Source of the DNA: a bacterium
GTDB taxonomy: Bacteria; Patescibacteriota; Microgenomatia; Curtissbacterales; GWA2-41-24
Length of the DNA stretch: 47,486 bases
Reading direction: 5' to 3'
Assembly: GCA_021813125.1 (NCBI GenBank)
Contig: JAKALT010000008.1
Location: forward strand, 1 to 47,486
Part shown: positions 1 through 47,486 of the stretch, piece after piece
Position numbering within the stretch: position 1 is the first letter of the stretch
How the letters are laid out: every line of letters starts with the position of its first letter
Translations under genes and position numbers: made by a program
Notes under the pieces: model-generated
The model's database searches: none
The model's input: the letters and a program-made list of their open reading frames with translations, nothing else
What the model was told of the DNA's origin: nothing

Positions 1-75
1 TTGGTGAAACAGACTAGAACTTGCTTAAATTTCCTTTGAGAAATATGTGCATGTTTTAAGTATATGTTTTTCATT

Positions 76-124
76 GTCTAAACAAGATATTCTAACACTC
101 AAATGTGTTTAATCTTGTCTAGAC
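76..124. repeat. Nested inverted repeat
   Basis: The outer arms GTCTAAACAAGAT (76-88) and ATCTTGTCTAGAC (112-124) pair at 12 of 13 positions. The inner arms AACAC (94-98) and GTGTT (105-109) pair perfectly around a 6-nt loop. It lies just beyond the 3' end of the minus-strand gene at 138-545. It has no T-run on either side, so it is not a standard intrinsic terminator. It could be a transcript-end stabilising hairpin or a repeat element. The rest of 1-137 is AT-rich with nothing else recognised. Confidence 0.6.
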
Positions 125-137
125 CCTACAGAAATAT

Positions 138-545
138 TTAAGATGCGGAGGTAGAACCTGGCCAGCGGAAAAGGTCGACTAATTTCTCAATAACCTCAAT
201 ATCCGCCGCACTAAGACCAGATCCTCTTATTCTTGATTCTGGCCTTTTAAGGGTTTCTTCGTTATATGGACGTGGTTGAAAAACAAAAGCATTTTCTCCG
301 TCTCTCCTAATACCGCCTGTCACACCAATCCCGAGTTCGTGGCAAACTTGTGCAAAACCTCGGAAATCAAAGGGCCTTTCTTCCGTTATTTCAACTCTCA
401 TCGGTTTTGGTGCCTCGCCTGAAGCACGCCACGCGCGAAGACCACTAAGGGTCCTTCTCACTGCTCCTTGCTCTCTTTGCGAAAGCATTCTAAAGCTTTC
501 CATGCCGTCGATATTTGCTGCCTGCCAGCCTCTACGCTCAGCCAT
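138..545 (-). CDS. Hypothetical protein, 135 aa
   Basis: The product is a small soluble protein of no family I recognise. The N-terminal half is rich in Arg and Glu and probably helical, with a stretch around residues 22-42 reading as an amphipathic helix. The C-terminal third has another predicted helix (SAADIEVIEKLVDLF). No signal peptide or membrane segment is visible. The ATG at 545 is supported by a TATAAT box on the same strand only 8 nt upstream (559 to 554), which implies a leaderless message. It is divergent from the membrane protein at 652. Coding is supported by an uninterrupted frame with ordinary amino-acid composition; the function is unknown. Confidence 0.6.
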   Translation of the reverse strand: MAERRGWQAANIDGMESFRMLSQREQGAVRRTLSGLRAWRASGEAPKPMRVEITEERPFDFRGFAQVCHELGIGVTGGIRRDGENAFVFQPRPYNEETLKRPESRIRGSGLSAADIEVIEKLVDLFRWPGSTSAS

Positions 546-553
546 AAAGTGAA

Positions 554-582
554 ATTATAATGACTCAATTTATTTTGTGCAA
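554..582 (-). promoter_or_regulatory. Promoter of the 135-aa gene, leaderless
   Basis: On the minus strand a perfect TATAAT occupies 559 to 554, with a weak TTGCAC -35 at 582 to 577 (spacing 17). The expected start of transcription falls within a few bases of the ATG at 545. No Shine-Dalgarno sequence is present. Confidence 0.55.
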
Positions 583-651
583 GTATTAACCCGGAGTATA
601 AGCTTTTGTCCAAAATTGACACAAATTATAAATCGGAGTATTCTGCACTCG

Positions 652-978
652 ATGCTAAATTTTCTTGAAAAAGCTTCGGCATCCACAGTTGGTTTTCTTT
701 CCGCAGCAGGCACGGTTCTGTACTGCGGCTTAATCGCCTTATTTTTCAACTTTATGGCCAAATCCACCGCAAAACCCGGATTTTTCGGCCTCTTTTTAAT
801 GCTTCTTTTATTCGTATTTTCGGCTGCCGTAACAGGAACAATGGTTTTTGGGTTTCCGGCCTACCTTGCCGTGGTTAAAAACAAGGTCAAAGTTGCTTTA
901 ATTACCCTTGCTTTTACCCTCCTTTATACCTTGGCAATAATAATAATCGCCGCATTTTTAATCATCCTGTTTGCCTAA
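652..978 (+). CDS. Small integral membrane protein, 108 aa
   Basis: This unknown protein is dominated by three or four hydrophobic segments: roughly residues 12-32 (GFLSAAGTVLYCGLIALFF), 44-68 and 80-106. It is very likely an inner-membrane protein. I chose the ATG at 652 over the upstream start at 577 because a GGAG sits at 635-638, because the product then begins with a soluble helix followed by membrane helices, and because the upstream extension has an atypical composition. It is divergent from the gene at 138-545. It has no recognisable catalytic motif and the function is unknown. Confidence 0.6.
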   Translation: MLNFLEKASASTVGFLSAAGTVLYCGLIALFFNFMAKSTAKPGFFGLFLMLLLFVFSAAVTGTMVFGFPAYLAVVKNKVKVALITLAFTLLYTLAIIIIAAFLIILFA

Positions 979-994
979 ATCACAAACGTTTAAG

Positions 995-1024
995 TTTGCA
1001 TAATCTTGCCGCTTACCTTATAAT
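995..1024 (+). promoter_or_regulatory. Promoter of the structured RNA
   Basis: TTTGCA (995-1000), an 18-nt spacer and a perfect TATAAT (1019-1024) precede the folded region. The predicted start is near 1031-1033. Confidence 0.65.
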
Positions 1025-1030
1025 GACAGG

Positions 1031-1328
1031 TCGGGGAATCAATAAATATTGATTCCAATTAACAACAAAATAAGAGTGATGCTAGAACTGTCCCTGATCA
1101 AATGATTGGGGATAAGCGCCCATAATCCTGGGCAAATGAAGTTTCTGTATCTAAAGATACAGAAGTCCGTAAAGATCTAATAAATTAGGCCATATCGGAA
1201 CTCTGCAGCTGTAGTCAAACAGCGATGGAGATTTCATAAAGCATCCGACAACCCGGAATTATCGCAACGGGTGCCAAGGAAGCATTTTTTTCTTCGTACC
1301 CCTCACCGTTTTCGGTGTGGGGTTTTTT
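1031..1328 (+). ncRNA. Candidate structured RNA, ~300 nt
   Basis: A promoter, a chain of hairpins and an intrinsic terminator enclose about 300 nt with no credible ORF. Helices seen by eye are: GGAATCAATA with TATTGATTCC (1035-1056); TCCCTGATCA with TGATTGGGGA (1091-1112, two wobble pairs); GCCC with GGGC (about 1118-1132); TTCTGTATCT with AGATACAGAA (1143-1164); an outer CGGA/TCCG (1196-1199 and 1244-1247) enclosing GCTGT/ACAGC (1208-1223) and CTC/GAG; and ACCCG with CGGGT (1251-1272). GGGT at 1269-1272 can instead pair with ACCC at 1298-1301, which overlaps the 5' arm of the terminator. This gives a switch-like alternative fold. I could not match it to RNase P RNA, tmRNA, SRP RNA, 6S RNA or a known riboswitch. 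It could be a free ncRNA, or a riboswitch leader for the lysozyme-like gene that starts 80 nt after the terminator. Confidence 0.6.
1299..1328 (+). terminator. Intrinsic terminator of the structured RNA
   Basis: The stem is CCCCTCACCG (1299-1308) against CGGTGTGGGG (1313-1322), ten positions with one T-T mismatch and a TTTT loop, followed by six T residues (1323-1328). Confidence 0.85.
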
Positions 1329-1408
1329 AATGAAAATTTCCTGAAAAATGCACTGATTTTTGGGCGCCCTCAAAACCCGTTCGGCAAACTCAGGGTAAAG
1401 GAGAAATT

Positions 1409-2206
1409 ATGGCGCAAAAAGAAAACATAGCTGAAATAGGCAAAAACGTAGGCAAGCTGGCAGCAGCCGGTGCCGTTCTCTATGGTGGCATTTACTTTAT
1501 GGAAAATAGAAGCTACCCGAAAGAACCGACCAAACCGGAAACCGCCACAGCTCAGGTGCTAACGGAAGCAGAAGTTGCCGAGCTTAGAAATTACGAAAAG
1601 CTCATGGCCGAAAGCTCCATCGCATTACCAACACAAACACCAACCGCAGCTTCAGCTATTTTTAAAATTCAATCGCAAGAATTGGCAACTTCTGCAAGGT
1701 CTGCCCCCGAAATGACAGCAGCCCAAAAAGCCCAAATTGGAAAATACATGGCCGAACTTCCCACAGTCATCGAAAAAATAAGGCCGACGCCGGCCGAAAT
1801 CGAGGATCTCGAAATTTATTATCCGATCTACCGTGCCGGTCAGGACCGCTTTGGCACACCATGGTATTTAACCTGGATTGTTCACGAAGCGGAAAGTACG
1901 GCTTCCAGAAACCCCAATGCTTTTGATGAAAATTGTATTCAATGTGGTGCCATGCAAATTGATTCGCGTTATCACCCAAAGGAGGATATCGACCGTGCAA
2001 ATGTCGGCTTGGAATATCTCATGGCAATCCCGACAAGATATGCAAAATGGGATACTACAGACATAATTTGGGGTGCATCAGCTCTCAAAGAATACGTTGA
2101 TCAAACAGGAAGCGTATTGGGCGGACTTAAAAGGTACTCTGCTGCTGGCCCAGCACAAAATCGCTATCAAAAATATTTACTTCTTCAATCCGAACTTGGA
2201 AATTAA
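1409..2206 (+). CDS. Membrane-anchored lysozyme-like (SLT-type) protein
   Basis: The 265-aa protein probably cleaves or binds peptidoglycan outside the cell membrane. Residues about 16-31 (KLAAAGAVLYGGIYFM) form a single N-terminal membrane anchor. A Pro/Thr/Ala-rich linker follows to about residue 130, and then a lysozyme/soluble-lytic-transglycosylase-like domain fills residues 135-265. Within it IVHEAES places a Glu where the catalytic acid is expected, followed by CGAMQID, which resembles the GLMQI motif of the SLT family, and a conserved GAxxL-type helix. Two nearby Cys (ENCIQC) could form a disulfide. AAAGGAG (1396-1402) is a good ribosome site 6 nt before the ATG. The gene is preceded by the structured RNA and its terminator. 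Family assignment is by motif and is moderately sure. Confidence 0.7.
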   Translation: MAQKENIAEIGKNVGKLAAAGAVLYGGIYFMENRSYPKEPTKPETATAQVLTEAEVAELRNYEKLMAESSIALPTQTPTAASAIFKIQSQELATSARSAPEMTAAQKAQIGKYMAELPTVIEKIRPTPAEIEDLEIYYPIYRAGQDRFGTPWYLTWIVHEAESTASRNPNAFDENCIQCGAMQIDSRYHPKEDIDRANVGLEYLMAIPTRYAKWDTTDIIWGASALKEYVDQTGSVLGGLKRYSAAGPAQNRYQKYLLLQSELGN

Positions 2207-2854
2207 CTACTTCGAATAAGCTTCACAGGCAGCTTTTGCCTGAGGATCCGTTATAGAAGCACACATCGATGCTCCCGATTGTGTGGAAGGTGACTGCGTC
2301 CCGCCGGATGTTTTTGTCATTGCGGAGATATCCATAAACTGGACGTTTGTTGGCGGGCTGAATTTAGAATCGTCCGCTCCCCAAGGAGAACATTTGTACT
2401 GCACCTGCTGGTCCGGATTAAATCCGCTGCTTGCCCCGCTTGCGGCAGGCGACGGGCTTGCAGATTCCGTTGGAATCTTCATCTTCGTTCCTTGCGGTAT
2501 GGCAGAAGACCAAGAGTAAATGTAGCCCTCACTCTGAATCATATGGGTGTCCATTGTCTTGCCGTCCGATGTTGTAATTGTAAAATCTCCGCTCATTTTT
2601 TGCCCTGCAACATAAATTTTGCCGACGGTCTTATTTTGTTCTGCGGAATAAGAAACATCGCAGGAAACATTTTTACCCATCGCAAGAAGGCTTTTTATAG
2701 TTCCGGATTGCTCACTCGCCGGAGCCTCTGTGGATTGTGCGGTAGGCTGCTCCGTTTGTGGTTTTTGCGATTTTTTGGATACATACAGCCCGCCTATTAC
2801 AATAAGTGCCAGAACAATAACGGCGGCTGCTATAAGAAGAACCTTTCGTGACAT
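2207..2854 (-). CDS. Secreted membrane-anchored protein, 215 aa
   Basis: The protein has a short basic start (MSRK), a strong membrane helix (LLIAAAVIVLALIVIGGLYV, residues 5-24) and a Thr/Ser/Pro/Ala-rich linker with low-complexity stretches. Then comes a beta-rich extracytoplasmic domain, residues about 50-180, with paired Cys (NVSCDVSY, YKCSPW, ASMCASITDPQAKAACEAYSK). The ATG at 2854 is preferred over the longer start at 2890 because a TATTAT box ends 10 nt upstream, matching the leaderless pattern of the neighbours. The stop codon abuts the stop of the convergent lysozyme-like gene with no spacer. Several Patescibacteria encode similar anchored domains of unknown role; the function is not assigned. 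Confidence 0.65.
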   Translation of the reverse strand: MSRKVLLIAAAVIVLALIVIGGLYVSKKSQKPQTEQPTAQSTEAPASEQSGTIKSLLAMGKNVSCDVSYSAEQNKTVGKIYVAGQKMSGDFTITTSDGKTMDTHMIQSEGYIYSWSSAIPQGTKMKIPTESASPSPAASGASSGFNPDQQVQYKCSPWGADDSKFSPPTNVQFMDISAMTKTSGGTQSPSTQSGASMCASITDPQAKAACEAYSK

Positions 2855-2907
2855 CAGGGCAAGTATAATAACTCCCTTTTCACAAATCAAGAGGGTAACA
2901 ATACTTC

Positions 2908-3423
2908 TTACAAAACCCTGAAAGAAAAATTTCTGACAAAAAATAGAGGCAGACTTCTGTTTACGCTTGAATGGTCAAAAACACTAACATTACCTCCTGA
3001 AACTTCTATTCTTGAGGATCTTTTATCGGTAGCCTGTATAAATTGAACAACCTGCGCACCGTTATCGCCTGCAAGTAGAACAATTCTGCTTATACCTGTC
3101 ATCCTTGCAATTCTTTGCACCTCACCCTGTTTGTACACAACCCCAACCTCGTCATGTGCCAGAATATCCGCAGAAGTTACTCTGCCAAATCTTGTAAAAT
3201 AAGCCGTTAAATCCAAAGCAAAGCCCGACGGACTTCTCATTTGCCACCTCGTAGAGTACATCTTTTCAACAGGTTCAACAGGCTCCGCAACACCTAAAGC
3301 TTGCCTTATCCTGTCGACAACTTCTTCGGTTAAAATAGGCTTTCTTTCTCTATTTTTGACATCTAAAATGCCCAAAACTTCGGGTACAGTTGTCCTTTGT
3401 TCGCCTTGCTCCGGTGAAACCAT
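2908..3423 (-). CDS. Hypothetical protein, 171 aa
   Basis: This is a soluble alpha/beta protein of unknown function. An N-terminal segment to about residue 55 is Glu/Arg/Pro-rich. A compact domain of about 100 residues follows (ALDLTAYFTRFGRVTSADIL, GVVYKQGEVQRIARM, RIVLLAGDNGAQVVQFI), with alternating hydrophobic strands. No signal peptide or membrane segment is visible. A perfect TATAAT on the minus strand ends 6 nt before the ATG at 3423, which strongly fixes the start and implies a leaderless message. It is divergent from the cyclotransferase-like gene at 3516, and the two promoters share 92 bp. Confidence 0.6.
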   Translation of the reverse strand: MVSPEQGEQRTTVPEVLGILDVKNRERKPILTEEVVDRIRQALGVAEPVEPVEKMYSTRWQMRSPSGFALDLTAYFTRFGRVTSADILAHDEVGVVYKQGEVQRIARMTGISRIVLLAGDNGAQVVQFIQATDKRSSRIEVSGGNVSVFDHSSVNRSLPLFFVRNFSFRVL

Positions 3424-3429
3424 TTAGCT

Positions 3430-3435
3430 ATTATA
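3430..3435 (-). promoter_or_regulatory. -10 box of the 171-aa gene
   Basis: TATAAT on the minus strand (3435 to 3430) leaves 6 nt to the ATG at 3423, so transcription should begin at or next to the start codon. Confidence 0.6.
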
Positions 3436-3476
3436 GGCCTCGAAGCTAAACATGTAAAGGAGCATCTACCCCATAG

Positions 3477-3505
3477 TTTACTAAAGATATCCCTTTTGCT
3501 ATAAT
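3477..3505 (+). promoter_or_regulatory. Promoter of the cyclotransferase-like gene
   Basis: TTTACT (3477-3482), a 17-nt spacer and TATAAT (3500-3505) end 10 nt before the ATG at 3516. The bases between are pyrimidine-rich (TTCTCCTCCT) and cannot act as a Shine-Dalgarno sequence, so the message is probably leaderless. Confidence 0.65.
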
Positions 3506-3515
3506 TTCTCCTCCT

Positions 3516-4061
3516 ATGGAAAAGAAAATAAACTATTTTGCATACGGCGAACTGAAAGACGGAAAAATTCTTGGGCGGCTGCTCAAAAGAGATATGGGTG
3601 AAGGTGAACCCGCAATGCTTCTTGGCTACCAGCTCTGCATACAATCGCTTGAGGGCGTGCCGGATTATATTCCCGAGGGTTTGTCTGCTTCCGCCCGGGA
3701 AATAATAAGAGATAACTACGGTGAAGGCTTTCGAACTTACATGGTAAGGCGCCGAAGCGGAGCTCAAGTTGAGGATCGCATCTACCAACTTTGCGAAGAA
3801 GAAGTCATATTCGTAGATGACTGGGAACTTACTGAATTTGCCTGGTACGAGCAAAACAGGGCACAAGCCCAAACTCGAGAGGGTAGCGTTCCAGTCCCAG
3901 TTACAGTCCACGCCGACAGCACAATTCCGCACCATATAGAAAGAGTGGTTGGCGGCCTACTGTATCCGGATCTTCAAGACCCGGAATTCATGCTTGAAAT
4001 AGCCGAAAAATCACGGCAGGAATCACTCCAGCGACTATCAAATACCCAAAGGGAAAGATAG
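3516..4061 (+). CDS. Gamma-glutamylcyclotransferase-like protein, 181 aa
   Basis: The N-terminus NYFAYGELKDGKILGRLL resembles the YGxL strand-loop that binds substrate in AIG2/gamma-glutamylcyclotransferase-fold proteins. The following strands (MLLGYQLCIQSLEGVPDY and later EEVIFVDDWELTEFAWY) fit the later part of that fold, where a Glu acts as acid/base. Family members remove gamma-glutamyl groups as 5-oxoproline, but some act on other amines, so no substrate is assigned. The C-terminal about 50 residues (from VERVVGGLLYPDL onward) are an extra helical tail. The start is fixed by the promoter 10 nt upstream. It converges on the end of the pilus cluster with 7 bp between the stops and no visible terminator. 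Confidence 0.5.
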   Translation: MEKKINYFAYGELKDGKILGRLLKRDMGEGEPAMLLGYQLCIQSLEGVPDYIPEGLSASAREIIRDNYGEGFRTYMVRRRSGAQVEDRIYQLCEEEVIFVDDWELTEFAWYEQNRAQAQTREGSVPVPVTVHADSTIPHHIERVVGGLLYPDLQDPEFMLEIAEKSRQESLQRLSNTQRER

Positions 4062-4068
4062 AAGAAAT

Positions 4069-4566
4069 TTACCTGGTTACCGAAATTGTAACTCCGGAAA
4101 CCTCGGCAGTGGCAGCAACTGTCACCCTGTTGTCTGTTGCACTGGAAATTACGGTGTATTTTGTATTATAGCTTGCAGCGCCGCAAACTGAACCTGTGGC
4201 AGGAGTACCATTCTTTGGATCTCTAGGCACATCAGCCAAATACATTGTAACAAGCACGGAGCAAAGATCAACTGCAGGATCTGCGCCATTACATGATGCT
4301 GTCGGTTTACAAATCGTGGCCGCAGTACCAGTTGTGGGAATACCCGCCGGTATTGCACCTTTGTTATCTGCGGCGTACTGGTGAATTGCGTTAAGAATTG
4401 CGTTGACGTCGCTTCTCCTCTGCGTATCGTTTGCCTGCTGAAACTGTCTAGTGGGATTGATAGCTACTAAAACTATTGAAAGAAGCACCGTTAAAACACC
4501 AATTACAACAAGAAGCTCAATTAGCGTAAAACCGCCGGAAAACTTGTTTTTAAAAACCTTCTTCAT
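4069..4566 (-). CDS. Type IV pilin-like protein (tandem copy A)
   Basis: The 165-aa prepilin has the leader MKKVFKNKFSGG followed by FTLIELLVVIGVLTVL, a class III signal with the invariant Glu at +5 of the mature protein. Cleavage is expected after the last Gly. The alpha-1 helix continues into NPTRQFQQANDTQRRSDVNAILNAIHQYAADNKG, a sequence typical of Patescibacteria pilins. The C-terminal domain holds four Cys (ATICKPTASCNGADPAVDLC and SVCGAASYN), enough for two disulfides, and ends in beta strands. It is the last gene of the long minus-strand pilus cluster and sits 4 bp after a paralogue. It is probably a minor pilin or alternative major pilin. Confidence 0.85.
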   Translation of the reverse strand: MKKVFKNKFSGGFTLIELLVVIGVLTVLLSIVLVAINPTRQFQQANDTQRRSDVNAILNAIHQYAADNKGAIPAGIPTTGTAATICKPTASCNGADPAVDLCSVLVTMYLADVPRDPKNGTPATGSVCGAASYNTKYTVISSATDNRVTVAATAEVSGVTISVTR

Positions 4567-4570
4567 TATT

Positions 4571-5044
4571 TTATCTGGTAGCTGTTATAGATGCGGTAAC
4601 CTCCCCAGTCGCACTAACAGTAACCCTGTTATCGGTAGCGCTGGAAACAACAGAATAACCGGTATTGTAAGAAGTTGCCCCCGTACACACTGAACTTGCC
4701 GGAGTTTTTGTGCCTACTGTTGGGTCTAGTGGCAAATCAGCAAGATACTTTGTCACCAAATCCGCACAAAGGTTTGCCTGACCGCCTACCGTATCACTAC
4801 CGATGACTTTAGCAGAAGTTCCTATGGCCGAAGGAAGCGCGCCTTTATTATCAACACCGTATTGGTGAATTGCATTTAGAATTGCGTTGACATCGCTCCT
4901 TCTTTGGGTGTCGTTGGCCTGTTCAAATTGTCGTGTGGGGTTAATTGCAACCAGAACTATAGCAAGAAGAACGGTTAACACGCCAATTACAACTAAAAGC
5001 TCGATCAGCGTAAAACCACTCTTCACTTTGGGCAGGAAGCGCAT
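4571..5044 (-). CDS. Type IV pilin-like protein (tandem copy B)
   Basis: The product has the short leader MRFLPKVKSG and then FTLIELLVVIGVLTVL, with Glu at +5. It is paralogous to the downstream pilin: the stretch from NPTRQFEQANDTQRRSDVNAI to the repeated C-terminal DNRVTVSATGEV is nearly the same, while the middle loop has diverged and keeps two Cys. I chose the ATG at 5044. A longer frame from a TTG at 5083 overlaps the upstream stop by 4 nt, but TTGACA (5083 to 5078), a 17-nt spacer and AACAAT (5060 to 5055) form a promoter ending 10 nt before this ATG. With that start the leader has a normal length. It is a likely surface pilin, cleaved by the PilD-like enzyme at 29155-29961. Confidence 0.8.
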   Translation of the reverse strand: MRFLPKVKSGFTLIELLVVIGVLTVLLAIVLVAINPTRQFEQANDTQRRSDVNAILNAIHQYGVDNKGALPSAIGTSAKVIGSDTVGGQANLCADLVTKYLADLPLDPTVGTKTPASSVCTGATSYNTGYSVVSSATDNRVTVSATGEVTASITATR

Positions 5045-5054
5045 GTCTAATTTT

Positions 5055-5083
5055 ATTGTTAAGCAATTGAAAGTCTTTGTCAA
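5055..5083 (-). promoter_or_regulatory. Internal promoter for the tandem pilins
   Basis: On the minus strand TTGACA (5083 to 5078), 17 nt and AACAAT (5060 to 5055). It would let the two pilins be made above the level of the rest of the cluster. Confidence 0.5.
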
Positions 5084-6210
5084 GGGTTATTTTCGACCCC
5101 AGTTGTTACAATAATCTGGTAAGTTGAATCTGCTCCGGCGTCGCTGCTCTCAACTTGTTCAAAAGTCTTCTTGAGCTCCGCCTCAACTTCTTCGCGGACA
5201 CCCCGGTCAATGTCGGAACTATACTCAACTTTGGTAACCGTGTTTCCGGTATTTTCAGCATTAGCCGCGGTGATATTTGAAAAACCGATACCCTCAAGCA
5301 TTGTTTTTACTTTTCCCGCCTGGCCGACAACCCCGGTACCGTTTATAACCTCAACGGACATTGCACCCTTGTCGGTGATCTTTTTCTCCTCAGCTGCGGC
5401 ACTTGCCGCCGGACTGGGGCTGGCAACCTGCTTAGCCTTTGCAAAAAATGGCAAATCGATCCTAAAAGCAGATTTGCTTTCCGCGCTAAATAACAAATAC
5501 CCACCCATTAAAGCGGCGGCCACAACAATTACCAAAACCGGCACAAAAAAATACTTCATATCAAAAGCCCGGTCATCTGACTCGTTTCTATTACCGGACA
5601 CTACTTTAGTATCAGGCACCCAAGCATCCGATCCGGATTCCACTTTCTGCTTTTTATCGGGCGGGGAAAGCAGGTTGCTTAATTTAATAAGGTCATGATT
5701 GGAAAGGATTTTGGAAATATCATCGCCGGTTAAGGGAGCGTTCGCCGACACGCCAAAAACAAAAGCCGGGACTACGAAGTCTACCGTTCGGCCCATATTC
5801 GTAAGACATAAAACAACATCTTCGTACAGTTTTTTGTTGCACCCTGCAAGAAAAAGCCGGTTTTTATAGTAAAATTCCAGCGTTGCAAGCTCGTGGGTGT
5901 CCAAAGGCACGCTGTCAAAAAATTCTTTTTTTTGAGCTTCCAAATCTCCATCTTTAGACTTTTCGACTTCGATTATCTGGGAAAATGTCAGCTCGTCGGA
6001 AAGAATCACAACAAACCTTTGTCCGGCCGAAGTTACTTTAGTAAAAAAATCCCCCAAAAAACGTCCAAAACTTTGATCGTTTAGAATTTCTTCGCTGGAA
6101 ACCAGATCGGCCGGATAATCCAGCTTTTCAGCGTAGCTTTGGGAATTTTGCAAATAAAGCTCCAGGCTTTTTCTTCGCAAGTAAACAATCGCTTGTGGTT
6201 TACCGAACAT
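5080..6210 (-). CDS. PilM-like / LytR_C domain membrane protein
   Basis: The product is 376 aa from the ATG at 6210, which lies 10 nt after the previous stop; a longer frame reaches 6345 but would overlap the upstream gene. Residues 1-165 resemble the degenerate actin-like fold seen in PilM/GspL relatives of Patescibacteria (FVVILSDELTFSQII, LFLAGCNKKLYEDVV, VDFVVPAFVFG) without a visible ATP-binding signature. One membrane helix (YFFVPVLVIVVAAALMGGYL) follows at about 222-241. Outside, an Ala/Ser/Pro linker leads to a LytR_C-type domain (MSVEVINGTGVVGQAGKVKTMLEGIGF), residues about 285-376. It sits between pilin genes and may link a cytoplasmic pilus platform to the wall. The domain calls are by eye; the fusion is notable. 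Confidence 0.6.
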   Translation of the reverse strand: MFGKPQAIVYLRRKSLELYLQNSQSYAEKLDYPADLVSSEEILNDQSFGRFLGDFFTKVTSAGQRFVVILSDELTFSQIIEVEKSKDGDLEAQKKEFFDSVPLDTHELATLEFYYKNRLFLAGCNKKLYEDVVLCLTNMGRTVDFVVPAFVFGVSANAPLTGDDISKILSNHDLIKLSNLLSPPDKKQKVESGSDAWVPDTKVVSGNRNESDDRAFDMKYFFVPVLVIVVAAALMGGYLLFSAESKSAFRIDLPFFAKAKQVASPSPAASAAAEEKKITDKGAMSVEVINGTGVVGQAGKVKTMLEGIGFSNITAANAENTGNTVTKVEYSSDIDRGVREEVEAELKKTFEQVESSDAGADSTYQIIVTTGVENNP

Positions 6211-6220
6211 ATGCCTACTT

Positions 6221-6610
6221 CTAATTAATCTCCTTCCAGCTGGAAATTGCAAATGCATTTCCCGAGTAAGTTCCCAAAACCTCAACTTTTCGAACGTAAC
6301 CCCCGACACTGGCAGAAGATACAATTGTTTTTGAAGGCGCACCACTAATCGTTATTGTGGCAACGTCGGGCCCCACCGCTAAAGTGCCTCCAGAATAATT
6401 AGGATTCCTCAAAAGCGATAAGATCGCTTCATTTGCACCCGCTTCGGCTGCCGCCAAGGCATCGGCGCTTTGTGTCACATCACTTGCCAGGCGCGAATTG
6501 ACTATGGTGACTACAACTGCCGAACCAACAACTATTGTTGCAATAGCCACAAAAACGATAAGAACTACAAGTGCCTGTCCGGATTTTAAATTTAAGTTGT
6601 GCTTTTTCAT
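6221..6610 (-). CDS. PilX/GspK-like minor pilin, 129 aa
   Basis: The leader MKKHNLNLKSG precedes QALVVLIVFVAIATIVVGSAVVV, a hydrophobic alpha-1 helix of the type seen in PilX and GspK minor pilins, which often lack the Phe and the usual Leu-Ile-Glu order. ALAAAEAGANEAILSLLRNPNYSGG, just after it, is the conserved AAEAG region of PilX-type proteins. The remaining 75 residues are beta-rich. The frame overlaps the upstream gene by 4 nt and is followed by the PilM-like/LytR_C gene after 10 nt, so it is translated within one operon. Confidence 0.75.
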   Translation of the reverse strand: MKKHNLNLKSGQALVVLIVFVAIATIVVGSAVVVTIVNSRLASDVTQSADALAAAEAGANEAILSLLRNPNYSGGTLAVGPDVATITISGAPSKTIVSSASVGGYVRKVEVLGTYSGNAFAISSWKEIN

Positions 6611-7125
6611 CTTGTGCCAAAAACCGTATCGACCGTTCTTGTCTCCTTACCCGAGCTTCTGGATGTTTCGCTTTCAATTGTCAAAACGGTGCGTACTGTT
6701 TCCTTGCCGCCGCTTGTGCCAAGCTTCTGAAAAGAAACGTTAACAATTCTCGTTTGTGAACTGTTTAAAGCCCCTGTTGTAGTCCCGTCGCTCAAGGTCA
6801 AATTTCCCGAAGAAAGGGAATAAGTGTAAGTTGCTCCGCCGATTGTCATAACCAGGGTAGGGGAAACATCACCCAAATTGGCAGGCGCAGTAATAGCATC
6901 GGCTCTTGTTACATCGTAATTCAACCTACTGGAAATAAACCGGCTGTCGATATCCACAGCAGATGTCGCTTGTGATTCCAGCTGTACATCCAAAATGGAA
7001 ACCAAAATATCTACCAAAGTGATTAAAAAAATAGAAAGCAGTGCCATGTAAAGCAAAATCTCAACCAGCGTAAAACCACGTTTAATTTTAAATTTCAAAT
7101 TTAGAATTTTATATTTCCGAGTCAT
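6607..7125 (-). CDS. PilW/GspJ-like prepilin, 172 aa
   Basis: The leader MTRKYKILNLKFKIKRG is followed by FTLVEILLYMALLSIFLITLVDIL with Glu at +5. The mature domain is about 155 residues, beta-rich and without Cys. It fits the J/W-type minor pilin that forms part of the priming or tip complex. The leader is long and made largely of Lys/Ile/Asn/Phe because it is encoded by a heptanucleotide array (7081-7115). It overlaps the adhesin gene by 4 nt at its start and the PilX-like gene by 4 nt at its end. Confidence 0.8.
   Translation of the reverse strand: MTRKYKILNLKFKIKRGFTLVEILLYMALLSIFLITLVDILVSILDVQLESQATSAVDIDSRFISSRLNYDVTRADAITAPANLGDVSPTLVMTIGGATYTYSLSSGNLTLSDGTTTGALNSSQTRIVNVSFQKLGTSGGKETVRTVLTIESETSRSSGKETRTVDTVFGTR
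7081..7115. repeat. Degenerate heptamer array within a prepilin leader
   Basis: Five 7-nt units of consensus TNAAATT on the plus strand fill exactly 35 nt. The array lies inside the coding sequence of the leader peptide of the PilW-like prepilin and explains its Lys/Ile/Asn/Phe-rich composition. Confidence 0.6.
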
Positions 7126-9008
7126 GGTGAAAAGTTAAAAGAAACGTCACTTACTGTCGGCGTATTAACTCCGTCGCTGGTAAAAGTTGCCTTATAGCGC
7201 AGATACCTTCCGTTTACTTTGGAAAGCGGGATAGGTCCGGGGCCCGAAAAGAATGTGCCCGCTGCGCCATCCGAACCAAAATAATCAAAAGGCCCTCCGG
7301 CGCTGCCGCTTATTGCCACTTGAAACCTCAAGGTTGTGCCGGCCGGAACATTGGCAGTCCAGGCTATGTTGTTAAAGGCAACAGACGAACCCGCATCGAT
7401 TACCCGGGAAGTAAAATCACCTGAAGCCGCAAATCCGGGAGCTCCTGTGACGGTAAAATAATAACCGCCGATATCCCAGTTGACATTGGTATCGGTCCAA
7501 CTTGAACCGGAATTTGCACTCGTCGTATAGGCGGAATTGGTCCCGCCGAAAGTAATCGAATTGAAATTGGCGGCATTAGTTGTCGTTATTCTTAAAACCC
7601 TGTAAAAATTTGTCGAGTTCGAGCCGGGCGATTTCAAAAAAATTCTGTAAGTCGAACCATTTGTTAGTGTCCTTGGCGTTGTAAAGTTGTAAGTAAAGTA
7701 GCCGTAAGTAGTGTTTGTCTGGGCAACTGTTGCCAAGACACCTTGTTCTATTGTCGCATTAGTTGAATCCCTAAGCTCAACCTGCAGTGAATCCAAAGGC
7801 TCCGTTGTTGAATTTTGGCTTACATAAAAGGAAACGGCGCTGGCAATTTTATCTCCACCCGAAACAGTAAATTTCTCACCGATTCTATTTACCCCAAAAA
7901 CGGAAACGGCAGTACTCGTCTCGTAGGGATTACCTTCAAAAGTCCCGTCCGAATAATCCAATTCGTAAATCGGCTGTCCCCCTAAAACTGTCCATCCACC
8001 ACCAGAATCAAAAAGGGTACTGGCGTCAGGATCAGCTGTATTCGTTTGGGGATAGAGAGAATTTAAAGGAGCCGATTGTCGAAGTGCAACATAACGGGAG
8101 CCACTCACCGTCCCGGAATTGTACTGCACAACAATATGGTAAGTCGTCGCGGCAGAAACATTAACTGCAGGAGAAAGCGCGATTGTCTTCCAGCCCGCGG
8201 AGGTTGCAGTCAAGATTCCCGACCCAAGGTAAGTGCCCGAAGGGCTACCGCCGGAATCAACCTGTATGCCATAGCGGTAGGAAGGACTTGTCCCTGCTTC
8301 CGCATTAAGATAAACCCTTATTGCATTTACCGTCTTCGTTGCCTGAGCCGTAAACCTCAAAGATGTCTTGTCACCTGAAGAGTTCATGTTTCCAATAGAA
8401 CTTGTACCCGTAAGGCGAAACTCATTGCCCCAGTTGGAACTGGAAGGCGTCTGGGCAAGCGCTACTTCACCTCCGCTACTGTTTACTACTTCCGTATTGT
8501 TTACCAAACCTGCACTAAAATCCGCCTGTAGTGTGTCAACTTTTGCCGAATTGCCAAGATACCTTTCAAAATATTCCGTCGAGGAAACCGAAGACGCACG
8601 AGGTGTATTCCAAGAAATGACAGTGTCGACCTTCTTTGTGGAAGGGTCAAGTGTTCCGCCCGAAGTAACTACACTGAAGCCGGAATCTCTATACACATCA
8701 CTAATTGTCACCTGTCTTGTATAACCGTTAACAATATCCGAACCCGAAGCAAGAGTCCAGGCAGAACCCGAAACGGTCGGATGATAAGTACCGTTTTGGG
8801 CAAAAGTATCCCAGCCTGCTTGGTAAAAGCTTTTCGTTGCTTCCTGGGCACCTTTCAAAAGTGCAGTCGCCTCCAGCCTTTGCCCTTCTTGTGCTTTCCC
8901 TTCGCGGGAAGCAACAAGCCCTGTCAAAATAGCCGGCAGCAAAACGGAAGCAAGGCTAATGGCAACTAAAATTTCAATTAATGATTGTCCGCGCAAGAGT
9001 TTCGGCAT
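7122..9008 (-). CDS. Pilin-anchored multidomain adhesin, 628 aa
   Basis: The leader MPKLLRG is followed by QSLIEILVAISLASVLLPAIL, a PilV-type class III signal, so this very large protein should be inserted in a pilus as a minor subunit. After the alpha-1 helix and a PilV-like region to about residue 190, two similar beta-sandwich domains follow, about 190-345 and 350-500. Both have FTAQATKTVNAIRVYL- or FTVSGGDKIASAVSFYV-type openings, as in choice-of-anchor surface domains. A C-terminal domain (FTSRVIDAGSSVAFNNIAW to the end, about 530-628) resembles repeat domains of bacterial surface proteins. Thr, Ser, Asn and Gly are abundant and Cys is absent. Ordinary pilins have 120-200 residues. It probably sits at the pilus tip and binds a surface or host; the ligand is unknown. 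Confidence 0.75.
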   Translation of the reverse strand: MPKLLRGQSLIEILVAISLASVLLPAILTGLVASREGKAQEGQRLEATALLKGAQEATKSFYQAGWDTFAQNGTYHPTVSGSAWTLASGSDIVNGYTRQVTISDVYRDSGFSVVTSGGTLDPSTKKVDTVISWNTPRASSVSSTEYFERYLGNSAKVDTLQADFSAGLVNNTEVVNSSGGEVALAQTPSSSNWGNEFRLTGTSSIGNMNSSGDKTSLRFTAQATKTVNAIRVYLNAEAGTSPSYRYGIQVDSGGSPSGTYLGSGILTATSAGWKTIALSPAVNVSAATTYHIVVQYNSGTVSGSRYVALRQSAPLNSLYPQTNTADPDASTLFDSGGGWTVLGGQPIYELDYSDGTFEGNPYETSTAVSVFGVNRIGEKFTVSGGDKIASAVSFYVSQNSTTEPLDSLQVELRDSTNATIEQGVLATVAQTNTTYGYFTYNFTTPRTLTNGSTYRIFLKSPGSNSTNFYRVLRITTTNAANFNSITFGGTNSAYTTSANSGSSWTDTNVNWDIGGYYFTVTGAPGFAASGDFTSRVIDAGSSVAFNNIAWTANVPAGTTLRFQVAISGSAGGPFDYFGSDGAAGTFFSGPGPIPLSKVNGRYLRYKATFTSDGVNTPTVSDVSFNFSP

Positions 9009-9012
9009 TTAA

Positions 9013-9507
9013 CTAGTTAACACTTATTGCTCCGTATTTGTTGAACGTCAAAACTTTACTCTGCCCGCCGGAAGAATGAAGGGTGACTGTATTGGAGCCG
9101 TCTACAAAACCGTTCACCTCGCCGCTTTGTAGGTTAAAGACAACAACAGAACCCGGAAAACTCGTTGCAAGGCTCACACTGGCCGGCAAATCCACAACGA
9201 AGTTCGAAGGGTCGCTCGGATTATAAGAAGCCCCTTTAAAAAGGGTGTATTTCGTGCCTTCAAAAAAAATGCCGTGCAAAACTGCAGAAGGTCCGCCGCC
9301 GCTCTCACCCAACATTGACCTGGCTTGCTGCTGTCTTATATCGGAAGTAATACTGGTTAATGTGGAATTTAAATCCGCACTACGCTGTGGTGCCAAAAGA
9401 TTTACGGTCGTAAAGCTTGCCAGTACAACAAAAATCCCCATCACAACGGCAACTTCAATCAGGGTGAACCCGCCCCCCAGAAATTTATTTTGTTTTAATT
9501 TTTTCAC
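9013..9507 (-). CDS. GspH/FimT-like minor prepilin, 164 aa
   Basis: The leader MKKLKQNKFLGGG is followed by FTLIEVAVVMGIFVVLASFTTV with Glu at +5. SDIRQQQARSMLGES matches the helix that follows alpha-1 in GspH/FimT-type pseudopilins, and the remaining part is a beta-sheet domain without Cys. It is the first pilin gene after the platform protein and lies 4 bp from the adhesin gene. H-type minor pilins are usually part of the priming complex with I/V, J/W and K/X types, all of which appear next to it here. Confidence 0.8.
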   Translation of the reverse strand: MKKLKQNKFLGGGFTLIEVAVVMGIFVVLASFTTVNLLAPQRSADLNSTLTSITSDIRQQQARSMLGESGGGPSAVLHGIFFEGTKYTLFKGASYNPSDPSNFVVDLPASVSLATSFPGSVVVFNLQSGEVNGFVDGSNTVTLHSSGGQSKVLTFNKYGAISVN

Positions 9508-9515
9508 ACTTCAAC

Positions 9516-10565
9516 CTACCTGGGGCTGATTTTTCCAATCAGGTTATAAATTGGGGCAATAATAGCAAGCATCAAACCCCCAACCATAAGCCCAACTACC
9601 AAAAGAAGTACCGGCTCAATTAGTGCCGTTAAGGTTTTGAGCCTGTTGGAAACGCGCATATCAAATTGCTCCGAAAGCTCGGCCATAGACTTTTCCAATG
9701 TACCGCTTTTTTCTCCCGCTTCTATTATTCTTATCGCAAAACCGGGAATAACCTTTGAAAAATGCTTCAGGCCGTCTGATAAATTTTTACCGGAAGTTAC
9801 TTCCTTTTTTGATTCAACAATAGCCCGTTTTATATCGGATCTGGCTACGACATCTTTTGCAAGCTCTAATGCTTCAACAATAGGCAGTCCCGAAGAAAGA
9901 AGCAGCGACATGCTTCTGGTAAACCGCGTAAGGTCGATTTCCTTTGCCAACTGGGACACAAGGGGCAACGAAAAAAATACCCGAAGAAAAATATCCCGCT
10001 TCGCCTTATAAAGAATAGTTGCCGCAATAAAAAAGGCCACTATCGCCAAAATTACGGCAATCGTATTCTGGGTAGTAAATCTGGAAACCGCAATTAAAAT
10101 TTTAGTCGGCAAAGGCAAAGTTATATTCAAATTTGCAAAAACCCTCCCAATTCTGGGAATTACAAAAAACAAATTCAAAATAATAACCGAAATCAAAACG
10201 ACAACAACCAAAACCGGATAAGCAAGTGCGCCTTTGACTTTACCGGAAAACTCCAAATCCTTAGCAACAGAAGTAGAAATATCTTTAAGGGTCGTCTCCA
10301 GCGTCCCGGCTTCCTCGGAAGCTTTTATAAGGTTTATTGTTACCGGGTCAAACGCTTTTGGCGAGCGAGCAAAAGATTCTGCAATTGTCTTTCCCTGGTT
10401 TAAATCATCCTTAAGAACCAAAAGTAGTTTCCTGATCTGTCCTTTGGAATCATCGACTAAAGAATCTATTGCTTCAATAATTGGAATACCCGATGCAATA
10501 AGTGTTCCTAAATTGCTTATTAAATAAAGTTTTTCCTGCGCCGATATGTGGACAGTATTTTTCAT
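9516..10565 (-). CDS. pilC: PilC/GspF-type inner-membrane platform protein (second set)
   Basis: The 349-aa protein has two GspF domains, each a helical bundle ending in membrane helices. The hallmarks are LISNLGTLIASGIPIIEAI with LIKASEEAGTLETTLKDIS in the first half, and FTRSMSLLLSSGLPIVEALELA with IRIIEAGEKSGTLEKSMAEL in the second. Membrane segments are near residues 120-142, 165-187 and 315-340. It is the polytopic base that the PilB ATPase turns to add or remove subunits. It is about 50 residues shorter than the other PilC here (36234-37445) and lacks the N-terminal beta domain of that protein. It is placed 3 bp after its ATPase gene. Confidence 0.9.
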   Translation of the reverse strand: MKNTVHISAQEKLYLISNLGTLIASGIPIIEAIDSLVDDSKGQIRKLLLVLKDDLNQGKTIAESFARSPKAFDPVTINLIKASEEAGTLETTLKDISTSVAKDLEFSGKVKGALAYPVLVVVVLISVIILNLFFVIPRIGRVFANLNITLPLPTKILIAVSRFTTQNTIAVILAIVAFFIAATILYKAKRDIFLRVFFSLPLVSQLAKEIDLTRFTRSMSLLLSSGLPIVEALELAKDVVARSDIKRAIVESKKEVTSGKNLSDGLKHFSKVIPGFAIRIIEAGEKSGTLEKSMAELSEQFDMRVSNRLKTLTALIEPVLLLVVGLMVGGLMLAIIAPIYNLIGKISPR

Positions 10566-10568
10566 TTA

Positions 10569-12245
10569 TTAAAGACTGGTTGCCCTCAATACCTCATCTA
10601 TTGTCGTAATACCTTCCTTAACTTTGCCCAAGCCGTCATCAAGCATTGTTATCATACCTTCTTTTTGCGCCTGCGCATTTATTTCTTCTGCGCTGGCTTT
10701 TTTCGTTATAAGCTCACGTATCGCAGCCGACATCACCAAAACCTCAAAAATTCCCACCCTTCCCTGATAACCGGTTCCGTGGCAAACCGGACAACCCTTA
10801 CCCTGGTAAAGACGGATATCGGCAGCACTGGAAAGCTTGCCAACTATCTCTTTGGGAACTGTTTTTTGCATCACATCGGCTTTGATAATCGTGGAATACC
10901 TGCATTTTTCGCAGATTCTTCTGATCAGTCTCTGGCCTACTATAATATTTACCGTGCTTGCCACCAAAAAAGGCTCAACTTTCATGTCGATTAGTCTGGG
11001 TAGGGCAGTTGATGCATTGTTGGTATGCAGTGTGGAAAGCACCAAATGGCCTGTCATTGCAGCATTAACTGCAATACCTGCTGTTTCAAAATCCCTGATC
11101 TCTCCAACGAAAATTACATCCGGATCCTGCCGCAAAATCGACCTTAAACCGTCGGCAAAAGTAAGATTTGTCTTTGGATTAACCTGAATCTGGTTAATCC
11201 CTTCAATGTCGTATTCAACCGGGTCCTCAATGGTTGCAATATTTTTCTCCCTGGAATTTATTATTTTTAAAATCGAATAAATAGTTGTCGTTTTGCCGCT
11301 GCCGGTCGGCCCTGTAGAAAGCACCATTCCAAACGGTTTTGTAAAACCGCTTTTAACCTTAACAATGTCGGCACTACCCATACCTAAATCGTTTAACGAA
11401 AATTGGCGGGAACTGGAAGAAAGCAGTCTTAAAACCACTTTTTCTCCGTCAACTATCGGAATAATAGAAACCCGGACATCAAGTTTCTCAAGTTCTAGCT
11501 TGGCCTGCATTTTGCCGTCCTGGGCCGCCATATGCTCATCTGTTCTTAGCTTGGCCAAAACTTTGATTCTGGAAACCAACTGGTTATGAAGATTTGCAGG
11601 AAGCCTTAAAACGTCGTGCAATATTCCATCCATCCTAAACCTAACCAGGCACTGCTTTTCTTCAGGCTCAATATGTATATCGGAAGCCCGGTTTTGGTAA
11701 GCATACTCGACAAGCAAATCTACAATTTTTGAAATTGGTGCCTCTGCAGCTTGTGACTTTCCGGCTTCGGCTACTTGTTCATCCAAAAGTTGGTTGAAAG
11801 TTTTTTGCATCTCCTTCTGGTAAAAACGCATTGCGTTTTCGATGTCTCGCTCAGTCGCATAATAAGCAACGATTTTTTCACCGGTTTTTTTGGAGATAAA
11901 CTCACAAAGCTCCTTATCCTGTGGGTTGACCATTGCCAACTTTAAATTTTCACCGTCTCTTCCAAAAACAATAACCTTCTTTTTTCTGGCCAAAACCTCA
12001 GGAACTATAATCAGCAAGTCGTCACTTATTGCTTCTTTTGCAAGATTCACAAAAGGGACTTTGATAAGGTCGGCTATCAATTTCCCTAAATTATCGTCTG
12101 CTACCAGCTCTTTTTTTAAAAGTACGTCACCCAAAGGCTGCTGCCCGGCCTTTGCTTCCGCAAAAGCTTTGTCTAAATCCGAGGTAGGTATTACTTCAAG
12201 CTCAGCAAGAGCGTTGTAGAGTGCTTGGTTATCGTATAGCTGCAC
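10569..12245 (-). CDS. pilB: PilB/GspE-type pilus assembly ATPase (second set)
   Basis: The 558-aa secretion ATPase has an N-terminal MshEN-type domain to about residue 140, a PAS-like N2 region with the SDIHIEPE motif, and a RecA-like motor. Visible motifs are Walker A GPTGSGKTT, the Asp box ATIEDPVEYDI, Walker B with LRQDPDVIFVGEIRD, the His box GHLVLSTLHTN, and four metal-binding Cys (CEKC and CPVC). It powers pilus extension through the neighbouring PilC. The frame opens with a GTG at 12245; no convincing ribosome site precedes it, but an AT-rich palindrome does. A second PilB (38518-40251) shares all motifs. Association with receivers and a kinase suggests this set is regulated. Confidence 0.92.
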   Translation of the reverse strand: MQLYDNQALYNALAELEVIPTSDLDKAFAEAKAGQQPLGDVLLKKELVADDNLGKLIADLIKVPFVNLAKEAISDDLLIIVPEVLARKKKVIVFGRDGENLKLAMVNPQDKELCEFISKKTGEKIVAYYATERDIENAMRFYQKEMQKTFNQLLDEQVAEAGKSQAAEAPISKIVDLLVEYAYQNRASDIHIEPEEKQCLVRFRMDGILHDVLRLPANLHNQLVSRIKVLAKLRTDEHMAAQDGKMQAKLELEKLDVRVSIIPIVDGEKVVLRLLSSSSRQFSLNDLGMGSADIVKVKSGFTKPFGMVLSTGPTGSGKTTTIYSILKIINSREKNIATIEDPVEYDIEGINQIQVNPKTNLTFADGLRSILRQDPDVIFVGEIRDFETAGIAVNAAMTGHLVLSTLHTNNASTALPRLIDMKVEPFLVASTVNIIVGQRLIRRICEKCRYSTIIKADVMQKTVPKEIVGKLSSAADIRLYQGKGCPVCHGTGYQGRVGIFEVLVMSAAIRELITKKASAEEINAQAQKEGMITMLDDGLGKVKEGITTIDEVLRATSL

Positions 12246-12248
12246 ATC

Positions 12249-12267
12249 TAAAATAATATCATTATTT
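12249..12267. repeat. AT-rich palindrome before the second pilB
   Basis: AAAATAAT and ATTATTTT flank a 3-nt centre immediately upstream of the pilB start. It may be an operator or simply AT-rich spacer. The rest of 12268-12353 shows no other clear signal. Confidence 0.4.
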
Positions 12268-12353
12268 TAAGCGAGAAAACCATCGCCTTTAATCCGAAGC
12301 ACAAATGATTTAACTAAGAGAAGAAGAGAGGGGCGGGTTCACAGCCGCAAGAT

Positions 12354-12719
12354 CTATTTGAGGTAAGTTTTAATCTTGGCAATAATCCCGTTTAAAGAAA
12401 GGTCTGTTTTAACAATATAGTCATTGGCACCAAGAGCCAAACCCTGGTCAATATCGTCCTTTTGTCCCAAATTCGATGCAATAATAACCGGGATGCCTTT
12501 CCATTTATCGTTTGCTTTGATTTCCTTTAGCGTCTCGAAACCGTCTTTGCTTGGCATCACTAGGTCTAAAATAATAAGGTCGGGTGCAAAGGTCGAAAGT
12601 TCCGTCAAAAGTTCATTTCCATTTACTACAACTTTTACATCAAATCCTTCTTTTGCAAGCTTTACCCGGTAAGCACTACTTAAAAACTTATCGTCTTCTG
12701 CTATCAGAACCTTATTCAT
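12354..12719 (-). CDS. Single-domain response regulator B, 121 aa
   Basis: This is a CheY-like receiver and nothing more. AEDD near the N-terminus holds the acidic pair, LIILDLVMP holds the phospho-acceptor Asp, the conserved Ser lies in IIASN, and the Lys in DYIVKTDL. No output domain follows, so it must act by binding a partner, plausibly the pilus ATPase encoded next. I chose the ATG at 12719, which begins MNKVLIAEDD, over an upstream start at 12746 because receivers begin directly at this strand. The gene overlaps the preceding receiver by 8 nt. Confidence 0.88.
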   Translation of the reverse strand: MNKVLIAEDDKFLSSAYRVKLAKEGFDVKVVVNGNELLTELSTFAPDLIILDLVMPSKDGFETLKEIKANDKWKGIPVIIASNLGQKDDIDQGLALGANDYIVKTDLSLNGIIAKIKTYLK

Positions 12720-13119
12720 TTTTCTTCGCTCTTTCCTCGGCAACAAACTTTTTAACCTCAGCTATCAAATCGTCGAGCCTGAATTCCGCTTTAAGAAGAT
12801 ATTTTTTAGCTCCGAGTGCCAGCATGTTTTGGACTTTTTCCGGGCTTGCCGAATTTGAAACCACAATAACCGGAATTCCAGAGAACTTCTCGCTCTTTTT
12901 CAGCTCTTGCATGATCGTTATCCCGTCCATATCACCAAGGTGGTAATCCAACCATATAGCGTCTGGCATCTCCACCAAATTTTTAAGATAATCCAACGCC
13001 TGATGGCCGCTTGAGCAGGAAATTACTTCAAAACCATTAAGTTTCAACTTCTTTTCTATTGCCTCAAGAAGCAAAAACTCATCCTCAACAACCATCACTT
13101 TTATACCTATGTCGTCCAT
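12712..13119 (-). CDS. Single-domain response regulator A, 135 aa
   Basis: The CheY-like fold carries VVEDE for the acidic pocket, AIWLDYHLGDMDG for the phospho-acceptor Asp, VIVVSNSAS for the switch Ser/Thr and KKYLLKAEF for the Lys. The C-terminal helix is lengthened by a charged tail (AEERAKKNE). It lies 2 bp after the kinase gene and overlaps the next receiver, so the three are translated together. Two stand-alone receivers after one kinase suggest a branched or competing phospho-relay, as in twitching and chemotaxis systems. Confidence 0.88.
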   Translation of the reverse strand: MDDIGIKVMVVEDEFLLLEAIEKKLKLNGFEVISCSSGHQALDYLKNLVEMPDAIWLDYHLGDMDGITIMQELKKSEKFSGIPVIVVSNSASPEKVQNMLALGAKKYLLKAEFRLDDLIAEVKKFVAEERAKKNE

Positions 13120-13121
13120 AT

Positions 13122-14240
13122 TTAACTTCCCAATGTTACTTGTCCTTCCTTTGCTTTCATGCCTGCTTTAGGAATTGTAAACCAAAACGTTGTCCCTTTG
13201 CCTTCTTCGCTTGCAAACCAAATCCTTCCTCCGGAAGAATCAACAATTGCTTTTGCCAGATAAAGCCCGAGGCCGGTACCGTCAACAACCTTTTTAACAA
13301 TATTTTTTGCCCTGAAAAAACGGTTGAAAACCTTGCTTTGCTCTTCCTTTGGGATACCTAAACCGTTATCGGAAACCTGCGACACAATCTCGTTACCCTT
13401 ATTGGAAACGACAACCATAATCTCGCCACCTGCCGGGGTGTATTTTATGGCATTGGAAAGCAGATTAAGATAAACCGCACGAATTAAATTGGCATCTAGA
13501 TTAATATCGGCAAGGGCCGGGTTGCAGCTTACAATAACCTTTTGCTGGTTAGCCTCAAACTTTGGTTTAAGCTCCACAATAATTTCTCCGATTAACTTGC
13601 TCAAATTTGTTGGTTTTGGGTCGATAATAATCCTGTCCGATTCTATTCTTGTGATGTTTAAAAGGTCGTTGACCAGATCTATCATGCGGTTATTTGATTC
13701 GTTTACATTACCAACAAACTCGGTCTGCTCTTTATTTAAGGGTCCTGCATCCCCATCTAAAAGCATTTCCAAAAACCACTTCATAGCAGAAAGGGGAGTC
13801 CTCAGCTGGTGCGATGCCAAAGACAAAAATTCCGTTTTCATCCTGTCTATTTCGGCATTTCTGGTAATATCTCTAAACGAGACAACAGCCCCAATTATCT
13901 CGTTGTTAAAAAGAACAGGGGAAGTAGTTATAGCACCGGGGAACTTTGTCCCATCTCGCCTTATATAGTAATTGGCAATGTGGTTTGTAAAACTTGCGCC
14001 TGTTTTGATAGCAGCATATAAAGATCTGTCTTTTGGGGAAATCATATTTCCATGAGGGTCGGCAGCAGGAACAACATCAACCATATCCTGTCCAAGTGCT
14101 TCGTCTCTGTTCCATAAAAGCATCTTCGAAGCAGCCTCATTAATATAAATTATCTTTGCGTCACGGTCTGTAACAATAATCCCGTCACCAATGCTTTCCA
14201 AAACTGCTTGGTACTCGATCATTTTGGTTGCTTGCGGCAT
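13122..14240 (-). CDS. PAS-domain sensor histidine kinase, 372 aa
   Basis: Residues about 7-125 form a PAS domain (VLESIGDGIIVTDRDAKIIYINEAA) with a PAC-type end. A HisKA dimerisation domain follows, with the phospho-acceptor His in SLASHQLRTPLSAMKWFLEML at about 143-163. The HATPase domain has the N box NLLSNAIKYTPAGGEI, G1 DNGLGIP, the F box and G2 GTGLGLYLAKAIV. No membrane segment is seen, so it is a cytoplasmic sensor. It lacks a fused receiver, and the two receivers are encoded directly downstream. It is placed after a penicillin-binding protein and before the second pilus motor, which makes control of that pilus likely (inference). Confidence 0.92.
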   Translation of the reverse strand: MPQATKMIEYQAVLESIGDGIIVTDRDAKIIYINEAASKMLLWNRDEALGQDMVDVVPAADPHGNMISPKDRSLYAAIKTGASFTNHIANYYIRRDGTKFPGAITTSPVLFNNEIIGAVVSFRDITRNAEIDRMKTEFLSLASHQLRTPLSAMKWFLEMLLDGDAGPLNKEQTEFVGNVNESNNRMIDLVNDLLNITRIESDRIIIDPKPTNLSKLIGEIIVELKPKFEANQQKVIVSCNPALADINLDANLIRAVYLNLLSNAIKYTPAGGEIMVVVSNKGNEIVSQVSDNGLGIPKEEQSKVFNRFFRAKNIVKKVVDGTGLGLYLAKAIVDSSGGRIWFASEEGKGTTFWFTIPKAGMKAKEGQVTLGS

Positions 14241-14305
14241 GTTTTACTGACTAATCTATTATTAAGGTATTTAGCACCCTTTGTCCAATTCAAAAGAAGG
14301 AGGGC

Positions 14306-16870
14306 TCAGTCTGTCCAGGGTTGGCCAACTGCAACAGTAATTTCCTGATCCTCCTGCTTACCCGCCTCATTGTAAGCCTTCACTTTTATTTTATGTTTGC
14401 CTTGGCTGGCGGATGCAAAATTAAAATCGAACTTGGCATTGCTGTCGGAAGAAGTAGTACTGTCTTTTAACGTATCGTCGACATAAAATTCTACTTTTGT
14501 TATTTTCCTGCCGGTCGAAATTATTGCCTTCGTTTCAAAATGAAAATCCACTTGGTTGTGGTCGCCCGGCGAATCGATATGAACGCTTATATCATCCGGA
14601 TTTTGGTTGGGTTTGTTAAGAAGCTCCGTTGGCGGATGGTATTTGGAATCACCCTGGCCGGCTTCCCATGCATCTATCCCTTGCTGCCAGCGGTTAACGC
14701 CATCGCCTGAAACCGGGTCAAACTCCTGGAAAACATAATAGTCTTGTCCGTTGAGCTTTTTTTCAACCGCGCAATCGCGGGTTGGCTCGGTGCCTTTTAT
14801 AAAATATTCACTTCGGACAGGGTAGCCTGGGCAGGGAAGGCCTCCGCCAAAAGCATCTACCTGAATAGCGTTAACGTTATCCGGCTTTTGAAAATTTTCG
14901 TCTCCTTTTCCCTCCAGTGCAGCCTGCATGATCTTATTCCAAATTGGTGTCGCACCGGTAACACCAGACGCAATTTGTTGATTCATCGGCGTATTGTCGT
15001 TGTTGCCGACCCAAACGCCAACCGCAACCGAAGGTGTGTAACCTATAGCCCAGTTGTCCCGCTTGTCATCTGTAGTTCCGGTCTTAACGGCAACTGTCTT
15101 GCCGGGCACATTCAAAAGAGAGTTCGGCCCAAACTCCATACTTCTTGCGTTGTTATCGGAAAGAATGTGCGAAATAATAAATGCTATATCAGAACTTATA
15201 ACCTGTTTTGGTTGCGGGTCGGCCGCTTTGTCCAAAACCTTGCCGCCTGAGTCCTTAACCTCCAAAATCGCCACAGGGTTAAGTTGCTTGCCCGAATCGG
15301 CAAGCGTTGAATAGCCGTCTACTAAATCCAAAAGTTTAACCTCGCCGCCACCCAAAGTTACAGCCAAACCGAACCTTTTAAGATTCTCGTCAGTTGGCTG
15401 CAGGGTCGTCAGCCCGGCATCGGATGCCGTCCTTAACATGTTTTTGATTCCAACCATTCCGAGCATCTTAACCGCAGTTATGTTTATGGAATTACCAAGT
15501 GCAAACCTAACCTGAATCGGCCCCCTAAACTTACCGTCATAGTTGACCGGCTTATACACCGGCTGGCCCGCACCGCCGGGAAACTCCGTCGGCACATCCA
15601 TTAAAACAGTGGAGGCGGTGTAGCCCGCTTTAAGTCCGGTAGCATAAGTGAAAGGTTTAAGGGAAGACCCCGGCTGCCTTAGAGAAAGGGCAACATTTAC
15701 CTGACCATCATAATCTTTGGCAAAATAATCTTTAGATCCAACCATAGCCAGAATTTGGCCCGTTTTAGGATCCATAACCACAGCGGCACCGTTGCCTACA
15801 TGGTAATTGCCAAGTTTTGCCACCTCGTCCGCCACTATTTGCTGAGCCTTATCCTGAAGCTTCATGTCCAATGTCGTTTTAACAGAAAGGCCCCCTTGCT
15901 CGACGAACTTCTCTCCGTACTTTGCAACCAGCAAATCCCTAACATAAAAGACAAAATGTGGCGCTTTTATTCCCTGTGTGTCCTGGGCAAATTTCATATT
16001 TGGAATTTCCGCATCAACTTGTTTTTCTTGTTCGGAAGTTATGTAGTTATCCTCGCGCATTCTTCTGGCTACGTCTTTCGCCCTTGTAACATATGCCTTA
16101 GGATTTGTGCCGAAAGGCGAATAAAAAGTTGGGCTTTGAGGCAAACCTGCCAAAATTACCGCCTCGGTCAACGTTAGGTCTTTGGCTTCCTTACCAAAAT
16201 AAGTCTGGGCGGCGGCTTCAATTCCCCAGGCTGTTCCTCCATAAGGAACCTCGTTAAGATAAATCTGCAAAATCTCGTCCTTGGTGTACTTTCTCTCTAC
16301 CTGTACCGCTAAAATAAATTCTTTAATCTTTCGGGTTATAGACCGCTCCGGCGTTAAAAGTGTGTTTTTTACAACCTGTTGTGTAATCGTTGAACCCCCT
16401 TCGATTCTTCCGAAAACAACAGTGCTAATTAAGGATCTGGCAATTCCGGTTATGGAAAAGCCTCCGTGGCTGTAAAAATTCTTATCTTCTATAGAAACTG
16501 TTGCCTGCTTTACATATGGAGGCAAATCCCGCCAGGCAACAAGCGCCCGGTTTTTTTCACCATAAATATCGTAAAGCTGCTTACCGTTCCTGTCGAATAT
16601 TTTTGTAGAAAGCGAAGAATCGTGAACTGTAAGCTTATTGGGAGAAGGTAAATCTTTTGCAAAAACTATAAACAAAAAGATCGTTCCGACTATTGCCGCA
16701 ATTAGCCCGAAAAATGTGACAGTGGTTACAAGACCGAAAAACCTTATCCAAAAACGCCTCTTGTTGAAGTTGGAATGTTCATAAAATGGATGATTATTTT
16801 GAGCGGTCGGAATTCTGGAAATTCTGGAAGTGAATTTGCGTGCCCCTGGCCTATACTGTGTAAACTTCAT
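14306..16870 (-). CDS. Class A penicillin-binding protein (PBP1-type), 854 aa
   Basis: This bifunctional peptidoglycan synthase builds glycan strands and cross-links them outside the membrane. A cytoplasmic basic tail is followed by a membrane helix at about 46-70. The transglycosylase domain has the catalytic Glu in ATVSIEDKNFYSHGGFS and the second motif GGSTITQQVVKN. The transpeptidase domain carries SLRQPGSSLKP (active Ser with SxxK), GNSINITA (SxN) and AVKTGTTDDKRDNW (KTG). From about residue 755 an added Ig-like domain (KITKVEFYVDDTLKDS onward) is unusual beside typical PBP1 lengths but known in some Gram-positive relatives. A TATAAT lies 14 nt before the ATG. It heads the strand of kinase and pilus genes. 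Confidence 0.93.
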   Translation of the reverse strand: MKFTQYRPGARKFTSRISRIPTAQNNHPFYEHSNFNKRRFWIRFFGLVTTVTFFGLIAAIVGTIFLFIVFAKDLPSPNKLTVHDSSLSTKIFDRNGKQLYDIYGEKNRALVAWRDLPPYVKQATVSIEDKNFYSHGGFSITGIARSLISTVVFGRIEGGSTITQQVVKNTLLTPERSITRKIKEFILAVQVERKYTKDEILQIYLNEVPYGGTAWGIEAAAQTYFGKEAKDLTLTEAVILAGLPQSPTFYSPFGTNPKAYVTRAKDVARRMREDNYITSEQEKQVDAEIPNMKFAQDTQGIKAPHFVFYVRDLLVAKYGEKFVEQGGLSVKTTLDMKLQDKAQQIVADEVAKLGNYHVGNGAAVVMDPKTGQILAMVGSKDYFAKDYDGQVNVALSLRQPGSSLKPFTYATGLKAGYTASTVLMDVPTEFPGGAGQPVYKPVNYDGKFRGPIQVRFALGNSINITAVKMLGMVGIKNMLRTASDAGLTTLQPTDENLKRFGLAVTLGGGEVKLLDLVDGYSTLADSGKQLNPVAILEVKDSGGKVLDKAADPQPKQVISSDIAFIISHILSDNNARSMEFGPNSLLNVPGKTVAVKTGTTDDKRDNWAIGYTPSVAVGVWVGNNDNTPMNQQIASGVTGATPIWNKIMQAALEGKGDENFQKPDNVNAIQVDAFGGGLPCPGYPVRSEYFIKGTEPTRDCAVEKKLNGQDYYVFQEFDPVSGDGVNRWQQGIDAWEAGQGDSKYHPPTELLNKPNQNPDDISVHIDSPGDHNQVDFHFETKAIISTGRKITKVEFYVDDTLKDSTTSSDSNAKFDFNFASASQGKHKIKVKAYNEAGKQEDQEITVAVGQPWTD

Positions 16871-16884
16871 GAAGACTAACGCAC

Positions 16885-16912
16885 ATTATAACTTAATGTG
16901 AAACGTAGTAAA
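16885..16912 (-). promoter_or_regulatory. Promoter of the penicillin-binding protein gene
   Basis: Minus strand TTTACT (16912 to 16907), 16 nt, TATAAT (16890 to 16885). The ATG follows 14 nt later without a Shine-Dalgarno sequence. Confidence 0.5.
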
Positions 16913-16921
16913 ACATTAAGG

Positions 16922-16985
16922 TATATCAGAGGAGCCACATTGGCATGAAGCCCGAAGGGCTGTGCCAAGTGGAGCTGCTGATATA
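16922..16985. repeat. Long imperfect hairpin between divergent genes
   Basis: The outer arms TATATCAG (16922-16929) and CTGATATA (16978-16985) are perfect. Inside, CCAC pairs with GTGG, TTGGCA (16940-16945) with TGCCAA (16963-16968), and AGCCC (16949-16953) with GGGCT (16957-16961) around a GAA loop. It is upstream of both the penicillin-binding protein promoter and the tyrS promoter, so neither predicted message includes it. A T-box for tyrS was considered, but the conserved T-box sequences are missing. It may be a palindromic repeat element or a small RNA of its own. Confidence 0.65.
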
Positions 16986-16995
16986 TAACGCAAGA

Positions 16996-17023
16996 TTGCC
17001 CCAAACCTTCCTTTCATTGTAAT
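16996..17023 (+). promoter_or_regulatory. Promoter of tyrS, leaderless
   Basis: TTGCCC (16996-17001), 16 nt and TGTAAT (17018-17023) end 8 nt before the ATG at 17032. No ribosome-binding sequence is present. Confidence 0.5.
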
Positions 17024-17031
17024 ATCTAAGC

Positions 17032-18165
17032 ATGGATAAAATTGAAGAGGTCTTAACTCGCGGCGTAGAAAAAATCTTACCAAACAATTCAGATCTTGCA
17101 AAATTAATGGGCAAGAAAAAAATCCGCATTTATCTAGGCATAGACCCAACCGGCCCCAAACTTCACCTTGGCCACACAATTCCACTTCGCAAACTCCAAC
17201 AGTTTGCCGATCTTGGACACGAAGCAATCCTAGTTTTTGGCACTGGAACAGTTTTGGCAGGCGACCCGTCACAACGGAAAGAAGCACGAAAAACTATCAC
17301 CCAAGAGGAAATCGACGAAAATATAAAAAACTGGAAAATTCAGGCCGCAAAAGTTGTAGATCTTGAAAAAATCCAAATTAAACAAAACGGGGATTGGCTC
17401 CTAAAACTTAGCGTTCCAGAAGTTATCAATGTCGCCTCAAAAATAAGCGCTATCCAACTCTTTAAAAGGGAAATGTTTCAAAAAAGAATGGATGCAGAGG
17501 AAACTGTTTGGACTCATGAACTTTTATATCCGCTTTTTCAGGGCTACGATTCAGTACACATGGACGTTGATGCGGAAATAGGCGGCACCGACCAAACATT
17601 CAACATGTTAATTGGCCGTGAACTGCAAAAAAAGATGAAAAACCGCGAAAAATATGTGGTAATTACACCGCTAATTCTCGGCACCGATGGTCAGATTATG
17701 AGCAAAAGCTCAGGTAACTGCATTTGGCTGGACGACTCGGCCCAAGATATGTACGGCAAAATTATGTCGATGTCGGACAACCAATTAGATGAATACTGGA
17801 CAAACCTCACGGATATGTCTCAAGAGAAAATGCAAAGCATGAAACCGTTTGATGCTAAAAAGCAGCTTGCCGCTGAAATTGTCAAGATTTACCATGGACA
17901 AGCAACTGCTCAAAAAGCCCATGATAATTTCCAATCAACCTTTCAAAAAAGCCAAATACCAGAAAACTTAGAAATCAAGGTTTCGGACAACGTCAACTTA
18001 ATAGATGCTGTAGCAACCCTGGTAAATAGCAAATCCCAAGCCAAACGTCTGCTAGATCAAAACGCCATTGAAATTAACGGCAGGACTGTTTCCGATCCAA
18101 ATACAAAACTAGAAAAAGGCCAGGTTTTAAAAGTCGGCAAGAAAACTTTCGCCAAAGTCGAGTAG
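17032..18165 (+). CDS. tyrS: Tyrosine--tRNA ligase, 377 aa
   Basis: The enzyme charges tRNA-Tyr in the cytoplasm. The Rossmann-fold catalytic domain starts with IYLGIDPTGPKLHLGH, where HLGH is the HIGH signature, and ends with the KMSKS-type loop QIMSKSSGN. GGTDQTFNMLIGREL is the conserved tyrosine-site region of the TyrS2-like bacterial subgroup. The last about 65 residues form an S4 RNA-binding domain (LVNSKSQAKRLLDQNAIEINGR). Length and domain order are normal. Transcription is probably leaderless. The gene is divergent from the penicillin-binding protein gene and is followed by a nonamer array. Confidence 0.95.
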   Translation: MDKIEEVLTRGVEKILPNNSDLAKLMGKKKIRIYLGIDPTGPKLHLGHTIPLRKLQQFADLGHEAILVFGTGTVLAGDPSQRKEARKTITQEEIDENIKNWKIQAAKVVDLEKIQIKQNGDWLLKLSVPEVINVASKISAIQLFKREMFQKRMDAEETVWTHELLYPLFQGYDSVHMDVDAEIGGTDQTFNMLIGRELQKKMKNREKYVVITPLILGTDGQIMSKSSGNCIWLDDSAQDMYGKIMSMSDNQLDEYWTNLTDMSQEKMQSMKPFDAKKQLAAEIVKIYHGQATAQKAHDNFQSTFQKSQIPENLEIKVSDNVNLIDAVATLVNSKSQAKRLLDQNAIEINGRTVSDPNTKLEKGQVLKVGKKTFAKVE

Positions 18166-18171
18166 CTTCTG

Positions 18172-18216
18172 AAACCTTTGATACTTTTGGTACCTTTGCA
18201 ACTTCTGTTACTTTTA
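18172..18216. repeat. Degenerate nonamer array after tyrS
   Basis: Five 9-nt units of consensus NTACYTTTG run directly from the tyrS stop to the promoter of the next small gene. The period is 9 rather than 7, but the style matches the heptamer arrays elsewhere in the window. Confidence 0.5.
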
Positions 18217-18222
18217 CTTTTT

Positions 18223-18230
18223 GATATAAT
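18223..18230 (+). promoter_or_regulatory. Extended -10 box before the 38-aa peptide
   Basis: A TTTGATATAATC sequence contains TATAAT at 18225-18230 with an upstream TG, an extended -10. A near-identical element heads the rpmF operon at 20923-20931. No good -35 is visible. Confidence 0.5.
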
Positions 18231-18267
18231 CAAAAATAAGCTCTCTTTTATATTTGATACGTTACCA

Positions 18268-18384
18268 ATGAAACTTTTCAAACGTTCCTACCTTAAAAAA
18301 CTCTGGCTTGCAGTAATTATTCTCGCCACCCTTTCTTTTATAATCGGCCAGTTCGCACTCTATATTACTTACGGAGCTCGGTAA
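18268..18384 (+). CDS. Small membrane peptide, 38 aa
   Basis: The frame from the ATG at 18268 encodes a basic head (MKLFKRSYLKK) followed by one membrane helix (LWLAVIILATLSFIIGQFAL) and a short polar tail. A longer frame opens at 18178, but it runs through the nonamer repeats and the promoter, so the shorter start is preferred. It has its own -10 box and a 37-nt leader. The design (positive-inside single helix) suggests a real membrane microprotein. I know no family for it. Confidence 0.5.
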   Translation: MKLFKRSYLKKLWLAVIILATLSFIIGQFALYITYGAR

Positions 18385-18391
18385 AAGGCAA

Positions 18392-18439
18392 AAGGCCAGG
18401 CCTTTACCTTAACGGATTCCCTTGCTAAGGCCTGGCCTT
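18392..18439. repeat. Perfect 13-bp inverted repeat before recG
   Basis: AAGGCCAGGCCTT (18392-18404) and AAGGCCTGGCCTT (18427-18439) are exact inverse complements around a 22-nt loop. Each arm is also nearly palindromic. It follows the 38-aa peptide gene by 7 bp. GAGCGCGCTC (18445-18454), a second palindrome, lies directly after it, then a short T-run. It probably ends the upstream transcript, although it lacks a clean U-tract after the main stem. Confidence 0.65.
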
Positions 18440-18454
18440 AACGCGAGCGCGCTC

Positions 18455-18489
18455 TTTACACATTTCACTTTACACCTTACACTTTGACT
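18455..18489. repeat. Degenerate heptamer array before recG
   Basis: Five 7-nt units of consensus TTTACAC fill 35 nt and end 6 nt before the recG ATG. No usual promoter or ribosome site is seen between the array and the gene. Confidence 0.6.
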
Positions 18490-18495
18490 TAACTC

Positions 18496-20532
18496 ATGGA
18501 TCCAAAAACTCCTATTGAAGTACTTCCGGGTGTCGGAAACCTCTATTCCAAAAAGCTAAAGAAACTGGAAATTTCAAAAATAGAAGATTTAATTTACCAT
18601 TTTCCCTTCCGCTACGACGATTTCTCCCAAATCGAAAATATCGCCAAAGCAAATCCTAATGAAAAAATTACCATCCAGGGGACAATCTGGCAGATTAAAA
18701 ACATAAGAACCCCTCGAGGCAAATTCTTAACAACTGCAATTATTGCCGACCAGTCGGGAACCATAGAGGTAATTTGGTTTAACCAACCGTACCTCACAAA
18801 AACCCTAAAAGCCGGAACGCCCGTTTCTCTTTCCGGAAAACTGGACCCAAAATCGCCCCGACCAAAACTTATTGCGCCGTCTTACGAAATTTTAAGGGCC
18901 CAAGTTGCACAATTTAGCTCTCAAACCCTTCACACAGGTCGCCTGGTTCCAATTTACCCGGAAACAGAAGGTATAACTTCCAAGTGGCTCAGGGCAAAAA
19001 TTGCGAGCATTCTGCCTTTTTATGTCAAAACCGTCACGGATTTTATGCCGCTGGAGATTATCGCCAAAGAAAATCTGGAAAATTTAGGCGCAGCGCTTAC
19101 TAAAATTCATTTTCCCAAAACATACCAGGACGTTGAGCTGGCCAGAAAACGTCTTGGCTTCGACGAACTCTTTCTCACTCAATTGGCCGCAGCTATCAGA
19201 AAACGCCAGTGGCTTTCACAAAAAATTGCACCGCAAATCAAAATTTCCCGGGCGGAATTACAAAACTTCCAAAACAATTTGCCATTCACCTTAACCGGCG
19301 CTCAAATAAAAGCTTTAGTAGAAATAATTGCCGATCTGGAAAGAAAAACCCCCGCAAACCGGCTTCTGGAAGGCGATGTCGGATCTGGTAAAACAGTAGT
19401 CGCCGCAGCTGCCGCATATGCGACATATAAAAACGGCCTGGAAACTATTCTAGCTGCACCCACCGAAATACTCGCTTTTCAGCACCAAAAAACCTTGAGG
19501 GATATTTTTTCACCATATGGAATCACCGTCGGAATCTGGACGGGTAGTAAAAAACAAAAGGGTGATATTACCTGCGGAACCCACGCACTTCTTTCTACGT
19601 TCCAGGCAAAAAAACAGGTTGGACTGGTTATTGTAGACGAACAGCACCGCTTTGGTGTAGCCCAAAGAGCAAAACTTTTTATGGAGCAAAAATCCAACTT
19701 ATCCCCCCACGTGCTGACTATGACAGCAACTCCCATCCCCAGAACCCTTGCCCTAACTCTTTACGGCGACCTTGATCTTTCGGTTTTGTACGAAATGCCC
19801 GAAGGCAGGCAGAAAATCGCAACGTATTTAGTTCCCAACATCAAAAGGCAGGGAGCTTACGGTTTCATCGAAAAGCAGGTTGAAATGGGCCGTCAGGCAT
19901 TTATTCTCACACCTTTTGTCGAGCCCTCGGAAACTCTCACCAGTGTAAAAGCAGCCAAAGACGAGTTTGAAAAGCTAAAAAGCAAACTTTCCAAAAAGGT
20001 AAAACTTGGCCTTTTGCATGGCCGCCTTAAATCAAAAGAAAAAGAACAAATTATTACCAAATTTAAAAACAATAAAATAAACGTTTTGGTCACGACTCCG
20101 GTTGTCGAGGTCGGCATAGACGTTCCTAATGCCACAGTTATGCTTATAGAATCGGCAGAACGCTTCGGGCTGGCCCAACTTCATCAGCTGCGCGGCCGTG
20201 TCGGCAGGGGCAAGCACCAATCTTATTGTTTTCTGTTTACGGATTCCAAAGCCGAAAACTCTATCAAGAGGTTAAAAAGCATGGAGAAAGTTTACATTGG
20301 CTTCGAACTCGCCGAAATTGACCTTAAAATGCGCGGCCCCGGAGAAGTATTCGGGCTCAAACAATCAGGCTTTTTTAACTTTAAAATTGCCGATATTACA
20401 GATCAAAAAAGTGTTGCATCCGCCCAAACCGAAGCCAAAAAACTTCTAAAGGCAGACCCCAAACTCAAAAACCACGAGTTACTACAACAAAAACTCGAAT
20501 CAATCTCCAGCGAATACTCCCAACCAAACTAA
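18496..20532 (+). CDS. recG: ATP-dependent DNA helicase RecG, 678 aa
   Basis: RecG remodels stalled replication forks and branched recombination intermediates. The N-terminal wedge domain has an OB fold (KITIQGTIWQIKN onward, about 55-140). The helicase core has Walker A EGDVGSGKTVVAA, DEQH in VIVDEQHRFGVAQRAK, TMTATPIPRTLAL as motif III, LLHGRLKSKEKEQI, and TPVVEVGIDVPNATVMLIE with LRGRVGRG as motifs V and VI. The C-terminal KMRGPGEVFGLKQSG is the TRG-type region specific to RecG. Length is normal. The preceding 110 bp carry an inverted repeat and a heptamer array. Confidence 0.96.
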   Translation: MDPKTPIEVLPGVGNLYSKKLKKLEISKIEDLIYHFPFRYDDFSQIENIAKANPNEKITIQGTIWQIKNIRTPRGKFLTTAIIADQSGTIEVIWFNQPYLTKTLKAGTPVSLSGKLDPKSPRPKLIAPSYEILRAQVAQFSSQTLHTGRLVPIYPETEGITSKWLRAKIASILPFYVKTVTDFMPLEIIAKENLENLGAALTKIHFPKTYQDVELARKRLGFDELFLTQLAAAIRKRQWLSQKIAPQIKISRAELQNFQNNLPFTLTGAQIKALVEIIADLERKTPANRLLEGDVGSGKTVVAAAAAYATYKNGLETILAAPTEILAFQHQKTLRDIFSPYGITVGIWTGSKKQKGDITCGTHALLSTFQAKKQVGLVIVDEQHRFGVAQRAKLFMEQKSNLSPHVLTMTATPIPRTLALTLYGDLDLSVLYEMPEGRQKIATYLVPNIKRQGAYGFIEKQVEMGRQAFILTPFVEPSETLTSVKAAKDEFEKLKSKLSKKVKLGLLHGRLKSKEKEQIITKFKNNKINVLVTTPVVEVGIDVPNATVMLIESAERFGLAQLHQLRGRVGRGKHQSYCFLFTDSKAENSIKRLKSMEKVYIGFELAEIDLKMRGPGEVFGLKQSGFFNFKIADITDQKSVASAQTEAKKLLKADPKLKNHELLQQKLESISSEYSQPN

Positions 20533-20540
20533 GTCCCGAT

Positions 20541-20569
20541 TTGACATTTCTATACCAGAAGCATATTAT
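20541..20569 (+). promoter_or_regulatory. Promoter of the 94-aa gene
   Basis: A consensus TTGACA (20541-20546), 17 nt and TATTAT (20564-20569). It starts 9 bp after the recG stop. Confidence 0.75.
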
Positions 20570-20594
20570 TGCGCTGAAAAACAGGGGGAAATAA

Positions 20595-20879
20595 ATGTCG
20601 GAACACAAAGACATAACCGGTCAAGAAATGATTGCTATAGCTCACGCCATAAACAGTGGCGGGTTCTCTTTAAGAAGTCTAATGGCAGTTGAATCACATC
20701 TAGAACGTGACCATAATGATTTGTTCGACAGAAATACAGCCTTACAAGTAGAACGCGCACGCCACCAAGCTGCTATTTTGAAGGGTAGAATTACACCCGA
20801 TGATTTGATTCCGCAACAGAATTTCCAGCCTGACTCACTAATTAAAGTTTTGACACAAATAAGCTCTCAAATTTCCTAA
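20595..20879 (+). CDS. Hypothetical protein, 94 aa
   Basis: This is a small soluble protein of unknown function, mostly helical. Its middle (SHLERDHNDLFDRNTALQVERARHQAA) reads as a charged amphipathic or coiled-coil helix, and the N-terminus (GQEMIAIAHAINSGGFSLRSL) as another. No membrane segment or known motif was found. It has a strong promoter of its own and a GGGGGA ribosome site 7 nt before the ATG. The start is therefore well supported, and its expression is independent of recG. Confidence 0.65.
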   Translation: MSEHKDITGQEMIAIAHAINSGGFSLRSLMAVESHLERDHNDLFDRNTALQVERARHQAAILKGRITPDDLIPQQNFQPDSLIKVLTQISSQIS

Positions 20880-20903
20880 ACTTATATCCTCATCCAGACT
20901 AAC

Positions 20904-20931
20904 TTGACTAAAGTCTTATCTTTGATATAAT
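20904..20931 (+). promoter_or_regulatory. Promoter of the rpmF-trmD operon
   Basis: TTGACT (20904-20909), 16 nt and TATAAT (20926-20931) with an extended TGA immediately before it. This is one of the strongest promoters in the window. The leader of about 53 nt contains a heptamer array. Confidence 0.75.
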
Positions 20932-20950
20932 CCCCAAAAGGCTAATTTAG

Positions 20951-20985
20951 CGACTAGCAACTGGTAACAGGTTACTAGTAAACTA
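20951..20985. repeat. Degenerate heptamer array in the rpmF leader
   Basis: Five 7-nt units of consensus YAACTRG fill 35 nt of the transcribed leader. Some units are inversely complementary (GGTAAC with GTTAC), so the array can also fold. It ends 5 nt before the ATG of rpmF. Confidence 0.55.
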
Positions 20986-20990
20986 ATCTT

Positions 20991-21185
20991 ATGACACCAT
21001 TACCGAAAAAGAGGCACGCCAAGGCAAGGTCTAGAGTAAGAAGAGCCGCAATAAAGCTTTCTATCCCTAACCTTGTTAAGTGCCCAAATTGTCAAAGCCT
21101 TAAATATCCTCACAAGGCATGCGCCAAATGCGGATTTTACAGGGAAAGCCCGAAAAGCCCAACTGAAAAAACACAAAAGGCTTAG
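20991..21185 (+). CDS. rpmF: Large ribosomal subunit protein bL32
   Basis: The 64-aa product has the basic bL32 start PLPKKRHAKARSRVRRAAIK and a zinc ribbon, CPNC and CAKCGFY, spaced as in four-Cys bL32 proteins. It is slightly longer than many homologues because of a Lys/Thr-rich tail. It opens an operon of translation and RNA genes with a strong promoter. No Shine-Dalgarno sequence is evident between the repeat array and the ATG. Confidence 0.95.
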   Translation: MTPLPKKRHAKARSRVRRAAIKLSIPNLVKCPNCQSLKYPHKACAKCGFYRESPKSPTEKTQKA

Positions 21186-21191
21186 GGGAAA

Positions 21192-21566
21192 ATGAAACGG
21201 AAAGACGATCCGAGACACACGGAAAGGGTCGAGGCCATGAAAGCGCTTTTTGAAAAAAGCTTCAGGCCGCAAGCAGATTTGCCCGAAGGCTCAGTTGCAC
21301 AGCTTGTATTTGAAAACAGACAAAAAATCGACAGGCTCATTAAAAAAACAGCGCCGGCATGGCCAATTATCCAAATTGCACCTGTTGACCTTACGATTTT
21401 AAGGCTTGCAACTTGGGAGCTTTTGTATAAAGATAAAAAAGAGCCTTACAAAGCTATAGTAGATGAAGCGGTCGAAATGGCCAAGGAGTACGGCAGTGAC
21501 ACATCGGCCAGCTTTGTAAACGGCGTTCTGGGCTCAATAATTAAAGAGGGTATCAAAAACCAATGA
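21192..21566 (+). CDS. nusB: Transcription antitermination factor NusB
   Basis: The 124-aa all-helical protein has the NusB C-terminal signature PVDLTILRLATWELLYKDKKEP, EAVEMAKEYG and SFVNGVLGSI. With NusE it binds boxA RNA to support rRNA transcription. The N-terminal part is shorter and more divergent than in model bacteria. AGGGGAAA lies before the ATG. The frame overlaps the acyl-carrier-like gene by 4 nt (ATGA), which implies coupled translation. Confidence 0.92.
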   Translation: MKRKDDPRHTERVEAMKALFEKSFRPQADLPEGSVAQLVFENRQKIDRLIKKTAPAWPIIQIAPVDLTILRLATWELLYKDKKEPYKAIVDEAVEMAKEYGSDTSASFVNGVLGSIIKEGIKNQ

Positions 21567-21814
21567 CAGACACAGAGATTTTAGAAGACATTAAAAAAAT
21601 CATTTCCAAGGATTTTTCAATTCCTGCAGAAGATATTGAAGAAGATTCCAATTTAGACGAAGATTTGAACATCACGGATTTGGAAATAGAGGATTTGGCT
21701 GAAAAAATAAGCCAAAAATACGACGTTCAGATTCCCCAGGAAATAATTTCTTCTTTTGTAAAGGTTTCGGACATTGTTAGCTATCTTTATGAAAACGTCG
21801 ACACCGCACTTTAA
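21563..21814 (+). CDS. Acyl-carrier-protein-like, lacking the acylated Ser
   Basis: The 83-aa acidic four-helix protein aligns without gaps to AcpP over the central part: EDLNITDLEIEDL stands where E. coli has EDLGADSLDTVEL, and YDVQIP where it has FDTEIP. The Ser that takes 4'-phosphopantetheine is Asp here (TDL for DSL). It therefore cannot be modified there and is unlikely to carry acyl groups. The position between nusB and rnc, as acpP precedes rnc in many bacteria, indicates common ancestry rather than chance similarity. It may now be a structural or regulatory partner protein. Overlaps at both ends indicate coupled expression. Confidence 0.8.
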   Translation: MTDTEILEDIKKIISKDFSIPAEDIEEDSNLDEDLNITDLEIEDLAEKISQKYDVQIPQEIISSFVKVSDIVSYLYENVDTAL

Positions 21815-22559
21815 AGCCTCAAACCAAAATTTAAATAGCCAACCGGATTTTGCAAATCTTGAGCAAAAAATCGGTATTACTTTTTCCGATAAGAACCTTT
21901 TAAAAAACGCTTTTATCCACAGGTCTTACTTAAACGAGCACAAAAATTACAGGGGCCAGTCAAATGAAAGGCTGGAATTCTTGGGTGATTCGGTTCTTTC
22001 AATCGTTGTTTCGTCACACCTTTTTAAAAACCTTCCCCAGAGTCCGGAGGGTAAACTCACCCAGCTGAGGGCTGCCCTGGTTCGCACCGAAACCCTGGCA
22101 AAACTGGCCCAAAAACTTTCCCTGGGAAACTATCTGTACCTTTCAAAAGGGGAAGAAGATTCTGGTGGCAGAAACAATAACTCAATCCTGGCTAACACTT
22201 TTGAGGCTTTAACAGGAGCAATATATCTGGATTGTGGTATGGAATCCGTTAGGAATTTTCTTACCACATATGTCCTTGTTAACTGGAAAGAATTGGCCCA
22301 AACTGCAGTTTCCGATAACAAATCAAAACTTCAGGAAGTTCTGCAAAAACTTTACCATGAATCTCCAAGCTATAAAATAGTAAATACCTGGGGGCCGGAT
22401 CATGACCGCCGGTTTGAAATGGGTGTATATCTGGGTGAAAACTGCCTTGGAAAAGGCGAAGGTAAAAACAAGCAGGAAGCAGCCCAGAACGCTGCTGAAA
22501 ATGCTTTATCTCAACTAAATTTAAAAAAGCCGGATAAAAACTTGAACTTTAAACCCTAA
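21789..22559 (+). CDS. rnc: Ribonuclease III
   Basis: The 256-aa double-stranded-RNA endonuclease processes rRNA and structured mRNA. The RNase III domain has NERLEFLGDSVLS with the catalytic Glu and Asp. NTFEALTGAIYLD, the second metal motif, has Asn where E. coli has Asp114, but keeps the essential Glu117 equivalent. The dsRNA-binding domain follows (SKLQEVLQKLYHESPSYKIV, then GKGEGKNKQEAAQNAAENAL). I used the ATG at 21789, which overlaps the previous gene by 26 nt; an in-frame start also exists at 21774. Overall length is normal. Confidence 0.93.
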   Translation: MKTSTPHFKASNQNLNSQPDFANLEQKIGITFSDKNLLKNAFIHRSYLNEHKNYRGQSNERLEFLGDSVLSIVVSSHLFKNLPQSPEGKLTQLRAALVRTETLAKLAQKLSLGNYLYLSKGEEDSGGRNNNSILANTFEALTGAIYLDCGMESVRNFLTTYVLVNWKELAQTAVSDNKSKLQEVLQKLYHESPSYKIVNTWGPDHDRRFEMGVYLGENCLGKGEGKNKQEAAQNAAENALSQLNLKKPDKNLNFKP

Positions 22560-22562
22560 GTC

Positions 22563-22571
22563 TGAGATAAT
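22563..22571 (+). promoter_or_regulatory. Possible extended -10 for rpsP
   Basis: A TGA followed by GATAAT (22566-22571) lies 4 bp after the rnc stop and 54 nt before rpsP. No clear -35 is present. It would place the stem at 22587-22620 in a new 5' leader. Confidence 0.35.
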
Positions 22572-22586
22572 ACCAACCATCGCCTA

Positions 22587-22620
22587 TTGACTATAACTAT
22601 AGTCGGTAGACGAAAGTCAA
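22587..22620 (+). promoter_or_regulatory. Stem-loop in the rpsP leader
   Basis: TTGACT (22587-22592) pairs with AGTCAA (22615-22620). Alternatively GACTAT (22589-22594) pairs with ATAGTC (22599-22604). The two stems exclude each other and end 5 nt before the rpsP ATG, which has no Shine-Dalgarno sequence. A translational control element such as an S16 autoregulatory site is possible but not shown. Confidence 0.45.
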
Positions 22621-22625
22621 TAAAA

Positions 22626-22850
22626 ATGAGTGTAAAACTAAGACTGGCAATAACAGGAAAAACGCATCAAAGGTCTTATCGAATTGTCGCGCAAGATACT
22701 AAAAGCAAGCGCGACGGATCGTTTTTGGAAATTTTAGGATCGCTGGACTCTAAAAAAACTCTGCAAAACGTTAAAAAAGAGAGAGTTGATTTCTGGATTT
22801 CAAAAGGCGCTAAACCAACCATGGCAGTTGCTAAAATTCTCAAAATTTAA
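22626..22850 (+). CDS. rpsP: Small ribosomal subunit protein bS16
   Basis: The 74-aa product begins MSVKLRLAITGKTHQRSYRIV and continues with KRDGSFLEILGSLD and RVDFWISKGAKPTMAVAKIL, the normal bS16 order. The upstream start at 22587 would add 13 residues that run through the leader stem, so the ATG at 22626 is chosen. The gene is followed after one base by khpA. Confidence 0.95.
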   Translation: MSVKLRLAITGKTHQRSYRIVAQDTKSKRDGSFLEILGSLDSKKTLQNVKKERVDFWISKGAKPTMAVAKILKI

Positions 22851-22851
22851 T

Positions 22852-23085
22852 ATGGAAGATCTTTTAAGGTTTACACTCGAGCCTCTGGTTTCCGATCTTA
22901 AAAAAGTCAAAATTGAAAAAGTCCAGGACGGCAAAGATGTCCGTTTCACGGTTTACGTCCCCAAAGATGATATCGCCAAAGTTATCGGCAAAGGCGGCAA
23001 AATGATAAAGTCCATAAAAAACCTGTTAAAAATCAGGGCTATAAAGGAAGACCTCTTTGTCGCAATCGACGTTCAGGAAGCGTGA
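22852..23085 (+). CDS. khpA: KH-domain RNA-binding protein KhpA
   Basis: The 77-aa protein is a single type II KH domain with the GxxG loop in KVIGKGGKMIKSIKNLL. The first residues MEDLLRFTLEPLVSDLKKVKIE match KhpA. In other bacteria KhpA forms a dimer or pairs with KhpB and affects mRNA stability and cell division. Placement between rpsP and trmD is conserved. No rimM gene follows it here. Its TGA stop overlaps the GTG start of trmD. Confidence 0.9.
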   Translation: MEDLLRFTLEPLVSDLKKVKIEKVQDGKDVRFTVYVPKDDIAKVIGKGGKMIKSIKNLLKIRAIKEDLFVAIDVQEA

Positions 23086-23753
23086 ATCTAACTATAATTA
23101 CCCTCTTTCCTGAGGTTTTCGCCCCAACAGTTTCAACCAGTATTCTAAAAAGGGCAGAGGACAGAAAACTCGTCAAATTTAAATTTTTAAACCCAAGAGA
23201 TTTTGCCGAAGATGCCAGGAAAACGGTAGATGACAAACCGTATGGCGGCGGCCCCGGAATGGTATTAAAAGTAGACGTAATCAGCAAGGCATTGTCTTCA
23301 ATAAAGCCAAGACCATATATAATTCTTCTTTCGGCGTCAGGTGCAAAGTTTACACAAAGCAAAGCGCAAATACTTTCCAAAAAGAAAAATGTAGCCCTGA
23401 TTTGTGGGCACTATGAAGGTGTTGATGCAAGAATAGAGGATTATGTTGATGAAGTGCTCTCTGTCGGTGATTACGTTTTAACTGGCGGCGAGATACCTGC
23501 TATGGTAATTTTAGATACGGTCGTACGTCTGATTCCGAGGGTAATAAACTCAAAGTCGTCAACAGACGAATCCTTCGAGAAAAATTTGCTCGAATACCCC
23601 CAATACACCCGGCCGGAAATTTACCAAAAAAAAGCCGTGCCTAAAATTTTGTTAACCGGAGACCACAAGCAAATTGCAAAATGGCGTCAAGCTGAGGCTT
23701 TAAAAAGAACAAAAAAGTACCGCCCCGATCTACTCCAGCCTAAGACAAAATAA
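23082..23753 (+). CDS. trmD: tRNA (guanine-N1)-methyltransferase
   Basis: The 223-aa SPOUT-class enzyme makes m1G37 in tRNA from S-adenosylmethionine, which prevents frameshifts. The trefoil-knot motifs are visible: DDKPYGGGPGMVLKVD, ALICGHYEGVDARIEDY and SVGDYVLTGGEIPAM. The C-terminal helical part carries RPEIYQKKAVPKILLTGDHKQIAKWR. The start is a GTG that overlaps the khpA stop (GTGA). It is the last plus-strand gene before convergent pilO. rplS, the usual next gene, is absent. Confidence 0.95.
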   Translation: MNLTIITLFPEVFAPTVSTSILKRAEDRKLVKFKFLNPRDFAEDARKTVDDKPYGGGPGMVLKVDVISKALSSIKPRPYIILLSASGAKFTQSKAQILSKKKNVALICGHYEGVDARIEDYVDEVLSVGDYVLTGGEIPAMVILDTVVRLIPRVINSKSSTDESFEKNLLEYPQYTRPEIYQKKAVPKILLTGDHKQIAKWRQAEALKRTKKYRPDLLQPKTK

Positions 23754-23767
23754 ATAGTGTAATTATT

Positions 23768-23800
23768 TAACTTTCGACTTTGACGCTACGCTTTGACTTT
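23768..23800. repeat. CTTTGAC-type repeat between trmD and pilO
   Basis: Units of CTTTCGA, CTTTGAC, a 6-nt variant and CTTTGAC occur in a row between the convergent genes. The period is imperfect (7, 7, 6, 7), so this is the weakest of the arrays. No hairpin terminator is seen here. Confidence 0.35.
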
Positions 23801-24616
23801 CTAAAACGGTGCAAACAAGTCGGTTCTCCCATAATTAACGGACGGTTCGGCAGAACTGCTTGCTTGTGAAACACTTGCTGTTGAAACAGCATTAAGTCTT
23901 GCAACCTCGGTGCTTGAAAGTTTATCAATAGGTTTATCCAAAGAGCCAAGATTAGTCGGGAAAGGCCTCCAAAACGCGTTTATTGTAATTGACGCCCTTA
24001 CAACACCGCCGCCGCCTCCTTCTTTAGAACTTGAAGATGTAAGCGATAAATCGTCTACCGAAACAACGCGGGATCCGTTATAAAGATACCCCAAAAATTC
24101 CAAAAATGATCTATAACCGCCGGTAAGCGCAACTTTTATTACTACAGAAGGCGACATCCCGACAATAGAGGAGGCGTTTTTGTCCGGAGGTGGCGCCGGA
24201 GTACCGCCGGATTGTTGAGTTCCACTAGTACCCAAACTCCTCGGATCAACATCAATTTTTTCCAAAAGCACTCCTGAAGTAGCCGAGGCTACTTCGATTT
24301 CCCGCAAAAGCGAAAAAACTCCGTTCTTCGAGGGCAGAAGCTGTTCTGATTGCCCCAGTTGCTTTTCGAGCGTAACTTTGTCTTGTGAAAGCGTAGTCAA
24401 AGCTTGTGCTTTTTCTTCAAGTTGCGCGGCGGAAACCTCCAATTGCTGGTTTGATGTCCTCATCGAGAGCACTTCCCCAAACTTGGGCCATATCACAAAA
24501 TAAGCAACTAAAATAGAAATAGCAAGGCTCCCAACAGGCATCGCAAACGGCATATACTTGGAAACGCCTAAACCCAAACCGGCTTTATTGGAAACGGAGA
24601 TTGCAGGCAAATTCAT
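23801..24616 (-). CDS. pilO: PilO-like pilus alignment protein, 271 aa
   Basis: The protein has a short cytoplasmic start, one membrane helix (MPVGSLAISILVAYFVIWP, about 26-44) and a periplasmic-side coiled coil (LEVSAAQLEEKAQALTTLSQDKVTLEKQ). A ferredoxin-like domain with LLREIEVASATSGVLLEKIDV and SFLEFLGYLYNGSRVVSVDDL is typical of PilO. A Gly-rich stretch interrupts the last third, and the end is a Ser/Ala-rich tail. It pairs with PilN to link the cytoplasmic PilM ring to the envelope part of the machine. It overlaps pilN by 4 nt and is the last gene of the operon. Confidence 0.82.
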   Translation of the reverse strand: MNLPAISVSNKAGLGLGVSKYMPFAMPVGSLAISILVAYFVIWPKFGEVLSMRTSNQQLEVSAAQLEEKAQALTTLSQDKVTLEKQLGQSEQLLPSKNGVFSLLREIEVASATSGVLLEKIDVDPRSLGTSGTQQSGGTPAPPPDKNASSIVGMSPSVVIKVALTGGYRSFLEFLGYLYNGSRVVSVDDLSLTSSSSKEGGGGGVVRASITINAFWRPFPTNLGSLDKPIDKLSSTEVARLNAVSTASVSQASSSAEPSVNYGRTDLFAPF

Positions 24617-25185
24617 GAACTATCAGCCCCTCCAGCGCCTCCATCCGAACTGCCGTTAAGCTGTCCGGATATACTAAATGTATAAACACCCTCCTGGTCC
24701 GAACTCAAAGAATCTATATTAACGTTAGAAATTATCTTAGACCCTACATCCGAAGCGAGGGACGAAATAAACCCGGCCACATCGGCCGAAGTTTTGGCCT
24801 TGCCGGAAAAGGTGGCCTTAAGTCCTGTAAATTTTATATCAGAAAAGTAAACGTTTTGGGGCACAAGCTGGGCAAACTTATTAAAAACGTTCACCTGATC
24901 AGATCTGCCGCTTATTATCTTTTCTGCAACGGAAGCTTTGTCTTTGGTAACGACAATCATTGCTTCCGTATCTTTTAGAGCATTAATTTCGGAAGTGCTG
25001 GAGTCAATTCTGCTCTCTATCCTTTGCCTTCCAGAAGCCAAGCTGGTATACATTACCAAAGTCACAACACCAAATGCTGCTACTAAAACCAAAATAAATG
25101 CCGAAAAAATAGACAGTTTCTTGCGGATTCCCTCTGTTTTTTCCGCGCCTTTTTCTTCAACCGGCAGTAAATTTATATCTGGCAT
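24613..25185 (-). CDS. pilN: PilN-like pilus alignment protein, 190 aa
   Basis: The N-terminus MPDINLLPVEEKG has the INLLP motif that docks PilN to PilM. One membrane helix follows (LSIFSAFILVLVAAFGVVTLVMY, about 24-46), then a coiled coil and a small alpha/beta domain (VPQNVYFSDIKFTGLKATFSGKAKTSADVAGF) as in PilN/FimB relatives. The tail is Gly/Ser/Asp-rich. It lies between pilM and pilO, the standard order. Confidence 0.88.
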   Translation of the reverse strand: MPDINLLPVEEKGAEKTEGIRKKLSIFSAFILVLVAAFGVVTLVMYTSLASGRQRIESRIDSSTSEINALKDTEAMIVVTKDKASVAEKIISGRSDQVNVFNKFAQLVPQNVYFSDIKFTGLKATFSGKAKTSADVAGFISSLASDVGSKIISNVNIDSLSSDQEGVYTFSISGQLNGSSDGGAGGADSS

Positions 25186-25229
25186 CTCAATTTAAGCGTA
25201 ACAAAAGCTACATTTTTAAACAAGCAAAG

Positions 25230-26249
25230 TTAACTTCTTAAGGCAAGCCCCGTTGCTGCGGCATAAAAACTGCCTTGGCCGGGTATTTTCAAAACCAAAC
25301 CCTCTTTCTCAAATGCCCCCCAAGGGTCTCCAAGGGAAACCTCCAGGCTTGTCCTGGTGGTTAAATACTCGGACAATCCCGGTAAATAAGCTCCGCCGCC
25401 GCAAATGATAATTCTTGAAAAAACAGTTCCTTGCAAATGGCTTCTGGAATACTCAAGGGCCTTCAAGATTTCCAAAACTACCACCTCCAAAAGCGGCTTT
25501 AGGACATTGACCACTTTCCCCCCAAGCTGATTCGCTAAAAGCCCATACGTATGTTTATATTGCTCAGCCTGGACCTGGCTCATATTAAATTCTGCCATAA
25601 CAGCGCGCGTTAAAGTATACCCTCCCGTTGAAACAGATCTGGTAAAAAGTACATTTCCTTCTTTAACTAAAACCAGCTCACACGAGGCCGCCCCTAAAGA
25701 AACTATAACGGCCGGCAAATCTCCGGGAGCAGCTAGCGCTCTGGCAAGCGAACTTGATTCAGTCTCGATTGCTGAAAGTTGCAAATCTGAATCGTGAACG
25801 AGTTTTACATATTTTTCGACTACGCGTTTCGGCGCGGCAACCAGAAGCACATCCATCTTCCCGCTTTTCCCCTGAATCGGTTTTGAAACGACCTTGTACT
25901 GCAAATTTACATCCTTTAAAGGCAGTGGGATGTATTGGTCGGCTTCCCAATTTATTGCAGACGACAACTCTTTGTCGGTTAAGTTGGGCATTTGAATTAA
26001 CCTCGTTACAACTTGTGATTCAACAATTGAAACATTACATTTATTGCCTTTCACCCCGGAAGCCTTAACTACCGCTTTTATTGCGTCCGAAACTTTCTTC
26101 ATCTCGAGCGGTGCATCTGTTTGAATACCGCCCGCAGGTGTCGGTGCATTAGCCGCAGCTGTTAAAAACTTCTTTTTACCGGAAATTTTAACCTCTACTA
26201 CTTTAATAAAAGACCTTCCTATATCCAGGCCAAATATATCGTTTGCCAT
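25230..26249 (-). CDS. pilM: PilM-like actin-fold ATPase, 339 aa
   Basis: This is a cytoplasmic actin-like protein of the type IV pilus. IFGLDIGRSFIKVVEVK is the phosphate-1 region. AVIVSLGAASCELVLVKEGNVLFTRSVSTGGYTLTRA holds the phosphate-2 region, and RIIICGGGAYLPGLSEYL the adenosine region. SAINWEADQYIPLPLKDV is the conserved PilM stretch. It forms the ring that binds PilN through the INLLP segment. It is upstream of pilN with a 44-bp gap. Confidence 0.92.
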   Translation of the reverse strand: MANDIFGLDIGRSFIKVVEVKISGKKKFLTAAANAPTPAGGIQTDAPLEMKKVSDAIKAVVKASGVKGNKCNVSIVESQVVTRLIQMPNLTDKELSSAINWEADQYIPLPLKDVNLQYKVVSKPIQGKSGKMDVLLVAAPKRVVEKYVKLVHDSDLQLSAIETESSSLARALAAPGDLPAVIVSLGAASCELVLVKEGNVLFTRSVSTGGYTLTRAVMAEFNMSQVQAEQYKHTYGLLANQLGGKVVNVLKPLLEVVVLEILKALEYSRSHLQGTVFSRIIICGGGAYLPGLSEYLTTRTSLEVSLGDPWGAFEKEGLVLKIPGQGSFYAAATGLALRS

Positions 26250-26258
26250 ATTTTGTCT

Positions 26259-26522
26259 TTATTGTGCCGAAGGGCTGCCTCCCGGCAATGTTTGGGCGGA
26301 AGAGCTGGCAGGTCTTGGGAAAGGAGTTGAGACAGGCGGAGGTGGGGGAGTTGGCTGCGAATTAACAATATTTTCTATCGAAGACGAATTGATTGTACGG
26401 TTATCGCCAGACTGAACAGGGCCTGTGTTTACCTTTGGTGAAAGAAACATTAAAAGCACGGCAGGCACAACTATCGCCCCAAGTCCGACTAAAGAAAGTA
26501 GAATTTTGGCAGTTTTGTTCAT
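26259..26522 (-). CDS. Small anchored Pro-rich protein, 87 aa
   Basis: An N-terminal membrane helix (ILLSLVGLGAIVVPAVLLMFL, about 7-27) is followed by a disordered exported tail rich in Pro, Ser and Gln, including a run of prolines (QPTPPPPPVSTPFPRP). No lipobox Cys is present. It sits between the PilX-like gene and pilM with 2- and 9-bp gaps and so belongs to the pilus operon. It could act as a linker in the envelope in place of a PilP-type protein, but this is only a suggestion from its position. Confidence 0.6.
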   Translation of the reverse strand: MNKTAKILLSLVGLGAIVVPAVLLMFLSPKVNTGPVQSGDNRTINSSSIENIVNSQPTPPPPPVSTPFPRPASSSAQTLPGGSPSAQ

Positions 26523-26524
26523 AT

Positions 26525-27352
26525 CTATTTGAGGATATTGTCCTCGGAAAACATAGCGTAATCAAAAACAGCCGGCATCATCGGCAACGCAGTTCTCTTA
26601 ACCTGAACGGCCCGGGTTACCCCGACACTGCTTGAAGCAGATGACGAAATGTCATACGTTTGAACAGGCAAATCGAAACCCACACCCGACACTTTAACCG
26701 TAGTACTTATCCAATAAGGTTTAATTCTCAGCATTACGGGTGCTCCCACAGCATTAAGTGTAATAACAACGCACTTTTGATACCCGGAAGTAGACGTACA
26801 AGTAGAAACAGCCGGGCTTGAACCCAAAGTTTCGTCGCGATTGGGCCCGGCTTTGCCCTGAATAAACCATCTCAACTGACTGTATGGTGCAGTTACAAAA
26901 ACCTCCGTCATCTCGACAGATGCCGGCCCGTCAGCCGGGTTCTCGGCACTTCCCTTTGCCCATTCAACCTGTATCTGCGCACCTGCACTGACACCGCTGG
27001 ATAAGTCTATTTGCCCAACCTCACCAAGTTCGACCTTACTCTCATAAACTTTCGAGCCTTTCACTTTAACGGCGGCATTTATATCTGAAACTGGAACATT
27101 GCAGCTGGCGGTGTCACCGACAACTGTACATCCAGACGCACTTGTACCTAATTTGATATCATTAGAAATAGTTGAGAGCTTCGATAAAACATCCTCAACC
27201 CCTCCTTCTGCAGCCCCAAACGCTCTTTGCGACTCTTTTGTCTGCGTAGACGTCCTCAAATTCACAATGTTTCTGGAGGCAACGGAAAGCCCGACAGCCA
27301 AAGCAACAACCACAATAAGAAGCACCAATATTAAAATTTGGCCCGATTTCAT
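26525..27352 (-). CDS. PilX-like minor pilin, 275 aa
   Basis: MKSG followed by QILILVLLIVVVALAVGLSVASRNIVNLR is a class III-like leader and alpha-1 helix without the +5 Glu. This is usual for PilX/GspK-type subunits, which bind at the tip of the priming complex. ESQRAFGAAEGGVEDVLSKL is the conserved AAEAG region. The long C-terminal part is beta-rich, with four Cys in two close pairs (SGCTVVGDTASC, STCTSTSGYQKC). It is the second PilX-like gene in this window, next to W-, V- and H-like prepilins. Confidence 0.75.
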   Translation of the reverse strand: MKSGQILILVLLIVVVALAVGLSVASRNIVNLRTSTQTKESQRAFGAAEGGVEDVLSKLSTISNDIKLGTSASGCTVVGDTASCNVPVSDINAAVKVKGSKVYESKVELGEVGQIDLSSGVSAGAQIQVEWAKGSAENPADGPASVEMTEVFVTAPYSQLRWFIQGKAGPNRDETLGSSPAVSTCTSTSGYQKCVVITLNAVGAPVMLRIKPYWISTTVKVSGVGFDLPVQTYDISSSASSSVGVTRAVQVKRTALPMMPAVFDYAMFSEDNILK

Positions 27353-27399
27353 GTCCTTATCTTATTGTCAATTCTTAGCCTTCAGATGTCAAATGCCCT

Positions 27400-27434
27400 A
27401 ATCTATAATCTAAAGTCTAAAATCTACAATCTAA
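27400..27434. repeat. Degenerate heptamer array, AATCTAA type
   Basis: Five 7-nt units of consensus AATCTAA fill 35 nt with only single-base changes. The array spans the short gap downstream of a prepilin gene and runs over its stop codon. It is the cleanest of the arrays here. Confidence 0.75.
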
Positions 27435-28087
27435 TATGCCCTTAAGGAGATCGTGGTCTCAAAGTGGGCAGAAGCCATAAAATCGGCTCTGGTCGGGGCA
27501 TCAAGCCCCTGCGAAGCTGTAAACTGCACCGAAACAACCGCCGGATTCTGAAAAACCTGGGATGAAGCGGATTTAGAAGTGACACTAAACGAACAGTCGG
27601 TTATCTCGATACCTTTTACGCGATCATCGTTGCTTATGGAAATATAGTTAGAATCGGAAGGTGTACCGGTAGCAAGTGCCACGGCTCCGATCCTGTCATT
27701 CTGGGTGGCAGTTGCCGGTAAACATTTAATATACAAAGGGTCGTCGTTAGGTCTTGTCAAAACTATTGTGGTAAAGGGCGCAGAACCAAGTCCGTTTGCA
27801 TCATTTGCCCCCCGTATTTGTTTGTCGAGTGAATCCAAAACAGATTGTCCGTTTTGCTTAACCTCTTGTGTAATATTAGTTTGGTTTGCTCCTCTTAAGG
27901 TAGAGTTTAAAAAGAGCATTATGGAACCTAACAGAAACCCCAAAATTCCCAAAACAACGACAAATTCAATTAGAGTAAAACCACCAGAAAATGACCAAGC
28001 CCCAAAATCCAAATTCCAAATCTTTCTTTTCCATATTCCCAAAATTTTGAGTTTTGAGTTGGGAATTTTGAGTTTATGATAGGGCAT
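27431..28087 (-). CDS. PilW-like prepilin with an unusually long leader, 218 aa
   Basis: The class III signal GGFTLIEFVVVLGILGFLLGSIM has Glu at +5, but it begins only after about 36 residues of leader (MPYHKLKIPNSKLKIL and onward). Prepilin leaders are normally 6-25 residues. The leader is encoded in part by heptamer arrays (28000-28020 and 28043-28077). An extended -10, TGCTATAGT, ends 7 nt before the ATG and supports this start. The mature part is J/W-like, with a loop holding two Cys (YIKCLPATA, TDCSFSV). It could also start further in at an unrecognised codon. Confidence 0.72.
   Translation of the reverse strand: MPYHKLKIPNSKLKILGIWKRKIWNLDFGAWSFSGGFTLIEFVVVLGILGFLLGSIMLFLNSTLRGANQTNITQEVKQNGQSVLDSLDKQIRGANDANGLGSAPFTTIVLTRPNDDPLYIKCLPATATQNDRIGAVALATGTPSDSNYISISNDDRVKGIEITDCSFSVTSKSASSQVFQNPAVVSVQFTASQGLDAPTRADFMASAHFETTISLRAY
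28000..28077. repeat. Two degenerate heptamer arrays in a prepilin leader
   Basis: Positions 28000-28020 hold three units of NNCCAAA. Positions 28043-28077 hold five units of ARTTTTG, that is 35 nt. On the minus strand they encode Lys/Leu/Ile/Asn-rich leader residues of the PilW-like prepilin. Confidence 0.65.
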
Positions 28088-28118
28088 TACCTAAACTATA
28101 GCACAAGAAAAGTTGCCC

Positions 28119-28574
28119 TCAGGGGGCTTGCCACTGCGAGAGAATTGTTTGGCTGGTAACGGTTTGTGTTCCGCCGGAATCTACCCATGTAACTTTTGCA
28201 GTTATCAATTTCGTATTAGCAGAAGAACCATCGGCGATTATCAAGCTTCGCGAAAAATCTATACCGCTTTGATTAACTGTTTGAGGGCAACCCGATGTAG
28301 TTAAAGACCAGTTTGTTGGATCAGGGTCTGGCATATTAATGCGATAACAAGTTGGCTCATTGGAAAGTGCACTATAACCTTTTCTATCCCTAAAAACTCT
28401 GATCTGCTCAATATACTCCTCAGCAAGCTTAGTAGCTTGAGTACTAGTTTTAGCCGTGCGCGCCGTTTTATTGGAAACAAGGCTTGCCGAAATAACCGCA
28501 ATTGCCAACACTACCGCAATTCCAACACTCACAATTACCTCAATCAAAGACTGTCCGCTCAAATGCTTTTTCAT
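28119..28574 (-). CDS. PilV/GspI-like prepilin, 151 aa
   Basis: MKKHLSG followed by QSLIEVIVSVGIAVVLAIAVISA is a PilV-type class III signal with Glu at +5. KTSTQATKLAEEYIEQIRVFRDRKG is the conserved alpha-1 extension of V/I-type minor pilins (AxxLAEEgiE). Two Cys (PTCYRI, SGCPQT) may form a disulfide. The gene overlaps the H-like prepilin by 4 nt and is one of the minor pilins of the pilMNO operon. Confidence 0.82.
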   Translation of the reverse strand: MKKHLSGQSLIEVIVSVGIAVVLAIAVISASLVSNKTARTAKTSTQATKLAEEYIEQIRVFRDRKGYSALSNEPTCYRINMPDPDPTNWSLTTSGCPQTVNQSGIDFSRSLIIADGSSANTKLITAKVTWVDSGGTQTVTSQTILSQWQAP

Positions 28575-29158
28575 TTAACTTCTCCGCTTGAAAAAACCGT
28601 AACGTTGGCCGAACCATTGGTAGAAGTAAGGGTCAAAGTTAAAGGGTCCTGCGGTATTGTCCCAAACAGGTTAACTAAATCGCCTGTTGTTGAATCGGCA
28701 AACTGTACGGCAGTGTGGAAAGAAGCCCCTTGCGCAAGCGGCCTGAAGGCAATATATGCGGTGGTCTGGGAAATACTAACCGACCCATAAGCAATCCCAC
28801 TAACGGTAACCCCCGTCGGAAGTGTTACGTTCGATGTTGTAAAAACCGTCCCCGAAAGACACTCACCACCCAAAGTCAGGGTGCTGCTTCCTATAGTAGC
28901 CAGCAGGTACCAGCCTGCGAATTTGTCAGGGCTTGTGCACTGGGTTTTCCCGGAAAGCGCATTATTCTGAACCTGCCTCAAAGTATTTTTAACAACTCCT
29001 GATGCTTCGGTTAACCTTTGTCTTCTTTCAAAAGACAAAAATGCCGCCGAAACGCTTGCACCCAAAATTGCCATAAGCGAAATGACAACTAAAAGCTCGA
29101 CAAATGTAAAACCACGCTTGAAGTTTGGAGTTTGGGGTTTGGATTTTGAATTTTTCAC
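28571..29158 (-). CDS. GspH/FimT-like prepilin, 195 aa
   Basis: The start is best placed at a GTG (29158) that overlaps the pilD stop as GTGA; the longer frame from a TTG at 29200 would overlap pilD by 46 nt. The leader KNSKSKPQTPNFKRG, mostly encoded by a heptamer array, is followed by FTFVELLVVISLMAILGASVSAAFL with Glu at +5. ASGVVKNTLRQVQNNALSGK is the H/FimT helix. The C-terminal domain is beta-rich, with two Cys (KTQCTSPD, GGECLSG). Confidence 0.8.
   Translation of the reverse strand: MKNSKSKPQTPNFKRGFTFVELLVVISLMAILGASVSAAFLSFERRQRLTEASGVVKNTLRQVQNNALSGKTQCTSPDKFAGWYLLATIGSSTLTLGGECLSGTVFTTSNVTLPTGVTVSGIAYGSVSISQTTAYIAFRPLAQGASFHTAVQFADSTTGDLVNLFGTIPQDPLTLTLTSTNGSANVTVFSSGEVK
29118..29152. 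repeat. Degenerate heptamer array in the H-like prepilin leader
   Basis: Five 7-nt units of consensus TTGGANT on the plus strand fill 35 nt. They start directly after the prepilin start codon, so translation reads the array as the leader peptide. Confidence 0.7.
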
Positions 29159-29961
29159 ATTAGTATTCTCAAATACCAGTTTAAAATCGGCACACCCCAA
29201 AAAAGAGCAATTAAAAAGCCGGCGACCAGAAATGGGGCAAACGGCACAGTTTGCCCAAATCTTTTTCGGCGAATTGCAATCAATGCCAAGGAAGCAACCG
29301 CACCAAGAAAAAAAGCTAAAAATACGGCCACCACAACTCCCCGCATCCCCAATACAATCCCCATCAAAAACGCCAAAACCACATCACCCTGGCCCATGCC
29401 TCGGCCGCGTGTGGCAACTACTATTACCAGAAAAAACAGAGCCGCGCCAAAAGCCGCAATAACATTTTCCATAAAAAGCGCAGACGTCAGAAAAAAATAG
29501 TTGTAAAACAGGGCAACTATAGCAGCCGCAAACACAAATGTTGTCGGAATAAGGGAAAATTTCCAGTCAACCACCGCTACAACCACAACAACAGATACCA
29601 GAAACATAAAATACCCGGCCGAAACAAGACTGAAAGTTCCCGACGCAGCCAAATACCAAAAACTAACACTAAACAGCAAAGCCGTCACCGTTTCGACAAT
29701 GGGGTATTGCCACGAAAGCGGTTTTCTGCAATAGCGGCATTTGGCTCCGAGCACCGCAAAACTTAAAAGGGGGACTAAATCAAACGTGCCCAACTGGGCC
29801 TTGCAATAGTCACAGTAAGATCTGCCTAGAATTGTTTCACCGCGGGTAGTCCTATCTATTACAACATTCAAAAAGCTTCCGACAGCGGAACCCAAAATGA
29901 AAAAGAGGATAAAGTAGACAATCACAATCTTAGAATAGCCTGTCCCGACAGGTGATGACAA
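29155..29961 (-). CDS. pilD: Type IV prepilin peptidase/methyltransferase PilD
   Basis: The 268-aa polytopic enzyme cleaves class III leaders and methylates the new N-terminus. The N-terminal domain has GSAVGSFLNVVIDR, and CDYC with CRYC for a zinc site. The peptidase half has the first catalytic Asp in VVDWKFSLIP and the second in GRGMGQGDVVLAFLMG (GxGD). It is likely the only such peptidase in this window and would serve all prepilins here. The frame opens with a TTG at 29961; a GTG at 29925 is an alternative start that removes 12 residues encoded by a palindrome. It heads the minor-pilin and pilMNO operon. Confidence 0.92.
   Translation of the reverse strand: MSSPVGTGYSKIVIVYFILFFILGSAVGSFLNVVIDRTTRGETILGRSYCDYCKAQLGTFDLVPLLSFAVLGAKCRYCRKPLSWQYPIVETVTALLFSVSFWYLAASGTFSLVSAGYFMFLVSVVVVVAVVDWKFSLIPTTFVFAAAIVALFYNYFFLTSALFMENVIAAFGAALFFLVIVVATRGRGMGQGDVVLAFLMGIVLGMRGVVVAVFLAFFLGAVASLALIAIRRKRFGQTVPFAPFLVAGFLIALFWGVPILNWYLRILM
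29939..29952. repeat. Short palindrome at the pilD start
   Basis: CCTGTC and GACAGG pair around a CC centre. It lies in the region between divergent pilD and the YfhO-like gene and overlaps the first codons of the longest pilD frame, so it may be an operator or may favour a later start. Confidence 0.4.
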
Positions 29962-29991
29962 GTTTTAAGGCAACAAATCATCCTTTTTTTT

Positions 29992-29997
29992 GATAAA
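29992..29997 (+). promoter_or_regulatory. -10 box of the YfhO-like gene
   Basis: A T-run is followed by TTGATAAAC. The GATAAA core (29992-29997) ends 9 nt before the ATG at 30007, again without a Shine-Dalgarno sequence. No clear -35. Confidence 0.4.
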
Positions 29998-30006
29998 CTT
30001 GCCTAA

Positions 30007-32160
30007 ATGATCGCAAAATTTTTCAAACCTTACTGGCCACCTGTTGCTATAATCATTGTCATTTTTGCTTTTCTTTCTAACCTTTTTTTTCCAAAACTTT
30101 CCCTTTTCGTTATTCCCGATTATGGAAGAAGTGATTCCTGGAGCCTTTCAACCGCAGACAGTTTTTACTATGCTCAAGAGCTAAAGAAAAATAATCTGCC
30201 AATTTGGAATCCGCACATCGGAAATGGATATCCAACCTTCGCCGAAGGCCAAACCGGTGAATTATTTCCACTCAATGTTGTCTTCTTTAGGCTTTTTCCT
30301 TTTGCACTCGCTTACGATCTTACGCTTGCATTTACTTTAATCATTGCGGCTCTTGGAACTTATTTTTTCTGCCGGTCGCTAAAATTGGCAAGGCTTGCAT
30401 CAATGTTCGCAAGTTTAATATTTTCGCTGGGAGGGTTTTTTGTTTTCCACTTGCAACACCATGCCTTAATAGAAACGGCATCACTATTACCCTGGGTTTT
30501 CTGGGCAGCGCACGAATTTACGAAAAGCAAAAAAATAATGCACCTTCTGGCAGTAAGCTTATTCTCGGGACTGCAATTGCTGGCAGGGTTTCCTCAATTG
30601 GCATTCTATACACAATTTTCATTGTTTGTGTATTTAATCCTTGCCATGTTCTTCGGAAAAGCTTACAAATTAACCTTAATTTTAGCCGTTATTTTGGCAA
30701 TTATTTTAGGTTATCTTTTAGCCGCAATCCAGTTAATACCGACTTATGAATTTTTAAGTGTATCTACAAGAGTCGCAAATCCAGGCGAAGTCCTAACGCA
30801 ATTTCCCTACACCTTCAAAAACCTTTTACAGTTTTTAAACCCATACATATTGGGCAGCCCAAAAGAAGGCACATATCCGCTATGGCAACCTGGGAAGTGG
30901 GGAATATTCTGGGAAAATTCAGCATATGTTGGCATACTTCCACTTATATTGGGATTCGGAGCAATAATAGGAAATGTTTTCAAAGCTAAAAAAAACAAGG
31001 AAATATTCTGCTTATCGGCACTTCTTTTTTTTGCAACCCTGTTGGCCCTGGGTGAACAGTCACCCATCTACGTTATCTTTACCATACCGCCATTTTCTCT
31101 CTTTAGAGTTCCCTCAAGGTTTTTACTGCCTGCCAGTTTCGCATTGGTAACATTAAGCGCAATCTACCTTAATAGGATAAAAAAACCTATTGCTCTCGGT
31201 CTTATTGCTCTTTCTCTTATTGATATTTTTATAATCTTAAAAAACTACAATCCCGCCCTGGAAGCCGGAAAACTGCTTGATTACCCAGATTCCTCTCAAT
31301 TTCTAAGTAGCAATAACGCAGCAAATGTCTACACGGTTGGAAACGTTAACAAATGGAACGAAAACTTTGTAAAAAATGGGTGGGGCGACATGGACAAGTT
31401 CTACTTTTTTAAAAATTACCTGGACCAAAATTCCAACTTAATCTTTAATATAGACCAATTCGCAGCTTATGAAAGTCTTCAAACAAAAAGAATGGCGTTT
31501 ATAAAGTCCCAAGTTGCCGGTAAAGTAAAATTCGAAAACGGCACTTATATAATTTCTGATAATGCTATTAAATTACTCTCGTCAAGCAATGTTAGCCATA
31601 TCATCAGCCCGTTTGAAGTTAAAGCCACAGGTATCCAAAAAGTATTTAATGCGTCAAAAAACGGCAACTCAGTTAACATTTATAAAATTTCAAACACTCC
31701 AGGCATTGTATTTCTAAGCAACAACTACGCGAACGCTGAAACAACACAAGACATTTCCCAAGCCATTACAGGCAAAGACTTTGACCCAATAAATGCCCCG
31801 GTGATAGAAAGAGGGATTAAAAGCGAGTTTGCAAAATCTACAAACTCAAATTTTCAGATAATTTCAAGATCAGATACAAGTCTTCTTATAAACATAGATG
31901 CCCAGAGCAATAAAATTTTAACTTTCAATCAAAGTTTCTACCCCGGATGGCAGGCTTATATTGACGGCAAAAAGGTACCAATATTTCCGGCTAATATCAA
32001 CTCTATGGCAATTAGTATCCCTGGCGGTTCGCATTTTATTGAATTTTATTATCTACCCAAAAGTTTATACCTAGGATCAATTGTAAGTCTAATCTCTTTA
32101 CTAACAATTGGTTTCCTGTTATTAAAAGCAAGATCTGTCAAATTAAATATTGCCTTATGA
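30007..32160 (+). CDS. YfhO-family membrane protein, 717 aa
   Basis: The product is a large GT-C-like membrane protein. The first loop has RSDSWSLSTADSFYYAQELKKNNLPIWNPHIGNGYPTFA, a typical YfhO motif with acidic residues after helix 1. About twelve helices follow to residue 400. PSRFLLPASFALVTL opens the last helices. A C-terminal extracytoplasmic beta domain holds FNQSFYPGWQAYIDGKKVPIFPAN, the conserved YfhO end, and a final helix. In Gram-positive bacteria YfhO relatives glycosylate lipoteichoic acid. The donor and acceptor are unknown here. It is followed by an overlapping GT-C gene, so the pair probably acts on one glycan or protein. Confidence 0.85.
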   Translation: MIAKFFKPYWPPVAIIIVIFAFLSNLFFPKLSLFVIPDYGRSDSWSLSTADSFYYAQELKKNNLPIWNPHIGNGYPTFAEGQTGELFPLNVVFFRLFPFALAYDLTLAFTLIIAALGTYFFCRSLKLARLASMFASLIFSLGGFFVFHLQHHALIETASLLPWVFWAAHEFTKSKKIMHLLAVSLFSGLQLLAGFPQLAFYTQFSLFVYLILAMFFGKAYKLTLILAVILAIILGYLLAAIQLIPTYEFLSVSTRVANPGEVLTQFPYTFKNLLQFLNPYILGSPKEGTYPLWQPGKWGIFWENSAYVGILPLILGFGAIIGNVFKAKKNKEIFCLSALLFFATLLALGEQSPIYVIFTIPPFSLFRVPSRFLLPASFALVTLSAIYLNRIKKPIALGLIALSLIDIFIILKNYNPALEAGKLLDYPDSSQFLSSNNAANVYTVGNVNKWNENFVKNGWGDMDKFYFFKNYLDQNSNLIFNIDQFAAYESLQTKRMAFIKSQVAGKVKFENGTYIISDNAIKLLSSSNVSHIISPFEVKATGIQKVFNASKNGNSVNIYKISNTPGIVFLSNNYANAETTQDISQAITGKDFDPINAPVIERGIKSEFAKSTNSNFQIISRSDTSLLINIDAQSNKILTFNQSFYPGWQAYIDGKKVPIFPANINSMAISIPGGSHFIEFYYLPKSLYLGSIVSLISLLTIGFLLLKARSVKLNIAL

Positions 32161-33458
32161 GTAACCTAAAAGCATCTCATGCAATTATTTTTTTAATCCC
32201 TTTTTACATTATTTTCATGAGCTTCTCCAGGGGATTTTATAACCAAAGCGCATTTTATATTTTGCTATCGGCATTTGTTCTATTCACAATCTTATTCCTT
32301 GGGAAATATTTTAAGTTAACGAACACTCCCGCAAAACAAATAGAGGGTAATTTATTTCTAATTGCAATTTTCTCAATAATGACTTCCTTTTTTTTCGTTA
32401 AAGGCTTGTACCAAGCAGATGGCCCGATACTCCAATTCAATTACATCGCCTTGATACTTGTCCTATTTTTGGTCCTGACGTTTTCTATGCAAAAAGATGC
32501 GAAATTACTAATCAAATATCGTTTTACAGTAATAATATTAATAAGCGTTGCCATAAAAGTCTTACTTATTATTGCCTCACCGCATCCCACAATAGACGTA
32601 TTTGACTCTTTAAAAAAAGGTGGGGAAGCTTTACTCGAAGGTAAAAATCCTTATAACTTTCAATATGGGCAAATCTATAAAAACGTTGCGCCGTTAACGT
32701 ATTTTCCGTACCCGCCCGGTTCATTATTACTCCTGGCACCCACAGTTCTTATCTTTAAGGATCCTCGGATGTTAATGATATTGTCACAAACATTTACTAC
32801 ACTTATTCTTTTCCAAATATTAAAACGGCAATGTAAGTCGAGAAGGGTGCAGGAACTTATACCAATTATTTTTCTATATTTTCCAATGTCTTTTTTCATT
32901 ATTGAACAATCATGGCTAGACCCATTAGTAGTATTTTTAGTATCGTTGTTCGCTTTTCTTAACTTAACAAGCAAGAATCAAAAGCTTGCAAAAGTTCTGG
33001 CGCTATCAATAACAATAATTGTCAAACAATACATGCCTTTTATCCTTCTTTTTTTACTAAAAAACATATCGAAATATTTAAAAATTATACTTTTATCAGT
33101 AGGAGTTGCGTCGGCTATTTTACTATTGTTCTATCTTCCAAATCCTGAAAAATTTAATGTTTTCAGAACTGACTACATATATAGGTTTGATTCTTTAACT
33201 CTTATCGCCTTTGTGCATAATTCATTCGGGTTAACGATTCCTAAATATATAATTTACTTACTGTGGGGATTGCTGGCCTTGGTTGCTTTAAAACCAAAAG
33301 GTCCTCAAGATCATCAAATTTACTTGAGCATGAGTTATTGGCTCTTGGGATTCTTCTTATTCAGCTTTATTGCTTTCGTAAACGAATATTACCTCAGTTT
33401 CTCAATCCTTCTCCTTGCCTATACTCTTTCATTTAATAAATCGGGCTCCATCTCATAA
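32157..33458 (+). CDS. GT-C-type polytopic glycosyltransferase-like protein
   Basis: The 433-aa protein has about eleven membrane helices. PHPTIDVFDSLKKGGEALLEGKNPYNF, with acidic residues in the first large loop, and LTYFPYPPGSLLLLAPTVLI resemble polyprenyl-phosphate-sugar transferases of the GT87/DUF2029 type. Such enzymes move a sugar from a lipid carrier outside the membrane. The start overlaps the YfhO-like stop as ATGA. The stop overlaps the stop of the next, convergent gene by 6 bp. Specificity cannot be read from sequence. Confidence 0.7.
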   Translation: MSNLKASHAIIFLIPFYIIFMSFSRGFYNQSAFYILLSAFVLFTILFLGKYFKLTNTPAKQIEGNLFLIAIFSIMTSFFFVKGLYQADGPILQFNYIALILVLFLVLTFSMQKDAKLLIKYRFTVIILISVAIKVLLIIASPHPTIDVFDSLKKGGEALLEGKNPYNFQYGQIYKNVAPLTYFPYPPGSLLLLAPTVLIFKDPRMLMILSQTFTTLILFQILKRQCKSRRVQELIPIIFLYFPMSFFIIEQSWLDPLVVFLVSLFAFLNLTSKNQKLAKVLALSITIIVKQYMPFILLFLLKNISKYLKIILLSVGVASAILLLFYLPNPEKFNVFRTDYIYRFDSLTLIAFVHNSFGLTIPKYIIYLLWGLLALVALKPKGPQDHQIYLSMSYWLLGFFLFSFIAFVNEYYLSFSILLLAYTLSFNKSGSIS

Positions 33459-35501
33459 ACTTTTTAGTTTTGACTTTTCTACCTTTTTGGCTTCGTCCTC
33501 ATAATGTTTTGCCAATTCCTCATTTTTCTCACATTTCCTTGCTTCGTCTGCTAGTACCTCTAAAACACGTGTATTTTGGCTCTCAACCTTATACGACATC
33601 AAAAGGAAGCTCCTCGCAGAATCGCAATCACCAAGTTCAAAGCTGGTTCTGCCAATTCCAAAAAGGGATCTCGGATTATCAGGTTGAATCAATAAGGCAA
33701 CTTTATAGTAATTTCGCGCATCTTCGAATAAACCGAGAGATAGCATTTGATCACCTATGTCGTTAAAAGAAAAAGCATAAAAACGTTTTATGCTCTGGGG
33801 AATAAAATTTCCATACTCTAAATTTGCTTCGCTTGCATTTAGGGTAAAACCGGCAATTGCTTTTTCATTTAAACTCTTAATAAAATCCTTGTCTTTTACC
33901 TGAGAATCAACTACCAGCTTTTTTAAAAGACCGCTAACAATCCAGCTATAGCCTTCTATTTTGGGGGAAAAAGCAACTGTGTAAATCGGCACCTTACTTA
34001 AATTTGCTTTAATAAGTTGCGTCATATACGTTGCACTTTGCACTTCAGTCTTGTCAAAAAACCCGCTAGGGTAAACAAGGTCTGGATATTCTCTGGCTAG
34101 CTGTTGCCGATAATATTGATGCCTCAAGATGCCGCCCAAAACAATTCTTCGGCCACTAAATTCTGGATTCGTGTAATAAATATATTGGGTGTTAAAGGCT
34201 GTTGTGTCGTCAAACAAAAATATTAAAGATCCGGGAGCGGAGGATGCCAAGGCATCATGCCCAAGCCAATCACCAAGTTCAAATTTGGACATATTGGTTT
34301 TTTGCCAATTGCTCCGAAACATATAAAGAGGCAAAAGCAAAAACGAAATCTGAATAATAATCAATAAAACTTCTCTCCTTATTGGCAAATTCGTCCTTTT
34401 CTGAATTACGCTCTTGAAGTTTTGATATAAGAAGAGAAGCCCATAACCTAAAAATATAGCTAAGAACAAATAGCTAAGCAAAATAAACCGCTCCCATATA
34501 CCAAATAAAAAATCCGAGGAAAGCGAAAAGCTTGAATAAAAAAGGAAGAAAGGCCCTGTAAAAAATACTGCCATCGACAAAAACCAAAATACTTTTTTCT
34601 GCTTTAAAAAGGTATATAAAGCGCCAAGTAAAATCAATAGGGACCCGACAAGCGTAAAATCGTTCTTTACAAACGCAAAATAAGAAACTACCTGCAAAAA
34701 CCTGGCCTTGTAATCTGCCCCTATGAAATCTTGGGATGCGGCAAAAGTCCCATAGTCTGCACGGGTAATTAAATGTATAAAGTTCTGTAAATTAGAAGCG
34801 TTACCCCAATTAACAGGCGTGTGCCTAAAAGCCAAAACAGGAACAACCAGGTATGGAAGTACTCCAAGAAAAAAGGTGAGAGCTACATAAGCACTATTTT
34901 TAGAAACAACAAATAATCTTTTATCGGTGGAATAAATTAAGTATAGGTAAGCGGGAATTATGAGAACCGCTGTCTGGTGGTGAAAAACAGCCAACCCTAA
35001 AAAGAAAATGCCAAGAAAAAGATGTCCCCCAAGCTTGTAGCCTCCGGTTTTTACAAGATTAACATTCTCCCGCCATAACGTTAGGAAATAAACACTAATA
35101 GTAACAAGAAAAACATTCAGTTGGAAAACTTCGGTAACATGAGCATAAAGCCAAAAAATAGGTGAAAACGCCAAAACAAGAGAAGAGGCAAGCGCCACAA
35201 AAAAGTTTTTGGTTAAATTCTTGAGAACTAAAAACAGAAAAACAATCGACCCCGCAGAAAAAGCAGCCATCAATACGTTTAATTTATAAGCAACACTTGC
35301 CGCAATCGGTAAATGTGTAAAAACATAACCAAAAATTGAATTAAGCGGATAACCCGGAGGGTGGGCAACCCCGCCAAAAAATGCGGCCAGAATAATATCC
35401 CCGCTGTCCCCGCCATAAACAGAGCTGGAAATTCCCAGAAGGTAAATTAAAAAAACAAAGGAAAACAATGTAAAAGGAAATAAAGCAGTCTTCTTTAGCA
35501 C
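33453..35501 (-). CDS. DUF2723-like membrane protein with TPR tail, 682 aa
   Basis: The N-terminal signature YGGDSGDIILAAFFGGVAHPPGYPLNSIFG matches the first loop of DUF2723/GT-C membrane proteins, with the acidic residue used by such transferases. About eleven helices run to residue 400. A soluble extracytoplasmic region follows, ending in two TPR-like repeats (YKVALLIQPDNPRSLFGIGRTSFELGDCDSA) and a Lys/Glu-rich helix. Candidate substrates are surface proteins or pilins (inference from the position next to the major pilin). It begins 32 bp after the pilin terminator on the same strand and so has its own transcript or depends on read-through. Confidence 0.75.
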   Translation of the reverse strand: MLKKTALFPFTLFSFVFLIYLLGISSSVYGGDSGDIILAAFFGGVAHPPGYPLNSIFGYVFTHLPIAASVAYKLNVLMAAFSAGSIVFLFLVLKNLTKNFFVALASSLVLAFSPIFWLYAHVTEVFQLNVFLVTISVYFLTLWRENVNLVKTGGYKLGGHLFLGIFFLGLAVFHHQTAVLIIPAYLYLIYSTDKRLFVVSKNSAYVALTFFLGVLPYLVVPVLAFRHTPVNWGNASNLQNFIHLITRADYGTFAASQDFIGADYKARFLQVVSYFAFVKNDFTLVGSLLILLGALYTFLKQKKVFWFLSMAVFFTGPFFLFYSSFSLSSDFLFGIWERFILLSYLFLAIFLGYGLLFLYQNFKSVIQKRTNLPIRREVLLIIIQISFLLLPLYMFRSNWQKTNMSKFELGDWLGHDALASSAPGSLIFLFDDTTAFNTQYIYYTNPEFSGRRIVLGGILRHQYYRQQLAREYPDLVYPSGFFDKTEVQSATYMTQLIKANLSKVPIYTVAFSPKIEGYSWIVSGLLKKLVVDSQVKDKDFIKSLNEKAIAGFTLNASEANLEYGNFIPQSIKRFYAFSFNDIGDQMLSLGLFEDARNYYKVALLIQPDNPRSLFGIGRTSFELGDCDSARSFLLMSYKVESQNTRVLEVLADEARKCEKNEELAKHYEDEAKKVEKSKLKSL

Positions 35502-35533
35502 AACGCTTCTTATTTTAACTTATGCCAAACACT

Positions 35534-35577
35534 AAAAAAAGCACGGCAACCCATACGACGTCACCGTGCTTTTTAAA
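35534..35577 (-). terminator. Intrinsic terminator of the major pilin gene
   Basis: GCACGG and CCGTGC with flanking A and T residues form a stem (arms 35537-35546 and 35564-35573) around a 17-nt loop. On the minus strand the stem is followed by a T-run read from the A-run at 35534-35540. It is also near-symmetrical, so it may work in both directions. Confidence 0.8.
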
Positions 35578-35591
35578 ATACAAGCCCCACT

Positions 35592-36071
35592 TTATGGCGT
35601 ACAAGTAGCAGCTGTAACTTCAATAGCCTTACCAGAAGTTGAAGCCCAGCACCAAAGCCAATTGCCGGAGCCTGCATTCGGATCCTCAAGTGTTGCATAA
35701 ACAGCGGCTTCCGTTGTGGTACCGTTCAAGGTTATACAATAGTCCTCAGCTGCACCACCAATTCCGGGCCCTGTTGGAATCTGTTTCAAATCACCTTTTG
35801 CAGTCAGAGTTTGAAGTGCCGTTGCACTCGCACCACACCCACCACCACCAGGGTAAGAACCCTGTCCCGGTGTTGTGTAGTAAGCCTGAAGAGCTGTTGC
35901 GATTTGGCCAACGTCACTCTTTCGGGTTGCATCTTTTGCCTGTTTTGTTCTCTTTCCGGGATTTGCAGCAACCAAAACTGCTGCTGCCAAAATACCAAGA
36001 ATTGCAATAACGATAAGAAGCTCGATTAACGTAAAACCACGAAGAAATTTCTTTTGGGCAGTAAAAATCAC
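35592..36071 (-). CDS. Likely major type IV pilin, 159 aa
   Basis: The leader MIFTAQKKFLRG is followed by FTLIELLIVIAILGILAAAVLVAANPGKRTKQAKDATRKS, a textbook class III signal with Glu at +5 and a long alpha-1 helix. The C-terminal domain has four Cys (GGGCGASA, EDYCITL, WLWCWAS, AATCTP), which can form two disulfides. It has its own strong -35, a very strong GGAGGTGA ribosome site 9 nt before its GTG start, and a strong terminator. This points to high independent expression and to the role of the main fibre subunit. It lies downstream of pilB, pilT and pilC. Confidence 0.88.
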   Translation of the reverse strand: MIFTAQKKFLRGFTLIELLIVIAILGILAAAVLVAANPGKRTKQAKDATRKSDVGQIATALQAYYTTPGQGSYPGGGGCGASATALQTLTAKGDLKQIPTGPGIGGAAEDYCITLNGTTTEAAVYATLEDPNAGSGNWLWCWASTSGKAIEVTAATCTP

Positions 36072-36079
36072 TAAATTAT

Positions 36080-36152
36080 CTCACCTCCCCCCGGAACTAT
36101 AATTCATATTCAGTCCTAACTTAAGTATTATTAACTTCGAAGGGTTTGTCAA
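36080..36152 (-). promoter_or_regulatory. Major pilin promoter and ribosome site
   Basis: On the minus strand TTGACA (36152 to 36147), 17 nt and AATACT (36129 to 36124), then an approximately 45-nt leader with GGAGGTGA (36088 to 36081). It is the best Shine-Dalgarno sequence in the window and contrasts with the many leaderless starts. Confidence 0.65.
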
Positions 36153-36233
36153 GCAAAAAGAAAAGGGGTTAAAACTGTGATGTAAGATTTAGAACCGCAA
36201 CGAAGTGAGGATCGCAATTTGACTTCCTTGATT

Positions 36234-37445
36234 TTAGAATTGACTAGTTAAATTATAAATAGGTAGTATTATCGAAAGAACCAAAATTCCCACACCCAAA
36301 CCCAAAACAACCAGAATTATCGGCTCCAAAGCCGTCGTTAAATTCCTGATCGAATTTTCGCTTTCACCCTCAAAATACAGAGAAAGCCTGCCTAAAACCT
36401 CATCCATTTTCCCAGTTTCTTCACCAACTCTTATCATTTGAGGAATAATTGGCGGGAAAGCAGGATCAGAAGCCAACGGCTGGTAAAGGGGAGACCCCCG
36501 CTCGACCCTTCCGATTGCTTTGTCTATACCCTCCTGGTAAGAAGGCGACGAAAGTATATCCCTAACAACTCTAAGTGCCGAAATAATCGGAATTCCTGTT
36601 CCGATAAGAAGCCCCAGTGTCCTGGTAAACTCAGCCAAAATCAAAGTCTTCCTGATTTTTCCCCAGATAGGGAGCGCCAATACAAATCTGGACACAATTT
36701 TTGCGCCCGAAGGTGTCCTGGCAAATACTCTAAGCCCGTAAACAGCGCAGGCAATAACTATAATAAGAAGCCACCAGAAGGACCGCAAAAAGTTAGACAT
36801 TGCAATAAGAATCCTCGTGGGCAGAGGCAGTTGGGTTCCGATTTGGCTGTAAAGGCCCGTCAGCTTTGGGATTACAAAAATCATCATCAGAACCATTACA
36901 ACTATCATCACGGTTACAACTATCGAAGGATATATAAAAGCACCTCTTGTTTTGGATTTAAATTCACGTTCTTTTTCAAGCGACTGGGCAAGCTTCGAAA
37001 GAACCTTATCCAAAACGCCTCCAGTTTCTCCGGCTTCAATTAGTTTCACATAAACTATTCCAAAAACCCTGTCGTGCTTTCCCAAGGCCTGGGAAAGCGA
37101 AAGGCCGCCTTCAACATCCGAAACCACTTCGCCCAAAATTCTCGCAAAATTACCGCTTTTTGTTTGTTTTTGCAAAATCAAAAGCGCATCAGTTAAAGGA
37201 AGGCCCGCAGAAACCATTGTAGAAAGCTGCCTGGTGAAATTCACAACCTCGGAAGAAGAAACACCTTTTCCAAATTTAAAAATTGAAAGATTGATTGCCT
37301 GCTTGCTGTCTTTGCTTCGAACCTCAATCGGAATCAGCCGTTCCTGCTGCAAAATCTTAACTAAAGCGTTTTCGTCTACCGCCTCGACTTCACCGGTATA
37401 TTTTTTGCCGGTCGAATCTTTTGCGATGAATTTAAAAAGAGGCAT
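36234..37445 (-). CDS. pilC: PilC inner-membrane platform protein (main set)
   Basis: The 403-aa protein starts with the short beta domain of PilC (MPLFKFIAKDSTGKKYTGEVEA), followed by two GspF domains. Motifs are FTRQLSTMVSAGLPLTDALLIL with VKLIEAGETGGVLDKVLSKLAQ, and FTRTLGLLIGTGIPIISALRVV with MIRVGEETGKMDEVLGRLS. Membrane helices are near 170-195, 220-240 and 370-395. It is the base for pilus growth and retraction, encoded 2 bp after pilT. Confidence 0.94.
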   Translation of the reverse strand: MPLFKFIAKDSTGKKYTGEVEAVDENALVKILQQERLIPIEVRSKDSKQAINLSIFKFGKGVSSSEVVNFTRQLSTMVSAGLPLTDALLILQKQTKSGNFARILGEVVSDVEGGLSLSQALGKHDRVFGIVYVKLIEAGETGGVLDKVLSKLAQSLEKEREFKSKTRGAFIYPSIVVTVMIVVMVLMMIFVIPKLTGLYSQIGTQLPLPTRILIAMSNFLRSFWWLLIIVIACAVYGLRVFARTPSGAKIVSRFVLALPIWGKIRKTLILAEFTRTLGLLIGTGIPIISALRVVRDILSSPSYQEGIDKAIGRVERGSPLYQPLASDPAFPPIIPQMIRVGEETGKMDEVLGRLSLYFEGESENSIRNLTTALEPIILVVLGLGVGILVLSIILPIYNLTSQF

Positions 37446-37447
37446 AG

Positions 37448-38518
37448 CTATTGCTGGGTAACTTCGCCTTTGTCAACAAGCCTTTCAAGCTCATCGGGTC
37501 TTATACTATAAGCACGAGCCGTCTCCAAAGACAGTCTGCCTGCTTTAACCAGGTATGCAAGCGACGCGTCCATTAAAATCATGCCCGAAGCACCGGAAGT
37601 TTGGATAATATTGTCAATTTGGTGTGTTTTTCCTTCCCGGATTGCTGTCTGAACGGCGGGCGAGGAAAGCAAAATCTCGGCAACCGGAAGCCTCCCACCG
37701 CCAATTGCCGGCACCAGCCTCATGGAAACAATCCCGGCCATCGTTGCTGCTAACTGCAGCCGGACTTGTGCCTGCTGTGTTTCGGGGAAAACATCGATTA
37801 TTCGGTCAATCGACTGGGCTGCCGAATTTGTATGCAGCGTTGCAAAAACCAAATGTCCGGTCTCGGCAACCGTTATGGCGGAAGCAATCGTTTCAAAATC
37901 CCGCATCTCGCCAACTAAAACTACATCCGGGTCCTCGCGAAGTGCCGATCTTAGGGCAATCTCCCAAGAGTGGGTATCCAGGTGCATTTCCCGCTGTGAA
38001 ACCAAAGCCTTACCCTTTGGGTAAACATATTCAATCGGGTCTTCTATAGTCAAAATATGTACTGGCCGTGTTTGGTTAATTTCATTGATAATTGAAGCTA
38101 TTGTTGTCGATTTTCCGTGTCCGGTCGGCCCAGTTACAAGAATAAATCCCTGCCTAAGCTTGGCAAAACTATGGCTAATACGGGGAAGGTTGAGTTCCTC
38201 TATGGTCTTAATATAGGAAGGAATAAGCCTTAAAGCAGCGGAAAGATAGCCCTTTTGGTAGTATGCGTTAACCCTGAAACGGGCAACCTCACCAAGGGCA
38301 AACGAAAAATCAATTTCTTTATTAACTGAAAGCATCTCCTTTTGTTCCGGCGAAAGAAGCTCAAAAACCAAATTTTCGGTGTCGTCCGAAGTCAGGGCAA
38401 CAGAAGCAATTGGAAGCAACTGGCCGTCAATTCTGATAACCGGCGGCGAACCAACCACCAGATGCAAATCCGATGCCTCTTTTTTAACAACTATTTCCAG
38501 ATATTCCTGAATCGACAT
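37448..38518 (-). CDS. pilT: Pilus retraction ATPase PilT
   Basis: The 356-aa hexameric ATPase has the PilT N-terminal PAS-like domain (ASDLHLVVGSPPVIRIDG). The motor has Walker A GPTGHGKSTT, ILTIEDPIEYV, Walker B LREDPDVVLVGEMRD, and the His box GHLVFATLHTN. AVQTAIREGKTHQIDNIIQ stands where PilT proteins have the AIRNLIRE retraction motif. It should power pilus retraction and twitching. The start overlaps the pilB stop by one base. Confidence 0.95.
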   Translation of the reverse strand: MSIQEYLEIVVKKEASDLHLVVGSPPVIRIDGQLLPIASVALTSDDTENLVFELLSPEQKEMLSVNKEIDFSFALGEVARFRVNAYYQKGYLSAALRLIPSYIKTIEELNLPRISHSFAKLRQGFILVTGPTGHGKSTTIASIINEINQTRPVHILTIEDPIEYVYPKGKALVSQREMHLDTHSWEIALRSALREDPDVVLVGEMRDFETIASAITVAETGHLVFATLHTNSAAQSIDRIIDVFPETQQAQVRLQLAATMAGIVSMRLVPAIGGGRLPVAEILLSSPAVQTAIREGKTHQIDNIIQTSGASGMILMDASLAYLVKAGRLSLETARAYSIRPDELERLVDKGEVTQQ

Positions 38519-40251
38519 TATTCTTCAGCCACCCTCAAAACTTCCTCAATTGTTGTTACTCCTTCTATTACTTTCATGAAGCCGTCTTGTTTCATAGTTA
38601 TCATTCCGTCGGCAATTGACTGGTCCTCAATTGCCTGGGAAGTTTCGTGACCAATAATCATCCTTGATATTTTTTCCGAAACAACCAGAACTTCAAAAAT
38701 ACCAATTCTTCCCAGGTACCCCGTATTGTTGCATTCCGGACAACCTTTCCCGTAAAACAAGCTAATTTTTTTGCGAAAATCATAGAGGTTTCCAAGAGTG
38801 GCCTGCAACCGCTCCAAAGCCTCTTTGGTCACAGGCTTGGGAATTTTACACGTTGGACATGTTCGTCTTACAACACGCTGCCCCATAACGGCAGTCACAG
38901 TTGAAGCGATAAGGTAAGGCTCCGCATGCATGTCCAGAAGCCTTGGTAGGGCTCCTGCGGCGTTATTTGTATGCAGTGTGGAAAAGACCAAATGCCCGGT
39001 CAGCGAAGCCTGTACAGCCAGTTCGGTAGTCTCCGCATCACGGATTTCTCCAACCATCAAAATATTCGGGTCTTGCCTTAAAATCGACCTTAAACCGGAC
39101 GCAAAAGTCAGGCCCGCTTGCGGATTTATCTGAACCTGGTTAACCCCGGGGATTTGGTACTCAATCGGGTCCTCAAGCGTAATTATGTTAACCCTTGTCG
39201 AGTTAAGTTTTGAAAGGATCGAATAAAGTGTTGTTGTCTTACCCGAACCGGTTGGTCCGGTAATAAGGATAATTCCGTGCGGCCTGAGAATCGTCTCTTC
39301 AATGTTGGCAAGCGCCCTGCCTCTAAGTCCCAACTCCTGAAGAGAAGGCACTCCACCGGACTTTTTAAGAAGCCTCATTACCACTTTTTCACCGAATGAA
39401 GTAGGAAGTGTAGAGATACGCAAATCCAGCTCCTCTCGTCCGATTTTGAAGTTAAAACGGGCATCCTGCGGAATACGTTTCTCGTCAATTTTCATATTTC
39501 CCAAAATTTTGATTCTGGAAACTATTGCCTCGTGGATTCTTTTTGGTAAAATCAGCTTTTCGTGCAAAATTCCGTCAATTCGGTATCTGACTCGAGTTTC
39601 ATTCTCCAACGGTTCAATGTGAATGTCCGAAGCTCTGACTTTAATACCGTACTCCAAAAGAGTGGAAACAATTCTGGCAACCGGCGCCTCTCCTAATACT
39701 GCAGTCGCCTCCGGCTGTTCAATGTAGGATTTGGAAGCTCCTGTTGAGGTTTCCTTTAGCGCCTCTGTAACTTCCGTTGAAAGGCCTCTTGTATACTGTT
39801 CGGAAATAGCCTTAATAATTGAAGGGCCAGTAGCAATGTAGGGTTTAACCGAAAGGCCCGATTTTTTCTCCAAAAACTCCTGAGTCTGCAAATCCAACGG
39901 GTCAACCATGGCAACCGAAAGGGTGTCGCGATCTTTTGCTATTGGAATAACCGTAAACCGTTTCGCTACATCTTCCGGAATATAACCTAAAACCTCTGGA
40001 GAAATCGGCTGCTCGGATGGTTCAAAGTAGCTAACACCAATTGCTTCCGCTTTTGCCTTAACTAGATCCTCATCACTAACCCAGGCCATTTGCACGAGAA
40101 CTTGCTCCGGGGTTTCCTGGCGTCTTTTTGCTTCATTTTTAACAAATGAAAGTTGCTCTGAAGTGATAAGGCCTCGTTTATTTAGAACGTCCTCAACAGA
40201 TGAACCAAAACCGGAGCCCAAATAACCTGTACTTGACTGGGCAGTAGGCAT
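38518..40251 (-). CDS. pilB: PilB pilus extension ATPase (main set)
   Basis: The 577-aa ATPase has an N-terminal MshEN domain (LNKRGLITSEQLSFVKNEAK to about residue 145), which in other systems may bind cyclic di-GMP. The N2 domain carries the RASDIHIEP motif. The motor has Walker A GPTGSGKTT, IITLEDPIEYQ, LRQDPNILMVGEIRD, the His box GHLVFSTLHTN and four Cys (CPTC, CPEC). It drives extension with PilC and forms one operon with pilT and pilC. It differs from the second PilB (10569-12245), which lies with the kinase and receivers. Confidence 0.95.
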   Translation of the reverse strand: MPTAQSSTGYLGSGFGSSVEDVLNKRGLITSEQLSFVKNEAKRRQETPEQVLVQMAWVSDEDLVKAKAEAIGVSYFEPSEQPISPEVLGYIPEDVAKRFTVIPIAKDRDTLSVAMVDPLDLQTQEFLEKKSGLSVKPYIATGPSIIKAISEQYTRGLSTEVTEALKETSTGASKSYIEQPEATAVLGEAPVARIVSTLLEYGIKVRASDIHIEPLENETRVRYRIDGILHEKLILPKRIHEAIVSRIKILGNMKIDEKRIPQDARFNFKIGREELDLRISTLPTSFGEKVVMRLLKKSGGVPSLQELGLRGRALANIEETILRPHGIILITGPTGSGKTTTLYSILSKLNSTRVNIITLEDPIEYQIPGVNQVQINPQAGLTFASGLRSILRQDPNILMVGEIRDAETTELAVQASLTGHLVFSTLHTNNAAGALPRLLDMHAEPYLIASTVTAVMGQRVVRRTCPTCKIPKPVTKEALERLQATLGNLYDFRKKISLFYGKGCPECNNTGYLGRIGIFEVLVVSEKISRMIIGHETSQAIEDQSIADGMITMKQDGFMKVIEGVTTIEEVLRVAEE

Positions 40252-40330
40252 AACAAATTAAGTACACAAAACTACCGGTCAAAAACCGGCACATAGTACC
40301 TATACTGATCATAGCAATTCCTGCCTCAAA

Positions 40331-40360
40331 TTGGAATTAGCAGGCAAGATCAGGTAAAAT
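40331..40360 (+). promoter_or_regulatory. Promoter of the delta-prime-like gene
   Basis: TTGGAA (40331-40336), 18 nt and TAAAAT (40355-40360) end 9 nt before the ATG at 40370. No Shine-Dalgarno sequence, hence probably leaderless. Between pilB and this promoter a CCGG-TCAAAAA-CCGG hairpin lies at about 40274-40289. Confidence 0.5.
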
Positions 40361-40369
40361 CCAGAAGCG

Positions 40370-41038
40370 ATGCACTCTCCAAAAAACAGATTCCAATGCT
40401 TCCTTATTATAGGCGAGGCTACCGAAGCACAAAAACAGTCCTTGCAAATTGCCAAAAACCAGGGTATTGACCTGGACAAGGTATCACCCGACATTTTTGT
40501 GATAGCACCGTTAAAACAAAGCATTTCAATAGACGAAGTCAGAAATCTCAAAAGCCATATCTTCCAAAAACCTGTTAATCTTCCGGTAAAAATTGTCATT
40601 TTTCGCCAGGCCCACAAACTAACAACGGAGGCCCAAAACGCACTTTTAAAAATATTGGAGGAGCCGCCCGGGCAGGCTTTAATAATACTTGAGGCAGAAA
40701 ACAAGGAAAACATACTACCCACTATAAGATCCAGAGTCATAACCAAAGAACTGAAAAAGCCAAAAACACAAGAGGCCGATTTTTATCTGAATCACAACCT
40801 AGATGATCTTCTAGGAAACCTGCCTCTTATTGAAGATCAGCAGAAGTGGCTGGATACCCAGATAGAAATTGCCCACGGCCAAATAGTCAAAAATGCTAAA
40901 AGTTCAAAAATTACCCCTAAACCTATTACCCAGGCTCTTGATGCTTGCATCACCGCTAAAAAAATGCTCTCAGCAAATGTAAATCCTACTTTTGTGCTTG
41001 CAAATCTTTACCTTCAAACCGCAAGGAAAGAATCTTAA
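40370..41038 (+). CDS. DNA polymerase III delta-prime-like subunit, 222 aa
   Basis: The AAA+ clamp-loader core is visible as PDIFVIAPLKQSISIDEVRNLK, KIVIFRQAHKLTTEAQNALLKILEEPP and ILPTIRSRV. The last holds the SRC-like sensor region (here SRV). The usual P-loop is absent: GEATEAQ stands where GxxGxGK would be, and no zinc-binding Cys are seen. E. coli delta-prime also lacks ATPase activity but is about 330 aa. This copy is shorter at both ends and its C-terminal collar domain is reduced. It lies 50-100 bp upstream of gyrB. The role as a structural clamp-loader subunit is likely. Confidence 0.8.
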   Translation: MHSPKNRFQCFLIIGEATEAQKQSLQIAKNQGIDLDKVSPDIFVIAPLKQSISIDEVRNLKSHIFQKPVNLPVKIVIFRQAHKLTTEAQNALLKILEEPPGQALIILEAENKENILPTIRSRVITKELKKPKTQEADFYLNHNLDDLLGNLPLIEDQQKWLDTQIEIAHGQIVKNAKSSKITPKPITQALDACITAKKMLSANVNPTFVLANLYLQTARKES

Positions 41039-41057
41039 ACTTTAGCCTCAAAATAGC

Positions 41058-43173
<2,116 letters not shown>

Positions 43174-43689
43174 ATGGACGCAAGAACAACAGAGCTTGAA
43201 CCAAAAACTGTAAAAACGGTCATCTTAGACCAGTCTTTTGGGTTTTTTGACAGGCCGGTTCCGACTGGCGACAACGAAATAATGGAAACAGCAGACATCC
43301 GAAATCCTTCTTTCGAGCAACCAATCGGTGGTTTGATTGGTAGTGCAAAAACAGATAGCGGAAAAAGCATCGTTGGCAACGATTCTTTGCAGGTTACTTT
43401 CGAGATAAGATCAAAAGCCGAACGTCCGGGTCAAACACACCAGATCCTTACCGGCCACCCTTTTCACAACCCTGTCTTTTTTATGGAAACACCTCAAGGT
43501 CTGTTCGCAAGCTTGGGAGAAAGATCTGGACAAAACACCTCATCAACTGTTTTCAGTCGCTGGGTAGAAATCACCAACCGTCGAGAAGCATCAAAATCGG
43601 CCATTGCTCAAATGGTCAGAAACCATAAAGCTCAGCCTAGATCTGTAAGATTGAGTGACCTTCCACAAACAAAATTTAAAATAGCTTGA
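43174..43689 (+). CDS. Hypothetical protein between gyrB and gyrA, 171 aa
   Basis: No family was recognised. It appears soluble, with mixed strands and loops ([59 protein letters not shown]) and a basic C-terminal helix ([21 protein letters not shown]). No membrane segment or Cys cluster is present. The ATG directly follows the stop of the 37-aa ORF, and its stop is 1 bp before gyrA, so it is translated as part of the gyrase operon. The location suggests a link to gyrase or topology, but nothing in the sequence proves it. Confidence 0.65.
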
Positions 43690-43690
43690 C

Positions 43691-46261
43691 ATGGCAGACA
43701 TAGGCAAAATCCAACCTGTAGAAATCACGACAGAAATGCAAAAGTCCTATTTGGACTACGCAATGTCTGTTATTGTCCAAAGGGCCCTTCCAGATGTCCG
43801 CGACGGCCTTAAGCCTGTCCATCGCCGAATCATCTACGCTATGCAAAAAATGGGCGTTACCCACAGCGCCCATTACACCAAAAGCGCCAAGGTCGTTGGT
43901 GAAGTTTTAGGAAAATACCACCCCCACGGTGATACATCAGTTTACGACGCCATGGTTAGAATGGCCCAGGATTTCGCAATGAGAAACCCCCTAATTGACG
44001 GACAGGGTAACTTTGGCTCGGTAGACGGCGATTCACCGGCTGCCATGCGTTACACGGAAGCCCGTCTTGCCACAATTGCCGAAACCCTGCTTTACGATCT
44101 GGACAAAGAAACCGTCGATTACATCGACAACTTTGACGGGAGCCTTAAAGAACCAGTCTTTCTTCCGGCTCTTTTGCCTAATCTTTTAATAAACGGCGCA
44201 TCGGGTATAGCAGTCGGAATGGCTACAAACATTCCGCCTCATAATCTGGGAGAAATAATCGACGCCACAATTCAGTTGATCGACAAACCGGAAAGCTCCG
44301 TTGAAGACTTAATGGAATTTGTTAAGGGTCCCGATTTTCCAACTGGCGCCCAAATCTATGACATAACGGAAATTACAGCAGCCTACGCAACAGGCCGCGG
44401 CAAAATTATGATGCGTGCCAAAGCCGATATAGAAGAAACCAAAGGCGGCCGTTTTCAAATTGTGGTCACAGAGATTCCTTATCAGGTCAACAAGGCTGTC
44501 CTGGTTTCCCGAATTGCTGAACTGGTAAAGGATAAGAAACTGGACGGCATATCCGATTTGCGCGACGAATCAGACAGAAAAGGTCTACGAGTTGTAATCG
44601 AGCTTAAACGCGACGCCAAACCCAAATCTGTACTCAACAATCTCTACAAACATACGGCCCTGCAACAGTCGTTCCCAGTCAATACTGTCGCTTTAGTTGA
44701 TGGCACTCCCCAAACCTTAACTCTCAAGATGATACTTGAGGAATTCATAAAACACCGCCAAAGTGTTATCACCAGAAGAAGTAAATTTGAACTCGAAGAG
44801 GCCAAAAAACGAGAGCATATTTTGGAAGGTCTAAAAATCGCAGTCGACAATATTGACGCAGTTATAGAAACAATTAAAAAGAGTAAAGACACCCAGGACG
44901 CCAAAATTAACTTGATGAGCAAATTTAAGCTCACCGAAATCCAGTCTTTGGCGATTTTGGACATGCAGCTTAAAAGACTTGCGGCCCTCGAGCGCCAAAA
45001 AATAGAGGAGGAACTTGCCATGGTCCGCGAAGAAATTGCTTATCTTGAAGATTTGCTTGCCCATCCGGAAAAAATTCTCAAAGTCGCCAAAAACGAACTG
45101 TTAAAGCTAAAGGAGCGCTTTGCCGATCCCAGAAAAACTCGGGTCTTCAAGCAAAAAATCGGTGAGTTTTCCGAAGAAGACTTAATAGCCAACGAGCCAA
45201 CTATTGTGACAATCACGGTCGGAGGATACGTTAAGCGTCAGGATATCGGATCCTTTAGGACTCAGCGTCGCGGCGGCAAGGGGATATCTGGAATTACCAC
45301 TAAAGAAGAAGACACAGTTGCTCAACTGATAGCAGCCCAAACTCACGACTTTTTACTATTTTTTACAGATCGCGGCCGCGTTTTCCAGCTAAAAGTCTGG
45401 GAGCTTCCGGAATCGTCACGAACTGCAAAAGGTGTAGCCATAGTCAACCTTTTGGATCTTCAGCCAGAAGAAAAAGTTCTATCCATTCTCAAAATCCAAA
45501 AGGCCTCAAAAGATAATGGCAAAAAACCAAAGTACGTTGTTCTGGCAACCAAAAACGGTGTTATCAAAAAATCCGATATTTCAGCTTACGAAAGCATCAG
45601 AAAAACCGGCATCATTGCCATAAAACTTACACAAGGTGACTATTTGCGTTGGGCCAAACTTACGGTAGGGGACGATATCATATTTCTAATTTCCAAAAAA
45701 GGCATGTCAATTAAATTCTCCGAGCGTGATGTTAGGCCGATGGCCAGAGACACGATGGGTGTTCGCGGCATCAAAATTAAGACCGGTGACGAGCTAATCG
45801 GCATGGATGTAATAGACAAAGACGATGTTAAAGCCGACCTTCTGGTCATAACCCAAAAGGGGATCGGCAAAAAAACCAGTGTTTCGGCTTGGCCTACACA
45901 ATTAAGAGGAGGTGTAGGCGTAAAAGCTGCAAACCTTGCCGAAAAAACAGGGGATATCGTTAACGCCCAAATATTAACTAAAGACGACGAAGGAATTATC
46001 CTGACAAGCCAAAAGGGTCAAGTAATGAGAACTACCTTAAGATCTGTCCCGCGTCTAACCCGCGACACCCAGGGAGTAATTATTATGCGCCTTTCAGGTG
46101 AAGACAAAGTAGCGGCAGCAACAGTAATTCAGAAGAAAAAAGAAGATGAAGAGGGTGAGGAAGAAACTAAAAAGCCTGTTGCCCCAAAAGCAGCTATCAA
46201 ATCAAAACCAACTAAGAAACCGGCACCCAAAAATCCAAATCAGAAAGCAAAGAAAAAATAA
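43691..46261 (+). CDS. gyrA: DNA gyrase subunit A
   Basis: The 856-aa breakage-reunion subunit has [33 protein letters not shown], and the active Tyr in [10 protein letters not shown]. The C-terminal beta-pinwheel has the GyrA box [13 protein letters not shown], which separates gyrase from topoisomerase IV, and several later blade motifs ([46 protein letters not shown]). A tail of about 45 residues is very rich in Lys, Pro and Glu and is probably disordered. Gene order gyrB, two small ORFs, gyrA; a terminator follows 25 bp after the stop. Confidence 0.96.
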
Positions 46262-46285
46262 GATGAAAATATCTGCAAAAATTTA

Positions 46286-46309
46286 AGAGCCCTACGGGGT
46301 TCTTTTTTT
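46286..46309 (+). terminator. Intrinsic terminator after gyrA
   Basis: The stem AGAGCCC (46286-46292) pairs with GGGTTCT (46297-46303) around a TACG loop with one G-T pair, followed by seven T residues to 46309. Confidence 0.85.
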
Positions 46310-46317
46310 AATCAATC

Positions 46318-47486
46318 ATGATCCAACAATTACCAAAGGCCAAACTAATCTTAGAAGACGGTACAATTTTTGAAGGCGAAGCTTTTGGCGCTCCCACCTC
46401 AAGAGCAGGAGAGGTTGTTTTTGCAACCGGCATGACAGGTTATGACCTTTCACTAACAGACCCGTCATACGCAGGCCAAATTTTAACCTTCACTTATCCG
46501 CTTATCGGTAACTGGGGAGCTCCCCCAAAAGAAGTCTGGGAATCCGAAAAAATTCACGTCCAGGGTGTTGTTATATCCGATCTAACCTCAAATCCAAACC
46601 ATTGGCAAATGGAAAAAACCCTTAACGATTGGCTTAAAGAACAAAACGTTCCGGCAATTGTCGGTATAGATACCCGTGCCCTAACTCAAAAACTGAGGGA
46701 ACATGGTGTAATGCTAGGCAAAATTATTGTAGGGAACCAAGATGTAGCTTTTGAAAATTCAAACGAAAGAAACTTGGTTGCCGAAGTATCTGTCAAAGAA
46801 CCAATAATTCATCCGCCAAATTCGAAATCGGAAATCCGAAATTCTCCCAGGATTGCTTTGCTCAATTGCGGCGCCAAACGAAATATCATCCGCTGTCTTA
46901 TAAGTCGCGGTGCCAAAGTCTACGAACTGCCTTGGAACTTCGATCCGTTTGATCATTCGCGAGGGGTGGCAACGATGAAAGGGCTCCCGACAGCGCGCAG
47001 AGAACAAACATTTTCAGAAATCAAACCGAATATTCCTTTTCGAGCACTGGCGGGAATGAAACCGTTGACAGGACCCCAAACGGTGATTCCAAAACTCGAC
47101 GGCCTGGTCATTTCCAACGGGCCCGGTGATCCAAAAATGGCCAAGGACTCTGTTGCCATCATCAAAAAGGCCCTGGCCAAAAAAATCCCCACATTCGGGA
47201 TTTGCCTCGGCAACCAGCTTCTGGCACTAGCAGCAGGCGGCAATACCTACAAATTAAAATTCGGCCACCGCGCCCAAAACCAACCAACAATCGAAGTCGG
47301 AACAAAAAGATGTTACATCACCACCCAAAACCACGGCTTTGCAGTTGACGACAAAAAGCTGCCTGACGGATTCAAAAAATGGTTTTACAATGCAAACGAT
47401 AATTCAAACGAGGGAATAATCCACGAAAAATTACCATTTTTTTCCGTCCAGTTTCATCCTGAAAGCTTTCCCGGACCAACAAGATC
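46318..47486 (+). CDS. carA: Carbamoyl-phosphate synthase small subunit (partial)
   Basis: The gene runs off the window; 389 codons are present. The glutamine-amidotransferase subunit feeds ammonia to CarB for pyrimidine and arginine synthesis. Its N-terminal domain is clear (LILEDGTIFEGEAFGA, GEVVFATGMTGYDLSLTDPSYAGQIL, GVVISDLTSNPNHW, GIDTRALTQKLREHG). The amidotransferase domain has LNCGAKRNIIRCLISRGAKV, GLVISNGPGDP, the nucleophile Cys in FGICLGNQLLA and FHPES. Two oddities: a heptamer array encodes PPNSKSEIRNSP between the domains, and an in-frame insertion of about 45 residues sits before the GPGDP strand. It starts 9 bp after the gyrA terminator with no clear promoter or ribosome site. 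Confidence 0.93.
   Translation, partial: MIQQLPKAKLILEDGTIFEGEAFGAPTSRAGEVVFATGMTGYDLSLTDPSYAGQILTFTYPLIGNWGAPPKEVWESEKIHVQGVVISDLTSNPNHWQMEKTLNDWLKEQNVPAIVGIDTRALTQKLREHGVMLGKIIVGNQDVAFENSNERNLVAEVSVKEPIIHPPNSKSEIRNSPRIALLNCGAKRNIIRCLISRGAKVYELPWNFDPFDHSRGVATMKGLPTARREQTFSEIKPNIPFRALAGMKPLTGPQTVIPKLDGLVISNGPGDPKMAKDSVAIIKKALAKKIPTFGICLGNQLLALAAGGNTYKLKFGHRAQNQPTIEVGTKRCYITTQNHGFAVDDKKLPDGFKKWFYNANDNSNEGIIHEKLPFFSVQFHPESFPGPTR
46816..46843. repeat. Degenerate heptamer array inside carA
   Basis: Four 7-nt units of consensus CGAAATY fill 28 nt in the linker between the two CarA domains. They are translated as part of PPNSKSEIRNSP. It shows that the array type can also sit inside a conserved enzyme gene. 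Confidence 0.6.
46954..47090. repeat. In-frame, imperfectly palindromic insertion in carA
   Basis: About 135 nt encode HSRGVATMKGLPTARREQTF and following residues between PWNFDPFD and LDGLVISNGPGDP, where CarA proteins normally have a link of only some ten residues. Codons such as GGG, CGA, GCG and CGC are more frequent here than in the flanks. The ends are inversely complementary: GGGGT (46963-46967) with ACCCC (47073-47077), CAACG (46970-46974) with CGTTG (47063-47067), CCCG (46986-46989) with CGGG (47051-47054), CAG with CTG. It resembles the idea of a protein-coding palindromic element as known in Rickettsia, though no sequence relation is claimed. Confidence 0.5.

Follow-up and report, generated by a model that had tools for sequence, protein, structure and literature searches.

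A conserved pseudoknotted RNA upstream of predicted wall-lytic genes is a strong candidate for an uncatalogued riboswitch class in Microgenomates-type bacteria

Introduction

What is the structured RNA of about 300 nt that lies between a promoter and a lysozyme-like gene in a Curtissbacteria-type genome, and does it control that gene? An original prediction, made from the letters of the locus, had proposed a new noncoding RNA or a riboswitch class acting on the gene that starts at position 1409 of the window, i.e., of the whole 47,486-nt stretch of DNA analyzed here, and had named homologues and covarying pairs in relatives as its checks. RNA control of wall-cutting enzymes has a precedent in Actinobacteria, where the ydaO riboswitch is found ahead of wall hydrolase genes, among them rpfA and nlpC, with control at a terminator or at translation (PMC9960051, PMC10117811).

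Results

The window RNA extends from a promoter to an intrinsic terminator

The following elements delimit the RNA and the gene behind it.

995–1024, + strand: promoter with −35 element TTTGCA (995–1000), spacer of 18 and TATAAT (1019–1024); 10 of 12 matches in a consensus scan
1035–1056, + strand: extra 5′ hairpin GGAATCAAT-AAAT-ATTGATTCC, from sequence and fold
1298–1328, + strand: strong intrinsic terminator between RNA and gene
1397–1403, + strand: Shine-Dalgarno sequence AAAGGAG of the gene at 1409, from sequence
1409–2206, + strand: predicted lysozyme-like (lytic-transglycosylase-like) protein of 265 aa, exported or membrane-anchored, from a family motif and weak profile and fold matches

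The perfect TATAAT, the six or more hairpins and the strong terminator described in the original prediction were all recovered, the TATAAT together with its −35 element. Positions 1019–1328 fold into more than six hairpins at −103.5 kcal/mol compared with −71.2 ± 4.7 kcal/mol for dinucleotide shuffles (z = −6.9, 0 of 100 shuffles). In a genome of the same genus, TATAAT occupies nearly the same place (53 versus 56 nt ahead of the conserved core). The 5′ hairpin at 1035–1056 is confined to the window and this genome and lies outside the core shared by the family.

The whole window gave 0 matches to Rfam 15 families at gathering score, RNase P, tmRNA, SRP and 6S included, and this agrees with the original prediction, which had recognized no known RNA signature. 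Searches at E ≤ 10 with window positions 950–1420 and five homologous loci, and at E ≤ 1 with four more homologous loci, yielded nothing credible for the RNA. Weak matches for 950–1420 (DapZ, PyrR, SscA, L10 leader and others) were mutually unrelated and far below gathering scores, and we discarded them as chance. A literature search found no description of such an RNA.

Homologues occur in three families of one class

When the RNA was compared with 94 relatives by blastn, the same-genus genome aligned at 79% identity and several family members shared short conserved islands. From these homologues we read the core motif GTGATGCTAGAACTRTCC[P2]GGATAAGCGC[P3]GC...AAGCATCCG(A)CAACCCG[P4]CGGGTGC(C)AAGGAAG. 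A covariance model of the core and a pattern search extended the set to 15 genomes, the window's included, which fall into three families of a single class, i.e., seven of Curtissbacteria type (the window's family), seven of Daviesbacteria type and one from Blackburnbacteria; related genomes among these few homologues share neighborhoods, and the loci therefore do not represent 15 independent events. Across 374 genomes of the class, a second covariance model detected 14 members.

Outside the class, a phylum sample of 380 genomes contained no credible member. One further phylum-wide match (G627), the sole one besides the known members, falls within a coding gene and was rejected as spurious. 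Pattern matches in a collection of named genomes were mostly chance or the same genomes again, and viral contigs had no match to the side-hairpin pattern.

The distribution of the RNA is patchy. In the Daviesbacteria-type family f3 (G055, G071, G102 and others) and family f1 (G003, G010 and others), 7 of the 15 genomes in one family carry it, as do 7 of about 45 in the other, and it was not found in some genomes of 99–100% completeness. This suggests loss, horizontal transfer or divergent copies that were missed.

The conserved core is a three-way junction with a pseudoknot

All members share a three-way junction of helices P1 to P3 with the invariant strands UAGAACU and AAGC, followed by hairpin P4; the strand on the 3′ side of P4 forms a pseudoknot with the loop of P3. 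The window contains these elements at the positions below.

1078–1082, + strand: P1 5′ strand GATGC, pairs with 1241–1245
1083–1089, + strand: junction strand TAGAACT, invariant in 15 of 15 sequences
1090–1113, + strand: P2 hairpin, stem GTCCC to GGGAT; two-sided changes in 5 of 5 counted pairs; recovered unsupervised
1114–1117, + strand: junction strand AAGC, invariant
1118–1133, + strand: P3 hairpin GCCCA-TAATCC-TGGGC; 100% paired, two-sided changes in 3 of 5 pairs; recovered unsupervised
about 1137–1236, + strand: optional side domain, in which P5 (about 1137–1140 with 1233–1236) surrounds P6 (1143–1164), P7 (1166–1199) and P8
1201–1230, + strand: P8 arm, ending in near-invariant GCTGT-AGTCAA-ACAGC
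1241–1245, + strand: P1 3′ strand GCATC, from the alignment of 15 sequences
1251–1272, + strand: P4 hairpin, ACCCG (1251–1255) with CGGGT (1268–1272); 100% paired, two-sided changes in 5 of 5 pairs; columns picked by eye
1278–1282, + strand: pseudoknot 3′ strand GGAAG; across the family 94.7% of cells paired, two-sided changes in 3 of 5 pairs

P1 is 100% paired in the 15 sequences, with two-sided changes in 2 of its 5 pairs. The 5′ side of the pseudoknot sits in the P3 loop. Most relatives form five pseudoknot pairs, compared with three of five in the window, where GGA (1278–1280) pairs with TCC (1126–1128); two Daviesbacteria-type members carry the compensated version CCUUC/GAAGG. The side domain is complete in 11 members, reduced to a plain hairpin in G109, and missing in G007, G012 and G014. 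The compact RNAs of G007 and G014 are about 115–135 nt long.

The gap-free main alignment of 15 sequences was curated by eye, and this curation favors P4 and P5. In it, 97.9% of cells were paired compared with 76.6% after shuffling, and 26 of 39 pairs had two-sided compensatory changes compared with 15.4 in shuffled alignments. None of 500 shuffles reached any of these measures, and the signal collapsed when pairing partners were slid by one to three columns. With P1, P2, P3 and the pseudoknot alone, i.e., elements anchored by invariant flanks, 13 of 20 pairs were double-changed. An unsupervised alignment recovered P2, P3 and P8, with 13 of 26 predicted pairs double-changed. Hence the homologues and the covariation that the original prediction depended on both exist, the latter in a hand-curated alignment, and a conserved structured RNA is nearly certain. 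The locus thus holds a covarying, aptamer-like fold with invariant unpaired nucleotides, one hallmark of riboswitches.

RNAalifold favored a GCU:AGC pairing between the invariant strands (window 1078–1082 and 1114–1117) that would compete with the two inner pairs of P1, perhaps as an alternative state; its columns never vary in the alignment. The AGAACU of the core may resemble glmS and the side hairpin box C/K-turn motifs, likenesses on which we base no claim.

The RNA precedes genes for predicted exported, mostly wall-lytic proteins

A gene that encodes a small exported or membrane-anchored protein lies 100–390 nt downstream of the RNA and runs in the same direction in each of the 15 genomes; other neighboring genes differ between the groups. 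Six partner proteins, the window's included, form one family in which E, GxMQ and Y are conserved in an order like that of lysozymes, and which has a weak profile match to SLT domains. The window protein had no match in Pfam, and the protein-family profile found nothing relevant among PDB sequences. Structure prediction for the window protein was poor (pLDDT 34 and 46), and fold matches to a GH23 chitinase, MltF and MltC were weak and came from this low-confidence model.

The remaining partners belong to other types. A Pfam SLT domain scored above cut-off in two of them (G295 and G084), and an RlpA-type transglycosylase DPBB domain was found in three (G005, G040 and G225) at E of about 4e-4, which is under the curated cut-off. 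The partner in G007 had a weak lysozyme-like match (E 0.06), and that in G014 is its relative. Those in G012 (3D-like) and G173 (lysozyme-like) were assigned by eye only. Judged from these protein sequences, one RNA family probably accompanies several unrelated types of wall-cutting enzyme, some of the assignments being weak. A 5′ leader position, co-directional with functionally related genes, is a second hallmark of riboswitches, and the RNA is likely the leader of wall-lytic genes.

The partner genes of G109, G173, G225, G226 and G374 (AUGGAAAG) and of G295 (AUGGAGAG) are of different enzyme types but begin alike, with AUGGARAG (MER), and a twin-arginine-like signal peptide follows in several of them. 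On their sequences, it looks as if RNA and signal peptide formed one cassette with exchangeable enzyme domains. The GGAAAG of the partner start could pair with UUUUCC of the leader.

Directly upstream of the RNA, two Daviesbacteria-type genomes carry recombinase-like genes, serine-type by their N-terminal sequence (L034 2856–4380 in G109 and L037 2546–4165 in G295). In G295, a tRNA gene was called at the end of the recombinase-like reading frame (L037 4038–4109, − strand). Such an arrangement hints that the RNA-hydrolase unit lies next to an integration hot spot.

The segment between RNA and gene differs between families

In all seven Curtissbacteria-type genomes, RNA and gene are separated by an intrinsic terminator, at the same relative position in each. 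No promoter match was found in the 45–84 nt from terminator to start codon in these seven genomes; expression of the gene presumably needs read-through. A terminator placed in this way before a gene is the layout of an attenuator.

The original prediction had additionally proposed that GGGT (1269–1272) pairs with ACCC (1298–1301) as an antiterminator. Both segments are present and complementary, but their pairing fails as evidence for a switch, since shuffling the downstream stretch produced an equal or better helix 183 times in 500. GGGT is moreover the 3′ strand of the conserved helix P4. Throughout the window's family, the best alternative helix was no better than in shuffled sequence, with the exception of G014.

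In all eight Daviesbacteria- and Blackburnbacteria-type members, the pseudoknot strand can instead pair with a downstream UUUUCCC-type element, for which G109 carries a compensated change. Taken one by one, these pairings are only moderately unusual (30–107 of 500 shuffles). By eye, we recognized no comparable strong terminator in the Daviesbacteria-type leaders. The pairing with UUUUCCC indicates that the expression platform is probably a different one in the Daviesbacteria and Blackburnbacteria types.

Discussion

We consider it probable that the RNA is the 5′ mRNA leader of a wall-lytic gene and serves as the aptamer-like sensor of a cis-acting switch, for which we infer ligand binding and switching. 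The nascent transcript would fold into the P1–P3 junction and be locked by the pseudoknot that links the loop of P3 to the strand 3′ of P4. This fold would then be stabilized or destabilized by a signal, for which a small molecule is most likely. In the Curtissbacteria type, the outcome would decide between termination and read-through into the hydrolase gene. The RNA is hence a strong candidate for an uncatalogued orphan riboswitch class of peptidoglycan-lytic enzymes, and ligand sensing is plausible. The proposal of a new noncoding RNA or candidate riboswitch class for the gene at 1409 is thus supported, with no Rfam match, 15 homologues, covariation and mostly wall-lytic partners.

Candidates for orphan riboswitches from comparative genomics (PMC2864571, PMC7266159) likewise combine covarying structure, a fixed leader position and coherent targets; unlike them, the homologues of the window RNA were found within one Microgenomates-type class. 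With transcription attenuators that have leader terminators, the window RNA shares a terminator between leader and gene and the lack of a promoter match after it, whereas it differs in its elaborate conserved pseudoknotted core, and we noticed no leader peptide.

A leader RNA kept with several unrelated predicted exported wall-cutting enzymes suggests that a dedicated signal governs when the wall is opened or remodeled, and the compact RNA of about 115 nt makes what minimal cells sense before wall cutting directly testable. A more specific version, in which a new riboswitch class senses a wall- or host-derived metabolite (e.g., a muropeptide or nucleotide-sugar precursor) and so gates exported peptidoglycan-cutting enzymes, is a long shot. 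To name a wall precursor, muropeptide or host-derived compound as the ligand is speculation. A metabolite-sensing class, if true, would let ultrasmall bacteria sense, through RNA, the state of the wall or contact with a host.

The leader could also act in cis as a sensor of a protein, of temperature or of ions in place of a metabolite. Position, covariation and gene association fit such a leader equally well, and the highly conserved P8 hairpin (GCUGU-ARYCAA-ACAGY across the family) might be a protein-binding site. However, P8 and its domain are missing in four members, and the minimal conserved unit is therefore the junction with its long invariant unpaired strands and the pseudoknot. Such an arrangement is more typical of ligand pockets, and we regard a protein-responsive leader as unlikely, though with a chance worth keeping in mind.

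Somewhat more doubtful still is an independent small RNA, terminated at 1328, that would act in trans or bind a protein, with the lytic gene merely as a constant neighbor. In the window, the RNA has a promoter and a strong terminator of its own, and the six other family members have terminators too, features that would suit such a transcript. Yet in every one of the 15 genomes the RNA is oriented toward a gene with an exported product, wall-lytic in most cases, while other neighbors vary between the groups; moreover, no promoter match was found between terminator and gene, and by eye no comparable strong terminator was recognized in the Daviesbacteria-type leaders, as described above.

Could the RNA be a divergent form of an RNA class already known to control wall hydrolases, the ydaO c-di-AMP riboswitch (RF00379) being the foremost candidate? 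Both are structured 5′ leaders ahead of several kinds of wall hydrolase gene, and the actinobacterial ydaO examples lend the idea its appeal (PMC9960051, PMC10117811). The window RNA differs by its three-way junction core with the UAGAACU and AAGC strands and the pseudoknot to the P3 loop. The RF00379 (ydaO/yuaA) covariance model remained unmatched even at E ≤ 10 in window positions 950–1420 and five homologous loci. Thirteen of the 15 genomes, that of the window among them, lack the DAC domain (PF02457), and two have it; the same search was positive in 11 of 14 control genomes. Models of c-di-GMP riboswitches did not match the RNA either (whole window at gathering score; window and five loci at E ≤ 10), and GGDEF (PF00990) occurs in 6 of 15 genomes, the window's genome being without it. 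With DAC in only two and GGDEF in six of the 15 genomes, neither cyclic dinucleotide is likely as a general, self-made ligand. The covariance searches and the missing cyclases in most genomes led us to reject divergent ydaO or c-di-GMP riboswitches, and membership in a known wall-hydrolase class is highly improbable.

Chance structure without function, to which the chance-level alternative pairing in the window would conform, is practically negligible, as it is already refuted by strong covariation in 15 homologues of three families with invariant strands.

Besides the RNA, the window contains two adjacent genes on the − strand (4069–4566 and 4571–5083) that encode paralogues of 64% identity with a type IV pilin-like N-terminus (GFTLIELLVVIGVL).
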